From assembly GCF_001006005.1 (NCBI RefSeq), contig NZ_CP011254.1, positions 2,108,001-2,172,000 on the forward strand: 64,000 nt of DNA, given 5' to 3'. The notes under the pieces are model-generated. The model was given only the letters and a program-made list of their open reading frames with translations, did not search any database and was not told where the DNA came from. Origin of the DNA: Serratia fonticola. Its GTDB lineage: Bacteria > Pseudomonadota > Gammaproteobacteria > Enterobacterales > Enterobacteriaceae. The first letter of the stretch is position 1, and every line of letters begins with the position of its first letter. The translations under genes and the position numbers were made by a program. Below are positions 1-64,000 of this stretch, piece after piece.

Positions 1-701
1 TTGACCAGATGCTGGTGGTAGAACCGCCGTACGATCCCGAACTCGATTTCCATTACCGCATTTTCAATGCTGACGGTAGTGAAGTGGCCCAGTGCGGCAA
101 CGGCGCCCGCTGTTTTGCCCGCTTTGTGCGCTTGAAAGGCTTGACCAACAAACGTGATATCCGCGTCAGCACCCAGACCGGGCGCATGATCCTGAGCGTC
201 ACCGATGATGACCTGGTGTGCGTCAATATGGGTGAACCGAATTTCGATCCGCAGATCGTGCCGTTTCGCGCCACCAAAGCGGAAAAAACCTACATTATGC
301 GCGCGGCGGAACATACGGTGCTGTGCGGTGTGGTCTCGATGGGTAACCCACACTGTGTGTTGCAGGTGGACGACGTGAAAACCGCCAAGGTGGAGCTGCT
401 GGGTCCGGTACTGGAAGGGCACGATCGCTTCCCGGAACGCGCCAACATCGGCTTTATGCAGGTGGTGAGCCGTGAGCACATCAAACTGCGGGTTTATGAG
501 CGCGGTGCCGGTGAAACGCAGGCCTGTGGCAGTGGTGCCTGCGCCGCCGTGGCGGTGGGCATTCAGCAAGAACTGCTGGCGGAAGAGGTGCATGTTGAAC
601 TGCCCGGCGGTAGCCTGCATATCCGCTGGAAAGGGCCAGGGGAGCCGTTATTTATGACCGGCCCGGCCACCCATGTTTATGACGGATTTATTCACTTATG
701 A
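1..701 (+). CDS. dapF: Diaminopimelate epimerase, 5'-truncated by window edge
   Basis: Converts LL- to meso-diaminopimelate in the cytoplasm for lysine and peptidoglycan synthesis. The reading frame enters from the left edge, and about 233 residues remain of a 274-residue enzyme. The two catalytic cysteines lie in the motifs CGNGAR (near full-length residue 73) and ACGSGAC (near 217), and the C-terminus YDGFIHL is intact. The stop codon overlaps the yigA start (ATGA), so dapF heads a tightly packed dapF-yigA-xerC-yigB run as in E. coli. The true start lies upstream of the window. Confidence 0.97.
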
Positions 702-1402
702 AGCAGGTTGACGATCGGATAGCCACGGGCGTTGAGCTTGATGATGACACGGTGATGCAATTTCTGATGCAGAATCCGGACTTCTTTATGCGCAATGCAC
801 GGCTGGTGGAACAGATGCGAGTGCCTCACCCGGTGCGGGGCACGGTATCGTTGGTGGAGTGGCATCTGGCGCGTCAGCGTAACCAAATCATCCAGTTGGA
901 AGAAGAGATCACCTTGCTGATGGAGCAGGCCAGTGCCAACGAATCGCTGTTTGGCAGCCTGCTGCATCTACAGGCCGACCTGGCCACCGCCAGCAGCCTG
1001 CAGGATATGCTCAACCGCTTGCAGCGTTGGGCGCGCGGGTTTGGGCTGGCAGGGGCGAATATCCGCCTGTTTGCCGATCGCTGGAATATTGGCGCGCCGT
1101 CGGATTTCACCCATCTTGGCCTGACGCGCTCGGCGTTTGAGCCGCTGCGAATTCAACGCCTGGGCGATCGCTATCACTACCTCGGCAACCTTAATGGCCC
1201 CGAGCTGCTGCTGTTGCTGCCGCAGGCCAAACAGGTTGGCTCCGTGGCGCTGTCATTGCTGGGGGAGCAGGGCGATCTCGGCATGGTGATCTTCAGCAGC
1301 CGCGATACTCAACATTATCAACAGGGGATGGGCACCGTGATGCTCGGCCAATTGGCGCGTATGTTGCCAAAACTGTTGGAACGCTGGATAGAACGCGCAT
1401 GA
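698..1402 (+). CDS. yigA: DUF484 family protein YigA
   Basis: A 234-residue cytoplasmic protein of the DUF484 family, the same size as E. coli YigA. No enzymatic motif is visible. The N-terminal part ([21 protein letters not shown]) is the usual DUF484 signature, followed by a probable coiled stretch around residues 60-100 and a GAF-like C-terminal half. DUF484 proteins have no firmly assigned role. The gene overlaps dapF and xerC by 4 nt at each end (ATGA), so translation is probably coupled along the operon. Confidence 0.9.
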
Positions 1403-2310
1403 CCGGCGTAGCGGCCAACCTGCAACCGCCGGTGGACGCTTTCCTGCGTTATTTAAAGGTGGAGCGGCAACTCAGCCCACTGACTCAGATCAGCTATTCG
1501 CGCCAGCTGCAGGCGTTGATCGCCATGGCAAGCGAGCTGGGCGTCAGCGAATGGCCGATGCTGGATGCCGCCAGAGTGCGTCAGCTGGCAGCCCGCAGTA
1601 AGCGCGCCGGGTTACAGTCTTCCAGCCTGGCGCTGCGCCTCTCTGCATTGCGCAGTTTTCTGGACTGGCTGGTCGGCCAGGGCGTGATAAGCGCTAACCC
1701 CGCCAAAGGCATTCGCACACCGCGTAGTGGCCGTCATTTGCCGAAGAATATCGACGTCGATGAAATGAACCAACTGCTGAACATCGATCTCAACGATCCG
1801 CTGGCGGTTCGCGATCGTGCGATGCTGGAAGTAATGTACGGGGCCGGGCTGCGTCTGGCTGAACTGGTGGGGCTGGATTGCCGCCATGTCGATCTGGGCG
1901 GCGGTGAGATCTGGGTGCTGGGGAAAGGCAGCAAAGAACGTAAATTGCCGATAGGCCGTACGGCGGTCACCTGGCTGGAACACTGGCTGGCGCTGCGCGA
2001 TCTGTTTGCGCCGCAGGATGATGCCATGTTCCTCTCCAATCAAGGCAAGCGCATCTCGGCGCGCAACGTACAAAAACGTTTTGCCGAGTGGGGCGTCAAG
2101 CAGGGCGTCAACAGCCATATCCACCCGCACAAGCTGCGCCACTCCTTTGCCACCCATATGCTGGAATCGAGCGGCGATCTGCGCGCGGTGCAGGAGCTGC
2201 TGGGGCACGCCAACCTGACCACCACGCAAATTTATACCCACCTCGACTTTCAACATCTGGCGAACGTGTACGATGCCGCGCATCCACGCGCCAAACGAGG
2301 GAAATCCTGA
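1399..2310 (+). CDS. xerC: Site-specific tyrosine recombinase XerC
   Basis: With XerD it resolves chromosome dimers at dif. The protein has 303 residues, with an N-terminal SAM-like core-binding domain (about 10-95) and a C-terminal catalytic domain. The catalytic set is visible: R152 (GAGLRLAEL), K176 (GKGSKERK), H244 and R247 (HKLRHSF), a His in LLGHANL and the nucleophilic Tyr in QIYTHLD near 279. It starts 4 nt inside yigA and its stop shares one base with the yigB start. Confidence 0.97.
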
Positions 2311-3026
2311 TGCATTTTTACCGTCCGTTACGCCCACTGGCCGCGCTGACTTTCGATCTGGACGATACGCTGTATGACAACCGTCCGGTGATCAAGCAGA
2401 CCGAGCATGAGTCGGTGGCCTTTTTGCAGAACTACCATCCGGGATTGAGCCATTTTCAGTCGGCGGACTTCCACCGTTTGCGGCAGGAATTGCGTGAACA
2501 GGATCCGGAGATTTACCACGACGTTACCCAATGGCGCTGGCGGGCAGTCCACCTGGCGTTGAGCCGTCAGGGGCTGCGCGATGCTGAAGCGTCCATCGGT
2601 GCCGATGCCGCCATGCAGAACTTTGCCCTGTGGCGTAGCCGGATCGATGTGCCGGCAGCCACTCACGCTACCTTGCGGGCGCTGGGGCAACGTTATCCGC
2701 TGGTGGCGATCACCAATGGCAATGCCGATCCGGCCCAGTGCGGGTTGGAGCAATACTTCCAGTTTGTGCTGCGCTCCGGGCCAGATGGCCGCGCCAAGCC
2801 GTATCAGGATATGTATCAACTGGCGGTCGAAAGGTTGGGCGTGGCGCCAGAACAAATCCTGCACGTCGGGGATGACCTGACCACAGACGTTGCCGGGGCG
2901 CTGCGTTCGGGCCTGCAGGCCTGCTGGATCAACGACCGTCAGCGGAGCCTGATGCAGGTAGCTGACAGCCGCCTGCTACCTCATATTGAGATTTCGCAGT
3001 TGGCATCGCTGACAGCATTGTTATAA
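2310..3026 (+). CDS. yigB: HAD phosphatase YigB (flavin pathway)
   Basis: A 238-residue HAD hydrolase. E. coli YigB dephosphorylates 5-amino-6-(5-phosphoribitylamino)uracil and FMN, feeding riboflavin synthesis. The HAD motifs are FDLDDTL (about residues 14-20), the ITNGN Ser/Thr-type motif II near 130 and HVGDDLTTD near 185. I chose the ATG that overlaps the xerC stop (TGATG); a longer upstream open frame exists but lies entirely inside xerC and is not conserved. The last codons contain the predicted uvrD promoter. Confidence 0.95.
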
Positions 3027-3027
3027 T
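3000..3027 (+). promoter_or_regulatory. Predicted sigma-70 promoter of uvrD
   Basis: TTGGCA at 3000-3005 and TATAAT at 3022-3027 are separated by 16 bp. The pair sits over the end of yigB and just upstream of the LexA box, which would cover the start site. This is inferred from consensus match and position only. Confidence 0.6.
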
Positions 3028-3039
3028 CCCAGCAGAACT

Positions 3040-3055
3040 CTGTATAAATTCCCAG
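3040..3055 (+). promoter_or_regulatory. LexA (SOS) box of uvrD
   Basis: CTGTATAAATTCCCAG fits CTGT-N8-ACAG with one mismatch, the same CCAG right half found in the E. coli uvrD box. It lies about 12 bp after the predicted -10 and 49 bp before the uvrD start, so bound LexA would block transcription initiation until DNA damage. Confidence 0.82.
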
Positions 3056-3103
3056 TGGAAAGCGCGTGGAAGCGAGTTTTCCCTTTACCAATCAATGGTG
3101 CCT

Positions 3104-5266
3104 ATGGACGTTTCCGACCTGCTCGACAGCATGAATGATAAACAACGTGAAGCCGTGGCTGCGCCACGCAGCAACCTGTTGGTGCTGGCCGGTGCAGGCA
3201 GCGGCAAGACCCGGGTGCTGGTGCATCGCATTGCCTGGCTACTGGCGGTAGAGAACTGCTCGCCGTACTCCATCATGGCGGTGACTTTCACCAACAAGGC
3301 GGCGGCAGAGATGCGCCACCGTATCGAACACCTGATTGGCACCAGCCAGGGCGGTATGTGGATCGGCACCTTCCACGGCTTGGCGCACCGCCTGCTGCGC
3401 GCTCATCATATGGACGCCAACCTGCCGCAGGACTTCCAGATCCTGGATAGTGAAGATCAACTGCGCCTGCTGAAACGCATCGTGCGGGCGCTGAACATTG
3501 ACGAGAAGCAATGGCCGCCGCGCCAGGCGATGTGGTACATCAACGGCAAGAAAGATGATGGCCTACGCCCGCAGCATATCGAAAGCTATGGCAACCCGGT
3601 GGAAGCCACCTGGCTGCGGATCTATCAGGCTTATCAGGAGGCTTGCGATCGTGCAGGGCTGGTCGATTTTGCCGAATTGCTGTTGCGCGCCCATGAGCTG
3701 TGGCTGAACAAGCCGCATATCCTCAATCATTATCGTGAGCGCTTCACCAATATCCTGGTGGACGAATTCCAGGACACCAACCGCATCCAGTACGCCTGGA
3801 TCCACATGCTGGCCGGGGGCAAGGCCAACGTGATGATCGTGGGGGATGATGACCAGTCGATCTACGGCTGGCGTGGTGCGCAGGTGGAAAACATCCAGCG
3901 TTTCCTGAAGGATTTCCCCGGTGCAGAAACGGTGCGTCTGGAGCAGAACTATCGCTCGACCAGCACCATCCTGAAGGCCGCCAACACCCTGATCGCCAAT
4001 AACGACGGGCGCATGGGCAAAAACCTGTGGACCGAAGGGGCCGAAGGCGAGCCGATCTCGATTTACTGTGCGTTCAACGAGCTGGATGAAGCCCGCTTTG
4101 TGGTTAACCGCATCAAGGCCTGGCAGGACAACGGCGGCGCGCTGAACGACTGCGCCATCCTGTATCGCAGCAACGCCCAATCGCGCGTGCTGGAAGAGGC
4201 CTTGTTGCAAACTGCCATGCCATACCGCATTTACGGCGGCATGCGCTTCTTCGAACGCCAGGAGATCAAGGATGCTCTGGCCTATCTGCGACTGATCGCC
4301 AACCGTAACGATGATGCGGCCTTTGAGCGTGTCGTGAATACCCCAACGCGCGGCATTGGCGATCGCACCCTCGACGTAGTGCGCCAGGCGGCACGAGACC
4401 GTCAACTGACGCTGTGGCAGGCTACCCGTGCGCTGCTGCAAGATAAGGTGCTGGCGGGCCGTGCAGCGTCCTCCCTGCAGCGTTTTCTGGAGCTGGTGGA
4501 CTCACTGGCCCACGAAACCGCCGAAATGCCGTTGCATGTGCAAACCGACCGGGTGATCCGCGATTCCGGGCTGTTTATCATGTATGAGCAGGAAAAGGGC
4601 GAGAAGGGCCAGGCGCGTATCGAAAACCTTGAGGAACTGGTCACGGCCACGCGCCAATACAGCTACCAGGATGAAGATCAGGATCTGATGCCGTTGCAGG
4701 CCTTCCTGTCCCATGCCGCGTTGGAAGCGGGGGAAGGGCAGGCAGATGCCTATCAGGACGCGGTGCAGCTGATGACCCTGCACTCGGCCAAAGGGTTGGA
4801 GTTCCGCCAGGTGTTTATCGTCGGTATGGAAGAGGGTATGTTCCCAAGCCAGATGTCGCTGGACGAAGGTGGCCGCCTGGAAGAGGAGCGCCGTCTGGCC
4901 TATGTTGGCCTGACCCGTGCAATGCAAAAATTGACGCTGACCTATGCGGAAACCCGCCGCCTGTATGGCAAAGAGGTGTATCACCGGCCATCACGCTTTA
5001 TCGGTGAGATCCCGGAAGACTGTGTGGAAGAGGTGCGCCTGCGGGCCAGCGTCTCCCGCTCGGTAAGCCACCGCCGGATGGGGACGCCGATCAGTGAAAG
5101 CGACACTGGTTACAAGCTTGGGCAGCGCGTGCGCCATGCCAAGTTTGGCGAGGGCACCATCGTCAACCTGGAAGGCAGTGGGGAGCACAGCCGGTTGCAG
5201 ATCGCGTTTCAGGGTGAAGGTATCAAGTGGCTGGTAGCAGCCTACGCCAAGCTGGAAACGGTATAA
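3104..5266 (+). CDS. uvrD: DNA helicase II UvrD
   Basis: ATP-dependent 3'-5' superfamily 1A helicase of nucleotide excision and mismatch repair. It has 720 residues, as in E. coli. Visible motifs are Walker A GAGSGKT (about 29-35), VDEFQDTN (motif II, about 219-226), DDDQSIYGWRGA (motif III), QNYRST (motif IV), TLHSAKGLEF (motif V) and VGLTRAM (motif VI). The C-terminal Tudor-like region (GQRVRHAKFGEGTIVN) binds partners. An in-frame ATG three codons upstream (3095) is possible, but MDVSDLL matches the E. coli N-terminus. It is SOS regulated through the box at 3040-3055. Confidence 0.97.
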   Translation: MDVSDLLDSMNDKQREAVAAPRSNLLVLAGAGSGKTRVLVHRIAWLLAVENCSPYSIMAVTFTNKAAAEMRHRIEHLIGTSQGGMWIGTFHGLAHRLLRAHHMDANLPQDFQILDSEDQLRLLKRIVRALNIDEKQWPPRQAMWYINGKKDDGLRPQHIESYGNPVEATWLRIYQAYQEACDRAGLVDFAELLLRAHELWLNKPHILNHYRERFTNILVDEFQDTNRIQYAWIHMLAGGKANVMIVGDDDQSIYGWRGAQVENIQRFLKDFPGAETVRLEQNYRSTSTILKAANTLIANNDGRMGKNLWTEGAEGEPISIYCAFNELDEARFVVNRIKAWQDNGGALNDCAILYRSNAQSRVLEEALLQTAMPYRIYGGMRFFERQEIKDALAYLRLIANRNDDAAFERVVNTPTRGIGDRTLDVVRQAARDRQLTLWQATRALLQDKVLAGRAASSLQRFLELVDSLAHETAEMPLHVQTDRVIRDSGLFIMYEQEKGEKGQARIENLEELVTATRQYSYQDEDQDLMPLQAFLSHAALEAGEGQADAYQDAVQLMTLHSAKGLEFRQVFIVGMEEGMFPSQMSLDEGGRLEEERRLAYVGLTRAMQKLTLTYAETRRLYGKEVYHRPSRFIGEIPEDCVEEVRLRASVSRSVSHRRMGTPISESDTGYKLGQRVRHAKFGEGTIVNLEGSGEHSRLQIAFQGEGIKWLVAAYAKLETV

Positions 5267-5317
5267 CGGGGCTCTTACAGGTGAAAATAGCGTCGCTATC
5301 TCCCTCACCCTAACCCT

Positions 5318-5515
5318 TATGTCTTGATCTTCTCCGCCTTAGCGGAGAAGATCCCCGACTGATCATCGGGAGATAGCCGGTGAGCTCCCCCTAACCCTAG
5401 TGCCTATGAGCCCGTGGGAGAGATTGTGCCCCGGCTGTCTATTTCCCTGTCGCCTTCTAGACCGAACGGTATCCTGTGCCTATGAGCACCCACATATAAG
5501 GATGGTCCGGCGATA
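5318..5515 (+). ncRNA. Predicted IS110 bridge RNA
   Basis: The region upstream of the transposase has the layout of a bridge (seek) RNA. A 5' hairpin has a perfect 12-bp stem (5326-5337 with 5342-5353). A target-binding loop is closed by 5371-5380 with 5431-5440, and a donor-binding loop by CGCC/GACC (5451-5454, 5460-5463) with GGTC/GGCG (5504-5507, 5509-5512). The target loop holds CCCTAACCCT (5389-5398), identical to the left flank, and GGGAGAG (5416-5422), complementary to the right flank. The donor loop holds ACGGTATC (5466-5473), identical to the right end of the element, and ATAAG (5496-5500), complementary to its left end plus core. Both loops share GTGCCTATGAGC. The exact transcript ends are unknown. 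Confidence 0.85.
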
Positions 5516-5544
5516 AATTTCAGACATGGTTATGGAGTGCCATA

Positions 5545-6504
5545 ATGCGTAGAACCCCTGTCGGCGTTGATATCGCCAAACACAAATTTGATGTCGCCGT
5601 ACTGCTGGACAATCAGAAGTATAAAACCAAAAAGTTTGCCAATACCCCTTCTGGATGCCGCGAGTTCGCAGCCTGGTTGAGCCGCTTTGGCGACTGTCAT
5701 GTCTGTATGGAAGCCACCGGGAGCTACAGTACGGAACTGGCCACTTATCTGGCAGACAACAACTACCACGTCAGTCTGATGAACCCGGCGTGTATCCATT
5801 CCTTCGGCAATACAGAACTGGCCCGGAACAAAACGGACAAAAGCGATGCAGCGATGATAGCCCGCTACTGCGCACTGCATCAGCCTGACCCGTGGTTCCC
5901 AGCCCCGTTGAGCGAACGCCAGTTGACCGCGTTGGTCAGGCATCTTAAGAACCTGGAAGAGATGCGTCAGATGGAAGAAAATCGCCTGGAGGTGGCCGAA
6001 GCAGTCATCGTCCCTTCACTCAATGAGCACATCGCCACGTTGGATGAACTGATACGAGAAACGAAGAAGAAAATCAGTCAGCACATCGATGATAACCCTG
6101 ACCTGAAACGGGACAGCGAGTTGCTAAAAAGTATCCCTGGAGTGGGAGAGATGCTGAGCTCCAGCCTGCTGGCCTTCGCAGGAAACCTGCGTCGGTTCAC
6201 CAGCAGCAAGGCCCTGGTAGCGTACGCAGGACTGAATCCACAGCGATGTGAGTCGGGGATGTTTAAAGGGAAAAGCCGGTTATCGAAAGTGGGACACGGT
6301 GAGCTACGAAGCGCGTTATACATGCCCGCGGTGGTGGCAAGCCAATACAATGTTGTGGTTAAAGACTTAACAGAAAGGCTGAAGTTGCGTGGGAAATCGG
6401 GCAAAGAGAGAGTGTGTGCGGCGATGCGAAAACTGCTGCAACTGGCCTATGGTGTGGTGAAATCAGGAAAGACATTTAATGCGGAAATACCGCTTGCCGG
6501 ATAG
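5545..6504 (+). CDS. IS110-family transposase (DEDD plus Ser recombinase)
   Basis: A 319-residue RNA-guided recombinase. The N-terminal RuvC-like domain shows the DEDD set: D9 (GVDIAK), E56 (MEATGSY), D98 and D101 (KTDKSDA). The C-terminal Tnp domain follows a helical linker (about 125-190). It contains a helix-hairpin-helix-like IPGVGEML and the presumed catalytic serine S237 in CESGMFKGKSRLSKVG. GGAG lies nine bases before the ATG. The gene starts right after the predicted bridge RNA, the arrangement of the IS110 group with the RNA in the left end. Confidence 0.95.
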   Translation: MRRTPVGVDIAKHKFDVAVLLDNQKYKTKKFANTPSGCREFAAWLSRFGDCHVCMEATGSYSTELATYLADNNYHVSLMNPACIHSFGNTELARNKTDKSDAAMIARYCALHQPDPWFPAPLSERQLTALVRHLKNLEEMRQMEENRLEVAEAVIVPSLNEHIATLDELIRETKKKISQHIDDNPDLKRDSELLKSIPGVGEMLSSSLLAFAGNLRRFTSSKALVAYAGLNPQRCESGMFKGKSRLSKVGHGELRSALYMPAVVASQYNVVVKDLTERLKLRGKSGKERVCAAMRKLLQLAYGVVKSGKTFNAEIPLAG

Positions 6505-6648
6505 CCGACAAGACGGTATCTCTCCCAAAGGGCTAGGGGACCGATCGAGTTAGCTATCAATTGCCGAAACTTACCTGCACACGGTAGCGGAATTACGGCG
6601 CCGTACTAGCTCCCTCTCCTTTTTGGGGAGAGGGTTAGGGTGAGGGGG

Positions 6649-7122
6649 TCAGTGTGCGAAACGATCGCCCACTTTGGCAGTGGCATACCAGCGCATCACC
6701 GCTTCGATCCCCTCGCCACCTTCTGGTGGAGCCCAATGCATACAGTCTTCTTCGCCGAGCGCCTGATAAGGCCCCTGCTTCACTTCAAACACCACGCCAC
6801 CCGGATCGACAGACAGCACGGCATGCCAGGTAAACGCCGGCATCTCCAGCACCTTGGTTTCTTCGCCTAGCAGGGTGCGTTGGGTGACCACGCCTTCGTC
6901 ATTGAACTGCAGCACCACGAAACGGCCACGCAGCGGAGTGAGTAACTCCCAGGTCTGCGGGTGGCGGTGTGGGCGAATATAGGTGCCAGGTTCCATGGCA
7001 ATTGCCAGGCGTTGCACCGGATCGCTCAACTCTTCATGTAAGGTACGGTGGGCACGCAGGCGTGGCAGTGTCGCTGCCTGTTCGCTCATGGTCGTCAAGT
7101 CGTGGGCGGTAATCTGTTTCAT
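6649..7122 (-). CDS. WbuC-like cupin-fold metalloprotein
   Basis: A 157-residue single-domain cupin. The metal-binding motif is visible as RPHRHPQTWELL (two His, one Glu) around residues 48-59, with a further His in TWHAVLS near 100. The start KQITAHDL and the LPRLRAHRTLHEELSDPVQR stretch resemble E. coli WbuC, which sits in some O-antigen loci but whose reaction is unknown. The internal ATG at 7122 is preferred over 7137 because it matches the WbuC N-terminus. It is not near polysaccharide genes here; it is divergent from corA and its stop abuts the repeat carrying the IS. The substrate is not predictable. Confidence 0.8.
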   Translation of the reverse strand: MKQITAHDLTTMSEQAATLPRLRAHRTLHEELSDPVQRLAIAMEPGTYIRPHRHPQTWELLTPLRGRFVVLQFNDEGVVTQRTLLGEETKVLEMPAFTWHAVLSVDPGGVVFEVKQGPYQALGEEDCMHWAPPEGGEGIEAVMRWYATAKVGDRFAH

Positions 7123-7284
7123 GTCGTTAATCCGCAATATTTCTGTGCGCTAATCTTAGCAAGATTCGTGGCTGCGGTCAGAGATCGCGACGCGGTTTTC
7201 CATCAGGCGTGGTCAAGGTTGCGGGAGTGTTACAAACCAGCCGCGAGCGTGCTGGATTGTTGCGCGATTATCCACCCTAACCGG

Positions 7285-7314
7285 TTGACAGGCTTTTTCT
7301 TCTCGGCGTAACAT
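7285..7314 (+). promoter_or_regulatory. Predicted corA promoter
   Basis: TTGACA (7285-7290) and TAACAT (7309-7314) lie 18 bp apart. Transcription would start near 7321, giving a leader of about 245 nt before corA that contains the corL reading frame. Apart from this promoter the 200 bp between the wbuC-like gene and corL hold nothing else I can name. Confidence 0.55.
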
Positions 7315-7330
7315 GCGCGCACGAATATCA

Positions 7331-7402
7331 ATGAGGACACACGCCTTGGACACACCCAGTAGATACTGGCTCACAGACCTGGACACCAGGTACAACTTCT
7401 AA
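7331..7402 (+). CDS. corL: corA leader peptide CorL
   Basis: A 23-codon ORF beginning MRTHALDTPSRYW and ending TRYNF, about 10 nt after the predicted transcription start and 166 nt before corA. In Salmonella the corA leader encodes a short peptide, CorL, whose translation governs Rho-dependent termination within the leader and so sets CorA levels. Position, size and the long following leader fit that arrangement. No clear Shine-Dalgarno sequence precedes the ATG. Assignment is by context; I could not align it with the Salmonella peptide. Confidence 0.65.
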   Translation: MRTHALDTPSRYWLTDLDTRYNF

Positions 7403-7568
7403 GGCTATCCCATTGCGCTGATACCCTTCGTGGTTGTCGGCGACCCTCCCCAGCGTCGCTCCGAGTCAGATCTCTTCATGGTCTGGAACGAGCCGGTATT
7501 GCATACTTCCCTCGCTTTCTGTGCTTCAATGCGTTGTCTACCCCGTTACCATTAGGGAGTTTTGGCAC
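7403..7568 (+). promoter_or_regulatory. corA 5' leader, probable Rho-attenuation region
   Basis: This 166-nt untranslated stretch between corL and corA is C-rich in places (ACCCTCCCCAGCGTCGCTCC near 7442-7461) with small inverted repeats, and has no U-tract terminator. That fits the Rho-dependent control known for the Salmonella corA leader. The function is inferred from the family. Confidence 0.5.
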
Positions 7569-8519
7569 ATGCTAAGCGCTTTTAAATTAGATAACAGCCG
7601 CTTATCCCGTCTGGAGTTGGATGATTCAGATGATTTGACCTCGTCGCTGTGGGTTGACCTGGTCGAGCCGGAGGAGGGCGAACGCGAGCGCGTGCAAAAT
7701 GAGTTGGGCCAAAGCCTGGCGACACGCCCCGAACTGGATGATATCGAAGCCTCGGCCCGTTTCTTCGAAGACGATGACGGCCTGCATATCCACTCCTTTT
7801 TCTACTACGAAGACGCCGAAGATCACGCGGGCAACTCTACCGTGGCATTCACCATCCGCGATGGCCGCCTGTATACCCTGCGTGAACGCGAACTGCCCGC
7901 TTTCCGGCTTTACCGGATGCGTGCGCGCAGTATCAGAATGGTGGACGGCAACGCCTACGAGCTGCTGCTGGATCTGTTTGAAACCAAAATTGAGCAGTTG
8001 GCCGACGAGATTGAAAACGTCTACAGCGATCTGGAAAAGCTCAGCCGGGTGATTATGGAAGGGCACCAGGGCGACGAATATGATGAAGCGCTGTCCACGC
8101 TGGCCGAGCTGGAAGATATCGGCTGGAAGGTGCGCCTGTGTCTGATGGATACCCAACGCGCGCTGAATTTCCTGGTGCGCAAGGCGCGTTTGCCAACCAG
8201 CCAGTTGGAACAGGCGCGAGAAGTGCTGCGCGATATCGAATCCCTGCTGCCGCATAACGAATCGCTGTTCCAGAAGGTCAACTTCCTGATGCAGGCGGCG
8301 ATGGGCTTTATCAACATCGAACAGAACCGCATCATCAAGATCTTCTCGGTGGTCTCGGTAGTGTTCCTGCCGCCGACGCTGGTGGCCTCAAGCTACGGGA
8401 TGAACTTTGAGTTTATGCCTGAGCTGCGTTGGTCGTTCGGCTACCCGGGAGCGATTGCACTGATGATCGTGGCGGGGCTGGCCCCTTATCTCTACTTCAA
8501 ACGCAAGAACTGGCTTTAA
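7569..8519 (+). CDS. corA: Magnesium/cobalt channel CorA
   Basis: Inner-membrane pentameric channel for Mg2+, also passing Co2+ and Ni2+. It has 316 residues, identical in length to E. coli CorA. A large acidic cytoplasmic domain (1-250) is followed by two C-terminal transmembrane helices. The selectivity motif [10 protein letters not shown] lies between them (about 281-290) and the basic tail KRKNWL ends the protein. The ATG giving MLSAFKLDN is used; a longer open frame begins within the leader but does not match the family. The gene is probably controlled by the corL leader. Confidence 0.97.
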
Positions 8520-8539
8520 ATCCGGCTCTCGTACGCTTC

Positions 8540-8571
8540 GGGTGGTGGTCTACACCACCGCCCCATTTTAT
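8540..8571 (+). terminator. Probable corA terminator
   Basis: A 7-bp stem GGTGGTG/CACCACC (8541-8547 with 8553-8559) with a 5-nt loop is followed by CGCCCCATTTTATC. The hairpin lies 20 nt after the corA stop. The U-tract is short and shifted, so it may be a weak terminator. Confidence 0.5.
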
Positions 8572-8650
8572 CTTCAATGATCCCTTCTCCGCCCGTTAAA
8601 CCGGGGTAGAATATCCCCACTGCTTATCGGCTCGTAAGGCATGCGTCTCA

Positions 8651-9712
8651 ATGGAGAAGTTCCCGCGCGTCATTCAATGGCTGATCCTGCTGCTGGCTTC
8701 GCTAGTGTTGGGGTTTAGTCTACAGGCCTTTCATGTTCCTGCCGCCTTGCTGCTGGGGCCGATGATTGTCGGCGTCGCGATGGGGCTGCTTGGCGCTTCG
8801 GTGCGCATTCCTGGCCCCTTATTTATTGCGGCACAGGCGATCCTGGGCTGCATGATCGCCCAGAGCCTTTCGCCCAATATTCTTACCCCCTTGTTGGATG
8901 ACTGGCCGCTGGTGCTGTTGGTGCTGATCGCGACGCTGTTGGCGAGCGGCGTTTCCGGCTGGTGCCTGGTGCGTTTCAGTGGTCTGCCCGGCCCTACCGG
9001 TGCCTGGGGATCTTCCCCTGGCGGCGCATCGGCGATGGTAGCGATGGCGGGAGATTTCGGTGCAGATGTGCGGCTGGTAGCGTTTATGCAGTATCTGCGC
9101 GTGCTGTTTGTCGCGACGGCGGCAGCGGTCGTGGCGCGTATCGGTCTGGGAGATGAAGCTGGGCATGGGAGCGCCGCTCTGGAGTGGTTCCCCGCCCTCG
9201 ACTGGCGCTTTGCTGGCACCTTGGGCGTGGCCGTTATCGGCTCCTGGTTAGGACCGCGTCTGCGCATTCCTTCCGGTGCGCTGATGTTGCCAATGATCGC
9301 GGGGGCAGCATTACATTCCACTGGCACCATGGCGTTACAGGTGCCCGAATGGCTGCTGGCGTTGGCCTACACGTTGATTGGCTGGAGCGTCGGGCTGCGT
9401 TTTACCCGGGCCATCTTCCTGCTGGCGTTGCGCACCTTGCCGCAGATGGTGGTATCGATTGTTGCGCTGATGCTGTTTTGCGGCGGGCTGGGGTGGATGT
9501 TGACCCAGTTCCTGCCGGTCGATCTGCTGACGGCCTATCTGGCCACCAGCCCCGGCGGATTGGATACCGTGGCGATCATCGCCGCAGGCAGCCGGGTCGA
9601 TATGACCTTTGTGATGGCGATGCAGACGCTGCGGCTGTTTACTATTTTGCTGACCGGCCCGGCGATGGCCAGATTCATCTCTAACCACGCCCAGCCAGTG
9701 CAATCAACGTAG
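8651..9712 (+). CDS. abrB: AbrB family membrane transporter/regulator
   Basis: A 353-residue integral membrane protein of the AbrB-duplication family (E. coli AbrB/YbgN, named for effects on aidB). Two homologous halves of about 160 residues each carry an SPGG signature: SSPGGASAM near 122 and TSPGGLDTV near 307. Around ten hydrophobic segments are visible. The ligand is unknown, and some relatives are annotated as ammonia monooxygenase by error. The coding end overlaps rarD convergently by 9 bp. The symbol follows the family, and orthology to E. coli abrB is not certain. Confidence 0.82.
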   Translation: MEKFPRVIQWLILLLASLVLGFSLQAFHVPAALLLGPMIVGVAMGLLGASVRIPGPLFIAAQAILGCMIAQSLSPNILTPLLDDWPLVLLVLIATLLASGVSGWCLVRFSGLPGPTGAWGSSPGGASAMVAMAGDFGADVRLVAFMQYLRVLFVATAAAVVARIGLGDEAGHGSAALEWFPALDWRFAGTLGVAVIGSWLGPRLRIPSGALMLPMIAGAALHSTGTMALQVPEWLLALAYTLIGWSVGLRFTRAIFLLALRTLPQMVVSIVALMLFCGGLGWMLTQFLPVDLLTAYLATSPGGLDTVAIIAAGSRVDMTFVMAMQTLRLFTILLTGPAMARFISNHAQPVQST

Positions 9713-10591
9713 CTTTCGTTGCTGGTATAAGGCATCCAACAGGAACAACACCAACGCCGCCCAGATAAAGCCAAAGGTCACCAGCTTATCCTGGCCGATG
9801 GTCTCACCGTAGAAGGTGACTGCCAGCAGGAACATCAACGTTGGCCCGAGGTATTGGAAGAACCCGAGCGTTGACAGGCGCAGGCGGGTGGCCGCTGCGG
9901 TAAAGAACAGCAGTGGAACCGTGGTGACCACCCCGGCGGCAACCAGCAGTAAATTTAGCGACCAGGGGTTGGCGCTCAGATGGCTGGTTGGGCTATCGGC
10001 AATCAGGAACAGGTAGATGGCGGCCACCGGCAGCAGCCACAGGGTTTCGATCAACATGCCGGTTTGTGCATCAATGGCAATCTTCTTGCGCAACAGGCCG
10101 TAGAAGGCAAAGCTGAAAGCCAGGCCAAGCCCGATGATCGGCAGCGAACCAAACTGCCACAGCTGCACCAACACCCCGGTAAAGGCCAAGGCTACGGCCA
10201 CCCATTGCATACGGCGGAAACGCTCGCCCAGGAACAGCATCCCCAGCAGCACGTTCACCAGCGGATTGATGAAATAGCCCAGGCTGGCCTCCAGCATATG
10301 GTGGTTATTCACCGCCCAGATAAACAGCAGCCAGTTCCCTCCCACCAACAGCGCGGTGACGGCCAGCAGCAGTAGCCGCTTGCGGTTTTTACAGGCGGCC
10401 CGCACCTGCGGCCAGTTGCGGCCCAATGACACCAGCCCCAGCATAAAGAAGAACGACCAGATCACCCGGTGGGTGAGGATTTCATCGGCAGGGACTTGTT
10501 GGATCAGCTTGAAATAGGCGGGGGCGATACCCCAAATAAAATAGGCGGCCAGAGCAAAGAAAATGCCCTGCCGCGTTTGTTGTGCGTCCAT
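9704..10591 (-). CDS. rarD: EamA-family permease RarD
   Basis: A 295-residue drug/metabolite-superfamily membrane protein with about ten transmembrane helices in two EamA repeats. The sequence follows E. coli RarD closely (for example FIWGIAPAYFKLI and SLGYFINPLVNV). RarD was named for chloramphenicol sensitivity, and its physiological substrate is unknown. It is transcribed toward abrB and overlaps its stop. yigI lies 101 bp upstream in the same direction, so the two may be cotranscribed. Confidence 0.93.
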   Translation of the reverse strand: MDAQQTRQGIFFALAAYFIWGIAPAYFKLIQQVPADEILTHRVIWSFFFMLGLVSLGRNWPQVRAACKNRKRLLLLAVTALLVGGNWLLFIWAVNNHHMLEASLGYFINPLVNVLLGMLFLGERFRRMQWVAVALAFTGVLVQLWQFGSLPIIGLGLAFSFAFYGLLRKKIAIDAQTGMLIETLWLLPVAAIYLFLIADSPTSHLSANPWSLNLLLVAAGVVTTVPLLFFTAAATRLRLSTLGFFQYLGPTLMFLLAVTFYGETIGQDKLVTFGFIWAALVLFLLDALYQQRKLR

Positions 10592-10692
10592 GACGGTTAC
10601 CGGGTGGGAAAAGGAGATGCGGTGATTTTACTGAAGATAACCGGCCGTGTCCCACAATTGTGTGGTTTAGGGATCACAACCGGCTGGCACCC

Positions 10693-11163
10693 TTAGCCCA
10701 CCAGGTAGGTGGCGGTGGCGCTGGCGATGTGTAAGCCATCGTGGTTGTGCAGCTCAACGCGAGCTACCGCCACTTTATTACCGCTGCGTAGTACGCTGGC
10801 GGAAGCAACAAAATGCTCGCCGCGGCCTGGGCGCAGATAGTCGACGCGCAGATCGATTGTCCCCATGCGCGATAAACGGGATGCCAGCTCTTCTTCGATC
10901 AGCGGGTCCTGACGCATCAGCACGCTGCCCACGCACGCTAGCCCGGCGGCAACATCCAGTACGGAAGCGATCACGCCGCCATGCAGGATTTTTTGGGCGG
11001 CATTACCCACCAGCTTAGGTTGATTGGTAAAGCTCAATTCAACGTAGTCGTCCTCAAAGCGGCGTAGCTCCAGCCCCAATTCACGGTTAAATGGCATGTG
11101 ATAGACGAAGATTTCGCCAATCTTCTGGCGGGCGGCCTCGAGGGTCAAAGTTGTGTGTGACAT
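10693..11163 (-). CDS. yigI: Acyl-CoA thioesterase YigI (hotdog fold)
   Basis: A 156-residue hotdog-fold thioesterase of the PaaI/YigI type, acting on medium- and long-chain acyl-CoA in E. coli. The conserved core [17 protein letters not shown] (about 63-79) carries the helix and presumed catalytic Asp, followed by [11 protein letters not shown]. An AAAGGAAC ribosome site six bases before the ATG at 11163 (MSHTTLT) decides the start over the ATG five codons upstream. It is divergent from pldA. Confidence 0.92.
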
Positions 11164-11365
11164 AGTTCCTTTCTTCATTTGAGTTCGGCCAGCCGATGTA
11201 CTGGTCAGTCCAGGTTAATGACTTGTGGATTTTATGCTTATCTTTTGTTGCTTTCCAGGCCTGGCAGATAAATGTATTCACTAGTGCGGTAAAACCAGCA
11301 ATGTGTGTAAAATAGCCTGCTTTTATTTCCGGGTTTTTCCTTATCTTTCGAGAGTGAACAAAATT

Positions 11366-12244
11366 ATGCGCGTTCTGTCTGGGATTGTGATGGCGATGCT
11401 GTTTGCGCCAGTAGTGGTGCAGGCCAATGAGGCCACCGAGCAAAAGAATCTGAATAAACCGGCGGTTCGTGGCAGCATCATCGGCAACATGCTGCAACAC
11501 TATGATAATCCGTTCACTCTGTATCCTTATGAAACGAACTACCTGATCTATACCGATACCAGCGATCTGAACAAAGAAGCGATCAAATCCTATAGCTGGG
11601 CGGAAAATGCCCGCAAGGATGAGGTAAAGTTCCAGCTCAGCCTGGCCTTCCCGATCTGGCGTGGTATTGCCGGTGAGAACTCGGTCTTGGGGGCATCTTA
11701 TACCCAACGGTCCTGGTGGCAGCTCTCCAACCATGATGAATCCTCACCGTTCCGTGAAACCAACTACGAACCGCAAATTTTTGTCGGCTGGGCGACGGCG
11801 TATAAGTTTGCCGGCTGGACGCTGCGTGATATCGAAGTGGGTCTGAATCATGAGTCCAACGGCCGTGAAGATCCTACCTCACGCAGCTGGAACCGTGGTT
11901 ATGCACGCCTGATGGCGCAGAACGGCGACTGGCAGGTCGAGGTCAAACCCTGGTTCCGCTTCTCGGAAAGCGACAGCAACGACGATAACCCGGATATCAC
12001 CAAGTATATGGGTTATTACCGTCTGACGGTGGGCTATGCCTTGGGGGAAAGCGTGTTCAGTGCCGAAGGCCAATACAACTGGAATAGCGGTTATGGCGGC
12101 GCGCAGGTGGGCTGGAGCTACCCAATTACCAGCCATGTGCGTTTCTATACCCAGGTGTTCAGCGGCTATGGCGAATCGATGATTGATTACAACTTCAAGC
12201 AGACACGGCTGGGTGTTGGTGTCATGCTTAACGACATTATGTAG
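11366..12244 (+). CDS. pldA: Outer membrane phospholipase A
   Basis: A dimeric, calcium-dependent phospholipase A1/A2 of the outer membrane that removes mislocalised phospholipids from the outer leaflet. It has 292 residues including a signal peptide cleaved after VVVQA (about residue 20). The catalytic His and Ser lie in GLNHESNGR (about 162-170) and the Asn in SRSWNRGYAR. Beta-strand alternation continues to the end. The C-terminus is NDIM rather than the usual terminal aromatic residue. A longer upstream frame is ignored because it would bury the signal peptide. It is followed 55 bp later by recQ. Confidence 0.95.
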   Translation: MRVLSGIVMAMLFAPVVVQANEATEQKNLNKPAVRGSIIGNMLQHYDNPFTLYPYETNYLIYTDTSDLNKEAIKSYSWAENARKDEVKFQLSLAFPIWRGIAGENSVLGASYTQRSWWQLSNHDESSPFRETNYEPQIFVGWATAYKFAGWTLRDIEVGLNHESNGREDPTSRSWNRGYARLMAQNGDWQVEVKPWFRFSESDSNDDNPDITKYMGYYRLTVGYALGESVFSAEGQYNWNSGYGGAQVGWSYPITSHVRFYTQVFSGYGESMIDYNFKQTRLGVGVMLNDIM

Positions 12245-12299
12245 TTTAGGTAATAACGGTGTCAGTCAGGCACCGTGATAGCGATAAATGGGGAAGTGT

Positions 12300-14132
12300 G
12301 TGTCAACCGCAGCAGTGATAAACAGAGAGTTGCTGGCAGAGCAGGTATTACGCGATACCTTCGGCTACCAGCAGTTCCGTCCGGGTCAACAAACGATTAT
12401 CAACGCAATTATCGGCGGCCAGGATTGCCTGGTGGTGATGCCGACCGGCGGGGGTAAATCGCTGTGCTATCAAATCCCGGCGCTGGTGATGGATGGACTG
12501 ACGCTGGTGGTATCCCCACTGATTTCCTTGATGAAAGATCAGGTCGATCAGCTCTTGGCCTATGGCGTTTCCGCCGCCTGCTATAACTCGACGCAAACGC
12601 GCGAGCAGCAGTTGGAGGTGATGGCGGGCTGTCGCAGCGGCCAGATCAAGATGCTGTATATCGCCCCCGAACGGCTGATGATGGACAGCTTCCTCGAACT
12701 GTTGGATCACTGTCCGCCGGTGATGCTGGCGGTGGATGAGGCACACTGTATTTCCCAGTGGGGCCACGATTTCCGCCCGGAATACCGCGCCCTGGGCCAG
12801 TTGAAGCAACGTTTCCCGACCATGCCGGTAGTGGCATTGACGGCCACCGCTGATGAAGCCACGCGGGGGGATATCGTTCGCCTGTTGGCGCTAGACGAGC
12901 CGCTGATCCAGATCAGCAGCTTCGACCGCCCCAATATCCGCTACACGCTGGTGGAGAAGTTTAAGCCGCTCGACCAACTTTGGCGCTTCGTGCAGGATCA
13001 GCGCGGCAAAAGCGGCATTATTTACTGCAACAGCCGCGCCAAGGTCGAAGACACCACCGCACGTCTGCAAAGCCGTGGGCTGAGCGTTGGGGCTTATCAC
13101 GCCGGACTGGATAACGAACGCCGCTCTCAGGTGCAGGAGGCTTTCCAGCGTGATGATTTGCAAGTGGTGGTAGCTACCGTGGCCTTCGGCATGGGCATCA
13201 ACAAACCCAACGTGCGTTTTGTGGTGCACTTCGATATTCCGCGCAACATAGAGTCCTATTATCAGGAGACTGGCCGAGCAGGGCGTGATGGCCTGCCAGC
13301 GGAAGCGATCTTGCTCTATGACCCGGCTGATATGGCCTGGTTACGCCGCTGCCTGGAAGAGAAACCGGCGGGGCAGCAGTTGGATATCGAACGCCATAAG
13401 CTCAACGCCATGGGGGCATTTGCCGAAGCGCAAACCTGCCGCCGCCTGGTGCTGCTGAACTACTTCGGTGAAGGTAAGCAGCAGGCCTGTGGCAACTGCG
13501 ATATCTGCCTTGACCCGCCCAAGCGTTATGACGGCCTGGAGGATGCCCGCAAGGCACTGTCGGCGATTGGCCGCGTTGGGCAACGTTTCGGCATTGGCTA
13601 TGTGGTGGAGGTGCTGCGCGGCTCCAATAACCAGCGTATCCGCGAGTTTGGTCATGAAAAGCTGCCGGTGTACGGCATTGGCCGCGATCAGACCACCGAA
13701 CACTGGACCAGCGTGCTGCGCCAACTGATCCATCTGGGCTTTATCACCCAGAACATAGCGATGCATTCGGCATTGCAACTGACTGAAGCCGCGCGCCCGG
13801 TGCTGCGTGGTGAAGTAGTGTTACAGCTGGCGGTGCCGCGTATTCAGAGCTTCAAGGTACGTAGCAGCGCCAACCAGAAATCCTACGGCGGCAATTACGA
13901 TCGCAAGCTGTTTGCCAAACTGCGCAAGCTGCGTAAATCGATTGCCGACGAAGAGAACATCCCACCGTACGTGGTGTTCAACGACGCAACCCTGCTGGAG
14001 ATGGCCGAACAGATGCCGATCAGAGCCAGCGAGTTGTTGAGCGTCAACGGGGTGGGGCAGCGTAAGCTGGAACGTTTTGGTGCGCCATTTATGGCGATGA
14101 TCCGCGCTCACCTCGACGGTGACGACGAATAA
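12300..14132 (+). CDS. recQ: ATP-dependent DNA helicase RecQ
   Basis: A 3'-5' superfamily 2 helicase of the RecF pathway. It has 610 residues if started at the GTG (12300), which follows GGGGAAG by 4 nt and gives MSTAAVINR; an ATG at 12288 is the alternative. Motifs are MPTGGGKS (Walker A, about 51-58), [15 protein letters not shown] (about 142-156), ALTATAD and [10 protein letters not shown] (motif VI). A zinc site (CRR...CGNCDIC) lies near 375-398 and a C-terminal HRDC domain near 525-600. Confidence 0.96.
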
Positions 14133-14144
14133 GGATAATCACTC

Positions 14145-14771
14145 ATGCTGATGTTGTTTTTAACGGTGGCGATGGTGCATTTGATTGCGCTGATGAGCCC
14201 AGGGCCGGACTTCTTTTTTGTCTCGCAAACCGCAGCCAGCCGCTCCCGTCGCGAGGCGATGATGGGCGTGGTGGGGATCTCCCTTGGCGTAATGGTCTGG
14301 GCCGGTGTGGCGCTGCTGGGGTTGAACCTGATCCTGCAAAAGATGGCCTGGCTGCACCAGATTATCATGGTGGGCGGTGGCCTGTATCTGTGCTGGATGG
14401 GCTGGCAACTGCTGCGCTCCGCCCGTAGCCAGAATGCGCAAACTGCTCCGGCAGCAGAGGTGAAGGTGGCGTTACCCAAGCCGGGCCGCAGCTTTATCCG
14501 TGGCTTGCTCACCAACCTTTCCAATCCCAAGGCCGTTATCTACTTTGGTAGCGTGTTCTCGCTGTTTGTCGGCGAGGATGTAGGTGCCGGAGCGCGCTGG
14601 GGATTGTTTGCTTTGATCACGGGTGAAACCTTTATCTGGTTTACCCTGGTGGCGATCATCTTCGCGTTACCCGCCATGCGCCGGGGCTATCAGCGGATGG
14701 CGAAATGGATCGACGGCTTGGCCGGGGTGTTATTCACCGGTTTTGGTCTGCACCTGATTTTTACCCGCTAG
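14145..14771 (+). CDS. rhtC: Threonine efflux protein RhtC
   Basis: A 208-residue LysE/RhtB-family exporter in the inner membrane, which exports threonine in E. coli. The family signature SPGPDFFFVSQTA is at about 18-30, with five or six hydrophobic segments and the second conserved stretch TNLSNPKAVIYF near 126. It lies 12 bp downstream of recQ and converges on rhtB, another LysE-family gene. Confidence 0.95.
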   Translation: MLMLFLTVAMVHLIALMSPGPDFFFVSQTAASRSRREAMMGVVGISLGVMVWAGVALLGLNLILQKMAWLHQIIMVGGGLYLCWMGWQLLRSARSQNAQTAPAAEVKVALPKPGRSFIRGLLTNLSNPKAVIYFGSVFSLFVGEDVGAGARWGLFALITGETFIWFTLVAIIFALPAMRRGYQRMAKWIDGLAGVLFTGFGLHLIFTR

Positions 14772-14789
14772 GCTATTTTACTTGCCATT

Positions 14790-14885
14790 TTGAACCCGGG
14801 CAGTGCTCGGACTCCTCACGTACTTCAACGTACGCTGCGGGTCCTGTGCGCTGGCCGTGTCCAAACTGCCTGCGACAATAACGCC
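14790..14885. repeat. Palindromic intergenic element between rhtC and rhtB
   Basis: A long imperfect inverted repeat. The outer arms are GGCAGT...GGAC and GTCC...ACTGCC, and the inner arms are GGACTCCTCACGTAC and GTACGCTGCGGGTCC around TTCAAC. It fills the gap between the convergent rhtC and rhtB stops and could end transcription from both sides. It is unlike the ERIC element at 47.1 kb. Confidence 0.6.
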
Positions 14886-14898
14886 TAGAATCACATTC

Positions 14899-15519
14899 TC
14901 ATGCCTTTCTTGCCGTTGCCAGTAATCCCGCCACCAGAATAAACAGCGAGCCAAAAATCCGGTTCAGCAGCTGCATTTGGCGCGGGGTCTTTAACCAACC
15001 GGCAATGCGCGTGGCCAGCGTGGCGTAACCAATCATCACCAGGATATCGATCACCACCGTGGTGACGCCGAGAATGACATACTGCTCGGCCTGGGGCTGG
15101 TTGGGCATGATGAACTGCGGGAACAGAGCTGCCAGAAACACGATGCTCTTGGGGTTGGTCAGATTTACCAGGACGGCGCGGCGAAACAGGCGGCGGCGTG
15201 GCATGGTGCCTGCCAGAGTGTGCAGATCCAACGCGCCTGCGGCGCGCCACTGCTGGATACCCAGCCACACCAGATAGGCCGCACCAAACCATTTCAGTAG
15301 TTCAAAGGCCAGCAGCGACTGGGAAACCACCGCGCCGAGGCCAATACCCACCAGCACGATATGGATGCTCAGGCCAACTTGCAGACCCGCAATCGACGCT
15401 GCCGCTCCGCGATAGCCGTGGCTGATGCCGGTACTCATGGTGTTGATGGCACCGGAACCGGGGGAAAGACTGAGGATAAGGGTTGTCAGCAGATAGGTTA
15501 ACCACCAGTCTAAGGTCAT
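14899..15519 (-). CDS. rhtB: Homoserine/homoserine lactone efflux protein RhtB
   Basis: A 206-residue LysE-family exporter matching E. coli RhtB in length and sequence ([13 protein letters not shown] at about 17-29; [11 protein letters not shown] near 128). E. coli RhtB exports homoserine and its lactone. The start MTLDWW at 15519 follows GGGAG by 7 nt; an open frame 29 codons longer lacks support. It converges on rhtC and is divergent from pldB. Confidence 0.95.
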
Positions 15520-15624
15520 CGTAATGCTCCCTGAATGCACTAATATATGCCACAATACGCTAGTATTATTTCCCGTGCTAGAGATCACATTTACCTCTCT
15601 GAACATCCCGTTAAAAGGTAGGCC

Positions 15625-16662
15625 ATGTCGTCAATCACCTTTGATCCAGCTGAATGGTTAAACCGTGAAAAGCAGTTCTCTGCCTTCGCGACCGGGCCAC
15701 TGCTGGATTTTTGGCGGCGACGTGAGGAAGGGGAGTTCACCGGCGTCGGGGGCGTACCCATCCGCTTTGTACGCTTTACTTCTCCGCTGCACCAGCGGGT
15801 GGTAGTGATCAGCCCCGGGCGCATCGAAAGCTATATCAAGTACCCGGAAGTGGCGTACGATCTGTTTCACAGCGGCTATGACGTGATGATCATCGATCAT
15901 CGTGGTCAGGGGCTGTCCGGGCGGATGCTGGCAGATACTCACCGGGGGCATGTGGTAAACTTTGCCGACTACGTGGACGATTTCGCCCAGTTTTACCATC
16001 AGCAGGTCAAACCCTTGGGTTACCGGCAGCACGTCGCGCTGGCGCACTCGATGGGGGGCGCGATACTGGCGCAGTTTTTGGCACGTGAGCCACAGTCGTT
16101 TGCCGCCGTAGCACTCTGCGCGCCGATGTTGGGCATTTATCTGCCGATGCCGGGCTGGATGGCCAACGGTATTTTGAATTGGACGGAAAAGCGCCCAGGG
16201 CTGCGTGACTATTATGCGGTTGGTACCGGGCAGTGGCGGCCATTGCCCTATGTGGTCAATACGCTGACCCACAGCCGCGAGCGTTATCGCCGCAACCTGC
16301 GTTATTACGCCGATCATCCCGAGCTGCGGGTAGGTGGGCCAACCTATCACTGGGTCAAAGAAAGTATTCAGGCCGGGCAGCAGATCATTGCCCAGGCTGC
16401 TAACATCACTACGCCGATTTTATTATTGCAGGCCGGTGAGGATCGGGTGGTAGACAACCGTTCCCAGCGCGCTTTTTGTCAGGCACTGTCAGACGCGGGG
16501 CACCCTTGTGAAGGGGGAAAACCGTGGGTTATCAAAGGCGCTCGCCATGAGATCCTGTTCGAACGGGACGCGATGCGCGCCGAGGCACTGAACGCAATCC
16601 TGCGTTTCTTTGCTCAGCACTTAGGCGGTACTGCTGCCGCCGAAAATTCCACTAGAGGTTAG
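15625..16662 (+). CDS. pldB: Lysophospholipase L2
   Basis: A 345-residue alpha/beta hydrolase that removes the acyl chain from lysophospholipids at the inner membrane. The nucleophile elbow AHSMGG (Ser near 142) is clear, with the acidic residue in QAGEDRVVD (about 273-281) and the His in [10 protein letters not shown] near 309. It is followed 11 bp later by yigL, as in E. coli, suggesting one transcript. Confidence 0.94.
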
Positions 16663-16673
16663 AACATATCGCT

Positions 16674-17474
16674 ATGTATCACGTCGTTGCTTCCGATTTA
16701 GATGGCACTCTGCTGTCCCCTGAGCACACCCTGACACCGTACGCCAAAGAAACGCTGCAGCTGCTGACGCAGCAGGGCGTGCACTTTGTTTTCGCTACCG
16801 GCCGCCACCATATCGACGTTTCCCAGATCCGCGATAATCTCGGCATCAGTGCTTTTATGATCACCTCCAACGGTGCGCGGGTACATAACACCGCCGGTGA
16901 GCTGATCTTCAGCCACAACCTGGATGAGGATATCGCCCGCGATCTGTACAACATGATGCACGATAACCAGGATATCCTGACCAACGTCTACCGTAACGAC
17001 GACTGGTTCATGAACCGTGAAAGTCCGGAGCAGGAAGAGTTTTTCCAGGAATCGATCTTTAAATATGAGCTGTTTGAGCCGGGCTTGCTGGAAACCGATG
17101 GCGTGTGCAAGGTGTATTTCACCTGCGACGATCATGAAAAACTGCTGCCGTTGGAAGATGCCATCAATGCGCGCTGGGGCGATCGGGTCAACGTCAGCTT
17201 CTCGTTCCCAACCTGCCTGGAAGTGATGGCCGGTGGCGTCTCGAAAGGCCATGCTTTGGAAGAAGTAGCCAAGATCATCGGCTATTCGCTCAAAGAGTGC
17301 ATCGCCTTTGGCGACGGCATGAACGATCTGGAAATGCTGTCGATGGCGGGGAAAGGCTGCATCATGCAGGATGCCCAGCAGCGTCTGAAAGACAAGCTGC
17401 CGGAGCTGGAAGTGATTGGCTCCAACGTTGACGACGCGGTGCCTCATTACCTGCGTAAAATGTACTCGATTTAA
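16674..17474 (+). CDS. yigL: HAD phosphatase YigL (pyridoxal phosphatase)
   Basis: A 266-residue Cof-type HAD hydrolase; the E. coli enzyme acts on pyridoxal phosphate and sugar phosphates. Motif I is SDLDGTLL (D8, D10), motif II TSNGA near 63, and motif IV FGDGMNDLEML near 210-220, with a C2 cap between. In enterobacteria yigL mRNA is a target of the small RNA SgrS; that control cannot be judged here. It is the last gene of the uvrD-yigL block; E. coli has yigM next. Confidence 0.94.
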   Translation: MYHVVASDLDGTLLSPEHTLTPYAKETLQLLTQQGVHFVFATGRHHIDVSQIRDNLGISAFMITSNGARVHNTAGELIFSHNLDEDIARDLYNMMHDNQDILTNVYRNDDWFMNRESPEQEEFFQESIFKYELFEPGLLETDGVCKVYFTCDDHEKLLPLEDAINARWGDRVNVSFSFPTCLEVMAGGVSKGHALEEVAKIIGYSLKECIAFGDGMNDLEMLSMAGKGCIMQDAQQRLKDKLPELEVIGSNVDDAVPHYLRKMYSI

Positions 17475-17675
17475 CTGATTGGGGCGCAGTCTTCACCGGC
17501 TGCGCTGCGCACTCTATGGCGGAAAGGGCATAACAAGATGTCTTGATATGATGCAGTAACACTGAACGTTCCACGATCTCTTCTCCTTATCAATCGCCGA
17601 CGGCCGTATCCTTTCATCACCACGGGTAATAGGCAAGGAGGAGGCTCATTATTGCCCGTGTGGCAAATCAAAACC

Positions 17676-18347
17676 CTATCCGTCGTTTTGCACTTCCAAT
17701 CCGGCTGCTTTCCATTCCGGAAAACCATCTTCCAGACAGCGAGCGGTAAATCCGTTGGCGCGTAACGTCTTCATGGCATTAACAGACAGCGCACAGTAAG
17801 GCCCGCGGCAATAGGCCACTACCTCTTGCTGTTTGAGTAACTCAGGCAGTCGGCTTGCCAACTCTTCCACCGGGATGTTAATGGCGTTGGGCAGATGGCC
17901 CGAGGCGAACTCTTCCGCTGGCCGCACATCCAGCAGCGTGACATCACCTTCATGCAGTCGGCGCAGTAACTCGGTGCGGGAAATGGATTCCAGACGCTCG
18001 CGCTGGTTGAGGGTGTCGGCGACAAAGCTGCCGATCTCATTATGGCGGAACTCCATAAACTGGCGGATAGCGGCCAGCAGAGGTTGCACAGGCCCATTCC
18101 CCAAACGGTAGTATACGTGCTTTCCTTCCCGGCGTGATTGCACAAAACCGGCGCGTTTGAGGTGTTGCAGATGTTGGGAGGCGTTGGCAATCGTCAGCCC
18201 GGCCAGTTCGGCCAGCCTTTCCACCGGCCTTTCCCCTTGGGCGATATGTTCAAGCAGCATCAGGCGATGCACATTGCCCAGTGAGCGGGTGATTTCGGCA
18301 AACTCGTTAAACACCAGGCGTTGGCTATCATCACTGAGTGTTGACAT
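17676..18347 (-). CDS. ArsR-type regulator with C-terminal rhodanese domain
   Basis: A 223-residue two-domain protein. The winged-helix ArsR/SmtB domain (about 10-95) has the recognition region LAGLTIANASQHLQHLKRAGFV and the wing RREGKHVYYRL. The rhodanese domain (about 120-220) has the active-site loop CRGPYCA, with Cys near 188. Such fusions are thought to sense sulfur or reactive species through the rhodanese cysteine; the ligand is not known here. It is divergent from a DUF2938 membrane gene, with a perfect inverted repeat between them, so it probably represses itself and that neighbour. Confidence 0.88.
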   Translation of the reverse strand: MSTLSDDSQRLVFNEFAEITRSLGNVHRLMLLEHIAQGERPVERLAELAGLTIANASQHLQHLKRAGFVQSRREGKHVYYRLGNGPVQPLLAAIRQFMEFRHNEIGSFVADTLNQRERLESISRTELLRRLHEGDVTLLDVRPAEEFASGHLPNAINIPVEELASRLPELLKQQEVVAYCRGPYCALSVNAMKTLRANGFTARCLEDGFPEWKAAGLEVQNDG

Positions 18348-18367
18348 GCGGTCCTCGTTAAATCATC

Positions 18368-18387
18368 ATTCAATTTATTAATTGAAT
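18368..18387. promoter_or_regulatory. Predicted operator of the ArsR-rhodanese regulator
   Basis: ATTCAATT-TATT-AATTGAAT is a perfect inverted repeat with 8-bp arms, 21 bp before the regulator start and 51 bp before the DUF2938 gene. AT-rich dyads of this size between divergent genes are typical ArsR-family operators. Confidence 0.7.
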
Positions 18388-18437
18388 ATTAGAATATCAA
18401 AACTGACTGATGCTAGCCAGCACAAAAGGGCCGCTTG

Positions 18438-18926
18438 ATGGATATGCTATTACACGCTACCGTAATTGGGATCGCTGCGACCCTGGTCATGGATCTCTGG
18501 GCAATAGGGCAGAAACGCCTGTTCAATATCCCTTCACTCAACTATCGGCTAGTTGGGCGCTGGATCGGGCATATGCCAAGGGGGAAGTGGGTTCACCACA
18601 CCATTGTGCAGGCATTACCGGTCAAAGGTGAAGCCTTGATGGGGTGGGGGGCGCATTACATAATCGGTATCGTTTTTACCTGGTTATTTCTCATCATCAT
18701 GGGGCCAGCTTGGCTAGAACAACCAACCTTCCTGCCCGCTTTGGCGATGGGGGTTATCAGCGTAGTCGCGCCATTTTTCCTGATGCAGCCCAGTTTCGGC
18801 TTTGGTTTCGCGGCCGCGAGAACGCCGCAGCCTAATATTGCACGCCAGCGTAGTTTGATCGCTCATGCCTCGTTTGGCATCGGCATTTATGTGAGTGCTT
18901 TACTGTTACAGCTGGTCTGGTTCTGA
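18438..18926 (+). CDS. DUF2938 family membrane protein
   Basis: A 162-residue inner-membrane protein of the DUF2938 family with four hydrophobic segments (about 5-25, 70-95, 100-125 and 140-160). The motif MDLWAIGQKRLFNIPSLNYR is near the N-terminus. The function is unknown. It is likely the target of the divergent ArsR-rhodanese regulator, suggesting a role in transport or detoxification of a sulfur or redox-active compound; that is inference. The ATG at 18438 is used, preceded by AAAGGG. Confidence 0.78.
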   Translation: MDMLLHATVIGIAATLVMDLWAIGQKRLFNIPSLNYRLVGRWIGHMPRGKWVHHTIVQALPVKGEALMGWGAHYIIGIVFTWLFLIIMGPAWLEQPTFLPALAMGVISVVAPFFLMQPSFGFGFAAARTPQPNIARQRSLIAHASFGIGIYVSALLLQLVWF

Positions 18927-18927
18927 T

Positions 18928-18951
18928 CCCCGCCGGGCAATCCCGGAGGGG
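18928..18951. terminator. Hairpin between DUF2938 gene and glpQ
   Basis: CCCC-G-CCGGG / CCCGG-A-GGGG around a CAAT loop forms a strong GC hairpin between two convergent genes. No long U-tract follows on either strand, so it may act as a barrier rather than a classic terminator. Confidence 0.45.
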
Positions 18952-18963
18952 AGTGGGGAGTTG

Positions 18964-20043
18964 TTACTTATGCTGCCCCTGCTTTTGCAGGAACTGGACG
19001 CCCTTGTCCGGGAAGTCGGTAAACACGCCGTCAACGCCAGCCTGATTGTAAATCGCGTCGAACAGCTGGTTCACGTCGGTGACGTATTTCGGCAGCTTAT
19101 CGGCACGGATGGTGTAAGGGTGCACCGCCATATTGCTGGCATGAGCGTCTTTGACCATATCGGTCAACACGATCTGGTTCGGTTTGGACTTCTCTTCGAC
19201 GATCAGCATGTGATAGTCCGGTCCGATGCCGTCGGCATACTGTGCGATCTTTTTCATCGCGCCCGGTTTGAACATCCAGTCGTAGTCATAGTTGACCCAC
19301 TTGCCGTCGGCCTTCTGCTCGTAGGTTTCGTTCCAATCGGTGTAGGCAATCAACTGCACCAGCTTCAGATCCATCCCCATCTTGGGTTCCAGCTGATCCT
19401 TGATGCGTTTCAGCTCGTTGGCATCAAAACACTGCAGGTAGACGTTGTCGCTCTTGCTGGTGTAGCCGTATTGCTTGAGGACTTCCAGCACCTTGGTGGA
19501 GATGTCTTTTCCTTCCTGCTGATGGAACCAGGGGGCCTTGATTTCCGGGTAGAGGCCGATGTTCTTGCCGGTTGAATGATTGAGACCTTGCACGAACTCG
19601 ATCTCTTCCTGGAAGGTGTGGACGCGGAAGTCGGATTTGCCCATCGGGAAGCGGCCAAGGTAGCTTTGCACCTGCTTACCGTCTTTGATATCAAAGCCTT
19701 CGGTGAACTTCAGCGATTTGATCTCAGGCAGCGTAAAGTCGATGGCGTAGTAGCGGCCATCTTTACGCGCCCGGTCCGGGAAACGTTCGGCAACGTCGGT
19801 GACGCGATCCAGATAGTGGTCGTGCAACACCACCAGCTCGTTATCTTTGGTCATCACCAGATCTTGCTCAAGGAAGTCGGCCCCTTGCGCGTAGGCCATC
19901 GCCTTGGCCGGTAACGTATGCTCCGGCAGGTAGCCGCTGGCACCGCGGTGTGCGATAACCACTTTATCCGCAGCCTGTGCGGCACTAAGCATTGAAGTGG
20001 CAAGAATGATCCCTGTCAGCAGGGCTTTGGTTTGAGTCCGCAT
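18964..20043 (-). CDS. glpQ: Periplasmic glycerophosphodiester phosphodiesterase GlpQ
   Basis: Hydrolyses glycerophosphodiesters in the periplasm to glycerol 3-phosphate and an alcohol; the G3P is taken up by GlpT. It has 359 residues with a signal peptide (MRTQTKALLTGIILATS...AQAA, cleaved near 24). The GDPD signatures are IAHRGASGYLPEHT (about 30-43), EQDLVMTKDNELVVLHDH and YPEIKAP. The start at 20043 follows GGAG by 8 nt; an open frame extending into glpT is not real. It lies downstream of glpT in the same operon. Confidence 0.96.
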   Translation of the reverse strand: MRTQTKALLTGIILATSMLSAAQAADKVVIAHRGASGYLPEHTLPAKAMAYAQGADFLEQDLVMTKDNELVVLHDHYLDRVTDVAERFPDRARKDGRYYAIDFTLPEIKSLKFTEGFDIKDGKQVQSYLGRFPMGKSDFRVHTFQEEIEFVQGLNHSTGKNIGLYPEIKAPWFHQQEGKDISTKVLEVLKQYGYTSKSDNVYLQCFDANELKRIKDQLEPKMGMDLKLVQLIAYTDWNETYEQKADGKWVNYDYDWMFKPGAMKKIAQYADGIGPDYHMLIVEEKSKPNQIVLTDMVKDAHASNMAVHPYTIRADKLPKYVTDVNQLFDAIYNQAGVDGVFTDFPDKGVQFLQKQGQHK

Positions 20044-20072
20044 TCTGTGTTGCTCCATGTTGTAGAGGTAAG

Positions 20073-20095
20073 AAAAAGGCCGCAGCGCGGCCTTA
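20073..20095 (-). terminator. Intra-operon hairpin between glpT and glpQ
   Basis: Read on the minus strand, AAGGCCGC-GC-TGCGGCCTT is followed by TTTTC. The stem-loop with U-run lies after glpT and 30 nt before glpQ. It may partly terminate the transcript and lower glpQ relative to glpT, or protect the glpT message. Confidence 0.6.
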
Positions 20096-20114
20096 GATTG
20101 ACGAGAAAGGGTAG

Positions 20115-20138
20115 GTAGGGGCGCTGCATGCTGCGCCC
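20115..20138. repeat. GC-rich REP-like palindrome, copy 1
   Basis: GTAGGGGCGCTGCATG followed by CTGCGCCC is one of three similar palindromes in the window (others at 36.0 and 60.2 kb), here between glpT and glpQ next to the terminator-like hairpin. All three lie just outside coding sequence. Confidence 0.55.
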
Positions 20139-20147
20139 GCTTAGCTT

Positions 20148-21500
20148 TTAACCGCGTTTGGCCGCGATTTCTGCGTGGTGTTTCTTCTCGCTGATCATGG
20201 TCAGCACCAGCAGGATCACCGCACCGATGCTGCCGCCGATCATCACCATAAAGCCGCCGTCCCAACCGAAGTAGTCAACGGTATAGCCGACGATGGCGCT
20301 GGCTGCGACCGAACCGCCCAGGTAACCGAACAGGCCGGTAAAGCCTGCAGCGGTACCTGCCGCTTTCTTCGGTGCCAGTTCCAGCGCGTGCAGGCCGATC
20401 AGCATGACTGGGCCATAGATCAGGAAGCCGATGGTGATCATACAGGCCATATCGATGCCAGGGTTACCCACCGGGTTCAGCCAGTAAACGATGGTGGCGA
20501 TGGTCACCAGAACCATGAAGAACACCCCGGTGGCACCACGGTTGCCTTTAAACACCTTGTCCGACATCCAGCCGCACAGCAGGGTGCCTGGGATACCGGC
20601 GTATTCGTACAGGAAGTAGGCCCAGGAGGACTTATCCAGCGCGAAGTGTTTCACTTCTTTCAGGTAGGTTGGTGACCAGTCCAGGATGCCGTAGCGCAGC
20701 AGATACACGAACACGTTGGCGATCGCGATGTACCACAGCAGTTTGTTTGGCAGCACGTACTGCATGAAGATCTGCTTGGCTGTCAGTTCTTCTTCTGCTT
20801 CTTCGCTGTAATCATCCGGATAGTCGTTTTTGTATTCTTCAATCGGTGGCAGACCAACAGATTGCGGGGTGTCACGCATCAAGGCGAAGGCGATCAGGGC
20901 CACCAGGATCGCACCGAAGGCAGGCATATACAGCGCCGCATGCCAGTCGTTAAACCAGGCCATACCCAGCAGGAACAGCAGTGGAGGCAGGCCACCACCG
21001 ACGTTGTGCGCACAGTTCCATACCGAAACGATACCGCCACGTTCTTTCTGTGACCACCAGTGCACCATGGTACGGCCACAAGGCGGCCAACCCATACCCT
21101 GGAACCAACCACACAGGAACAGCAGCACGAACATCACGGCAATGCTGGAGGTAGCCCAAGGCACAAAGCCCATAAACAGCATGACGGCAGCGGCCAGGAT
21201 CAGGCCAGCGGGTAGGAATACACGCGGGTTGGAACGGTCAGAAACCGAGCCCATGATGAACTTGGAGAAACCGTAGGCGATGGAAATCCCTGACAGCGCA
21301 AAGCCCAGGTCACCACGGCTGAAGCCCTGATCGATCAGATACGGCATCGCCAGGGTGAAGTTTTTACGCACCAGATAGTAGGCGGCGTAACCGAAAAAGA
21401 TCCCCATAAAAATCTGCCAGCGCAGCTTACGGTAGAGCGGGTCTACCTTGTCGACTGGCACACGAGAAATGTGTGCGGCTGGCTTAAAAATACTCAACAT
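20148..21500 (-). CDS. glpT: Glycerol-3-phosphate/phosphate antiporter GlpT
   Basis: A 450-residue major facilitator with 12 transmembrane segments, exchanging external G3P for internal phosphate and also importing fosfomycin. The N-terminus [29 protein letters not shown] and the motif [18 protein letters not shown] between helices 2 and 3 are characteristic. It is the first gene of glpTQ, divergent from glpABC across a 361-bp control region. Confidence 0.97.
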
Positions 21501-21588
21501 GAGCGCCTCCGATGGCTTTATCTGTTTATTGCCTCAACAGGAAACGGCTGTCCTGAAGATGAGCTTGCGGATACCTGAAGTGTTGTTA

Positions 21589-21608
21589 AATGTTCCATAA
21601 CGAGCGCA
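21589..21608. promoter_or_regulatory. Predicted GlpR operator in the glpT-glpA region
   Basis: AATGTTCCATAACGAGCGCA matches the GlpR repressor consensus (WATGTTCGWTAWCGAACATW) at about 16 of 20 positions. It lies 89 bp upstream of glpT. A further half-site, TGTTCGTT, lies at 21781-21788 nearer glpA. Confidence 0.6.
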
Positions 21609-21728
21609 ATGCTAGAGAAAACCCCCCGGTCACACCGTGATGGATGGCGCATTTGTTACACTTTTATGAAACTGTGGCGAATTTTGAGTGATCGGTTAAC
21701 ATTTTGGAATGACTAAATAGCACAAATA

Positions 21729-21744
21729 CGTGATATTGGTCACA
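21729..21744. promoter_or_regulatory. Predicted CRP site between glpT and glpA
   Basis: CGTGATATTGGTCACA contains GTGA-N6-TCAC, the full CRP core. It sits centrally in the 361-bp divergent region, as expected for catabolite control of both glpTQ and glpABC. The rest of the region is AT-rich and holds the promoters. Confidence 0.7.
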
Positions 21745-21861
21745 TTCATGGCTTTTTATGGCCATATTATTTTCGTTTTCTGTTCGTTATTGTTCCTTAT
21801 CAAACAAAAACCCTACTAACTGTGGCTAAATAAATCCATAACTACAGGCTCAGGGGGCGTG

Positions 21862-23511
21862 ATGAGCAACAACTCACCAATCACCGAAACGGACGTGATC
21901 ATCATTGGCGGCGGCGCTACCGGCGCGGGGATTGCCCGTGACTGCGCGCGGCGCGGTCTGCGTTGCGTTTTACTGGAAAGGCATGACATCGCCACTGGCG
22001 CTACTGGCCGCAACCACGGGTTGTTGCACAGCGGAGCGCGCTATTCGGTCACCGACGGCGAATCGGCACGCGAATGTATTGAAGAAAACCGCATCCTCAA
22101 GCGTATTGCCCACCATTGCATCGAACGTACCGACGGCCTGTTCATTACCTTGCCTCAGGACTCGTTAGCCTTTCAGCAGCAGTTTATTACCGCTTGTCGC
22201 AGCGCTGGCATTGAGGCCGAAGCCATTGACCCCGCGCTGGCATTACGCCTGGAGCCTGCGGCTAACCCCGCCCTGATCGGCGCGGTGCGGGTGCCGGATG
22301 GCACCGTCGATCCTTTCCGTTTAACGGCGGCCAACATGCTTGACGCGCGTGAACATGGCGCACAAATCCTGACCTATCATCAGGTTACCGGTTTGTTACG
22401 TACTGGCGATCGCGTGACGGGCGTGCGCGTTTTCGATCACAAGGCCGCACAGCAGTACGATATTCATGCTCAGGTGGTGGTCAATGCCGCCGGGATCTGG
22501 GGCCAGCAAATTGCTGAGTATGCCGATCTGCGCATCCGTATGTTCCCTGCTAAAGGGGCGTTGCTGATCCTGGGTCATCGCATCAATAACATGGTGATTA
22601 ACCGCTGCCGCAAACCAGCGGATGCCGACATTCTGGTGCCTGGCGATACCATCTCGCTGATTGGCACCACCTCTACCCACATCGATTACGACCAGATCGA
22701 CAACATGGTCGTGACGCCACAGGAAGTGGATATATTAATCCGCGAAGGCACGCTGTTGGCCCCGAAACTGGCGCAAACGCGCATTCTGCGTGCCTATGCG
22801 GGCGTGCGGCCACTGGTCGCCAGCGACGACGACCCTTCTGGGCGCAACGTCAGCCGCGGCATCGTGCTGCTCGACCATGCGGCACGCGATGGGTTGGAGG
22901 GCTTTATCACCATTACCGGCGGCAAGCTGATGACTTACCGGCTGATGGCCGAATGGGCCACCGATCTGGTCTGCGCCAAACTGGGCATCGACAGCCCTTG
23001 CACCACGGCGGAAGCGGCGTTGCCCGGTTCCCGTCAGAGCGCCGAAGAAACGGTGCGCAGCGTGGTTTCACTACCTGCCAGCATCCGGGGTTCGGCGGTG
23101 TATCGCCACGGCGATCGCGCCAGCCTGGTCCCTTCTGGCAACCGGCTGGACAACAGCCTGGTGTGTGAGTGTGAAGCGGTGACTGCCGGTGAGGTGCGTT
23201 ATGCAGTGGATTCTCTGACCGTCAACAATCTGGTCGATCTGCGCCGCCGCACCCGCGTTGGGATGGGGACCTGCCAGGGTGAGCTGTGTGCCTGCCGTGC
23301 CGCAGGCTTGTTGACGCGGTTTAACGTGGTGACGCCGCAGCAATCCATCACCCAACTGTCCCATTTCCTCAATGAACGCTGGAAAGGCGTGCGGCCTATC
23401 GCCTGGGGCGATGCCCTGCGGGAGAGCGAATTCACCAGTTGGGTATATCAAGGGTTATGTGGGTTAGATGCGCAAGGCGACCCTAAGCAGGAGGCGGATG
23501 ATGCAATTTGA
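21862..23511 (+). CDS. glpA: Anaerobic glycerol-3-phosphate dehydrogenase, large subunit
   Basis: Catalytic FAD subunit oxidising G3P to dihydroxyacetone phosphate and passing electrons via GlpB and GlpC to menaquinone under anaerobic conditions. It has 549 residues. The FAD-binding Rossmann motif IIGGGATGAGIARDCARRG (about 14-32) and the C-terminal BFD-like Fe-S cluster region with CECEAVT, GTCQGELCACRAAG (about 433-478) are visible. AGGGGG precedes the ATG. It overlaps glpB by 11 bp. Confidence 0.96.
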   Translation: MSNNSPITETDVIIIGGGATGAGIARDCARRGLRCVLLERHDIATGATGRNHGLLHSGARYSVTDGESARECIEENRILKRIAHHCIERTDGLFITLPQDSLAFQQQFITACRSAGIEAEAIDPALALRLEPAANPALIGAVRVPDGTVDPFRLTAANMLDAREHGAQILTYHQVTGLLRTGDRVTGVRVFDHKAAQQYDIHAQVVVNAAGIWGQQIAEYADLRIRMFPAKGALLILGHRINNMVINRCRKPADADILVPGDTISLIGTTSTHIDYDQIDNMVVTPQEVDILIREGTLLAPKLAQTRILRAYAGVRPLVASDDDPSGRNVSRGIVLLDHAARDGLEGFITITGGKLMTYRLMAEWATDLVCAKLGIDSPCTTAEAALPGSRQSAEETVRSVVSLPASIRGSAVYRHGDRASLVPSGNRLDNSLVCECEAVTAGEVRYAVDSLTVNNLVDLRRRTRVGMGTCQGELCACRAAGLLTRFNVVTPQQSITQLSHFLNERWKGVRPIAWGDALRESEFTSWVYQGLCGLDAQGDPKQEADDAI

Positions 23512-24772
23512 TGCGGTGGTGATTGGTGGTGGCTTGGCCGGGTTGAGCTGTGCTATCCGTTTAGCCGAGCATGGCAAACGCTGCGCGGTGGTCAGTTCCG
23601 GCCAAAGCGCGCTCTATTTTTCTTCCGGCTCGCTCGATCTGCTGGCCCATCTGCCCGATGGTTCTCCGGTGGCGTCGCCTCTGTCTGCCTTGTCCGAACT
23701 GGCGCAACAGGCTCCACAGCATCCGTATAGCCTGATGGGGGCCGCACAGGTGGCCGCGCTGGCAACGCAAGCCGAGCAATTGCTACAGCGTTGCGGGTGG
23801 CAGATGCAGGGTGATAGCAGCCAAAACCATCTACGCGTGACCCCGCTTGGGACCCGCCGTGCCACCTGGCTCAGCCCCCAGGCGATCCCTGTTTCTCCCT
23901 TGGACGGCAAGCTGCCGTGGCAGAATATCGCCGTGCTTGGGATTGAAGGTTTTCTGGATTTCCAACCGCAGATGGCGGCCAGCTCATTGATGCAAGAGCA
24001 GGGTCTCAAGGCTGAGGTGGCATTTTTGCATCTGCCAGTGTTGGATCGCTTACGTAATAATCCCAGCGAGTTCCGCGCGGTGAATATCGCCCGCGTACTG
24101 GATCTGCCAGAACATCTGGCCCTGCTGGCGGAAGAGATCACACGCCAGGCAGGTGAGGCAGAGGCCATCTTGCTGCCAGCCTGCCTGGGGCTAGAGGATG
24201 ATGAACCGTTGATGACGTTGCGCCGGTTGGTCGGTAAGCCTGTTTATCTGTTACCCACGCTGCCACCTTCCGTGCTCGGCATGCGGCTGCATCAGGCATT
24301 GCGCCAGCGCTTGCAGCAGCTGGGTGGGATATTTATGCCGGGGGATAGCGTGTTGCGTGCCAGCTTCGACGGGCAGCGCGTCACCGGTCTGTATACCCGC
24401 AATCACACCGATATTCCGCTGCGGGCACAGCAGGTGATACTGGCCAGCGGCAGCTTCTTCAGCAACGGCCTGGTGGCCGCTTTTGACGGTATTCGTGAGC
24501 CGGTATTTGGCCTCGACGTGTACAGCAAAACCGAACGTGCCGACTGGAGCGATGCCAATCTGTTTGCTCCGCAGCCGTACCTGCAATTTGGGGTTCAGAC
24601 CGATACCGCGCTGCGGGCGTTAAAACAGGGGGAGGCGATGACCAATCTGTATGCTATCGGTGCCGTGGTTGGCGGTTACGATCCGTTGCAGCAGGGATGT
24701 GGTGCCGGGGTTTCGCTGCTCGGTGCACTGCACGTAGCCCAACAGATCCTGGCCCAGGAGGTTTCAGCATGA
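23501..24772 (+). CDS. glpB: Anaerobic glycerol-3-phosphate dehydrogenase subunit B
   Basis: The 423-residue flavoprotein subunit that links GlpA to the membrane-bound GlpC. The N-terminal dinucleotide motif VVIGGGLAGLSCAIRLAEHG (about 6-25) and the family stretch SSGSLDLLAHLPDG are present. Of two consecutive ATG codons, the second (23501) sits six bases after AGGAGG and gives MQFDAVV, the E. coli-like start. The stop overlaps the glpC start (ATGA). Confidence 0.95.
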   Translation: MQFDAVVIGGGLAGLSCAIRLAEHGKRCAVVSSGQSALYFSSGSLDLLAHLPDGSPVASPLSALSELAQQAPQHPYSLMGAAQVAALATQAEQLLQRCGWQMQGDSSQNHLRVTPLGTRRATWLSPQAIPVSPLDGKLPWQNIAVLGIEGFLDFQPQMAASSLMQEQGLKAEVAFLHLPVLDRLRNNPSEFRAVNIARVLDLPEHLALLAEEITRQAGEAEAILLPACLGLEDDEPLMTLRRLVGKPVYLLPTLPPSVLGMRLHQALRQRLQQLGGIFMPGDSVLRASFDGQRVTGLYTRNHTDIPLRAQQVILASGSFFSNGLVAAFDGIREPVFGLDVYSKTERADWSDANLFAPQPYLQFGVQTDTALRALKQGEAMTNLYAIGAVVGGYDPLQQGCGAGVSLLGALHVAQQILAQEVSA

Positions 24773-25968
24773 GCCTGTTACCAGACAACAGCTTCGAGAG
24801 CTGCATCAAATGTACCGTCTGCACCACCTATTGCCCGGTCGCCAAGGCCAACCCGCTCTATCCGGGGCCAAAACAGGCCGGGCCAGATGGGGAACGCCTG
24901 CGGCTGAAAGATCCGGCGCTCTATGATGAAGCGTTGAAGTATTGTACCAACTGCAAGCGCTGTGAGGTGGCTTGCCCTTCCGACGTTAAAATCGGCGATA
25001 TTATCCAACGCGCCCGGGCCAACTTCAGCCAAAGTAAACCGACGCTGCGCGATGCCATCCTAAGCCATACTGACATCATGGGCACCCTATCGACGCCGTT
25101 TGCGCCGATCGTCAATGCCACTACCGGCCTGAAGCCGGTGCGCAAGCTGTTGGATAAGGCGCTGAAGATCGACCATCGGCGTGAGCTGCCGAAATACTCG
25201 TTTGGCACCTTCCGCCGTTGGTATCGCCAGCAGGCGGAACAGCAGCAGCGCTATGCCGAGCAGGTGGCGTTTTTCCACGGTTGCTTTGTTAATTACAACC
25301 ACCCGCAACTTGGCAAAGACCTGATCAAGGTGTTTAACGCCATGGATATCGGTGTGCAACTGCTTAAACGTGAAAAATGCTGCGGTGTACCGCTGATCGC
25401 CAACGGCTTTATTGCGCAGGCGAAGAAGCAGGCCAAAGTGAATGCGGAGTCACTGCATGAGGCGGTCCTGACCAAAGGCATACCGGTGGTGGCCACTTCG
25501 TCGAGCTGCACCTTCACCCTGCGTGATGAGTATCCGCATTTGCTGGACGTGGACACCTCGGCGGTACGTGAACGAGTTGAGCTGGCTACGCGTTATCTCT
25601 ATCGTCTGATCAGCCAAGGGCGCACCTTGCCGCTCAAACAGACACCGCTGCGGGTGGCTTACCACACGCCGTGTCATATGGAGAAAATGGGCTGGACAGC
25701 CTATACGCTGGAGCTATTGCGGCAGATCCCAGGGCTGGAACTGGTGGTGCTGGACTCGCAGTGCTGCGGTATCGCCGGAACTTACGGCTTCAAGTCGGAA
25801 AACTATGAAACCTCGCAAGGCATTGGTGCCTCGCTATTTCGCCAGATTGAAGCCAGCGGAGTGGATATGGTGATCACCGACTGTGAAACCTGCAAATGGC
25901 AGATCGAGATGTCCACCAGCAAGCGCTGTGAACATCCGATCACCCTGTTAGCACAGGCATTGGCGTAA
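24769..25968 (+). CDS. glpC: Anaerobic glycerol-3-phosphate dehydrogenase subunit C
   Basis: The 399-residue iron-sulfur subunit anchoring GlpAB to the inner membrane and delivering electrons to quinone. Two 4Fe-4S motifs, CIKCTVCTTYCP (about 13-24) and CTNCKRCEVACP (about 60-71), are followed by two cysteine-rich CCG domains (REKCCGVPLIANG near 200; DSQCCGIAGTYGF near 328). It is the last gene of glpABC. Confidence 0.96.
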   Translation: MSLLPDNSFESCIKCTVCTTYCPVAKANPLYPGPKQAGPDGERLRLKDPALYDEALKYCTNCKRCEVACPSDVKIGDIIQRARANFSQSKPTLRDAILSHTDIMGTLSTPFAPIVNATTGLKPVRKLLDKALKIDHRRELPKYSFGTFRRWYRQQAEQQQRYAEQVAFFHGCFVNYNHPQLGKDLIKVFNAMDIGVQLLKREKCCGVPLIANGFIAQAKKQAKVNAESLHEAVLTKGIPVVATSSSCTFTLRDEYPHLLDVDTSAVRERVELATRYLYRLISQGRTLPLKQTPLRVAYHTPCHMEKMGWTAYTLELLRQIPGLELVVLDSQCCGIAGTYGFKSENYETSQGIGASLFRQIEASGVDMVITDCETCKWQIEMSTSKRCEHPITLLAQALA

Positions 25969-25978
25969 CTGATTAAAC

Positions 25979-25996
25979 GGGCCAGCATGCTGGCCC
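25979..25996. terminator. Bidirectional hairpin between glpC and dcrB
   Basis: GGGCCAGCATGCTGGCCC is a perfect 18-bp palindrome between two convergent genes, 10 bp after the glpC stop and 7 bp beyond dcrB. It lacks a strong U-tract on the plus strand. Confidence 0.55.
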
Positions 25997-26003
25997 ACTT
26001 CGA

Positions 26004-26570
26004 TTACTGCTTGATCTTCACCGTATTGAACACGCCAGCCGCTACACTTTGAGACTGCTGCTGGTTATCCGCTGGCAGCGTGATTTGCAGGGTCAGTTGC
26101 TTACCGTCTGGCAGCATAGCGAGCAGCACGCCAGAATAGGCTTTTTGGCCTGCCACGGTGATCACGGTATCCAGTTGGCGCATTGGCGTGCCGTTAATTT
26201 CAACCGCTTTATTGGTAATGACCTGCAGGTTGGCATCGCGGGAGTGTTGCTGCTCTTCCATGTGCTTGGCCAGGGTGTCCAGATCGCCCGCAGCCTTGTC
26301 GGCAACGATCACGATCACCGCACGCTGGTTGGTGCTGTCGGCATAGATGTGCACGTTAGTTGGCTGGTTGGTCAGCTTATCGCTCTGATCGGCCAAACCG
26401 TTTGGCAGGGTAAAGGTCAGCTTGCCATCCAATAAACTCACCTGTTGCCCGGTTGGGACGCTGGCTGCTGCGCTGCCTGCGGGGGCATTAGTGTCTTTGG
26501 TGGCGCTATCACAGGCCGCCAGGCCAAGCACTAACAGGCCGATACCCATCAATTTTGTTACTTTACGCAT
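26004..26570 (-). CDS. dcrB: Lipoprotein DcrB
   Basis: A 188-residue protein with a lipoprotein signal (MRKVTKLMGIGLLVLGLAAC, Cys at 20) and a Thr/Ala-rich linker, then a single alpha/beta domain matching E. coli DcrB (LLDGKLTFTLP; VITNKAVEINGTPMRQLD). DcrB is needed for adsorption of phages C1 and C6 and has been linked to lipoprotein processing. The start at 26570 gives the canonical signal peptide. In E. coli it neighbours yhhQ and tusA, as here. Confidence 0.92.
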   Translation of the reverse strand: MRKVTKLMGIGLLVLGLAACDSATKDTNAPAGSAAASVPTGQQVSLLDGKLTFTLPNGLADQSDKLTNQPTNVHIYADSTNQRAVIVIVADKAAGDLDTLAKHMEEQQHSRDANLQVITNKAVEINGTPMRQLDTVITVAGQKAYSGVLLAMLPDGKQLTLQITLPADNQQQSQSVAAGVFNTVKIKQ

Positions 26571-26623
26571 CTGGTGTTCCTTATTCCTTTGCAGATAGAG
26601 TTGGTTGACCGTATGGCTAGATG

Positions 26624-27058
26624 TCACAGGTTTTTTTTAAGTAATAGACGATACTCGTCTACTTCGCCTTTCTTTTCTAGAGTGAAAATCTGATATTCGT
26701 GGCTAATGAGCATTATTAGCATGGCGCGGAACTGGTTGCGGGTTTTTACCCACAGCTGTTGATAGCCTTGCGAACGCGCCCAACGCTCCTGCTCCGCCAG
26801 CATGGCTTGGGCGACCCCTTTGCGGCGAAAGGCAGGTAAAACTGCCCCCAGCCAGCTGTAGAACTCCCCAGGCGTGGTTTGATAGCCGAGTTTAAAACCG
26901 GCTGCCTGGCCATCAATTTCGGCAATCAAGCCGTGAGAGGGGTTATCCCCGATGCGTTGCTGCAAATCGCTCAGGCTGTGCAGGCTGCCAAATTCTGGAA
27001 TGCAGAGGTAAAGAGAGTGGATCTCTTCAAGTGTAGCTTGGCGAGTGGTTAAGCGCAT
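26624..27058 (-). CDS. GNAT-family N-acetyltransferase
   Basis: A 144-residue single GNAT domain. The acetyl-CoA-binding segment is visible as VLPAFRRKGVAQAMLAEQERWAR (about 75-97), followed by LWVKTRNQFRAMLIM, the usual Asn-containing beta5 region. The ATG at 27058 follows GGAGG by 6 nt. The substrate cannot be predicted. It sits between yhhQ and dcrB, adjacent genes in E. coli, so it is an addition to that cluster. Confidence 0.85.
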   Translation of the reverse strand: MRLTTRQATLEEIHSLYLCIPEFGSLHSLSDLQQRIGDNPSHGLIAEIDGQAAGFKLGYQTTPGEFYSWLGAVLPAFRRKGVAQAMLAEQERWARSQGYQQLWVKTRNQFRAMLIMLISHEYQIFTLEKKGEVDEYRLLLKKNL

Positions 27059-27106
27059 GGGCAGCCTCCGTAAAATCAAGCTGCCCATAATAACCGAGAA
27101 GCAGGG

Positions 27107-27772
27107 TTAACTCAGTTGAAACCGGTTGGCGGGTTGGCGTTCTGCCAAGCGTTTGAGCAGCATATTGAGCAGTACCCCGTACATCGGCAGGAAGAACACC
27201 AGGCAGATCAGCACTTTGAAGCTGTAATCCACCAGCGCGATTTCCACCCAGTTAGCGGCCATAAAGGGATCGCTGCTTTTGTAGAAGGCGATAAAGAAGA
27301 AGGCCAGGGTATCGCTGATATTGCCCAGGAACATGGCCGCGGCGGGGGCAACCCACCAGGCGCTGCGTTGGCGTAGGCGGTTGAACACCTGCACGTCCAG
27401 GATCTGGCCCAGTACGTAGGCCATAAAGCTGGCGGCGGCGATACGCGCCACAAACAGGTTGAAGCTGGTCAAGGCGGCAAAACCCTGCCACTCGCCCTGG
27501 AAAGTGACGGTGGAGATCACATAGGAGATAAACAGCGCCGGGACCATCACGGCAAGGATAATCCTGCGTGCCAGCGGGGCACCGAAGATCCGCACGGTCA
27601 GGTCAGTGGCCAGGAAGATAAACGGAAAAGTGAAGGCACCCCAGGTGGTGTGAAAGCCGAAAATGCTGATCGGCAACTGCACCAGGTAGTTGCTGGAAGT
27701 TATGATGGCGATGTGGAATAGCGATAGCCAAACCAACGCGATTAAGCGTTGTCGATCGGTAAACGAATACAT
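27107..27772 (-). CDS. yhhQ: Queuosine precursor transporter YhhQ
   Basis: A 221-residue membrane protein of the DUF165 (YhhQ/QueT-like) family that imports preQ0 and preQ1 for queuosine synthesis in E. coli. Six hydrophobic segments are visible. Conserved stretches include PFIFLATDLTVRIFG (about 49-63) and FLGNISDTLAFFFIAF near 146. A PurR-like box lies 96 bp upstream, which fits a purine-type substrate. The gene is divergent from tusA. Confidence 0.93.
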   Translation of the reverse strand: MYSFTDRQRLIALVWLSLFHIAIITSSNYLVQLPISIFGFHTTWGAFTFPFIFLATDLTVRIFGAPLARRIILAVMVPALFISYVISTVTFQGEWQGFAALTSFNLFVARIAAASFMAYVLGQILDVQVFNRLRQRSAWWVAPAAAMFLGNISDTLAFFFIAFYKSSDPFMAANWVEIALVDYSFKVLICLVFFLPMYGVLLNMLLKRLAERQPANRFQLS

Positions 27773-27867
27773 AATGTAGCCTTTTTGAGTGTGGGGTGAG
27801 GGAACCCATTGTTAACTGCGCGGCGACATGGTACGCGTTTGGGCATTCAATGCAATGGTTAAATTTA

Positions 27868-27883
27868 ACGCAAACGTTAACGT
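27868..27883. promoter_or_regulatory. Predicted PurR box, yhhQ-tusA region
   Basis: ACGCAAACGTTAACGT matches the PurR operator consensus ACGCAAACGTTTTCGT at 14 of 16 positions. Overlapping it, TTAACG-CAAA-CGTTAA (27865-27880) is a perfect dyad. It lies 96 bp upstream of yhhQ and 88 bp upstream of tusA; yhhQ is the likelier target. Confidence 0.6.
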
Positions 27884-27970
27884 ATCTTGCGCAGAAAAAC
27901 TACCGGCGTAAACTAGCGGGTAATCAGATCCGGCGAGGGTTCGCCGATCGTTTTAGATCGAGAGAGATGT

Positions 27971-28222
27971 ATGACTGACATTTTTGCCCAGGCAGACCAG
28001 ACGCTAGACGCTCTGGGGCTGCGCTGTCCGGAACCGGTCATGATGGTGCGCAAAACCGTGCGCCATATGGATAACGGTAAAACCTTGCTGATTATCGCCG
28101 ACGATCCGGCCACCACCCGTGACATCCCGGGCTTTTGCCGCTTTATGGAACATACGCTGGTGGCCCAGGAAACCGAGCAGGCCCCGTATCGCTATCTGCT
28201 GCGCAAAGGGCTCGAGAGTTAA
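27971..28222 (+). CDS. tusA: Sulfur carrier protein TusA
   Basis: An 83-residue persulfide carrier that takes sulfur from IscS and passes it to TusBCD for 2-thiouridine formation in tRNA wobble positions. The active-site motif [15 protein letters not shown] holds the sulfur-accepting Cys19. Length and sequence match E. coli TusA. It is followed by the convergent DUF4056 gene. Confidence 0.96.
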
Positions 28223-28237
28223 TCAACAAGCGGTTGC

Positions 28238-29359
28238 TTAACGTTTCTGCAGTATCTGCCGTGCGTCCTGTGCGCTCGCGTGTAACGCCAACCCACTAAA
28301 ATCCTCTGGGCGATAATAATGCACCGGGGCTGGCAAGTTGTGCATGGAATCCCCTGGCCAGAGTTGCAGCTCCGCCAGTTTCGCCAGCGTTAATCCTTCA
28401 ATCTGTAGCGGCAACGTCAGGCGTTGTGGAGCGGCATACTCGAAGGGGGGCTGATTGGGCAGGCGATTGCTGCTGGTGGTGTAATCCCGTTTTAAGACTA
28501 AAAATTTCTCCGGTACTCGGCGGTGGCTGTCCCACCAGTCGCCGTCAATGCCGTCAAACTGCCGCTGGGTTTCGGTGATCGAAACGGCGCCAAGCTGGTG
28601 CAATGCCTCGGGTAGCAGTGTCTCCATTGCGCTGTTGTAACTGGCAACGGATACCGCGCGCCCTTGCAAGATAGCGTCGATCGCCAACCTTGCCCCTAGC
28701 AGGTTGGAGTACAAATCCTCTGGCGTAAAGGCCGAAATCTCTTCAGGAAATCCGGGCACCGATTGGTAGCCATACCACTGCGCCACTTCATGCCATGCCG
28801 CCATCTGGAAAGCGAGTTCTCCGGCCAGATAAGCCGCTAACGTATAGCGTTGGGCAGCCTCTTGCGGTGGGGTGAAGGCGTTCAGCTGTATACGACGCTT
28901 TGCCAATTCCGGGCCAAGATCGAGTGTCCATTGCTGGCCCAGCTTAGGCAACAGCTGGCTGAACAGGAACAGGGTATTGTCGGCGGTATCGCGAACGTGA
29001 GCGATGTCGATAAATCCCCCACGATAGGTGTAGACCAATCCCAATTGTTCACTGCCCAAGCCCATCAAGTTGCCGACGGCATTGAAAGCGCTGTCATTAT
29101 AGTGATGTGCGCCAAGGCGATCGGCGTCTACGACGTTACCCAATTGATAAAACGGCACCGGGATGCCTAACGCCTGTACTTTGAGGTTATAGCCAAAGGC
29201 GCAGCAAGGGCGCAAACCATCCGGTGGCGAGAGTGGCTTGGTCACCGGCCAGGCAAGAGGACTCTGGCGGGTTGGTTGCGAGGCGATCAGCGTTTCCAGA
29301 GCCTTGGCCGGCAGTATGGGGCTAAGCAGCAGCAAAAATATCAGCGCAACAAAACGCAT
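28238..29359 (-). CDS. DUF4056 exported protein, third gene of outer-membrane operon
   Basis: A 373-residue protein with a signal peptide (MRFVALIFLLLLSPILPAKA) and a DUF4056-type periplasmic domain. Notable segments are CCAFGYNLKVQALGIPVPFYQLGN near 53 and GELAFQMAAWHEVAQWYGYQSVPGF near 180-205, where HEVAQWYG is a candidate metal or active site. The function is unknown. Its ATG shares one base with the stop of the Omp85-like gene (TAATG), so the two are translationally coupled. The gene lies between zntA and tusA, which are neighbours in E. coli. Confidence 0.8.
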   Translation of the reverse strand: MRFVALIFLLLLSPILPAKALETLIASQPTRQSPLAWPVTKPLSPPDGLRPCCAFGYNLKVQALGIPVPFYQLGNVVDADRLGAHHYNDSAFNAVGNLMGLGSEQLGLVYTYRGGFIDIAHVRDTADNTLFLFSQLLPKLGQQWTLDLGPELAKRRIQLNAFTPPQEAAQRYTLAAYLAGELAFQMAAWHEVAQWYGYQSVPGFPEEISAFTPEDLYSNLLGARLAIDAILQGRAVSVASYNSAMETLLPEALHQLGAVSITETQRQFDGIDGDWWDSHRRVPEKFLVLKRDYTTSSNRLPNQPPFEYAAPQRLTLPLQIEGLTLAKLAELQLWPGDSMHNLPAPVHYYRPEDFSGLALHASAQDARQILQKR

Positions 29360-30495
29360 TAAAAAGCTTCTCCTACCTGAAAATAAAACCCGCTACTTTC
29401 ACGCCCGACCCCAAAATCGAGCCGTACGTTCATCCGCGGTTTGAATTCAAAACGGTAGCCAGCCCCCACCGTCGGCAACCAAGGCTCTTGGCCTAGATCA
29501 CGGCTTTTGCGGCTTAGGGTTCCGGCTCCTGCCCAAAGAACATAACCGTGCCGCCAGTTCAATTTGCGGCGATATTCAACTTGGCCGCTGAACGTATTCC
29601 TGTCGCGATAACGTCCTTGGTAATAGCCTCGCATCCGTTTGTCGTCACCCAGTTCAGATAATCTGTCCCAGGGGACATCGCCAGTGGTCAGACGGCTGTA
29701 GACATCAAGTGCCAATACGCTCTTCTCACTCAGACTGTAATAGGCGTTGTATTGGCCTTCAAGGGTATTAAAGCGGCTATCGCCGCCCAATTCTGGTGCG
29801 AAATAGGTGTCGCTCAGGCTGAGAAACTGGCCACGGCTGGCATTAGAAACGAAATCACGCGTATCGTAGCTTAACGAGCCACTGATCCCTGAACTGATCG
29901 ATGAGGTGCCCGCTGCTTGAGCTTTGAACAGGCTGCTCTCTCCCCCATCGGGATCGCTGGCGTGCGTTGAAGAAAAATCCCAGCCAACTCCCGCGTAGGT
30001 GGCATTGGCAATACGATACAGCAGCTCTGGCGCTATCTGGAAAGATTGCTGGGTATATTTCTCCTTATTGCCGTCGTGACGCCCGGCTTGATAACCGGTG
30101 CCCCAGAAATAGGTGGGCATATTATTCAGGGAGCCGCTGGCAAAGAAGCGCCATTGGTCGTTAGCGAAAAAGCTGTAGTTTTCAAAGCCAACGCCGAAGG
30201 CACCGGTACTGCTGAAAAAGCCCTTTAGCGCCAGCGTTGAATTTTGGCTGACGCTATCAAGGCTGTCTGGCCGGTACATGCCCACGACAGCGGTGCCGAT
30301 GCCAAGACCGAGTTCTGGGGTATAAAACGGGCCGGGCAACACACCCCAATCGATGGTTTTACTGCTGTCGAAATGATTGTCTGAACCCAGAGGGGCTAGC
30401 ATCCCATCAACTTGCTGACGTGACAGCAAAGCGGCATGGGCGCAGGACAGCATAGCGAGCAGGGGCAGCGTCAGGTAGCGGAGCGGTATCGCCAT
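29359..30495 (-). CDS. BamA/TamA-like outer membrane beta-barrel without POTRA domains
   Basis: A 378-residue protein with a signal peptide cleaved after CAHA (about 21). The whole mature part is beta-barrel. The Omp85 loop-6 motif appears as RMRGYYQGRYRDR (about 285-297), and the protein ends in phenylalanine (YFQVGEAF), the BAM recognition signal. There is room for a 16-strand barrel but not for POTRA domains, so it is unlikely to be a general assembly factor. It is coupled by one-base overlaps to both neighbours. The function is unknown; candidates are a lipid or small-protein conduit. Confidence 0.8.
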   Translation of the reverse strand: MAIPLRYLTLPLLAMLSCAHAALLSRQQVDGMLAPLGSDNHFDSSKTIDWGVLPGPFYTPELGLGIGTAVVGMYRPDSLDSVSQNSTLALKGFFSSTGAFGVGFENYSFFANDQWRFFASGSLNNMPTYFWGTGYQAGRHDGNKEKYTQQSFQIAPELLYRIANATYAGVGWDFSSTHASDPDGGESSLFKAQAAGTSSISSGISGSLSYDTRDFVSNASRGQFLSLSDTYFAPELGGDSRFNTLEGQYNAYYSLSEKSVLALDVYSRLTTGDVPWDRLSELGDDKRMRGYYQGRYRDRNTFSGQVEYRRKLNWRHGYVLWAGAGTLSRKSRDLGQEPWLPTVGAGYRFEFKPRMNVRLDFGVGRESSGFYFQVGEAF

Positions 30496-31559
30496 CAGAA
30501 GCGATATTCACCTGAGACCATAAAGCTGTTGCGTTGGCTAAAGCCAAATTCGGTCAACAGGTTGAAATGCTGCGTGATCTCATATTGTGCACCCAGCAGC
30601 ACATTCCAAGGTGATTGCAGATGCTGCTTCACGTCGAAACGGCCTTCTCCTTTCTGATTGGCGATGGCGATCAGGGGCTGAAGCGCTGCGGGCATCTGCA
30701 AATCAGACAGGCTGCCTCTGAACTCCTGCTGCACATCCTGGTACATGCTGCCGACCCACAGGTTCAGATTGCTTTGGCCTTGGATACCGGGCACCTGGAA
30801 GCGGTAGCCGACACGGGGTGTCACCGTCAGCGCGGAAATTTGGCCGTCAAGGATATTGAAGCTGGTACGGGTATAGTTGGTATCGAGCGTGGTGAACCAG
30901 TTCTCATAGCCCCCGGCTAGCGTGACGCCTGCACCGTAAGTGGTGCCTTTAAAATCGAGCTTGAAGTCCAGATCGCGCAGTTGCCCGCTTTGGTTCAGGC
31001 TGTGCACGGCAGAAGCGATGATACGATCCAGTCCTTTGTATTTACTGGGATCGGCGTCCACGGAGACCTGAGACAACGAACTGCCTTTGGTATGGCCAAC
31101 AATGCCGTAAACGTTGAGGAACGGGAGCAGCCAGGTGTCCAGACGCATGGTTTCCGTTTTGCTCTGTTCGCGGGTTTTGCCAACGCCGATGTTGAACAAA
31201 TCCGACGGAATGGCGAGCGAACCCAGGCCTAGTCCGGAAAAATTGATACTCTCGACATCGATATTCTGCCGTATGTTCATGTAGTTGACGCCAATACCGA
31301 ACGGCTCTGGCAGCTCATAGCCGCGGGCTCGAGCCTCATCCCCCCAAATTGGCAACATACGATGTTCTGGCTGGGGCACTGTCGTTGGTGCGTTATGTTG
31401 GGCGGTTGGCATCGCCGCACCTTGGGTGAAGGGTGGGCGTTTTGCTTCATCAATGAGCTGTGCGGTAGCGGCGGCATCAGGCTGTTGCGCCAGAGCCAGG
31501 GAAGGAATGAAGGTAACGACGATCAGATTCAGGATGTTATAAGAATGCAGTGGTTTCAT
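30495..31559 (-). CDS. Outer membrane beta-barrel protein of unknown function
   Basis: A 354-residue protein with a signal peptide (MKPLHSYNILNLIVVTFIPSL, cleaved near LALA) and a Pro/Gln/Ala-rich linker to about residue 80. The rest is a predicted barrel with alternating strands (GIGVNYMNIRQNIDVE, TYGAGVTLAGGYENWF, VTPRVGYRFQV) ending in SGEYRF, with a terminal Phe as for BAM substrates. It is the first gene of a three-gene operon. An alternative start four codons upstream (31571) is possible. I do not recognise the family. Confidence 0.75.
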   Translation of the reverse strand: MKPLHSYNILNLIVVTFIPSLALAQQPDAAATAQLIDEAKRPPFTQGAAMPTAQHNAPTTVPQPEHRMLPIWGDEARARGYELPEPFGIGVNYMNIRQNIDVESINFSGLGLGSLAIPSDLFNIGVGKTREQSKTETMRLDTWLLPFLNVYGIVGHTKGSSLSQVSVDADPSKYKGLDRIIASAVHSLNQSGQLRDLDFKLDFKGTTYGAGVTLAGGYENWFTTLDTNYTRTSFNILDGQISALTVTPRVGYRFQVPGIQGQSNLNLWVGSMYQDVQQEFRGSLSDLQMPAALQPLIAIANQKGEGRFDVKQHLQSPWNVLLGAQYEITQHFNLLTEFGFSQRNSFMVSGEYRF

Positions 31560-31578
31560 TAACTCGACCATTACCCTG

Positions 31579-31597
31579 ATAAATTCATAGAATTTAT
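31579..31597. promoter_or_regulatory. Inverted repeat upstream of the outer-membrane operon
   Basis: ATAAATTC-ATA-GAATTTAT has perfect 8-bp arms and lies 20 bp before the first gene of the operon. A TATAAA -10-like hexamer overlaps its upstream end on the minus strand, so a bound protein would block initiation. The regulator is unknown. Confidence 0.5.
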
Positions 31598-31735
31598 AGG
31601 TATGTAGTGTAAAGGTGCTTGGAGAATATATTAAAGTCCTGTGGCTTATAGGGGCATTAAGTGCGTCTTGGTCGTGCTATTTTTCAGGTAAGAACGTCAG
31701 GGCACAGTGGGTTGCGCCCTGACGATAGAATGGTC

Positions 31736-34072
31736 TTACTGACGTTTTTTCAACAGCCGTAAGGCGTTGGCGGTCACCAGCGCGGTTGCCCCAGAGTCTG
31801 CCAATACGGCCAACCACAGGCCGGTCATCCCCAGCAGGGTGGTGACCAGGAAAATCGCTTTCAGCCCAAGCGCAATGGTAATGTTCTGGCGAATATTGGC
31901 GTGTGTGGCGCGGGAGATGCGGATCATTTCGGCAACGCCGGTCAACCGGTTGTGCGTCAGTGCGGCATCAGCCGTTTCTAACGCCACGTCGGTGCCGCTC
32001 CCCATCGCAATGCCAATGCTGGCGGCCTTCATCGCCGGGGCATCGTTGATACCGTCACCGATCATGGCGGTAGGTTGCAACTTGCTCAGCTCAGTTACCG
32101 CGTTCACTTTGTCTTCCGGCATTAACCCGGCGCGGTAATCGATCCCCAATTCATTGGCAATGGCTGCCGCTGCGCGTGGGTTATCACCCGTGAGCATCAC
32201 GCCACGAACGCCTAACTGGGCCAACTCGGCAATCGCCTGCTTAGCGTCGCTACGCAAGGTGTCACGCAACGCCAGCAAACCGATAGGCTGCCCGTCCTCT
32301 AACACCACCACTGCGGTTTTACCCGCCGTTTCCAGCGTCTCTACCTGGCTGCGCCATTCGCTGCTCAACTGGCTTTCCGTCAACTTGCCCGGAGTGCTGA
32401 TCAGTATAGTTTTACCGTCAACCTTCCCTTCAACCCCAATACCCGCCAGCGCACGGCGGCCTTCGGCCAGTGGCAATGCGGCGCCGTTTTCCGCTGCGCG
32501 GTTGACGATCGCCTGTGCCAATGGGTGGTGTGAACCCGCTTCGACAGCCGCTGCGATGGCCAGCAGTTGCTGCTCGCTGAGGCCGGCTGCCGGCAGCACG
32601 TCGGTCACCGTCGGTTTGCCTTCGGTCAGCGTACCGGTTTTGTCGAACGCGATGGTCTGCACCTGACCCAACTGCTCCAATGCCGCCCCGCCTTTAATCA
32701 GCGCACCTCGGCGTGTGGCCGCCGCAAGGCCAGAGGTAATGGCCGCTGGCGTAGAGATCACCAAGGCACACGGACAACCGATCAGCAGCAAGGTCAGACC
32801 CCGGTAGATCCACATCTCCCAAGCTTCGGCAAACAGCAGCGGTGGCACCAGGATCACCGCCACGGCCAGCAGCATGATCGCCGGGGTGTAGTAACGGCTG
32901 AAGCGATCGAGGAAGCGTTCAATCGGTGCCCGACGCTCTTCGGCCTCTTCAATCAGCTGCAGGATACGGTCAATGGCATTTTTGCCCGGCTCGGAAGTGA
33001 CCTTCATCTGCGCGGCCTGATCGACGGACAGGCTGCCAGCGGCCACTTTCTGACCCTGTTGGCGCTCTACCGGCACGGATTCACCGGTTAAAGCGCTCTC
33101 GTCAAAGCTGGCGAACGGGTTTAGCAATTCGGCATCGGCAGGCAAGCGGCCACCGGGCGCGATCTCTATCACGTCACCGGGGCGCAGGCTGGCCACCGGC
33201 ACGCGTTTACGTACGCTGCCCTGGATAAGCAGAGCATCTTCCGGCACCAACTCCATCAATGCCTTCACGCCACGGCGTGCACGATTGGCCGCGTAGGATT
33301 CCAGCAGTTCCCCCACCATAAACAACAGCAGTACCATGGCCGCTTCGGCGGTGGCACCGATAAACAGCGCACCGATGGCGGCAACGCTCATCAGGGTTTC
33401 TATGGCGAACGGAGTGCCTGACCGAATCAGCCGCAAGGCTTTGCTGGCAATCGGCACCAGGCCGACCAAGGTGGTGGCGATGAAGGCAATTTCGCCCAGC
33501 CGTGGGTTGAAGAAGTCGAGAACCCAACTGAGTACCATCAGCGCGGAGAGCAGTATCAGAGGGCCGTATTCACCAAACCGGGAGGTTTTTGGTTCATCGC
33601 CTTGTGCCGCCGGGGTAGTTCCCAACAGGGTAAAGCCAGCCTGTTTTACCGCGTCCTGGATCCGCATGCTGACGTCGGATTGGGCATCCACCACCAGTTT
33701 TTCCGTGGCAAACAGCACGCGAGCGCTGTCGACGCCGGGGATCGACGTCACGGCATTTTCGATTTTCTTGGCACAGCTCGGGCAATCCATGCCGGTGACT
33801 TTCCAACTGAAACGCTGGCTGCCGGAAGGGGGAACGGCAGCCAGCCTGTCGCTTTCCTCATCCGGGTCGTCGGGGCCATCGCTACTGCAACAACTGGTGC
33901 CGTGCTCATGGGCCGCTTGATGGTCATGGGCAGCAGTTGCTCCAACCGGGGTTTTTTCAGTGCTACAACCATGCTGGGTTTTGGCGTGGTCATGACTACA
34001 GCCACAGCCGTGATCGTGATTATGTTCTTGATGCTGATGCTCTTGGTGATTATGTGGTTTATGAGTCTGCAT
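31736..34072 (-). CDS. zntA: Zn(II)/Cd(II)/Pb(II)-exporting P-type ATPase
   Basis: A 778-residue P1B-type ATPase exporting Zn2+, Cd2+ and Pb2+ across the inner membrane. The first 85 residues are rich in His and Cys (HDHGCGCSHDHAKTQHGC), then a heavy-metal-associated domain has GMDCPSCAKK. Other motifs are the transmembrane C433-P-C435, phosphorylation site D477 (FDKTGTLTEGKP), HP motif GSHHPLA and hinge GDGINDAPAM. The ATG at 34072 follows AGGGGG. The promoter has a 20-bp spacer of the MerR type, so ZntR control is expected. Confidence 0.97.
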   Translation of the reverse strand: MQTHKPHNHQEHQHQEHNHDHGCGCSHDHAKTQHGCSTEKTPVGATAAHDHQAAHEHGTSCCSSDGPDDPDEESDRLAAVPPSGSQRFSWKVTGMDCPSCAKKIENAVTSIPGVDSARVLFATEKLVVDAQSDVSMRIQDAVKQAGFTLLGTTPAAQGDEPKTSRFGEYGPLILLSALMVLSWVLDFFNPRLGEIAFIATTLVGLVPIASKALRLIRSGTPFAIETLMSVAAIGALFIGATAEAAMVLLLFMVGELLESYAANRARRGVKALMELVPEDALLIQGSVRKRVPVASLRPGDVIEIAPGGRLPADAELLNPFASFDESALTGESVPVERQQGQKVAAGSLSVDQAAQMKVTSEPGKNAIDRILQLIEEAEERRAPIERFLDRFSRYYTPAIMLLAVAVILVPPLLFAEAWEMWIYRGLTLLLIGCPCALVISTPAAITSGLAAATRRGALIKGGAALEQLGQVQTIAFDKTGTLTEGKPTVTDVLPAAGLSEQQLLAIAAAVEAGSHHPLAQAIVNRAAENGAALPLAEGRRALAGIGVEGKVDGKTILISTPGKLTESQLSSEWRSQVETLETAGKTAVVVLEDGQPIGLLALRDTLRSDAKQAIAELAQLGVRGVMLTGDNPRAAAAIANELGIDYRAGLMPEDKVNAVTELSKLQPTAMIGDGINDAPAMKAASIGIAMGSGTDVALETADAALTHNRLTGVAEMIRISRATHANIRQNITIALGLKAIFLVTTLLGMTGLWLAVLADSGATALVTANALRLLKKRQ

Positions 34073-34111
34073 AGCGCCCCCTTCAGGCAATCCAATATCA
34101 TCTCAACCAGC

Positions 34112-34143
34112 ACTCTACACCTTGGAGCTGACTCCAGAGTCAA
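34112..34143 (-). promoter_or_regulatory. ZntR-type promoter of zntA
   Basis: On the minus strand TTGACT (34143-34138) and TAGAGT (34117-34112) are separated by 20 bp. The overlong spacer holds the dyad CTGGAG-TCAG-CTCCAA, closely resembling the E. coli ZntR site. MerR-family activators untwist such promoters when metal is bound. Confidence 0.85.
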
Positions 34144-34213
34144 GCGTGATATGAGAATTATTGTTAATTGCAGGGGGGCTACGGATCCGGTTGCCCGAAT
34201 CCGTAGCCTGCCA

Positions 34214-34840
34214 TTACAGATATAGCGAGCGGACGATGAGGAAATGCCCGGAGAAGTAGCAGAAGGCGACCACGGCATCTGCCGCGCGGAAGGTAAAGCG
34301 GTAGCGGTTCAGCAGCCAGACGATATTGGCCAACAGCAGCAGCGAGGTACCCGCTAGCAATGAGAAGCCAAAGTCGGTACTGCGTAGGAAATATTGTTCC
34401 CCCGCCAGCCACACCATCAGCAGCGTCATGGCGACCAGCGTGGCGATCGGCCAGCGCATCTCTTCCAACCGGCTCCAGATGATGGCCAGCAGCAGCGCGC
34501 CAATTATCAGCAGCACCAGCGGCAAGGGCCAGAACAGGCTGAAGGTCATCTGGCTGGCAAAGCTCAGGGTATACAGCAGGTGTGAGAGGAAGAAAGCGCC
34601 GATGGCGTAAAGCACCCGCTCACGTGGCAACAGCAGCAAGGCGTCACCCGCCAGCGTTGCCAACAGGCCCAAAACGATCAGGTAACCCGCAGGGCCCAAT
34701 ACCGGAGCCTGCCAGGCCAATAACAGCAACAGCAGCAAGGTGACCGGTTTAAACACCCAGCGCTGCCAGCGCGGGCCGCGGTAGGAGGCATCAACGAACA
34801 ACCAACCGGAAAAAAATACGGCAAGGAACGGCCAACTCAT
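34214..34840 (-). CDS. yhhN: YhhN-family membrane protein (lysoplasmalogenase-like)
   Basis: A 208-residue inner-membrane protein with seven or eight hydrophobic segments. It belongs to the YhhN/TMEM86 family, whose animal members hydrolyse lysoplasmalogen. The conserved motif [23 protein letters not shown] (about 65-87) is present. The bacterial role is not established. It keeps its E. coli place between zntA and yhhM and is divergent from yhhM. Confidence 0.9.
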
Positions 34841-35004
34841 ATGTCTTCCTTATTTATGATAGGAGCGGGGATAACCAACTCCAGGTTGTCACTTTCTCAG
34901 TGTAAGCAGCGCGCGTGGGTTCGACAATGCTTTCTTCTGAATGCTATGTTTACGCGGTTTTAGGCGTGAATGAAATTCGCCGGGTAAAAAAAGGAAAACC
35001 GTCA

Positions 35005-35364
35005 ATGAGTAAGCCACCGTTGTTCTTTGTTGCCGTGATCGCGCTGATTGCGGTGTTGGCGACTCGCCAATACCTCAATAAACGCCGCCAGGATGCGGAT
35101 AATGACCGCCAGCCGGTGCGTACATTGCAGGTGGAGGTCAGCGCCAAGCGTGAGTTCCCCTCGCCGAATCGTCGTTCGCGGCAGCGGGAAAATATCGTGG
35201 TGGAAGATATGCGTTACGAAGTGTACTTCCGTCCGTTGACGGGCGGCAGCGAGATCAAAATACCGTTGCCGCAGCAGCAATATAATCAGATAGATAAAGG
35301 CGCTCAGGGTACGCTGAGCCTGCAGGGCACCCGCTTTATCTCCTTCACGGCGCAGAAGTCGTAG
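35005..35364 (+). CDS. yhhM: DUF2500 family protein YhhM
   Basis: A 119-residue protein, the same length as E. coli YhhM, with one N-terminal transmembrane segment (PPLFFVAVIALIAVLATRQYL) and a soluble DUF2500 domain. The function is unknown. An AAGGA site precedes the ATG; a frame starting 30 codons earlier is not supported. Its last codons are part of a 20-bp sequence repeated at 35991-36010, on the other side of the next gene. Confidence 0.9.
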   Translation: MSKPPLFFVAVIALIAVLATRQYLNKRRQDADNDRQPVRTLQVEVSAKREFPSPNRRSRQRENIVVEDMRYEVYFRPLTGGSEIKIPLPQQQYNQIDKGAQGTLSLQGTRFISFTAQKS

Positions 35365-35369
35365 GGGCG
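35350..35369. repeat. 20-bp direct repeat, copy 1 (flanks the gene at 35.4-36.0 kb)
   Basis: GCGCAGAAGTCGTAGGGGCG, overlapping the yhhM stop codon. The identical sequence occurs at 35991-36010. The two copies bracket a gene absent between yhhM and yhhL in E. coli. Confidence 0.8.
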
Positions 35370-35972
35370 TTAATTGCTGATTGCTGACAGTTTGCGTTGC
35401 ACAGAGAGCAGGGTGCGGCGTCTTATCCAGCCGCTAGCGGGGCGAATCAGCGCCCAGTAACAGGCAAATAACGCTTTGACCCGTGGCGTAGGACAGCAGA
35501 CGAAAGTTTCCGTTCGCAGCCTGGCATGCCCAGTGTTGTCTGGCACGACCATAAAGCGCAGCACCAGCTTGGCGGCCGTGGGATCGGTAAAATGGTGAAA
35601 CTCGTCGGCACTTTCCAGCTTGCGCACGCCCAATTCCGGGCGCCAGAATCGGCCAGCCAGCCCAAAAGAAACTTCATGGCTATTTTGCTGTAGCAGGGTA
35701 AAAGTGTCGAAGCCAAAGGGTGCCGTGGGAGTTTGTCTGGTGCCGAAGTAGCGTTGGCGTAACCTGCCGGGTAATTGACGCAGCATCAGCAAGCGCCGGA
35801 TAAAGGGATCTTCTTCCATATCCAGAGCGAGCACCGCCTGGATAATGGCTTCAGGCGAGGCATCAATGGGAGGGGACTGATGCTTTTCATAAAAGCTGAA
35901 GGTGGGAAGGTAAGGCGTGGCGCCTTGCCAGCGCCGACACTCCTGTTCACTAACGAATCCCAGTAATGCCAT
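35370..35972 (-). CDS. Uncharacterised protein, SRPBCC-like C-terminal region
   Basis: A 200-residue soluble protein without signal or membrane segments. The C-terminal half (LVLRFMVVPDNTGHARLRTETFVC... to YWALIRPASGWIRRRTLL) resembles the end of START/SRPBCC-like proteins, which bind hydrophobic ligands; this is a pattern impression. The ATG at 35972 is six bases after AAGGA; one codon earlier is also possible. The gene is inserted between yhhM and yhhL, on the opposite strand to yhhM, and is bracketed by a 20-bp direct repeat, suggesting acquisition. Function unknown. Confidence 0.7.
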   Translation of the reverse strand: MALLGFVSEQECRRWQGATPYLPTFSFYEKHQSPPIDASPEAIIQAVLALDMEEDPFIRRLLMLRQLPGRLRQRYFGTRQTPTAPFGFDTFTLLQQNSHEVSFGLAGRFWRPELGVRKLESADEFHHFTDPTAAKLVLRFMVVPDNTGHARLRTETFVCCPTPRVKALFACYWALIRPASGWIRRRTLLSVQRKLSAISN

Positions 35973-35990
35973 CATTCGTCCTTACGCCCA

Positions 35991-36010
35991 GCGCAGAAGT
36001 CGTAGGGGCG
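35991..36010. repeat. 20-bp direct repeat, copy 2
   Basis: Identical to 35350-35369, 641 bp away. The copy runs directly into a GC-rich palindrome (36002-36025), so its right half is shared with that repeat family. Confidence 0.8.
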
Positions 36011-36025
36011 CCGCATGCTGCGCCC
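36002..36025. repeat. GC-rich REP-like palindrome, copy 2
   Basis: GTAGGGGCGCCGCATG followed by CTGCGCCC, the same unit as at 20115 and 60198. It lies just after the yhhL stop. Confidence 0.6.
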
Positions 36026-36034
36026 GTTAAAAGG

Positions 36035-36307
36035 CTATTTTTTCTTCAGCGGCGGCTGTTTTTTCTGCCAGTCCAACAGCTCAAACACGCCAAAAATAAA
36101 GATCTTGGTTTCCAGCCAGCGGCTGATGGGCTGATCTTTCGGTTGGGTGGATTTCAGTAACACCAGCTGTAGGCCGTGCATCACTACCATAAAGAACAAG
36201 GCTACGTTGATGAAGTAGGTTAGCGGCTTGGGGTACGGGTGAAACAGGTTGGTGAGCAGAAAGCCCCACACGCACAGCATCAGCAGACGGCCCAGATTAA
36301 TCAGCAT
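36035..36307 (-). CDS. yhhL: DUF1145 family membrane protein YhhL
   Basis: A 90-residue inner-membrane protein with two hydrophobic segments. MLINLGRLLMLCVWGFL at the start and FGVFELLDWQKK at the end match E. coli YhhL. The function is unknown. The ATG lies inside the end of rsmD (11-bp overlap), so its translation is coupled to rsmD; starts further upstream are unlikely. Confidence 0.88.
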   Translation of the reverse strand: MLINLGRLLMLCVWGFLLTNLFHPYPKPLTYFINVALFFMVVMHGLQLVLLKSTQPKDQPISRWLETKIFIFGVFELLDWQKKQPPLKKK

Positions 36308-36920
36308 GTTCGGTTTTCTCTTCAAGAGTGCGGAGATAAAGGCGGTAGGCTACCTGGCCGGCGACCTTCTCGCGGTGTAGTGTCCAGGTCGCAGGAACAT
36401 CGGTGGCGGCGCTTTCGGCTTCGGCCTCGACGTAAATCCAGGCCTCGTTCGCTAACCAGCCCTGTTGTTCCAACAGCGTGACGGTATCGGCCAGCAACCC
36501 TTTGCGGAACGGGGGATCGAGAAACACCACGTCAAAAGGTTGCCCGTTGCCTGCCAGCCAGGTCAAAGCATTGGTATTCACGACGCTGCCATTGCCTTGC
36601 AACAGCGCCAGGTTTTTCCCCAGCTGTTGGGCTACTGATCGTTCGTATTCCAGCAGCGTGGCGCTTTCTGCATAGCGCGACAAGGCTTCCAACCCCAACG
36701 CACCGCTACCTGCGAAGCAGTCCAGACAGCGAGCCCCACGGATCACCGGGGCTAACCAGTTGAACAAGGTTTCGCGTACGCGGTCGGTGGTTGGCCGCAG
36801 ACCTTCGCTGTTTGGCACCGGCAGTTTGCGCCCGCGCCATTGGCCGCCGATGATGCGGATCTGGCCAGCGGAGGCCGTCTGCGGTTTTTTGAGCGCGCCG
36901 CGCGGTGGTTGTTTTGCCAT
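36297..36920 (-). CDS. rsmD: 16S rRNA m2G966 methyltransferase RsmD
   Basis: A 207-residue SAM-dependent enzyme methylating guanine 966 of 16S rRNA on the assembled small subunit. The sequence shows GQWRGRKLPV near 27, the SAM motif LDCFAGSGALGLEALSR (about 63-79) and the catalytic LDPPF near 132. It is divergent from ftsY, as in E. coli. Confidence 0.95.
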   Translation of the reverse strand: MAKQPPRGALKKPQTASAGQIRIIGGQWRGRKLPVPNSEGLRPTTDRVRETLFNWLAPVIRGARCLDCFAGSGALGLEALSRYAESATLLEYERSVAQQLGKNLALLQGNGSVVNTNALTWLAGNGQPFDVVFLDPPFRKGLLADTVTLLEQQGWLANEAWIYVEAEAESAATDVPATWTLHREKVAGQVAYRLYLRTLEEKTEHAD

Positions 36921-37148
36921 AAAGAGTCTTAATCAGTTGCGGGGTTAACGAAAAGTTACCGCTATTCTATACCCAATCGTTAATAAGTTGCAGCCCGTAG
37001 GCGATGGGGCGCAGTGTAGGCCGGGGGGACAGCAAAACTACCTCTATGAAAGCATTGCCGATGCGTGTTGCTGTGCCAGGGAAAGTGATAGACTCGGCGA
37101 ATTAAATTTTCGCATTTGCAAGCCATTGGTACGGAGTAGGGTCAGAAC

Positions 37149-38756
37149 ATGGCAAAAGATAAAAAACGTGGGTTTTTCTCCTGGCTGGGCTTCGGCCAGA
37201 AGGAAGAAGAGCAGCAACAACCTGAATCTGCCGTAGAACCGGCGGAACAGCAGGCCGCAGAAACCCCGGCTGCCCCCAAACTGGACGATAAGCTTCCTCC
37301 CCAGGAATCTGCACCAGCCGCCACCAAAGATACCCCAGGGGAGTGGGATAGCAGCCTGAGCGGCGAGCCTATCACCGAAAATATCCTGCCGCTGGATGAA
37401 CACCACGCTGAGCCGGTAGCGATCGAAGAAGTTACCGTAGCGCAACAGCCTGAGCTGCAAGCAGAAGAACCAGCGCTGATTGAAGCGATTATCGAGGCGC
37501 CTGCAGAAATTATCGAGCCAGAGCCGGAAGTGATTGAAGCGGTTATCGAAGTGCCTGCTGAGATTATCGAGCCAGAGCCGGAAGTGATTGAAGCGGTAAT
37601 CGAAGCGCCTGCCGAGATTATCGAACCTGAGCCAGAAGTGATTGAAGCGGTAATCGAAGCGCCTGCCGAGATTATCGAACCTGAGCCAGAGGTGATTGAA
37701 GCGGTAATCGAAGTGCCTGCCGAAATTATCGAGCCTGAGCCAGAGGTGATTGAAGAGGTTATCGAGCCAGAACTGGAACCTGAACAGCCTGAGCTGCTGG
37801 CTCCGGCGGTAACGCAAGAACAAGAGCGCCCTAGCAAAGAAGGCTTCTTCGCCCGTCTTAAACGCAGCCTGCTGAAAACCAAACAGAACCTGGGCTCCGG
37901 TTTTATCGGCCTGTTCCGCGGCAAGAAGATCGACGACGATCTGTTCGAAGAGCTGGAAGAACAGCTGTTAATCGCCGACGTTGGTGTAGAAACCACTCGT
38001 AAAATCATTGAGTCTCTTACTCTGCACGCCAGCCGTAAGCAGCTGAAAGACGCCGAATCGCTGTATGGCAAACTGAAAGAAGAGATGGCGGAAATTCTCG
38101 CCAAGGTGGATCAGCCACTGGATGTCGGTGGCAAAACGCCGTTCGTGATCCTGATGGTTGGCGTCAACGGCGTGGGTAAAACCACCACCATCGGCAAGCT
38201 GGCGCGTCAGTTCCAGGCCGAAGGTAAATCGGTGATGCTGGCCGCAGGCGACACTTTCCGCGCCGCAGCGGTTGAGCAGTTGCAGGTCTGGGGCGAACGT
38301 AACCGCATTCCGGTCATCGCTCAGCATACCGGTGCCGACTCCGCTTCGGTGATCTTCGACGCGGTGCAGGCGGCTAAAGCCCGTAATATCGATGTGCTGA
38401 TCGCCGATACCGCCGGTCGCCTGCAGAACAAGGCGCACCTGATGGAAGAGCTGAAGAAGATCGTGCGGGTGATGAAAAAACTGGACGAGCAGGCCCCCCA
38501 TGAGGTTATGCTGACTCTGGATGCCAGCACCGGACAAAATGCGGTTAACCAGGCGAAATTATTTAATGAAGCCGTGGGCCTGACCGGCATAACGCTGACT
38601 AAACTGGACGGTACCGCCAAAGGCGGGGTGATCTTCTCCATCGCCGATCAGTTTACTATCCCGATCCGTTACATCGGCGTTGGTGAAGGCATCGAAGATT
38701 TGCGGCCGTTTAAGGCTGATGACTTTATTGAGGCACTTTTTGCCCGAGAGGATTGA
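37149..38756 (+). CDS. ftsY: Signal recognition particle receptor FtsY
   Basis: SRP receptor GTPase that delivers ribosome-nascent chains to SecYEG. It has 535 residues. An acidic N-terminal A domain (1-225) contains five exact-frame repeats of 18 residues. The NG domain follows, with GVNGVGKTTTIGKLA (G1), DTFRAAA (G2), DTAGR (G3) and TKLDG (G4). E. coli FtsY has 497 residues; the extra length is in the repeats. It heads ftsYEX. Confidence 0.96.
   Translation: MAKDKKRGFFSWLGFGQKEEEQQQPESAVEPAEQQAAETPAAPKLDDKLPPQESAPAATKDTPGEWDSSLSGEPITENILPLDEHHAEPVAIEEVTVAQQPELQAEEPALIEAIIEAPAEIIEPEPEVIEAVIEVPAEIIEPEPEVIEAVIEAPAEIIEPEPEVIEAVIEAPAEIIEPEPEVIEAVIEVPAEIIEPEPEVIEEVIEPELEPEQPELLAPAVTQEQERPSKEGFFARLKRSLLKTKQNLGSGFIGLFRGKKIDDDLFEELEEQLLIADVGVETTRKIIESLTLHASRKQLKDAESLYGKLKEEMAEILAKVDQPLDVGGKTPFVILMVGVNGVGKTTTIGKLARQFQAEGKSVMLAAGDTFRAAAVEQLQVWGERNRIPVIAQHTGADSASVIFDAVQAAKARNIDVLIADTAGRLQNKAHLMEELKKIVRVMKKLDEQAPHEVMLTLDASTGQNAVNQAKLFNEAVGLTGITLTKLDGTAKGGVIFSIADQFTIPIRYIGVGEGIEDLRPFKADDFIEALFARED
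37497..37766 (+). repeat. Five tandem 54-bp repeats inside ftsY
   Basis: Five units, each encoding (A/V)PAEIIEPEPEVIEAVIE, at 37497, 37551, 37605, 37659 and 37713. Copies three and four are the most alike. The repeats add glutamate-rich charge to the membrane-targeting A domain. Such in-frame repeats can change number by slippage. Confidence 0.95.
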
Positions 38757-38761
38757 TACGG

Positions 38762-39433
38762 ATGATTCGCTTTGAACAGGTCAGTAAAGCTTATCTGGGC
38801 GGACGGCAAGCCCTGCAGGGGGTAGATTTTCATCTACGTCCGGCGGAGATGGCGTTTCTGACCGGCCATTCCGGCGCGGGGAAAAGTACCCTGCTGAAAC
38901 TGATTTGTGGGATTGAGCGGCCAAGCGCCGGTCATATCTGGTTTGGCGGGCATGACATCAGCCGGTTGAAAAACCGCGAGGTGCCTTTCCTGCGCCGCCA
39001 GATCGGCATGATTTTCCAGGATCACCATCTGCTGCTGGATCGTACGGTGTATGACAACGTGGCGATGCCGCTGGTCATCGCCGGAGCCAGTACCGAAGAT
39101 ATCCGTCGCCGCGTTTCGGCTGCGCTGGACAAGGTCGGGCTGCTGGATAAAGCGAAGAACTTCCCCATTCAGCTTTCCGGTGGTGAGCAGCAACGCGTTG
39201 GCATTGCCCGCGCGGTGGTGAACAAGCCAGCGGTGCTGTTGGCGGACGAACCGACCGGTAACCTGGACGACGCCCTGTCGGAAGGGATCCTGCGCCTGTT
39301 TGAAGAATTTAACCGCGTTGGGGTGACGGTGCTGATGGCAACCCACGACACCGGGCTGATCGCCCGGCGTAATTACCGCATCCTGACGCTGAGCCAGGGC
39401 CGTATGGTAGGGGGGGCACAGCATGGCGAATAA
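38762..39433 (+). CDS. ftsE: Cell division ATP-binding protein FtsE
   Basis: The 223-residue ABC ATPase that with FtsX forms the divisome complex activating periplasmic amidases through EnvC. Walker [10 protein letters not shown] (about 36-44), [14 protein letters not shown] signature and Walker [13 protein letters not shown] are present. The start MIRFEQ at 38762, five bases after the ftsY stop, follows GAGAGGA and matches E. coli; a TTG-initiated frame three codons longer is less likely. It overlaps ftsX by 11 bp. Confidence 0.96.
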
Positions 39434-40376
39434 TGCAAAAACCGCCAAGAGCAAGGCACTGCGCGGTGGCTGGCGTGAACAGTGGCGCTATGCCTGGATG
39501 AACGCCATTGCCGATATGCTGCGCCAACCGCTGGCAACGCTGCTGACCGTGATGGTCATCGCCATTTCTCTGACGCTGCCGAGCGTTTGCTACATCGTCT
39601 GGAAGAACGTCAGTACCGCGGCGACACAGTGGTACCCAACGCCACAGCTGACGGTGTATCTGGATAAATCCCTCGACGATGACGCGGCGGTCAAAGTGCT
39701 GGATGCCATCAAGGCCGAGGCCGGGGTGGAGAAGGTGAACTACCTGTCGCGTGAAGAGGCGCGGGGCGAGTTCCGCAACTGGTCTGGCTTTGGTGGCGCG
39801 CTGGATATGCTGGAAGAAAACCCGCTGCCAGCCGTGGCGATTGTCACTCCGCAGATGAGTTTCCAGAGTTCCGATACGCTAACCACCCTGCGCGATCGCG
39901 TAGCGGCGGTGCAGGGCGTGGATGAAGTCAGGATGGACGACAGCTGGTTTGCCCGCCTGGCGGCGCTGACCGGGTTAGTGGGCCAGGTGGCCTTGATGAT
40001 CGGCATACTGATGGTGGTGGCGGTGTTCCTGGTGATTGGTAACAGCGTGCGTCTGAGCATCTTCAGCCGTCGCGATACCATCAACGTGATGAAGTTGATC
40101 GGTGCTACCGACGGCTTTATCCTGCGGCCGTTCCTCAACGGTGGTGCAATGCTCGGCTTCTTCGGCGCGCTGTTGTCGCTGGTTCTATCTGGCGCACTGG
40201 TGTGGAAGCTGGAGTCGGTGGTGACCAACGTGGCGAAGGTATTTGGCACCACCTTTACCCTGCATGGCCTGGGTTGGGATGAGGCGCTGTTGTTGCTGCT
40301 GATTTCGGCGATGATCGGCTGGATTGCCGCCTGGTTGGCCACCGTGCAACATTTACGCCGATTTACACCACAATAG
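39423..40376 (+). CDS. ftsX: Cell division protein FtsX
   Basis: A 317-residue membrane subunit with four transmembrane segments: one near 40-60, then a periplasmic domain (about 65-185) that contacts EnvC, then three toward the C-terminus ([53 protein letters not shown]). The cytoplasmic N-terminus is shorter than in E. coli (352 residues). It is the last gene of the ftsYEX operon, upstream of rpoH. Confidence 0.95.
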
Positions 40377-40391
40377 TGAATTTTTGGTATA

Positions 40392-40435
40392 CTCTTCTCC
40401 TGCTGCGGCCCGGTTGCCGTGCTGCGGGAGAAGAG
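40392..40435 (+). other. Long hairpin between ftsX and rpoH
   Basis: CTCTTCTCCTGC (40392-40403) pairs with GCGGGAGAAGAG (40424-40435) with one wobble, around a 20-nt GC-rich loop. It begins just after a TATACT hexamer (40388-40393). No U-tract follows, so it is either the 3' end of the ftsX message or the 5' end of a long rpoH transcript. Confidence 0.55.
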
Positions 40436-40538
40436 CTGCCAGACCTCAACATCTCCGATCTCTTCTCAAACGCACAAATTCCCAATCAACCTGAGCTTGC
40501 ATGACGTATTGTCGTGTGCACTGTGTGTGAAAAACGGT

Positions 40539-40566
40539 GAACTTTTGGGGTTGAGCACGGTCCAAA
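40539..40566 (+). promoter_or_regulatory. Predicted sigma-E promoter of rpoH
   Basis: GAACTT (40539-40544), a 16-bp spacer ending CACGG and TCCAAA (40561-40566) align with the E. coli rpoH P3 promoter, which has GAACTT, 16 bp and TCTGA and is read by sigma-E. The rest of the 314-bp gap is expected to hold sigma-70 promoters; I cannot place them with confidence. Confidence 0.65.
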
Positions 40567-40690
40567 TCTGCAGCAAATGTTTAGGTGCCCGGCGTGTGGA
40601 CCCGCTTTTGCAACAGCAACTGCCGCAAGATCAATAGCTCCCCGCCGTGAAATCACCTGCATGACCAGTTTTATCAAGAGAGGGTTTTGA

Positions 40691-41548
40691 ATGACCAAAG
40701 AAATGCGCACTTTAGCCTTAGTCCCACAGGGCAGCTTGGAAGCCTACCTGCGGGCAGCCAACACCTATCCGATGCTGACGGCAGAGGAAGAGCGGGAACT
40801 GGCTGAACGGCTGCATTATCAGGGCGATCTGGAAGCAGCTAAGCAGCTCATCCTGTCTCACCTGCGCTTTGTCGCTCATATTGCCCGTAACTATTCAGGG
40901 TACGGTTTGCCGGTGGCAGATCTTATCCAGGAAGGTAATATCGGCCTGATGAAGGCCGTGCGTCGCTTCAACCCAGAGGTTGGCGTACGTCTGGTGTCCT
41001 TTGCGGTGCATTGGATCAAGGCAGAAATTCACGAATACGTGCTGCGCAACTGGCGTATCGTCAAAGTGGCGACCACCAAGGCACAGCGCAAGCTGTTCTT
41101 CAACCTGCGTAAAACCAAGCAGCGTCTGGGCTGGTTCAATCAGGACGAAGTGGAGCTGGTCGCGCGCGAGCTGGGTGTCACCAGCAAAGACGTGCGTGAG
41201 ATGGAGTCGCGCATGGCGGCACAGGACATGACCTTTGACCCAACGCCGGAAGACGAAGGGCGTGACGGTCATGCCATGGCCCCGATGCTCTACCTGCAAG
41301 ATAAAAGCTCGGACTTTGCCGAAGGGATCGAAGAAGATAACTGGGAAAGCAACGCCGCAGACAAACTGGCCTACGCGCTGGAAGGTCTGGACGAGCGTAG
41401 CCAGCATATCATTCGCGCCCGCTGGTTGGACGACGACAACAAGTCCACCCTGCAGGAGCTGGCCGATCAGTACGGCGTTTCCGCCGAACGTGTACGCCAG
41501 CTGGAAAAGAACGCCATGAAGAAACTGAAGATGGCGATCGAAGCCTGA
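40691..41548 (+). CDS. rpoH: Heat-shock sigma factor RpoH (sigma-32)
   Basis: A 285-residue alternative sigma factor directing heat-shock transcription. Region 2 ([18 protein letters not shown] to [22 protein letters not shown], about 55-120) is followed by the RpoH box [17 protein letters not shown] (about 132-148), which confers control by FtsH and chaperones. The region 4 helix-turn-helix is [21 protein letters not shown] near 252-272. GAGAGGG precedes the ATG. E. coli rpoH mRNA has a thermosensor in its early coding region; base pairing here was not tested. Confidence 0.97.
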
Positions 41549-41570
41549 TACCGATAGCGCTTAACGCTCG

Positions 41571-41603
41571 AAAAGCCCGGCTTGCCGGGCTTTTCTGTTT
41601 TTG
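41571..41603 (+). terminator. Rho-independent terminator of rpoH
   Basis: A perfect 10-bp stem AAAAGCCCGG/CCGGGCTTTT with a CTTG loop is followed by CTGTTTTTG. It lies 22 nt after the rpoH stop and is the clearest intrinsic terminator in the window. Confidence 0.92.
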
Positions 41604-41616
41604 TCACACGGCTTTA

Positions 41617-41833
41617 CCCCTCACCCCAGCCTATGCCCGAGGGCGTCATAAACACTTGTGTGGGGGAGAGGGAGCTAGCCCGGAGCCTCAGTTAGATGCA
41701 GGAGATAACTTGTAGCACGCTAATACCTGCTTCTGTGGGGAAGGGGCGATAGGGGGGCAGCAGAATAAACTCAGAGATTAATTTGTGGCACGGGCGGTCC
41801 CCTCTCCCTGTGGGAGAGGGTTAGGGTGAGGGG
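41617..41833. repeat. REP-like composite repeat after rpoH
   Basis: Inverted ends CCCCTCACCCC (41617-41627) and GGGTTAGGGTGAGGGG (41818-41833) enclose about 190 bp, with GGGAGAGGGAGCTAGCCCGG inside the left end and the hairpin CCCTCTCCC-TGT-GGGAGAGGG at the right end. It fills the gap between rpoH and the convergent TPR gene and contains an unoccupied copy of the IS110 target. Confidence 0.75.
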
Positions 41834-41841
41834 TCGGTTCA

Positions 41842-43917
41842 CTAGTTGGCTGTGGTATCAAACTCCGGTGCCGGGCAGTTGTAGCCAAACTTGGTTCCCC
41901 ACTCAAACTGGGTGCCGTTCTTGATATACCGCTGATACAGCGCCCGACCGGTCTTGGCGTCGCGGGCTATCACCCAACCAGCGGCATTACACAGCACGGC
42001 AGCGTAGGCCTGGCTTTTCGGTGGCAACAGGTCGGCGGCCTTTTGCGCCAGATCCACCGCCTGCCAGCGGTAATGCAGGAAACGGTTATCCGCATCTGGC
42101 AACGATTTCTTGGCCCGTGCCGCTTCTGCCGCGCTGATCCAACTCTTGTCTTTGATATCCTTGGTGTTGAAAGCATCCCCCAGATAGGAATACCCCGCGC
42201 CATAAATATTGTAATCCGGCGTCATTTCGTAACCGGTGAAATCCAACCCCTGCGAGCGCAACAGCGCCGCCGCCTGATAGTAGCTTTTGGCGCGTGCGTT
42301 CTTATCTGCCGATTTATCCTTCGCCGCTTTCATCAGGTTGGCAAAGTCCTGCGCCGCTTGGCGGTAGTTCGGAATGGCAAAGTAGTTCACCGCCTCCTCA
42401 TAGCGGCCAGCGCGCATCATGCGCCGTGCCAGCAATTCACGCAGTTGAACCTCTTGGGTGATCCGCTCGCCATTGTATTCATCGGGTTTGACCGGCTTGA
42501 GCGGCGTGGTGGGCGCTGGTGCATGCTTATCCACAAAGCCTTTCAGCTCATCGACCGTCAGCACCCGCTCGGCGATATCCGCCACGTCTGCCCAGTAGTT
42601 TTCTTTACCGCGATACATCAGGTCCATCGCTTGCAAATAGTCACCACGGTTCAGCGCCAGAATGGCCTGCTCGCCGGCAACTCGGCAATCCGGCACGATC
42701 ATTTCGGCTGCGAAGTCTTCGTTACGCTGCTCCCCCCAGCTTTCATCCGTAGGGAATGCGGCTGCGGCTTTGGCATAGGCGGCAGTGGCGGCTTTCACAT
42801 CACCATCACGCAAGGCCATTTTGGCACGTAACCACCAGGCTAAACCGCCATCACCCGCATTTTTCAGCAGGTTGGCCGCCATGGCATATTGCCCGGAACG
42901 ATAGGCCAGCGCCGCCAGCCGGTCGCTACCGGTGAAACCACTTTTAACCGAGTCATTCAGCAGCGTCAGGGTCTGATTGACAAGCTGTTTGACGCCGGTC
43001 TCACCGTTAATGATGCCGGACATCTCCAGATTACTGCTGCGGGCGAACAGCTCAATGGTGACCAACTGCTGCACCAACGGATCGTGAATGGCCTGTTTTA
43101 ACGCCTCCACATGCTGCGGGTTGACCAGATAGGTGGAGATATATTGCAGCGAGAGACCACCATCGGGATCGCCTTGGGCGGCCTGCTGAGCATATAGCTG
43201 TGCCGCCGGAGCGATTTCCCCGAGCCACAAATGAATACGTGCTTGCTGGCCCAGGCTACTCAGAGCCAGTTGATCGGGATCGGCGGTGCCACTTTTCACC
43301 TGGTCGATCACCTGTTGGAAGGCGGCCAAGGCCTGCTCAAGCTGCGCTTTCTCCGGATGTTTCACCACCGGCTCGCTACCGGATTCGTTTTCCGGCGTGC
43401 CATGATCGCCCATCAGCAGGCGGCCAAGCGAGTATTGTGCCCGTAACCCCCATGCTTCCTGCTCGGCGGCTGGCAACGCCAACACCTGCTGGAAATATTG
43501 CGACGCCCGGGGATCTTCTGCGGCAAAAGCCACTGCCCCCAGCGTATATAAGCGCGCGGCATTAGATAGCCCTTGCGCATTCACCGCATCGGCTTCCTCT
43601 ACGGTCTGGGTTGCCCGCATCTGGGCAATGGCTTGCTGTTCCGGCGAGAGGGGCATCGGTTTTGGCGGTGTCGCCGGGGCCGGGGCCTGCCAGCGTGGCA
43701 GCTGCGGGTCTACCGGTACCAGACGGGTGGCTTCGAAAGCGAAGTTGCCCTCAGGCATATACAGCAGGGTGCCGTTGCGGTTAACCAGCAGGCGATTGGG
43801 GAAGTCTGGCCCACAGGCCTGGCCGCTCAGCGGCACCATCAATGCCGCAGCGATCAGTGATGCTAACGGGAGCGCACGGCGACGGTGCCCTGTTGTGTGC
43901 AAATCAAGGTATGACAT
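41842..43917 (-). CDS. Exported TPR-like protein of unknown function
   Basis: A 691-residue protein with an N-terminal signal (RRRALPLASLIAAALMVPLSGQACG; the Cys after GQA could be a lipidation site, LSGQAC). The rest is largely alpha-helical with tetratricopeptide-like stretches (RLYTLGAVAFAAEDPRASQYFQQVLALP; LWLGEIAPAAQLYAQQAAQGD; GRYEEAVNYFAIPNYRQAAQDF). The start overlaps the DUF3142 gene by 14 bp, so the two work as a pair. I do not recognise a function; an envelope scaffold is possible. Confidence 0.72.
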   Translation of the reverse strand: MSYLDLHTTGHRRRALPLASLIAAALMVPLSGQACGPDFPNRLLVNRNGTLLYMPEGNFAFEATRLVPVDPQLPRWQAPAPATPPKPMPLSPEQQAIAQMRATQTVEEADAVNAQGLSNAARLYTLGAVAFAAEDPRASQYFQQVLALPAAEQEAWGLRAQYSLGRLLMGDHGTPENESGSEPVVKHPEKAQLEQALAAFQQVIDQVKSGTADPDQLALSSLGQQARIHLWLGEIAPAAQLYAQQAAQGDPDGGLSLQYISTYLVNPQHVEALKQAIHDPLVQQLVTIELFARSSNLEMSGIINGETGVKQLVNQTLTLLNDSVKSGFTGSDRLAALAYRSGQYAMAANLLKNAGDGGLAWWLRAKMALRDGDVKAATAAYAKAAAAFPTDESWGEQRNEDFAAEMIVPDCRVAGEQAILALNRGDYLQAMDLMYRGKENYWADVADIAERVLTVDELKGFVDKHAPAPTTPLKPVKPDEYNGERITQEVQLRELLARRMMRAGRYEEAVNYFAIPNYRQAAQDFANLMKAAKDKSADKNARAKSYYQAAALLRSQGLDFTGYEMTPDYNIYGAGYSYLGDAFNTKDIKDKSWISAAEAARAKKSLPDADNRFLHYRWQAVDLAQKAADLLPPKSQAYAAVLCNAAGWVIARDAKTGRALYQRYIKNGTQFEWGTKFGYNCPAPEFDTTAN

Positions 43918-45121
43918 GGGTGCCTCCTGGCGTGATCTGTTGGCAGCGTAGCCAGCCCAAGGGGCGTGATTGCCCTGCTCGTAGCTGATCGCCGCTAATG
44001 CGGATAAAGCGTTGGGGGTCCGATGGCGTTGCCAACTGGTAATGGCCTACCGCGTCGGCGGTCAGGCAACCTTCGGCCTGAATGTGGATCTCACGCGGTA
44101 ACGGGGCATCCACCGGTCCCTGATTCTCGATAATCAAATCATACAGCCCATTTTGCTGAGGCTGCGGCAAAAATTTTACCTGCCAGTTGGCGAGCAATGG
44201 CTGCTGTTGGATCACTGCCCGTAGCGTAGCCATCGACCAGGCGCGCCGATCGTTTTCCAGCGGCAGGCGGAACCAGATAATGCCGCGCAGATGTGGCAGT
44301 GGGCGTTGTGCGAGCTGCTGCAAGAAATCGGCAATCTGCTGCGGTGCTACGGTCAGCTCCTGGATTTGGCCCGCCACGCGCTGCGAGACTTCACTCTCAA
44401 CCAGAGCCCCCTGGGCATCGAACCCTAGCAGAGCCATGCCGTAGGCTGGCAGAGCGATACGGAAGGGTTTAGGGCTAAGGCGCGCGTACTGGCGTGTCCA
44501 CTCCTGCGCCAACCGGCCGTCGAATAAACCTTGTGTGGGGGAGAGCACCGCATGCACCTGAAGCACCGAGCTGTCTACCTGTTGCAGTACGCCAGGCAGC
44601 GCTGGGGAGCCGAGCCAGGCGGGCAGGGCGGTGATGCCTAGCTGTAATGAAGAGGGAAGCCGTTGGCGCAGTTGGCGCAGGAATTGTTGATATTTGGGTA
44701 GCCGTGCGGTAGCGGCGTCATGGTCGATCTCCACGCCAATCACCGGTAAACCGGCCGCCTGCCAGCGTTGCAGCTGTTGCTGCAGACGTTCGTAGATGGC
44801 GGCCTCATCCAACTGCATCAGTTGCCCGTCTACCCGCACTACCAGCCATAGTGGGCGGCCATCCTGTTTCAGCAGGGCGGTATTGACCGTGATGTCCCGG
44901 AAACCCTCACGGGGATGCACCTGCAAACCCAACACGCGCAGGGTAGTAAACAGGTCACGGCTGGCAGCCAGCGCCTCGGCATGTTGAGGTGTCCACACCC
45001 TTTGCCAAACGTAGGCCTGCTGATCCCAAGGTTGATGAAGAGTCATGGCCTGGTAGCGCCCTGCAAACCAGGCCATGACTGCGAGCAGCATAATGACGAT
45101 CAGAGCTATCCAACGTTTCAT
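43904..45121 (-). CDS. DUF3142 family protein
   Basis: A 405-residue protein with an N-terminal membrane anchor or uncleaved signal (MKRWIALIVIMLLAVMAWFAG), then a DUF3142 domain resembling glycosidase-type TIM barrels (VIGVEIDHDAATARLPKYQQFLRQLRQRLP near 130-160; GIIWFRLPLENDRRAW near 280). Catalytic activity is unproven. The ATG overlaps the panM stop (ATGA), and its stop lies inside the TPR gene, giving a panM-DUF3142-TPR run. Confidence 0.78.
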   Translation of the reverse strand: MKRWIALIVIMLLAVMAWFAGRYQAMTLHQPWDQQAYVWQRVWTPQHAEALAASRDLFTTLRVLGLQVHPREGFRDITVNTALLKQDGRPLWLVVRVDGQLMQLDEAAIYERLQQQLQRWQAAGLPVIGVEIDHDAATARLPKYQQFLRQLRQRLPSSLQLGITALPAWLGSPALPGVLQQVDSSVLQVHAVLSPTQGLFDGRLAQEWTRQYARLSPKPFRIALPAYGMALLGFDAQGALVESEVSQRVAGQIQELTVAPQQIADFLQQLAQRPLPHLRGIIWFRLPLENDRRAWSMATLRAVIQQQPLLANWQVKFLPQPQQNGLYDLIIENQGPVDAPLPREIHIQAEGCLTADAVGHYQLATPSDPQRFIRISGDQLRAGQSRPLGWLRCQQITPGGTHVIP

Positions 45122-45510
45122 TTTTGCCAGCAATCGCCCTGAGCCTGGAATCCGCAGGCACGCATAAAGTTGCCGACCTCGCCTCGTTCACGAGCGGCCA
45201 ACCCGGCAGTATCCAGTTGCCAATGTTGCACCTGTGGCAATTGGCGTTGGGTATCTTCCATCAGATACAGCCCCACGCCACGGCGGCGTGTCACTTCGCG
45301 CACCAGCAGATCGTGCAATTGGGCGCTCTGGCCCGCTATCTCGATTTTTACCGCCCCCAGCAGCCGCTCGTTAAAACGGGCGGCAAACAGTGCTTTCCCC
45401 TCCTCCAGCCAGCTTAGCCACTGCTCAGGCTGTTGATGTGGCCAGATTTTACCAAGGTCGATAAGGTCTTGTGGGGATAAGCTGGTCAAGCGTTCAATGG
45501 TCAGTTTCAT
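45118..45510 (-). CDS. panM: PanD maturation factor PanM (PanZ)
   Basis: A 130-residue GNAT-fold protein that in E. coli binds acetyl-CoA and triggers self-cleavage of aspartate decarboxylase PanD for pantothenate synthesis. The motif LLVREVTRRRGVGLYLMEDT (about 71-90) is the acetyl-CoA loop. The start MKLTIERL is used, as in E. coli; the open frame extends 37 codons further upstream without similarity. It sits beside livK, as in E. coli. Confidence 0.92.
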   Translation of the reverse strand: MKLTIERLTSLSPQDLIDLGKIWPHQQPEQWLSWLEEGKALFAARFNERLLGAVKIEIAGQSAQLHDLLVREVTRRRGVGLYLMEDTQRQLPQVQHWQLDTAGLAARERGEVGNFMRACGFQAQGDCWQK

Positions 45511-45777
45511 GCCGGATTTCCGCACCGATAAGGGATGTCGACAGTGTAATGGATCTTGCACAGCGCGTTGTGTAAGTTTTTCTATACGAGGTCTGCGTGA
45601 AATGTTTTTTGCTGCGGGCATTTTCCGAGTAAACGGTTAGTTAATGGCATGTTAACCAGCACATCGCGCTGTTCCTTGCGCTAAACGGCGCAGATTTAAT
45701 CCGGATTTTATCCTGTTTACACCGCTTGTTTCTGGTGCTGTGAGTTGCTTTGCAGAAGAAAACTCCTGTTTAATGGC

Positions 45778-45909
45778 ATGAAAAATAAAGTCTTATTAGA
45801 AAATATTGTCGCGAATCTACCTAAATCATTATTACTTATAGATAAAAGCGATTTACCGGTGTTTTGCAAGCCACAGTCAGTTGGCCGTTACTTGCAATCT
45901 GCCGGGTAG
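45778..45909 (+). CDS. Candidate 43-codon leader ORF upstream of livK
   Basis: An ORF beginning MKNKVLLENIVANLPKSLLL and ending GRYLQSAG, 64 bp before livK in the same direction. It has eight Leu, four Val and two Ile in 43 codons, including Leu-Leu-Leu-Ile in a row. The surrounding 460 bp between panM and livK is AT-rich and holds no other gene; it should also contain the livK promoter. No good ribosome site precedes the ATG, so translation is uncertain. Confidence 0.35.
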   Translation: MKNKVLLENIVANLPKSLLLIDKSDLPVFCKPQSVGRYLQSAG

Positions 45910-45973
45910 AAACAATGATTAGGTGTGACAAATACAACAGAAATACTCACAACGACAGATGGGGAATATGCGG

Positions 45974-47089
45974 ATGAAATTAACAAAGGGTAAAGCGCTG
46001 CTGGCCGGTTGTATCGCGATGGCTATCGGCCATGTCGCTGTGGCAAAAGACATCAAGATTGCCGTAGTGGGCGCCATGTCCGGCCCGGTGGCGCAGTATG
46101 GTGATATGGAGTTCACCGGTGCGCGTCAGGCGATTGCCGATATCAACGCCAAAGGCGGGATCAAGGGCGATAAGCTGGTGGCGGTAGAGTATGACGATGC
46201 CTGTGACCCGAAACAGGCGGTAGCGGTAGCCAACAAGGTCATCAATGACGGTATTCGTTACGTGATCGGCCACCTGTGCTCTTCTTCGACCCAGCCGGCC
46301 TCCGACATCTATGAAGATGAAGGCGTGATTATGATCACCCCGGCGGCGACCAACGCCGATCTGACCACCCGTGGTTACAAGATGATCCTGCGCACCACTG
46401 GCCTGGATTCCGATCAAGGCCCAACGGCTGCCAGCTACATCCTCAACGAAATCAAGCCCAAGCGCATCGCTGTGGTCCACGACAAGCAGCAATACGGTGA
46501 AGGCTTGGCGCGTTCAGTGCGTGACAGCCTGAAAAAGCAGGGTACCGACGTAGTGCTGTTTGAAGGTATCACCGCTGGGGATAAAGATTTCTCTACCTTG
46601 GTAGCTCGTCTGAAGAAAGAAAACGTCGATTTCGTCTATTTCGGCGGTTACTACCCGGAGATGGGGCAGATCCTGCGTCAGGCCAAACAGGCGGGCATGA
46701 CTACTCGCTTCATGGGGCCAGAAGGTGTGGGTAACTCCTCGCTGTCCAACATCGCCGGTGCCGCGTCTGAAGGTATGTTGGTGACGCTGCCAAAACGTTA
46801 CGATCAGGTGCCAGCCAACCAGCCGGTGGTTGATGCATTAAAAGCCAAGAAGCTGGATCCGACTGGGCCATTTGTCTGGACCACCTATGCAGCACTGCAA
46901 TCGCTGGTTACCGGGATGGAGCGCAGCGGTAGCCAGGAACCGGCAGATATCGTCAAAGATCTGAAAACCGGCCAACCGGTGGCAACCGTCATGGGCCCAC
47001 TGAGCTGGGATGATAAAGGCGATCTGAAAGGCTTCGAGTTCGGGGTGTTTGAGTGGCATGCCGACGGCTCATCAACGCCGATTAAATAA
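45974..47089 (+). CDS. livK: Leucine-specific periplasmic binding protein LivK
   Basis: A 371-residue periplasmic receptor for the LivHMGF importer. The signal peptide ends at VAVAK (about 23), followed by [28 protein letters not shown]. The ligand-pocket segment [18 protein letters not shown] and CDPKQAV disulfide region match E. coli LivK/LivJ, which differ mainly in specificity. The ATG at 45974 follows GGGGA by 9 nt. Only one binding-protein gene is present here; E. coli has livJ as well, separated by panM. Confidence 0.95.
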
Positions 47090-47217
47090 TATACCCGTCG
47101 CCTTTCACGTTGCAGCGTTGTTGGCTGCACGGGTGCACCCCAGTCACTTAGTTAACTAAGCTCCTGGGGATTTACCAGTTTGCCGCCTAGCTGCAACGTG
47201 AAATTCATAGGGTATAT
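47089..47217. repeat. ERIC element between livK and livH
   Basis: A 129-bp imperfect palindrome with ends ATATACCC and GGGTATAT and the central ERIC hallmarks GCACCCCAGTCACTTAG and CTAAGCTCCTGGGGATT. It starts at the livK stop codon and lies within the liv operon, so it is transcribed and may process or attenuate the message, lowering livHMGF relative to livK. Confidence 0.92.
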
Positions 47218-47273
47218 CGTTCCTGATTTTTTATTCCAAGCTGCAATATAAAAACGTGGCCAAGGGTCAGAGT

Positions 47274-48200
47274 ATGTCAGAGCAGTTTCTCTATTTTCTG
47301 CAGCAGATGTTCAACGGCGTGACGCTGGGCAGCACCTATGCATTGATCGCCATCGGTTACACCATGGTCTACGGCATTATCGGCATGATCAACTTCGCCC
47401 ACGGCGAGGTATATATGATCGGCAGCTATGTCTCCTTTATCGTGATCGCCGCCCTGATGATGATCGGCATCGACGTGGGTTGGCTGCTGATCGGCGCAGC
47501 GTTCCTGGTGTCGATCGTGATTGCCAGCGCCTATGGCTGGAGCATCGAGCGGGTGGCCTACAAACCGGTGCGCAGCTCTAAGCGCCTGATTGCGCTGATC
47601 TCCGCCATCGGGATGTCGATATTCCTGCAAAACTACGTCAGCCTGACGCAGGGTTCGCGTGATGTGGCGTTGCCAAGCCTAGTCACCGGCCAATGGGTGT
47701 TGGGTGAGAGCAACGGCTTTGCCGCGACCATCAGCACCATGCAGCTCATCATCTGGGTGGTCACCTTCCTGGCGATGCTGGCACTGACGATGTTTATCCG
47801 TTATTCGCGTATGGGCCGCGCCTGCCGTGCCTGTGCGGAAGATTTGAAGATGGCCAGCCTGCTGGGCATCAATACCGACCGGGTGATTTCGCTCACCTTC
47901 GTGATCGGCGCGGTGATGGCGGCGGTGGCGGGCGTACTTCTTGGCCAGTTCTACGGCGTGATCAACCCTTACATCGGCTTTATGGCCGGGATGAAAGCCT
48001 TCACCGCGGCGGTACTGGGCGGGATTGGTAGCATTCCTGGGGCGATGATCGGTGGGCTGGTGCTGGGCGTGGCTGAAGCGCTCACCTCGGCCTATCTGAG
48101 CACCGAATACAAAGACGCGGTGTCCTTCGCCTTGCTGATTGTGGTGTTGCTGGTGATGCCAACCGGCATCCTTGGGCGTCCGGAGGTTGAGAAAGTATGA
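47274..48200 (+). CDS. livH: Branched-chain amino acid permease LivH
   Basis: A 308-residue inner-membrane permease of the Liv ABC importer, same length as E. coli LivH. Eight hydrophobic segments are visible; [17 protein letters not shown] (about 35-51) and the cytoplasmic coupling loop [16 protein letters not shown] (about 198-213) are typical. The start MSEQFLYF at 47274 is preferred over one six codons earlier. It overlaps livM by 4 bp. Confidence 0.96.
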
Positions 48201-49480
48201 AACTCGGTCTGCTTAACGCCTGTATTGCCACGGTCGTCCTGTTTGTCATGGCCTCCTTCCTGATGGGGATGCAACTGAGCCTCGACGGTACCAAGCTGGT
48301 GGTGCACGGTGCTGCCGAAGTGCGCTGGATGTGGATTGGTATCGGTTGTGTGGTGGTGTTCTTCTTCCAACTGCTGCGTCCGCTGATGCAGCATGGGATG
48401 AAGAAAATCTCCGGCCCGTCGTTTGTATTACCCAGCTTTGACGGTTCCACCATGCGCCAGAAGGTGCTGGCAGCGGCGATCATCATTGCCGCCGTCGTCT
48501 GGCCGTTCCTGGTGTCGCGCGGCACGGTAGATATTGCCACCCTGACGCTGATCTACGTGATGCTGGGGCTGGGCCTGAACGTGGTGGTCGGCCTTTCCGG
48601 CCTGTTGGTGCTGGGTTACGGCGGCTTTTACGCCATCGGTGCTTATACCTACGCATTGCTGAACCATTACTACGGCCTGGGGTTCTGGGAAAGCCTGCCG
48701 CTGGCGGGGATTGTCACCGCTATCTTCGGCTTCCTGCTTGGTTTCCCGGTATTACGCCTGCGGGGAGACTATCTGGCGATCGTCACGCTCGGCTTTGGTG
48801 AAATCGTCCGTATTCTGCTGCTGAACAACACCGAAATTACCGGCGGGCCGAACGGCATCAGCCAGATCCCGAAACCTACCTTTTTTGGTCTGGAGTTTAA
48901 CCGCAGTGCTCGCGATGGCGGCTGGGATACCTTCCATAACTTCTTTGGCCTGAAATACGATCCCAGTGACCGCATCGTGTTCCTCTACCTGGTAGCGCTG
49001 CTGCTGGTGATATTGACGCTGTTTGTGATTAACCGCCTGCTACGCATGCCGCTGGGCCGTGCCTGGGAAGCGTTGCGCGAAGATGAAATCGCCTGCCGTT
49101 CACTGGGCTTGAGCCCGACCAAAATCAAACTGACCGCCTTCACCATCAGTGCCGCCTTTGCCGGTTTCGCCGGTACGCTGTTTGCCGCACGTCAGGGGTT
49201 TGTCAGCCCGGAATCCTTCACCTTTGTGGAGTCGGCCTTTGTGCTGGCGATCGTGGTGTTGGGCGGCATGGGCTCACAGTTTGCGGTGATCCTAGCGGCG
49301 ATCCTGCTGGTAGTGTCCCGTGAGATGATGCGTGATCTGAATGAATACAGCATGTTGCTGCTGGGGGCGCTGATGGTATTGATGATGATTTGGCGGCCAC
49401 AGGGGCTGCTGCCGATGAAACGCCCGCAGTTGAAGCTGAAAGTGGCTGATATCAAAGCCGTGAAGGGGGAGCAGGCATGA
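48197..49480 (+). CDS. livM: Branched-chain amino acid permease LivM
   Basis: The 427-residue second permease of the Liv importer, partner of LivH. An N-terminal extension with two hydrophobic segments precedes the conserved permease core ([16 protein letters not shown] near 135; [18 protein letters not shown] coupling loop near 295). It overlaps livH and livG by 4 bp each (ATGA), showing tight translational coupling. Confidence 0.96.
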
Positions 49481-50244
49481 GTACTCAACCTTTACTGGCG
49501 GTAGCCGGGCTTTCGATGCGTTTTGGCGGTTTGCTGGCGGTAAACAACGTCGCGCTGGAACTGCATCAAGGTGAGATTGTTTCATTGATTGGCCCGAACG
49601 GCGCAGGCAAGACCACGGTGTTCAACTGCCTGACCGGGTTCTATCGCCCGACCAGTGGTACCATCAAACTGCGCGATCGCCATCTGGAAGGGCTTTCCGG
49701 CCAGACTATTGCCCGCATGGGCGTGGTGCGTACCTTCCAGCACGTGCGGTTGTTCCGTGAAATGACGGTGATTGAAAACCTGCTGGTGGCCCAACACCAG
49801 CATCTGAAAAGTGGCGTGTTTGCCGGTTTGCTGAAAACCCCGGCGTTCCGCCGTGCAGAGGCCGATGCGCTGGAGCGTGCGGCGGTGTGGCTGGAACGTG
49901 TGGGTCTGTTGGACATGGCCAACCGTTCGGCGGGTAATCTGGCCTATGGCCAGCAGCGTCGGCTGGAGATTGCCCGCTGCATGGTAACGCGCCCGGAACT
50001 ATTGATGCTGGATGAACCGGCGGCGGGCCTGAACCCGAAAGAAACCGATGAGCTGGATCATCTGATCGTCGAGCTGCGTGACCAGCACCAGGTGTCGGTG
50101 TTGTTGATTGAGCACGATATGAAACTGGTGATGGGGATTTCCGATCGCATCTACGTGGTGAATCAGGGAACGCCGTTGGCGCAAGGCACACCGGCAGAAA
50201 TCCGCAATAACCCGGACGTGATCCGGGCCTATCTGGGCGAATAA
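49477..50244 (+). CDS. livG: Branched-chain amino acid ABC ATPase LivG
   Basis: A 255-residue ATPase energising the Liv importer. Walker [10 protein letters not shown] (about 37-45), the signature [15 protein letters not shown] (in place of LSGGQ, as in E. coli LivG) and Walker [14 protein letters not shown] are visible, with the switch His in LIEHDM. It is followed 4 bp later by livF. Confidence 0.96.
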
Positions 50245-50248
50245 GCAT

Positions 50249-50950
50249 ATGTTGTCATTTAATCAGGTTTCCGCCCATTACGGCAAAATTCAGGCGCTGC
50301 ACCAGGTCAGCCTGAACATTCAACAGGGGGAGATTGTCACCCTGATCGGCGCCAACGGTGCCGGTAAAACCACCCTGCTCGGCACGCTATGCGGCGACCC
50401 AAGGGCCAGCGAAGGGTCCATCACCTTGATGGATCAGGACATCACCCAGTGGCAGACAGCGCGCATCATGCGTGAGGCCGTGGCGATCGTACCGGAAGGG
50501 CGGCGGGTGTTCTCGCGCATGACGGTGGAAGAGAACCTGGCGATGGGCGGTTTCTTTGCCGATCGCGAGCAGTATCACCAACGTATCGAGCGGGTATTTA
50601 CCCTGTTTCCACGTCTGCTGGAGCGCCGCAGCCAGCGCTCTGGCACCATGTCCGGTGGTGAGCAGCAGATGCTGGCGATTGGCCGTGCGCTGATGAGCCA
50701 GCCCAAGTTGCTGCTGTTGGACGAGCCTTCACTCGGGCTGGCCCCCATCATCATCCAGCAGATTTTCGACATCATCCAACAGCTGCGCGAAGAGGGGATG
50801 ACCATCTTCCTGGTGGAACAAAACGCCAATCAGGCACTAAAACTGGCGGATCGTGGTTATGTGCTGGAAAACGGGCGCGTGGTGTTGGAAGATACGGGGG
50901 CCGCATTATTAGCAAACGAAGCAGTACGGTCGGCGTATTTGGGCGGATGA
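50249..50950 (+). CDS. livF: Branched-chain amino acid ABC ATPase LivF
   Basis: The 233-residue second ATPase of the Liv importer. Walker A GANGAGKTT (about 35-43), signature MSGGEQQMLAIGRAL and Walker B LLLLDEPSLGLAP are present, with Gln in place of the switch His (FLVEQNA), as is usual for LivF. It is the last gene of livKHMGF. Confidence 0.96.
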   Translation: MLSFNQVSAHYGKIQALHQVSLNIQQGEIVTLIGANGAGKTTLLGTLCGDPRASEGSITLMDQDITQWQTARIMREAVAIVPEGRRVFSRMTVEENLAMGGFFADREQYHQRIERVFTLFPRLLERRSQRSGTMSGGEQQMLAIGRALMSQPKLLLLDEPSLGLAPIIIQQIFDIIQQLREEGMTIFLVEQNANQALKLADRGYVLENGRVVLEDTGAALLANEAVRSAYLGG

Positions 50951-50961
50951 ATCGGTAGGGA

Positions 50962-50975
50962 TCGAACATGTTCGA
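50962..50975. repeat. Perfect palindrome after livF
   Basis: TCGAACATGTTCGA is framed by GGG and CCC and preceded by GTAGGG, which links it in design to the GTAGGGGCGC palindromes elsewhere in the window. It could be a repeat or an operator for the downstream aminotransferase gene. Confidence 0.45.
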
Positions 50976-51042
50976 CCCGGCTGCCTATCAGGGTGTACCA
51001 GAACGTGTTGCGCCCCTATTTTAACGATTACGAGAACAAGCA

Positions 51043-52230
51043 ATGAAGACAGAAGGACTACTCGCGCAGCGCATCGTAAAGGTCAAAAGCTCGGCAATCC
51101 GCGAATTGCTCAAGCACAGCAAAATGGAAAACGTCATTTCGCTGGCGGGTGGCATTCCCTCTGATGCGCTGTTTGACTTCGAAGGATTGAGCATTGCTAC
51201 CCAGCAGGCTATTACCGAACAACCGAAAAGCGCTTTCCAATATGGGCTGACCGAAGGCAGCGAACTGCTGCGTGAAGGCATCTGTACCCTATGCGCACAG
51301 CGTGGCGTTAATGCCAAGCCGGAAGATATCGTGGTGACCGCAGGCTCCCAGCAGGCGTTAGATCTGGTGATGCGTGCGGTGATTAACCCTGGTGATGTGT
51401 TTGTGGTAGAGCGCCCGACCTATCTGGCGGCGCTGCAAACGCTGGAACTGGCGGAAGCCAACGTCATGTCCGTCTCTTCCGACAGCGACGGCATGGTAGT
51501 GGATGAACTGGCTGAACTGCTGAAAACCCAGAAGATCAAAGGGGTGTACGTGGTGCCGAACTTCGGCAACCCGAGCGGCCTGACCCTGAGCGCCGCACGC
51601 CGTGAGCAGTTAGTGAAACTGGCGGTAGAGCATAATTTCCTGATTATCGAGGATGACCCCTACGGCGAGCTGCGCTTCACCGAAGAGCGTAATGCTACGC
51701 TGTATCAGGTTTCGCAGCAGGTGCTGGGCCATACCGAAAACATTATCTATACCTCCACCTTCTCGAAGATCCTGGCTCCGGGCCTGCGCCTGGGTTGGGC
51801 CATCCTGCCGCCATTCCTGCTGCATAAAGTGGCGATCATCAAGCAGGCGGCGGATCTGCATGCCAGCGCGCTGTCGCAGAGCATCGTCGAATGTTACCTG
51901 GGGCTGGATCGTTTACCGGCGCAGATCGAAAAGATCCGCGCGGCCTACAAGCACAAAGGCGAGATCCTGGCCGGGTTGGTGGAAAAAGAGCTGGGTGATG
52001 TGATCAGCTTTGATATGCCGAAAGGCGGCATGTTCCTGTGGGCGCGCTTCCGTCAGCAATTCGATGCCACCGAGTGGCTGAAAACCACCCTGAAGCAGGG
52101 CGTGGTGTTTGTGCCGGGAGAATACTTCTTCTCTGACAAACCGGATCGCTCTACCTTCCGTCTGTCGTTTGCCACGGCAACCGAACAGCAGATGCAAGAG
52201 GCCGTCGCCCGCCTGCGTCGCTCGCTGTAA
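51043..52230 (+). CDS. PLP-dependent aminotransferase, class I/II
   Basis: A 395-residue fold-type I aminotransferase with the PLP lysine at K242 (STFSKILAPGLRLGW) and the pocket motifs SLAGGIPSD near 29, PNFGNPSGLTLS near 166 and EDDPYGELRF near 203. It resembles LysN/PatA-like enzymes and the catalytic part of MocR regulators, but lacks a DNA-binding domain. Its place 92 bp after livF suggests branched-chain or aromatic amino acids as substrates; this is inference. It has its own ribosome site and may be read with liv or alone. Confidence 0.82.
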   Translation: MKTEGLLAQRIVKVKSSAIRELLKHSKMENVISLAGGIPSDALFDFEGLSIATQQAITEQPKSAFQYGLTEGSELLREGICTLCAQRGVNAKPEDIVVTAGSQQALDLVMRAVINPGDVFVVERPTYLAALQTLELAEANVMSVSSDSDGMVVDELAELLKTQKIKGVYVVPNFGNPSGLTLSAARREQLVKLAVEHNFLIIEDDPYGELRFTEERNATLYQVSQQVLGHTENIIYTSTFSKILAPGLRLGWAILPPFLLHKVAIIKQAADLHASALSQSIVECYLGLDRLPAQIEKIRAAYKHKGEILAGLVEKELGDVISFDMPKGGMFLWARFRQQFDATEWLKTTLKQGVVFVPGEYFFSDKPDRSTFRLSFATATEQQMQEAVARLRRSL

Positions 52231-52296
52231 TCTCTCTGCGGCGGTGGGGTGAATTCCCTACCGCCGACATCAAACCGCCATCTGCACTTCACCTCG

Positions 52297-52336
52297 CTGT
52301 CATCTAGCTGTCACGCCAAAGTTATTTTACTGTCAT
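52297..52336 (+). promoter_or_regulatory. Pho boxes upstream of ugpB
   Basis: CTGTCAT at 52297, CTGTCAC at 52308 and CTGTCAT at 52330 lie on an 11-bp period, with a degenerate unit at 52319. This makes two tandem PhoB sites, 88-127 bp before ugpB. The TAGCAT at 52353-52358 is a plausible -10. Phosphate-starvation induction is therefore expected, as for E. coli ugp. Confidence 0.88.
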
Positions 52337-52423
52337 CCGCGCATGGCATGTTTAGCATCCGAACAAAAACTGTTTCTTTTCGCTCACGCGTTTTGATCAC
52401 ACCAGCTTTTTCAGGAGTTAGGC

Positions 52424-53743
52424 ATGTTTGCTCACGCGATTAAAAAAACCACGTTGTGCGTTACCTTGGCCCTGGCGGTCAGCGGCCATGCAATAGCTGC
52501 CACCGAGATCCCATTCTGGCATTCGATGGAAGGGGAATTGGGTACCGAAGTCGACTCTCTGGCAGACCGTTTCAACCAAACTCACAGCGATGTGAAGATC
52601 GTCCCGGTTTATAAAGGCAACTACGAACAGAGCCTGGCGGCGGGCATTGCCGCTTACCGTTCCGGCAAGGCACCGGCGATCCTGCAAGTGTACGAAGTGG
52701 GCACCGCCACCATGATGGCGAGCAAGGCGATCAAACCGGTGTATCAGGTGTTCCAGGAGTCGGGCATCAAGTTCGATGAGTCGGTGTTTGTGCCGACCGT
52801 GGCCGGTTACTACACCGATAACAAGAGCGGCCATCTGCTGTCCCAGCCTTTCAACAGCTCCACCCCGGTGCTGTATTACAACAAAGACGCCTTCAAGAAA
52901 GCGGGCTTGAACCCGGATCAGCCACCGAAAACCTGGCAGGAACTGGCGGCCGATGCCGCCAAATTGCGCGCGGCTGGCATGAAGTGCGGCTACACCAGCG
53001 GTTGGTTGGGTTGGATCCAACTGGAGAACTTCAGCGCCTGGCATGGCGTGCCGTTCGCCAGTGAAAACAACGGCTTTGGTGGCACCAATGCCAAGCTGGA
53101 GTTCAACCAGCCGCTGCAGGTTAAACATATTCAGTTCCTGCAAGACATGAACAAGAAGGGTGACTTCACCTACTTTGGCCGCAAGGACGAACCGACCGAG
53201 AAGTTCTACAACGGCGACTGCGCCATGGCGACTGCTTCTTCCGGCTCGTTAGCCAGTATCCGCAAATACGCCAAGTTTGATTTCGGCGTGGGCATGATGC
53301 CTTACGATGCTGACGCCAAAAATGCACCGCAGAACGCCATTATCGGCGGGGCCAGCCTGTGGGTGATGAACGGCAAAGACGCGGCGACCTACAAAGGCGT
53401 GGCGGAGTTCCTGCAATATCTGGCCCAGCCTGAGATTGCCGCCGAATGGCATCAAAAGACCGGCTACTTGCCGATCACCACTGCCGCCTATGAAATGACC
53501 AAGCAGCAGGGCTTCTACGACAAAAACCCAGGGGCCGATGTGGCCACCCGCCAGATGCTGAACAAACCACCGTTGGCGTTCACCAAAGGGCTGCGTCTGG
53601 GCAATATGCCGCAGATCCGTACCGTGGTGGATGAAGAGCTGGAAAGCGTGTGGACCGATAAGAAAACCCCACAGCAGGCGCTGGATGCCGCCGTACAGCG
53701 CGGTGACGTGTTGCTGCGCCGCTTTGAGGCCTCCACCAAGTAA
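52424..53743 (+). CDS. ugpB: sn-Glycerol-3-phosphate binding protein UgpB
   Basis: A 439-residue periplasmic binding protein for G3P and glycerophosphodiesters. The signal peptide is cleaved near AIAA (about 25), followed by [17 protein letters not shown]. Pocket-forming stretches [19 protein letters not shown] (about 190-208) and [15 protein letters not shown] match E. coli UgpB. It is the first gene of ugpBAECQ under Pho control; a 204-bp MITE lies between it and ugpA. Confidence 0.96.
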
Positions 53744-53801
53744 GCGTCAGATTGGGCGTTCTTTTGCCAAACGACATCGATCCACTCCCTCTCCCTTTGG
53801 G

Positions 53802-54005
53802 CTGAGGAATCCCCACTAATTTTTTCTTAGTGGTTTCAGAGAATTAGAGCGAGTGTTTTACGATCAATCTGTTCCATTTTGTTCGTAAATTGGCAGTGAG
53901 AGAATGACGAACCACTTCTTCTCTTCTGCTTGAGGCTGTTTTTTAGTCCGTTTTTGGGCAAAAAACAGCCTATTTCTCGTCTCAATTTTTCTGGGGATTC
54001 CTCAG
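53802..54005. mobile_element. MITE, 204 bp, IS4/IS10-like ends
   Basis: Terminal inverted repeats CTGAGGAATCCCCA (53802-53815 and the complement of 53992-54005) are perfect over 14 bp, and CCCTTTGGG is duplicated on both sides (53793-53801, 54006-54014). No coding capacity is seen. Inside are a small left hairpin (CCACTAA/TTAGTGG, 53814-53833) and a perfect 12-bp stem AGGCTGTTTTTT/AAAAAACAGCCT (53933-53971). The CTGAGGAATCCCC end and 9-bp duplication suggest mobilisation by an IS4-family (IS10-like) transposase; no such gene is in the window. Confidence 0.88.
53933..53971. terminator. Terminator-like hairpin inside the MITE
   Basis: A perfect 12-bp stem with a 15-nt loop and T-rich arms, between ugpB and ugpA. 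The A/T part of the arms gives a U-rich 3' flank in neither direction exactly, but the structure could reduce readthrough into ugpAECQ. Confidence 0.45.
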
Positions 54006-54071
54006 CCCTTTGGGAGAGGGCTGGGGTGAGGGGCTGCTACCGATCCTCATCCCCATTTAACGGTTAACTCT

Positions 54072-54959
54072 ATGTCATCATCCCGTCCCGGCTTCGGCTG
54101 TAGCTGGCTGCCCTATGTGTTGGTGCTGCCACAACTGCTGATCACCGTCGTTTTCTTCCTGTGGCCTGCCGGTCAGGCGCTGTGGTACTCGGTACAAAGC
54201 GTCGATCCGTTTGGCCTTTCCAGCCAGTTTGTCGGGTTGGACAACTTCACACAGCTGTTCCAGGACCCGTATTACCTGGACTCTTTCTACACCACGCTGT
54301 TGTTCAGCTTCCTGGTGGCCGGTGTTGGCCTGCTGGTCTCGCTGTTCTTTGCCGCGCTGGTGGACTATGTGCTGCGCGGCAGCCGTTTCTATCAGACCTT
54401 GATGATCCTGCCCTATGCGGTTGCCCCTGCGGTAGCGGCGGTGCTGTGGATCTTCCTGTTCAGCCCCGGCATGGGCCTGATCACCCATGTGCTCGCCGGT
54501 TTCGGCTACGACTGGAACCATGCGCAAAACAGCGGGCAGGCGATGTTCCTGGTGGTGCTGGCATCGGTTTGGCAGCAGATCAGCTATAACTTCCTGTTTT
54601 TCCTGGCCGCGTTGCAATCTATCCCGCGCTCCCTAGTGGAAGCTGCGGCGATCGACGGGGCAGGCCCGGTGCGGCGTTTCTTCAATCTGGTGCTGCCGCT
54701 GATCACGCCGGTGAGCTTCTTCCTGCTGGTGGTCAACCTGGTGTATGCCTTCTTCGACACCTTCCCGGTGATCGACGCCGCTACCGGCGGTGGGCCGGTG
54801 CAGTCGACCACCACGCTGGTGTACAAAATCTATCGTGAAGGCTTTGCCGGTCTGGATCTGTCCAGTTCAGCGGCGCAGTCGGTGGTGCTGATGCTGCTGG
54901 TGATTGGCCTGACGGTGATCCAGTTCCGCTTTGTCGAACGTAAGGTGCGTTACCAATGA
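54072..54959 (+). CDS. ugpA: sn-Glycerol-3-phosphate ABC permease UgpA
   Basis: A 295-residue permease with six transmembrane segments. The cytoplasmic coupling motif [22 protein letters not shown] (about 193-214) is the EAA loop that contacts UgpC. No strong ribosome site precedes the ATG. It overlaps ugpE by 4 bp. Confidence 0.95.
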
Positions 54960-55801
54960 TTGAGAACCGACGCGGGCTGGATATCTTCAGCCATACGATG
55001 CTGATTGTTGGCGTGCTGGTGGTGCTGTTTCCGCTATATGTGGCCTTTGTGGCCGCCACGCTGGACGATCAGCAGGTGTTCCAGGTGCCTATGACGCTGG
55101 TACCCGGAGGCCACCTTTGGGACAACATCCGCCATATCTGGCAGGGCGGTGTGGGTACCCTCAAGGTGCCGTTCTCGATGCTGCTGCTCAACAGTGTGAT
55201 CATGGCGCTGGCGATCACCTGCGGCAAGATCGTGGTCTCGGTGCTTTCCGCCTATGCCATCGTCTATTTCCGTTTTCCGCTGCGTAGCCTGTTCTTCTGG
55301 CTGATTTTCATGACGCTGATGCTGCCGGTCGAGGTGCGTATCTTCCCGACGGTGGAAGTGATCTCCAACCTCAACCTGCTGGATAGCTACACCGGCCTCA
55401 CGCTGCCCCTGATGGCATCGGCCACGGCCACCTTCCTGCTGCGTCAGTTCTTTATGACCCTGCCGGATGAGCTGCTAGAGGCTGCACGCATCGACGGAGC
55501 CGGGCCGATGCGCTTCTTTTGGGACATTGTGTTGCCGCTGTCGAAAACCAATCTGGCGGCGCTGTTTGTCATCACCTTCATCTACGGCTGGAACCAGTAC
55601 CTGTGGCCGATCCTGGTCACCAGTGACGCCTCAATGAGCACGGCGGTAGCGGGGATCCGCAGCATGATCTCTACCTCCGGCGCGCCAACCCAGTGGAATC
55701 AGGTGATGGCGGCAATGATTTTGACTTTGATCCCGCCGTTGGCGGTGGTTCTTCTGATGCAGCGCTGGTTTGTGCGCGGTCTGGTTGATAGCGAGAAGTA
55801 A
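54956..55801 (+). CDS. ugpE: sn-Glycerol-3-phosphate ABC permease UgpE
   Basis: The 281-residue second permease, pairing with UgpA. Six hydrophobic segments and the EAA loop [22 protein letters not shown] (about 178-199) are clear. It starts inside the ugpA stop (ATGA) and is followed 5 bp later by ugpC. Confidence 0.96.
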
Positions 55802-55806
55802 CGAAT

Positions 55807-56880
55807 ATGGCAGGTTTAAAACTACAGGCGGTCACCAAGTCTTACGACGGCAAAACGCCGGTGATCAAGCAGATCGATCTCGACGTGGCTGACGGCGAAT
55901 TTATTGTGATGGTTGGCCCCTCCGGCTGTGGCAAATCGACGCTGCTGCGGATGGTGGCCGGGCTGGAGCGCACCACCAGCGGTGATATCTATATCGATAG
56001 CCAGCGCGTGACCGATCTGGAACCGAAAGATCGCGGCATCGCCATGGTGTTCCAGAACTACGCGCTGTATCCCCATATGAGCGTGTACGACAACATGGCC
56101 TATGGCCTGAAAATCCGTGGCTTTGGCAAACAGCACATCCGCCAGCGGGTAGAAGAGGCCGCGCGTATTCTGGAGTTGGAACCGCTGCTGCAACGCAAAC
56201 CGCGTGAGCTTTCCGGTGGTCAGCGCCAGCGGGTGGCGATGGGGCGCGCGATTGTGCGCGAACCGGCGGTGTTTCTGTTTGATGAACCGCTCTCCAACCT
56301 GGACGCCAAATTGCGTGTCCAGATGCGCCTGGAATTGCAGCAGCTGCATCGCCGCCTGAAAACCACCAGCCTGTATGTTACCCACGATCAGGTTGAAGCG
56401 ATGACGCTAGCGCAGCGGGTGATCGTGATGAATAAAGGCGTGGCGGAGCAGATTGGTACGCCAAGTGAGGTTTATCAACGCCCGGCGACGCTGTTTGTCG
56501 CCAGCTTTATCGGTTCCCCGGCGATGAACTTGTTGCCTGGCACGCTGAGTGCGGACGGCAAGCAACTGCAATTGGCCGGTGGCATGGCGCTGGATCTGCC
56601 AGAACCTCGGCCACAGTGGGGCGGACAGGAGTTGACGTTGGGTATCCGACCGGAGCATATTCAACTGAGTACGCGCGAGCAGGGCGGTATTCCGCTAGAA
56701 CTGCAAACGCTGGAACTGCTCGGTGCCGATAACCTGGCGCATGGCCAATGGGGGAGTTCAGGCGTGATCGTCCGCCTGAGCCATGAAACCCTGCCACCTG
56801 CGGGCAGTACCCTATATTTACAGCTGCCTGCGTCGGCGCTGCACTTTTTTGCTACCCACAGCGGAACACGGATGGATTGA
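55807..56880 (+). CDS. ugpC: sn-Glycerol-3-phosphate ABC ATPase UgpC
   Basis: A 357-residue ATPase of the MalK type. Walker [10 protein letters not shown] (about 37-45), signature [15 protein letters not shown] (about 136-150), Walker [17 protein letters not shown] and switch [13 protein letters not shown] are present. The C-terminal regulatory TOBE-type domain spans about 240-355. It shares one base with the ugpQ start. Confidence 0.96.
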
Positions 56881-57617
56881 TGACTACAGCCTGGCCTTAT
56901 CCCCATATTGTCGCTCATCGCGGCGGCGGTTCTCTGGCACCGGAAAATACCCTGGCGGCGATTGATGTCGGCGCGCGTCATGGCCACAAGATGATTGAGT
57001 TTGACGCCAAACTGGCGCAGGACGGGCAGATCTTCCTGCTGCATGATGACACGCTCGAACGCACTAGCAACGGTTGGGGTGTGGCGGGTGAACTGCCATG
57101 GGAAAAGCTGGTAGAGCTGGATGCCGGTGACTGGTATAGCTCGGCCTTTAAAGGGGAGCGTTTGCCGCTGCTGTCGGATGTGGCGGAGCGCTGTAAGCAG
57201 CATGGCATGATGGCCAACATTGAAATCAAGCCAACCACCGGCAGCGACGAGGAAACTGGCCGCGTGGTGGCGTTTGCCGCCAGCATGCTGTGGCAGGGGC
57301 AAACCGATCCGCTGCTTTCTTCGTTCTCGGTGGAAGCCCTGGCAGCGGCACAGCAGACCGCCCCAGAACTGCCGCGCGGCCTGTTGCTGGACAAGTGGGA
57401 TGACAATTGGCGTGAGCTGACCGAGCGTCTGGGCTGTGTCTCGCTGCATATTAATCATAAAGAACTGACCGCAGAGCGTGTCGCGGCGCTAAAAGACGCT
57501 GGGCTGCGTATTCTGGTGTATACCGTCAATAAGCCGGAGCGGGCGCGCTTATTGTTGAATTGGGGCGTTGACTGTATTTGCACCGACCGGATAGATTTGA
57601 TCGGCCCGGATTTTTAA
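56880..57617 (+). CDS. ugpQ: Cytoplasmic glycerophosphodiester phosphodiesterase UgpQ
   Basis: A 245-residue GDPD that cleaves glycerophosphodiesters imported by UgpBAEC, releasing G3P and an alcohol in the cytosol. It has no signal peptide, unlike GlpQ. Motifs are [14 protein letters not shown] (about 11-24), [24 protein letters not shown] and NIEIKPT. The ATG overlaps the ugpC stop (TGATG). Confidence 0.95.
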
Positions 57618-57643
57618 ACGGTTAATTTAGTAGATAAAGATGA

Positions 57644-57801
57644 CCCCTCACCCCGACCCTCTCCCACAGGGAGAGGGAGCTAGTCCGGAGTATTTGATGA
57701 GGTTGTGCTGCTTCGGGAAGTGGGGAGTAAGGGTCTTACGCAGAAAAATCAGCGAGCTCGATCGGTCCCCTCTCCCTGTGGGAGAGGGTTAGGGTGAGGG
57801 G
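57644..57801. repeat. REP-like composite repeat after ugpQ
   Basis: Two hairpins in inverted orientation, CCCTCTCCC-ACA-GGGAGAGGG (57657-57677) and CCCTCTCCC-TGT-GGGAGAGGG (57768-57788), framed by CCCCTCACCCC and GGGTTAGGGTGAGGGG. The CGATCGGTCCCC tail is also present beside the IS110. It is the best uninterrupted reference for the IS110 target and probably ends ugp transcription. Confidence 0.8.
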
Positions 57802-57871
57802 CCATTCACTTTGACTAAACCAGAACATAGCGACGTCAGCCCGTTGCCGCCGCGCCATCGGAAGGGATACG

Positions 57872-58828
57872 ATGCCTGCCTTTATTGTTTCGCTGTGGCA
57901 CCAGATAGTGCTGTCTTTGCCGTTATTTGTGCTAATCGTGCTGGGATATGGCCTTATCCGCTGGGGAAAGTGGCCAGCGACCATCACCGATGGCATGACC
58001 CGTTTCGTGTTTTCCCTCGCCTTGCCCGCGATGCTGTTTCGCATGATGTGCGATTTCTCACAGCGTCCTGCGGTGGATGCCCGCCTGCTGATCGCCTTCT
58101 TCGGCAGTTGCCTGATCGTCTTCGTCATCGGCCGCATTGCCGCACGGCGGATCTTCAAGCTGGACGGTGTTTCGGGTTCGGTATTTGCTCTGGGCGGTAT
58201 TTTCTCCAATAACGTCATGCTTGGCCTGCCAATCGCCACGGTGATGCTGGGAGAGGAGGCCATCCCATCGGTGGCTCTGGTGCTGGTATTTAACGGCCTG
58301 ATTCTGTGGACGCTGGTGACCATCTCCATTGAATGGGCACGGAATGGCTCCCCCACGCTGCAAGGCTTTATCAAAACGGCGCGCAGCGTGCTGACCAACC
58401 CGCTGATTATCGGCATCCTGTCTGGCACGTTGTTCAGCCTGACCGGCCTGCCACTGCCGGTGTTTGTCGATCAACCGGTCAGCATGCTGGGCCAGGTGGC
58501 GGCTCCGCTGTCGCTGGTGGTGCTCGGCATGGGGTTGGCGGAATATCGTATCAGCGAAGGCTGGCAACTGAGCAGCGCCATCTGCTTCCTCAAGCTGATC
58601 GTCCAGCCGATGGTGGTCTGGTTGCTGGCTTGGTCAATGGATTTACCCCCGATGGAGACCCGCGTGGTGGTACTGCTGGGGTCAATGGCCGTGGGGGTAA
58701 ACGTCTACCTGATGTCACGCCAATTTAACGTGCTGACTGGCCCGGCGGCCACCAGTCTGGTGATGTCCACCGCGCTGGCGGCGATCACCACCCCGTTAAT
58801 CCTCACCATTATGGGGGTAAGGGTGTAG
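57872..58828 (+). CDS. AEC family transporter
   Basis: A 318-residue inner-membrane carrier of the auxin efflux carrier family, with ten hydrophobic segments in two halves. Characteristic stretches are FVFSLALPAMLFRMM near 47 and TNPLIIGILSGTLFSLTGLPLP near 170. The substrate is unknown; relatives move malonate, malate or other organic acids. It follows the composite repeat and converges on yhhA with a 20-bp overlap. In E. coli this place is empty. Confidence 0.85.
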   Translation: MPAFIVSLWHQIVLSLPLFVLIVLGYGLIRWGKWPATITDGMTRFVFSLALPAMLFRMMCDFSQRPAVDARLLIAFFGSCLIVFVIGRIAARRIFKLDGVSGSVFALGGIFSNNVMLGLPIATVMLGEEAIPSVALVLVFNGLILWTLVTISIEWARNGSPTLQGFIKTARSVLTNPLIIGILSGTLFSLTGLPLPVFVDQPVSMLGQVAAPLSLVVLGMGLAEYRISEGWQLSSAICFLKLIVQPMVVWLLAWSMDLPPMETRVVVLLGSMAVGVNVYLMSRQFNVLTGPAATSLVMSTALAAITTPLILTIMGVRV

Positions 58829-59162
58829 CCGGGAGCGGCGCCTGTGGTATTACCGGAGCAGTCTGGTTAAAGGGATTAACCGGCTGATTGCCGTTTTGCA
58901 GCATCTTGCCAGTGGTCATCTGCGGCTGCATCGGGTTGTTATTGCCGTTATAGGGCAGCATTTTGGGCTGGTTGGCCTTGAGCGGATAACCCTGCTGCTG
59001 GCGCTGCTCCATCTGCTGATTGTCCAGCATGCGCTGTTGCTGTGCCTGCTGGTCGCGTTGATTAAGAAACTGCTGTTGCTGGCTGAGCGTAGTGACGCCG
59101 TTTTCCGCCGTAGCCAGGCAAGGCAGCCACAGCAGGGTGGCCATAATAAGTTGACGTCTCAT
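58809..59162 (-). CDS. yhhA: DUF2756 family exported protein YhhA
   Basis: A 117-residue small exported protein with a signal peptide (MRRQLIMATLLWLPCLATA), a Gln-rich helix (about 25-60, QQQQFLNQRDQQAQQQRML) and a Pro/Asn-rich tail. It matches the DUF2756 (YhhA) family, which lies beside ugpQ in E. coli. The function is unknown. The 3' end overlaps the AEC gene. E. coli ggt, which follows yhhA, is absent here. Confidence 0.82.
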   Translation of the reverse strand: MRRQLIMATLLWLPCLATAENGVTTLSQQQQFLNQRDQQAQQQRMLDNQQMEQRQQQGYPLKANQPKMLPYNGNNNPMQPQMTTGKMLQNGNQPVNPFNQTAPVIPQAPLPATPLPP

Positions 59163-59320
59163 ATTCTACCTCCGGTTCTCTCCGTAGTCTTAAGCCTAAC
59201 GTAGTCAGGCAAAATTGCTCGATAGTTTATTTTATACTCAAATGTAAACCTCCTTTGCGCCACATTGTTGTTCTGCTTCCGCTACAATCGCCCTTTCGGA
59301 TCTTTTAGGGTGAACTTGTC

Positions 59321-60181
59321 GTGCTGCTTCTGGTTATTACCACCATTTTATGGGCATTTTCTTTTAGCCTGATCGGCGAATACCTGGCTGGCAATGTCGA
59401 CAGTTGGTTCTCGGTGCTGATGCGCGTTGGGCTGGCGGCGCTGGTGTTTCTGCCGTTCCTGCGCTGGCGCAATATCAAGCTGAAAGTGATCCTGCTGTAT
59501 ATGCTGGTGGGTGCCTTCCAGCTTGGCATCATGTATCTGATCAGCTTCCGTGCCTTTATCTATCTGACCGTGTCGGAATTCCTGCTGTTTACGGTGCTGA
59601 CGCCGCTGTATATCACGCTGATTTACGATCTGATCAGCGGCCGCCGTCTGCGTTGGGGCTATCTGTTCAGCGCGTTGCTGGCCGTGCTGGGGGCGGCGAT
59701 TATCCGCTACCACCAATTGAGCGATCACTTCTGGTGGGGGTTGCTGCTGGTGCAGGCGGCGAATATCAGCTTCGCCATCGGCATGGTGGGTTACAAACGC
59801 CTGATGGAAGTGCATCCGTTGCCGCAGCATACGGCATTTTCCTGGTTCTATCTGGGCGCGGCGGCGGTAGCGGTGGTCGCCTGGTTCCTGTGGGGTAATC
59901 CGAACCAACTGCCAACCACCAACCTGCAATGGGGTATTTTGGTCTGGCTGGGTGTGGTGGCTTCCGGGCTGGGCTACTTTATGTGGAATTACGGGGCGAC
60001 ACAGGTGGATGCCGGTACGCTGGGCATCATGAACAATATGCATGTGCCCGCGGGCCTGCTGGTTAATTTTGCTGTTTGGCATCAGCAGCCGCACTGGGCC
60101 AGCTTTATTATCGGTGGCTCGGTGATTGTCGCTTCGCTATGGGTCCATCGCCGCTGGGTTGCGCCGAAAGGCACCCATTAA
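59321..60181 (+). CDS. bioP: Biotin transporter BioP (YigM)
   Basis: A 286-residue EamA-type carrier with ten transmembrane segments, matching E. coli YigM/BioP throughout (ITTILWAFSFSLIGEYLAGNVDSWF at the start; NYGATQVDAGTLGIMNNMHVPAGLLVN near 225). In E. coli it is an energy-coupled biotin importer. It normally sits between yigL and metR; here it is the first gene of that linkage again after the inserted block. The E. coli protein has 299 residues; only the tail differs. Confidence 0.92.
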   Translation: MLLLVITTILWAFSFSLIGEYLAGNVDSWFSVLMRVGLAALVFLPFLRWRNIKLKVILLYMLVGAFQLGIMYLISFRAFIYLTVSEFLLFTVLTPLYITLIYDLISGRRLRWGYLFSALLAVLGAAIIRYHQLSDHFWWGLLLVQAANISFAIGMVGYKRLMEVHPLPQHTAFSWFYLGAAAVAVVAWFLWGNPNQLPTTNLQWGILVWLGVVASGLGYFMWNYGATQVDAGTLGIMNNMHVPAGLLVNFAVWHQQPHWASFIIGGSVIVASLWVHRRWVAPKGTH

Positions 60182-60197
60182 CGCAGGATGTCTTATC

Positions 60198-60225
60198 GTA
60201 GGGGGCGCTGCATGCAGCGCCCCTT
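60198..60225. repeat. GC-rich REP-like palindrome, copy 3
   Basis: GTAGG precedes a perfect 22-bp palindrome (60202-60223, centre GCTGCATGCAGC) with GGGGC/GCCCC ends followed by TT. It lies between the convergent bioP and GPW-protein genes and would serve as a terminator for both. It is related to the copies at 20115 and 36002. Confidence 0.7.
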
Positions 60226-60238
60226 GTGAGTTCTACGA

Positions 60239-62821
60239 CTACCTTCTTCCCCCCATGCCCCCATGGAAACGCGGTTCATAGTTACTGCGGTCGAACTGAT
60301 GATGCTGTTCCGGCGCTCTTTGTTGCAACCGTTGCTGTACCTGCTGATGCTGTTGCTGATTAATGCGTGGTTGTGCCTGCTGGGCAGGGGTTCTTTGTTG
60401 TAACCGCTGCTGCACCTGCTGGTGCTGTTCCTGACTCAGGCGCGGTTGCGTTTGTAAGGTTTGCGCCCGCTCGGTCTGCCGTTCATCGCCGCGTTGGCGG
60501 GCCTGCTGGGCGCTGCTGACCTCTGCCGGAGGCTGGCTTTTAACAAATTTGCCGCTGGCGTTCATCTGTTGCCAACTGCCGTTGTTGTATTGATAGATAT
60601 TGCCATCGCGCCCGGCGTAGACGTGATCGGGGCCGTTAACCACGCCACCATGTGTCACCTGGCCGGTTTCCTTGTTGTAATGCACGTAACCTGAGCCTTG
60701 CGCCACGCCATTTTTCCCGGCGGTGGTAAAGCTGCCTACCTTACCCGCCCCCTGCGGCGTGGTGCCACTGATGCTTTGGCTGTGGGTCACGCGCCCGGTC
60801 TTGGTGTTCACGCTGTTGCGCTCTCCCCCAGCGATGCCGTTGCCGGTATTCGGGTTATAAGCCCCGGCCCCGTTGGCTGCCACCGCTCGGCCGGTCTGCG
60901 GATTGAAACGTACGCCGCCTGCACCGGCGTGGGTGATGCCGTTATTGCCGTTGGTATCACGCCAGGCGTAACCGGCTCCGTGACCGCCGGTGGCGTTATT
61001 ATAGAAACTGCCGCGCACGTTGCTGCCGTAATGGCCGTTCCACGGATTGCTCCAGTCGGCGCGCACGCCTTGCGCCACGGTGTTCCCCCAGTGGTTATAG
61101 ACGTTATACACCGACACGCCGCCACCCCAGTAGCCAGGATGATAGGGCGGGTAGTAACCGTACCAGGGGCCCCACCAAGGTTGGCTCCAGGCACTGCCCC
61201 AGATCCAGCCGCTGATAAAGCCAAAGCTCCAGCCGATCGCCGGGTCCCAGGCAAAGCTGCTACCGTAACCGTAGGTGGCCGGGCAGCTGTACCAGACGTT
61301 GCCAACCCAGGCGTTGCAAGGGTATCCGGTGCCATACACCACTACGCCATTGCTGGCCACTGTGCCGTAATAGCCCGGCGTATAACCGACGTATACCTCC
61401 TCGTTGGTGCTGCCGTAGACGCGAACATAGGTCACGTAATGCAAAGGAGAATTGGCTGGAATGGTGTAGATCACCGCCGGGACGTTGGTGGCAACCACCC
61501 ACGGGCCTTGCGGTGCGGTGGCGGCAAACCATACGCCGTTTTTCACTGCGAAGAAGCTCTTACCGTCTACCTTGATCACCGGCACATCGGTGTTCCAGGC
61601 ATATTGCAGCGGCGTACCGTCGATCGATCTGAATTTGGCGCTGCCGCCATCATAACGGACCTGTAGCGCCGCTTTGCTGCGTGACACTTTGGCGGTCTGT
61701 GGTACCGAGTTGGCGATCAGCGCCTCGCGAGCCTCCGGCGTTCCTGGGATCGAGGCCAGTACCGCGCTTTTTGGGCTGTCGGAAGGGATATTGCTAAAGT
61801 CTGCGGGCAGAGCGCTACCGGCAACATACTGCCATGGGCCGTTGGTGGAATCGGCACGGAACCAGCGGCCAGACACCAGCACGTACCAGCTGTTATTTTG
61901 CTGGGCATCGATAAACACGTCTGAAGGCGTATTGACCACGTAAGACAGCTGGGTGCCGTCAATCGGCATAAACTGCGGATCGCCGTCGATCTGGATCAAC
62001 TCTGCGGGCTCAGTGGAGACGGTGATCTCCGCTGGTTTGGTGACCGACGTTTTTTCCTGCGGCCCGGTGGTGACCAGCTTACTTTTCACTGCGGCCTGCA
62101 TAGCCTGGGTCAGCTCTACCGGCACCGTGAGTTTTTGCGCCCAAGGTCCGCCAAGGCCTGGTGCGGTATACCATTGATTGGCAAAGTAGATATACAGCGT
62201 GCCGTCTTTTTTCAGCAGCAATGAGCGGGTATTGATGGCGCGTTCCACACCCGATTGCCCGCTAGCCTGCCAGGCGGGTTGCCCATCAAGTAACACCAGC
62301 GCGGCGGGTTGGAAAGCGAACAGGATTTTTGGCGGAGCGTTGTTTACCTTCACGCCCTGTTGTGGGGCCTGATCCTGAATGGCCAGATCGGACTCCAGTT
62401 GGTCTAGACTGACCAGCAAGGTTTTTGCCGGAAGTTGTCGCAATAGGTCCAGATAATGCTGTTGATTGGCGCTATCTGTCGGGAAGTTCACCTTTTCAAC
62501 TTTGAGATTATCCAGCGTGACCTGCCGCTGTTCCTTGTCGGTGCTAGTGCGGGCGCTGAACCAGGCGACGCCGTAGCTGATTTTGTCCTGTTTTTTACCT
62601 TTGGCATCGGTCAGGGTGCCGGTTTTCACCGCGACCACCATGCGGCCTTTCAGCAGGTTATCTTGCCAACTGTCGAGCTGCGGCTGGTGCAGCTCCATGG
62701 AGGTGCCGGAAAGGGTCACTCTGTGTGGCCAGGGAGCAACCGCTTCGGCCGCCCATAACGCTGTGCTGGCTAACAGCGCCAGGAGAAGGAACCATTGATA
62801 ACAACCACGCAGTGTTCGCAT
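60239..62821 (-). CDS. Large exported protein with three GPW motifs and Gln-rich tail
   Basis: An 860-residue protein with a signal peptide (cleaved near 24). Three copies of W(Y/F)xAxxxxGPW lie at about 217-227, 320-330 and 431-441, at intervals of about 105 residues, each within a similar beta-rich module. An aromatic Gly/Trp/Tyr-rich stretch (510-590) follows, then Gly/Asn-rich repeats (600-770) and a Gln-rich tail with two copies of HQQVQQRLQQR. Relatives are sometimes labelled carbohydrate-binding family V/XII. The function is unknown; a surface or periplasmic binding role is possible. It sits between bioP and metR, where E. coli has nothing. Confidence 0.72.
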   Translation of the reverse strand: MRTLRGCYQWFLLLALLASTALWAAEAVAPWPHRVTLSGTSMELHQPQLDSWQDNLLKGRMVVAVKTGTLTDAKGKKQDKISYGVAWFSARTSTDKEQRQVTLDNLKVEKVNFPTDSANQQHYLDLLRQLPAKTLLVSLDQLESDLAIQDQAPQQGVKVNNAPPKILFAFQPAALVLLDGQPAWQASGQSGVERAINTRSLLLKKDGTLYIYFANQWYTAPGLGGPWAQKLTVPVELTQAMQAAVKSKLVTTGPQEKTSVTKPAEITVSTEPAELIQIDGDPQFMPIDGTQLSYVVNTPSDVFIDAQQNNSWYVLVSGRWFRADSTNGPWQYVAGSALPADFSNIPSDSPKSAVLASIPGTPEAREALIANSVPQTAKVSRSKAALQVRYDGGSAKFRSIDGTPLQYAWNTDVPVIKVDGKSFFAVKNGVWFAATAPQGPWVVATNVPAVIYTIPANSPLHYVTYVRVYGSTNEEVYVGYTPGYYGTVASNGVVVYGTGYPCNAWVGNVWYSCPATYGYGSSFAWDPAIGWSFGFISGWIWGSAWSQPWWGPWYGYYPPYHPGYWGGGVSVYNVYNHWGNTVAQGVRADWSNPWNGHYGSNVRGSFYNNATGGHGAGYAWRDTNGNNGITHAGAGGVRFNPQTGRAVAANGAGAYNPNTGNGIAGGERNSVNTKTGRVTHSQSISGTTPQGAGKVGSFTTAGKNGVAQGSGYVHYNKETGQVTHGGVVNGPDHVYAGRDGNIYQYNNGSWQQMNASGKFVKSQPPAEVSSAQQARQRGDERQTERAQTLQTQPRLSQEQHQQVQQRLQQRTPAQQAQPRINQQQHQQVQQRLQQRAPEQHHQFDRSNYEPRFHGGMGGRR

Positions 62822-62947
62822 AAGCGCCTCGGAAAAGCCGATAATTTCTAGGGGGGAATTGTTCCCGATGAAATTACTGTAACCGCTTTTGCCGAATTTG
62901 CATGGTGCAGAGTGTGTGTAAAATTAGACTCCCCGTCCGCCAATCAG

Positions 62948-63898
62948 TTAACTCAAGGACGTTAAGGATTTGGCCCCTGCAATATTGGCGCTGGGCCTGG
63001 CGGCATCACGCACAAACGGCAGGTGATCGCAGGCGTGCTGACGTGCCGAACGGATAAAGGCTTCGGTGACAGTCTGGCGCTGCTCGCCATCGCGGGTGGC
63101 GGCATATAACCGGCTCCACAGGCCATCCCCAAGCGTCTTGGTGACGACCAGCCCCTGGCGTTCAAAACTCTCCACCACCCAGTGCGGTAACGCGGCGATC
63201 CCCATCCGGGCTGACACCATTTGAATCAATAAAAGCGTGTTATCGACGTTTTTCAGCGCCGGGCTGACGCCTGCCGGTTGCAGGAAATGACGCCAGATAT
63301 CCAGCCGTTGGCGCTGCACCGGGTAGATCATCAGCACTTCATCGCTCAGGTCTGCCGGTTCAATGTGCGGCTTATTGGCCAACGGGTGATCGGGGGCCAG
63401 GATCAGCCGGACTTCAAAGTCGAACATCGGCGAGTAGTGCAGCCCGCTGCGCGGCAGGATGTCTGAGGTCAGCACCAGATCCAGTTCTCCTTGCTGCAAG
63501 GCCGGTTGCGGATCGAACGTCACGCCGGATTTGAAATCCATCACCACCTGCGGGAAATAGGAGCGGAAGTTGTCCAACGCCGGCGTTAGCCACTGAATAC
63601 AGCTGTGGCATTCGATGGCGATGCGCAGCGTGGTTTGATGCGGTTCGTGGCAGGCCTGCAGTGCCTGCTGGATCTGCGGCAATACCTGCTCTGCCAGCTG
63701 TAGCAGGATCTCCCCCTGAGCGGTAAAGCGCAGCGGCTGGCTTTTACGAACAAACAGCTTAAAGCCCAGACGCTGTTCCAGATCGCTGAACTGATGCGAA
63801 AGGGCAGACTGTGTCTGATGAAGCTGTGCGGCAGCGGCGGCCAGGGAGCCGGTATTACGCAGAGCCTGTAGGGTCCGTAAGTGTTTCAGTTCGATCAT
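62948..63898 (-). CDS. metR: LysR-type methionine regulator MetR
   Basis: A 316-residue activator of metE, metH and glyA that uses homocysteine as coregulator. The helix-turn-helix is [28 protein letters not shown] (about 18-45), and the effector domain follows E. coli MetR closely ([52 protein letters not shown]). It is divergent from the gene beyond the right edge, expected to be metE. Confidence 0.96.
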
Positions 63899-64000
63899 GA
63901 GAGTCCTTCACAGTGACAGTGAAAATATTGCGCTTGTGGATCATACAGTACCTGCGGATTATGGATGTGTAAACATCTGGACGGCTAAATGGGAAATATG
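63899..64000. promoter_or_regulatory. Part of the metR-metE control region
   Basis: The last 102 bp hold no gene. Met-box-like pieces (AACATCT and GGACGGCT, 63973-63987) could be a weak MetJ site and GTGAAAATATTGC a degenerate MetR half, but neither is convincing. The start of the expected metE gene lies outside the window. Confidence 0.4.

Follow-up and report, generated by a model that had tools for sequence, protein, structure and literature searches.

The question raised at this locus is whether the non-coding DNA upstream of an IS110-family recombinase gene encodes an RNA that specifies the very site into which the element has inserted. The sequence-only reading had proposed that it does, describing an IS110 bridge RNA whose guides can be read against its own insertion site. 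Protein family, a covariance model (R1), helix covariation, an empty orthologous site and guide-flank covariation all agree with this proposal, and we conclude that the locus is an IS621-type IS110 insertion sequence with a bridge RNA that guides it to its target repeat (probability roughly 0.96). Positions below are those of the window, the whole 64-kb stretch of DNA that was analysed.

The element, its recombinase and its target repeat

The element and its surroundings comprise the following features.

5318-6521, + strand: IS110-family element of the IS621 type; six genomic copies share exactly this stretch, and an orthologous empty site is available
5316-5317, + strand: left copy of the CT core; a lone CT stands there in the empty site (L090)
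6513-6521, + strand: right element end, made up of the left donor sequence ACGGTAT and the CT core
6520-6526, + strand: CT core and right target, CTCTCCC; identical in all six genomic copies
5301-5317, + strand: left portion of the target repeat that the element interrupts, TCCCTCACCCTAACCCT, ending in the CT core
6626-6644, − strand: intact inverted copy of the target repeat (genome 2114626-2114644; compare L090)
5545-6504, + strand: recombinase gene, 319 aa (Pfam PF01548 and PF02371; NCBIfam NF033542; alignment to 8wt6 and 9t56)

With one CT core counted at its right end the element is 1204 bp long (it could equally be placed at 5316-6519), and the 2-bp core is present at both of its junctions and single in the empty site. 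Its neighbours are what we take to be a UvrD-like helicase gene (3095-5266) on one side and, on the other, a small gene of cupin-like type on the minus strand (6649-7137). The ends carry no long inverted repeats: comparing the first with the last 40 nt, the longest exact inverted match was 6 nt (GTCTTG, 3 nt from the left end and 7 nt from the right), a length equalled in 485 of 2000 shuffles, and subterminal inverted repeats of the IS1111 type (about 11-13 bp) are absent within these 40 nt.

The recombinase contains the Pfam domains DEDD_Tnp_IS110 and Transposase_20 and matches the NCBIfam model NF033542, 'IS110 family RNA-guided transposase', above its cut-off. Among solved structures it matched ISCro4 (E 9.4e-76) and IS621 (E 8.4e-74). 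Its residues D9, E56, D98, D101 and S237 align with D11, E60, D102, D105 and S241, which the available text of PMC11208158 gives as the catalytic residues of IS621; both the DEDD RuvC domain and the Transposase_20 domain with its catalytic serine are present, as in the IS621 type. The anatomy could be as described and the element nonetheless inactive today, its RNA recording a past insertion, a state of affairs that is compatible with the family assignment, does not compete with it for odds, and which we consider unlikely: relative to the window copy the other five carry 0, 0, 1, 1 and 10 base differences, the recombinase frame is without internal stops in all six, and the catalytic residues are kept, which together argue for recent movement.

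All six copies of the element in this genome occupy the same kind of site, CCCTCACCC(T/C)AACCC-CT-CTCCC, and their surroundings diverge outside this target repeat. Across the genome there are 235 intact copies of the repeat, CYCACCCYAACCCTCTCCC (123 forward, 112 reverse; 0 for a reversed control pattern), from which it follows that the element settles in repeats; we regard the target as a REP-like palindromic repeat. The exact 15-mer matching the guide described below has 113 occurrences, and thus at least 122 of the 235 repeats are of the C type. Among the 100 repeat places listed, many form inverted pairs a few hundred bases apart. Several listed pairs (for example genome 193846/193983 and 306191/306328) carry T at one end and C at the other; the pair beside the element does not. 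The window holds three intact copies, at 6626-6644, 41812-41830 and 57780-57798, and the first of these is probably the partner end of the same repeat unit as the interrupted copy. To the right of the L005 copy (genome 553932-555156) lies a second, different mobile element with ends TGTACAGACC, which appears to have inserted in the right half of the target repeat beside the IS110 copy.

Among six other genomes of the genus, one (G005) has an empty orthologous site, with the sequence CCCTCACCCTAACCCTCTCCCAAAGGGC and a single CT (L090). This empty site fixes the insertion point and shows that the insertion added nothing beyond the element and one CT. At the orthologous place G001 (L091) has an uninterrupted C-type repeat followed by a different unit, and the orthologous gaps at L089, L092, L093 and L094 contain no such repeat.

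A distant DNA search gave no match in E. coli genomes and two plasmid records, both from Ca. Fukatsuia; a protein search of genome contigs returned a single truncated relative; viral contigs yielded one distant relative with the alignment query and none with query P0017; and when the family was sampled again with P0017, all matches fell in genomes already represented. In the open literature searched we found no description of the element or its repeat, and a text search of the openly available articles for the repeat sequence found none on bacterial repeats.

The bridge RNA and its guides

The RNA would occupy the region upstream of the recombinase gene, with the parts listed here.

5326-5353, + strand: 5′ hairpin of the bridge RNA, from the predicted fold; it lies outside the alignment of 17 relatives and outside model R1
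5371-5440, + strand: target-binding hairpin and loop (fold, R1 match and helix covariation)
5448-5515, + strand: donor-binding hairpin and loop (fold, R1 match and helix covariation)
5389-5398, + strand: left target guide, a 10-nt match (the 9-nt guide in the IS621 manner is 5390-5398)
5416-5422, + strand: right target guide GGGAGAG, 7 nt, an exact match
5423-5424, + strand: AT after the right target guide, a putative handshake guide (from the sequence and the IS621 handshake description available in PMC11208158)
5466-5473, + strand: left donor guide ACGGTATC, invariant in seven aligned elements
5496-5500, + strand: right donor guide ATAAG, invariant in seven aligned elements

The 227 nt before the transposase gene had been described as folding into a 5′ hairpin and two loops, and the predicted fold agrees: 5318-5544 has a folding energy of -87.1 kcal/mol, where shuffled sequences average -65.4 (z = -4.67; none of 200 shuffles was as stable), with a second small hairpin besides the 5′ hairpin. 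In this upstream non-coding region the target loop comes first and the donor loop second. Inside the loops of the minimum-energy fold the guides pair weakly with one another, and in the consensus of the 17 relatives both loops are largely open.

That consensus has 26 pairs, 23 of them with compensatory changes. Model R1, built from the same region of the 17 relatives with the window sequence excluded, recovered 5361-5509 at E = 1.7e-22 as its only match up to E = 10 in the 64-kb window, so that the covariance check the sequence-only reading had proposed comes out in its favour. On 24 further loci R1 matched 21 at E ≤ 1e-6 and gave no match at L018, L063 and L066; a set of 62 loci, which includes the 17 model members and further copies of the same elements and excludes those three, matched throughout at E ≤ 0.001. 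In the alignment of these 62 loci, which was fitted to the R1 structure and therefore favours it, 24 of 26 pairs are changed on both sides and the bases pair in 88.0% of cells, against 25.8-42.9% when the structure is slid by 1-3 columns. Four of five covariation measures were reached by none of 500 column shuffles; the count of 24 pairs changed on both sides is only slightly above the shuffles (mean 20.8, reached by 12 of 500). Searching Rfam over 5201-6700 gave no match up to E = 1.

All four guide-site matches that had been claimed are exact at every base, with 'complement' in that account to be understood as reverse complement. In the target loop, 5389-5398 equals 5308-5317 (CCCTAACCCT), which ends on the CT core as had been stated, and 5416-5422 is the reverse complement of 6520-6526. 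In the donor loop, 5466-5473 equals 6513-6520 (ACGGTATC) and 5496-5500 is the reverse complement of 5316-5320. The donor guides match the joined element ends apart from the last core base: the left donor guide continues with C after ACGGTATC and the element end with T. In a comparison of 5473-5475 with 6520-6521, sister elements carry T, C or A where the left donor guide has C. Given this variation among six sisters, it seems that the left donor guide does not read the final base of the core. The AT at 5423-5424 could, under the handshake model, pair with the AT that precedes the donor core (6518-6519).

The two loops also share a string, as the sequence-only reading had remarked: over 12 nt the apices of the target loop (5400-5411) and the donor loop (5476-5487) are the same, both reading GTGCCTATGAGC. 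The target apex of six sister elements is different, of the GGCTTAAAGC type, which suggests that the donor apex was copied into the target loop in the lineage of the window element.

Since both the repeat and the loop are rich in C, matches of this kind might arise from chance or base composition. When the 227 nt were dinucleotide-shuffled 20000 times, the 10-nt left match turned up in 14 shuffles, the 8-nt donor match in 36 and the 7-nt right match in as many as 596; the left and right target matches together occurred in none. The permutation tests on 34 guide pairs described below refute the explanation, and we regard chance as having next to no probability.

Guide-flank covariation among relatives and the sites that do not fit

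If the target loop carries the address, it should vary among relatives together with the DNA beside each element. The earlier proposal had named this covariation as a check, and it is present. Guide columns were fixed by model R1, and a left end could be placed in 55 of the 62 loci (the exceptions being L027, L048, L050, L055, L065, L083 and L084); the left-end search required CTT, which fixes two of the nine compared positions, those of the core, by construction, and for L007, L033 and L071 the left end was placed manually on the basis of the sequence. The left guide matched its own left flank at all nine positions at 27 sites and at at least eight of nine at 44 of the 55. For 34 distinct guide pairs, with one site taken per pair, the mean match was 7.97 of 9 positions to the own flank against 4.38 to the flanks of other elements, the largest value among 100000 permutations being 5.62; in 28 of the 34 rows no other flank matched better than the own one. 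Restricted to the seven non-core positions, the means were 6.03 and 2.44. When each of the 30 distinct left guides was represented by its worst site, the values were 5.60 against 2.28 of 7, with a permutation maximum of 3.53. L015, L028, L033 and L037 were omitted from the 34-pair matrix, their guide being that of L071/L073, and were included in the 55-site count and the worst-site test.

For the right guide, the 23 elements with a right flank gave 5.30 against 3.70 of 7 (permutation maximum 4.91), a signal that comes mostly from the core and the two adjoining bases. An earlier test, which left out L017 (where the contig ends at the core) and took the best match anywhere in the loop of 24 elements, gave 8.04 against 5.92 of 9 for the left guide and was weaker on the right (5.67 against 4.93 of 7; p = 0.00075 without the core); it was replaced by the fixed-column test.

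The pattern of conservation points the same way. In an alignment of the window element with six sister elements of 58-63% protein identity, mean column entropy was 1.46 in the seven non-core columns of the left target guide, 1.35 in the five non-core columns of the right target guide and 0.47 in other columns, and both donor guides were invariant across the seven. With variable target guides and invariant donor guides, the RNA is conserved except where the target is read.

These comparisons bear on a rival in which the recombinase itself recognises the repeat and the guide-like strings are captured leftovers of the repeat without a role. That all six genomic copies sit in one repeat family is what such protein specificity predicts, and this genome alone cannot separate it from guidance by RNA. 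However, relatives that share the donor loop and differ in the target loop are inserted at different targets, which fit the loops they carry, and captured leftovers would not account for matches at fixed model columns, on both halves of the target and in opposite sense; we therefore consider protein specificity very improbable and retain guidance by the bridge RNA.

L007, a truncated copy from Serratia silvae (90% identity over 72 residues), lacks the donor loop, the gene start and most of the gene, apparently through a deletion between two CCCTGTCG repeats, and L009 in G004 has the same upstream sequence. Guide and left flank both read TCTAACCCT in L007, and both read CCTAACCCT in the window element. 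Repeats carrying the T of the L007 flank are rare in both backgrounds: in G004 a single intact CYCACTCYAACCCTCTCCC, which takes the form CTCACTCCAACCC, compares with 23 CYCACCCYAACCCTCTCCC, and the genome of the window has three CYCACTCYAACCCTCTCCC against 235 CYCACCCYAACCCTCTCCC. The co-change in L007 accords with a base-for-base correspondence of guide and target, and as one event it proves nothing alone. Seven plasmid-borne copies of related IS110 elements (L074, L078, L079, L081, L083, L085 and L086) have an annotated antirestriction gene as their nearest upstream neighbour; the left target ends in ACATCCT in five of these copies and in ACTTCCT in L086, and is unplaced in L083.

Eleven of the 55 sites fell below eight of nine: L015, L028, L033, L037, L041, L017, L019, L049, L024, L054 and L082. 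An unchanged guide at unrelated targets had been put forward as evidence that would speak against a guiding RNA, and one relative provides such a case: the G152 copies L015, L028, L033 and L037 share one guide, TTGCGCCCT, and one right flank, and have left junctions that do not match. Their common right flank fits the core and three bases beyond. Copies of the same element on Ca. Fukatsuia plasmids fit the guide (L071 at 9/9, L073 at 8/9; L072 has the same junction as L071), and because the odd G152 copies have the right flank of L071 we read their left junctions as later, secondary rearrangements, an explanation that falls short of proof. L028 and L037 have a new left junction similar to the donor end (ACGGTATCT), and L033 and L015 contain two copies of the element's first part at a distance of 88 nt; such junctions may have come about through decay or through recombination at pseudo-donor sites. 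Elsewhere, the gene of L019 contains a stop codon and L082 (0/9) is probably out of register. L049, a relative of 45% identity, has the right guide GGGAGAG and right flank CTCTCCC of the window element with a different left guide, and its left target match is only 7/9.

Possible wobble pairing, proposed mechanism and known systems

Within the genome the six copies divide between four T sites, where the guide fits at all nine positions, and two C sites (L004 = L013 and L005 = L010), where a target C stands opposite a guide U. G-U wobble could accommodate the target C in L004 and L005, and a guide U could serve for the T form and the C form alike. We examined mismatches across the family, counting as wobble type a guide U with a target C or a guide G with a target A. 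Among 14 distinct guide-site pairs with a single mismatch, nine were of the wobble type, one was the reverse transition and four were transversions (9 against 1, p = 0.021, in a subset chosen after the pattern had been seen); over all mismatches in 20 imperfect pairs the corresponding numbers were 11, 5 and 16, and 11 against 5 is not significant (p = 0.21). Wobble as a general rule, favoured in the single-mismatch subset only, was not retained. IS621 itself displays a mismatch of the wobble type: according to the available text of PMC11208160, 129 of 173 insertion sites are at ATCAGGCCTAC and two at ATCGGGCCTAC, the sequence that the guide encodes. The word 'wobble' is absent from the main texts of PMC11208160, PMC11208158 and PMC11187229, and among the papers from 2024 onwards listed on these subjects only PMC13142463 shows it, one that by its abstract concerns another system. 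Tentatively, guides directed at a polymorphic dispersed repeat may be deliberately degenerate, a U or G pairing with both repeat alleles by G-U wobble such that one RNA addresses a whole family, although we hold this to be rather less probable than its opposite. Such a rule, if true, would bear on the specificity of bridge-RNA tools.

As described in the available portions of PMC11208160 and PMC11208158, joining of the ends in the excised IS621 circle restores a promoter, the RNA that is made binds the recombinase and pairs through its loops with target and donor, and strands are exchanged at the core. By analogy with these IS621 experiments, the window element would be transcribed, its RNA bound and its strands exchanged in the same way. 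Excision would join the two ends and thereby create a promoter, from which a bridge RNA of about 180-200 nt would be made. The first loop would pair with both strands of the target repeat through the left guide CCUAACCCU and the right guide GGGAGAG, and the second with the joined element ends (ACGGTAT-CT-TAT); the RNA-bound recombinase would then join target and donor at CT, adding only the element and one CT. One further feature belongs to this proposal.

6494-6499, + strand: candidate -35 box TTGCCG, 17 nt before TATCT (6517-6521) and T (5318) in the circle

Promoter aside, all sequence features of the IS621 type are found in the window element; the promoter candidate, TTGCCG-17-TATCTT, is the best-scoring pair at the joined ends, a weak match with 8 of 12 consensus bases.

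The likeness to IS621, so far as the accessible text of Durrant et al. 2024/Hiraizumi et al. 2024 (PMC11208160, PMC11208158) describes it, extends to the upstream non-coding RNA with a 5′ hairpin and a target loop followed by a donor loop, to a left guide that pairs with the bottom strand and a right guide that pairs with the top strand, and to the CT core, the conserved donor, the DEDD and serine recombinase and a REP-type repeat as target. The window element differs in its protein, which is about 45% identical (L056); in its target, another palindromic repeat (CCCTCACCCYAACCCTCTCCC) rather than the E. coli REP; in its right guide, which matches seven bases against four in IS621, longer right guides being reported for some orthologues in the same sources; and in the end of its donor match, which lies 16 nt after the stop codon against 106 in IS621. 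ISCro4 (PDB 9t56), the best sequence match among solved structures, was compared by protein only.

The seekRNAs of IS1111/IS110 elements, ISEc11 and ISEc21 among them (Siddiquee et al. 2024, PMC11187229, in the available text), likewise derive from a non-coding region and have short matches to both target strands, and natural re-direction is reported there between the relatives ISEc11 and ISXne4. The seekRNA is shorter, however, and IS1111 types usually have the RNA downstream together with subterminal inverted repeats of 11-13 bp. In the window element the RNA lies upstream and not downstream of the gene, and the right-end match ACGGTATC ends only 16 nt past the stop codon; its arrangement is therefore not that of IS1111. 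ISPpu9, ISPpu10 and ISPa11 (Tobes and Pareja 2006, PMC1525189, in the text available) likewise have a single insertion point in a dispersed palindromic repeat, with a 2-bp repeat at the junction of ISPpu9 and ISPpu10 as in the window element; they differ in host and repeat, and that report predates the RNA mechanism.

Mechanism, covariation and REP targeting are already in print (PMC11208160, PMC11187229, PMC1525189), and the agreement between guide and site is expected from the published IS621 and seekRNA work; it is a confirmation, not a discovery. What we observed directly is the anatomy of the element, its target, the empty site, membership of the RNA family and guide-flank covariation. 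As the locus demonstrates, where an RNA-guided insertion sequence is addressed can be read from raw sequence and checked against the host genome and the empty site of a relative. The family also gains a well-defined element whose right guide has seven bases and whose target is a dispersed repeat other than that of E. coli.
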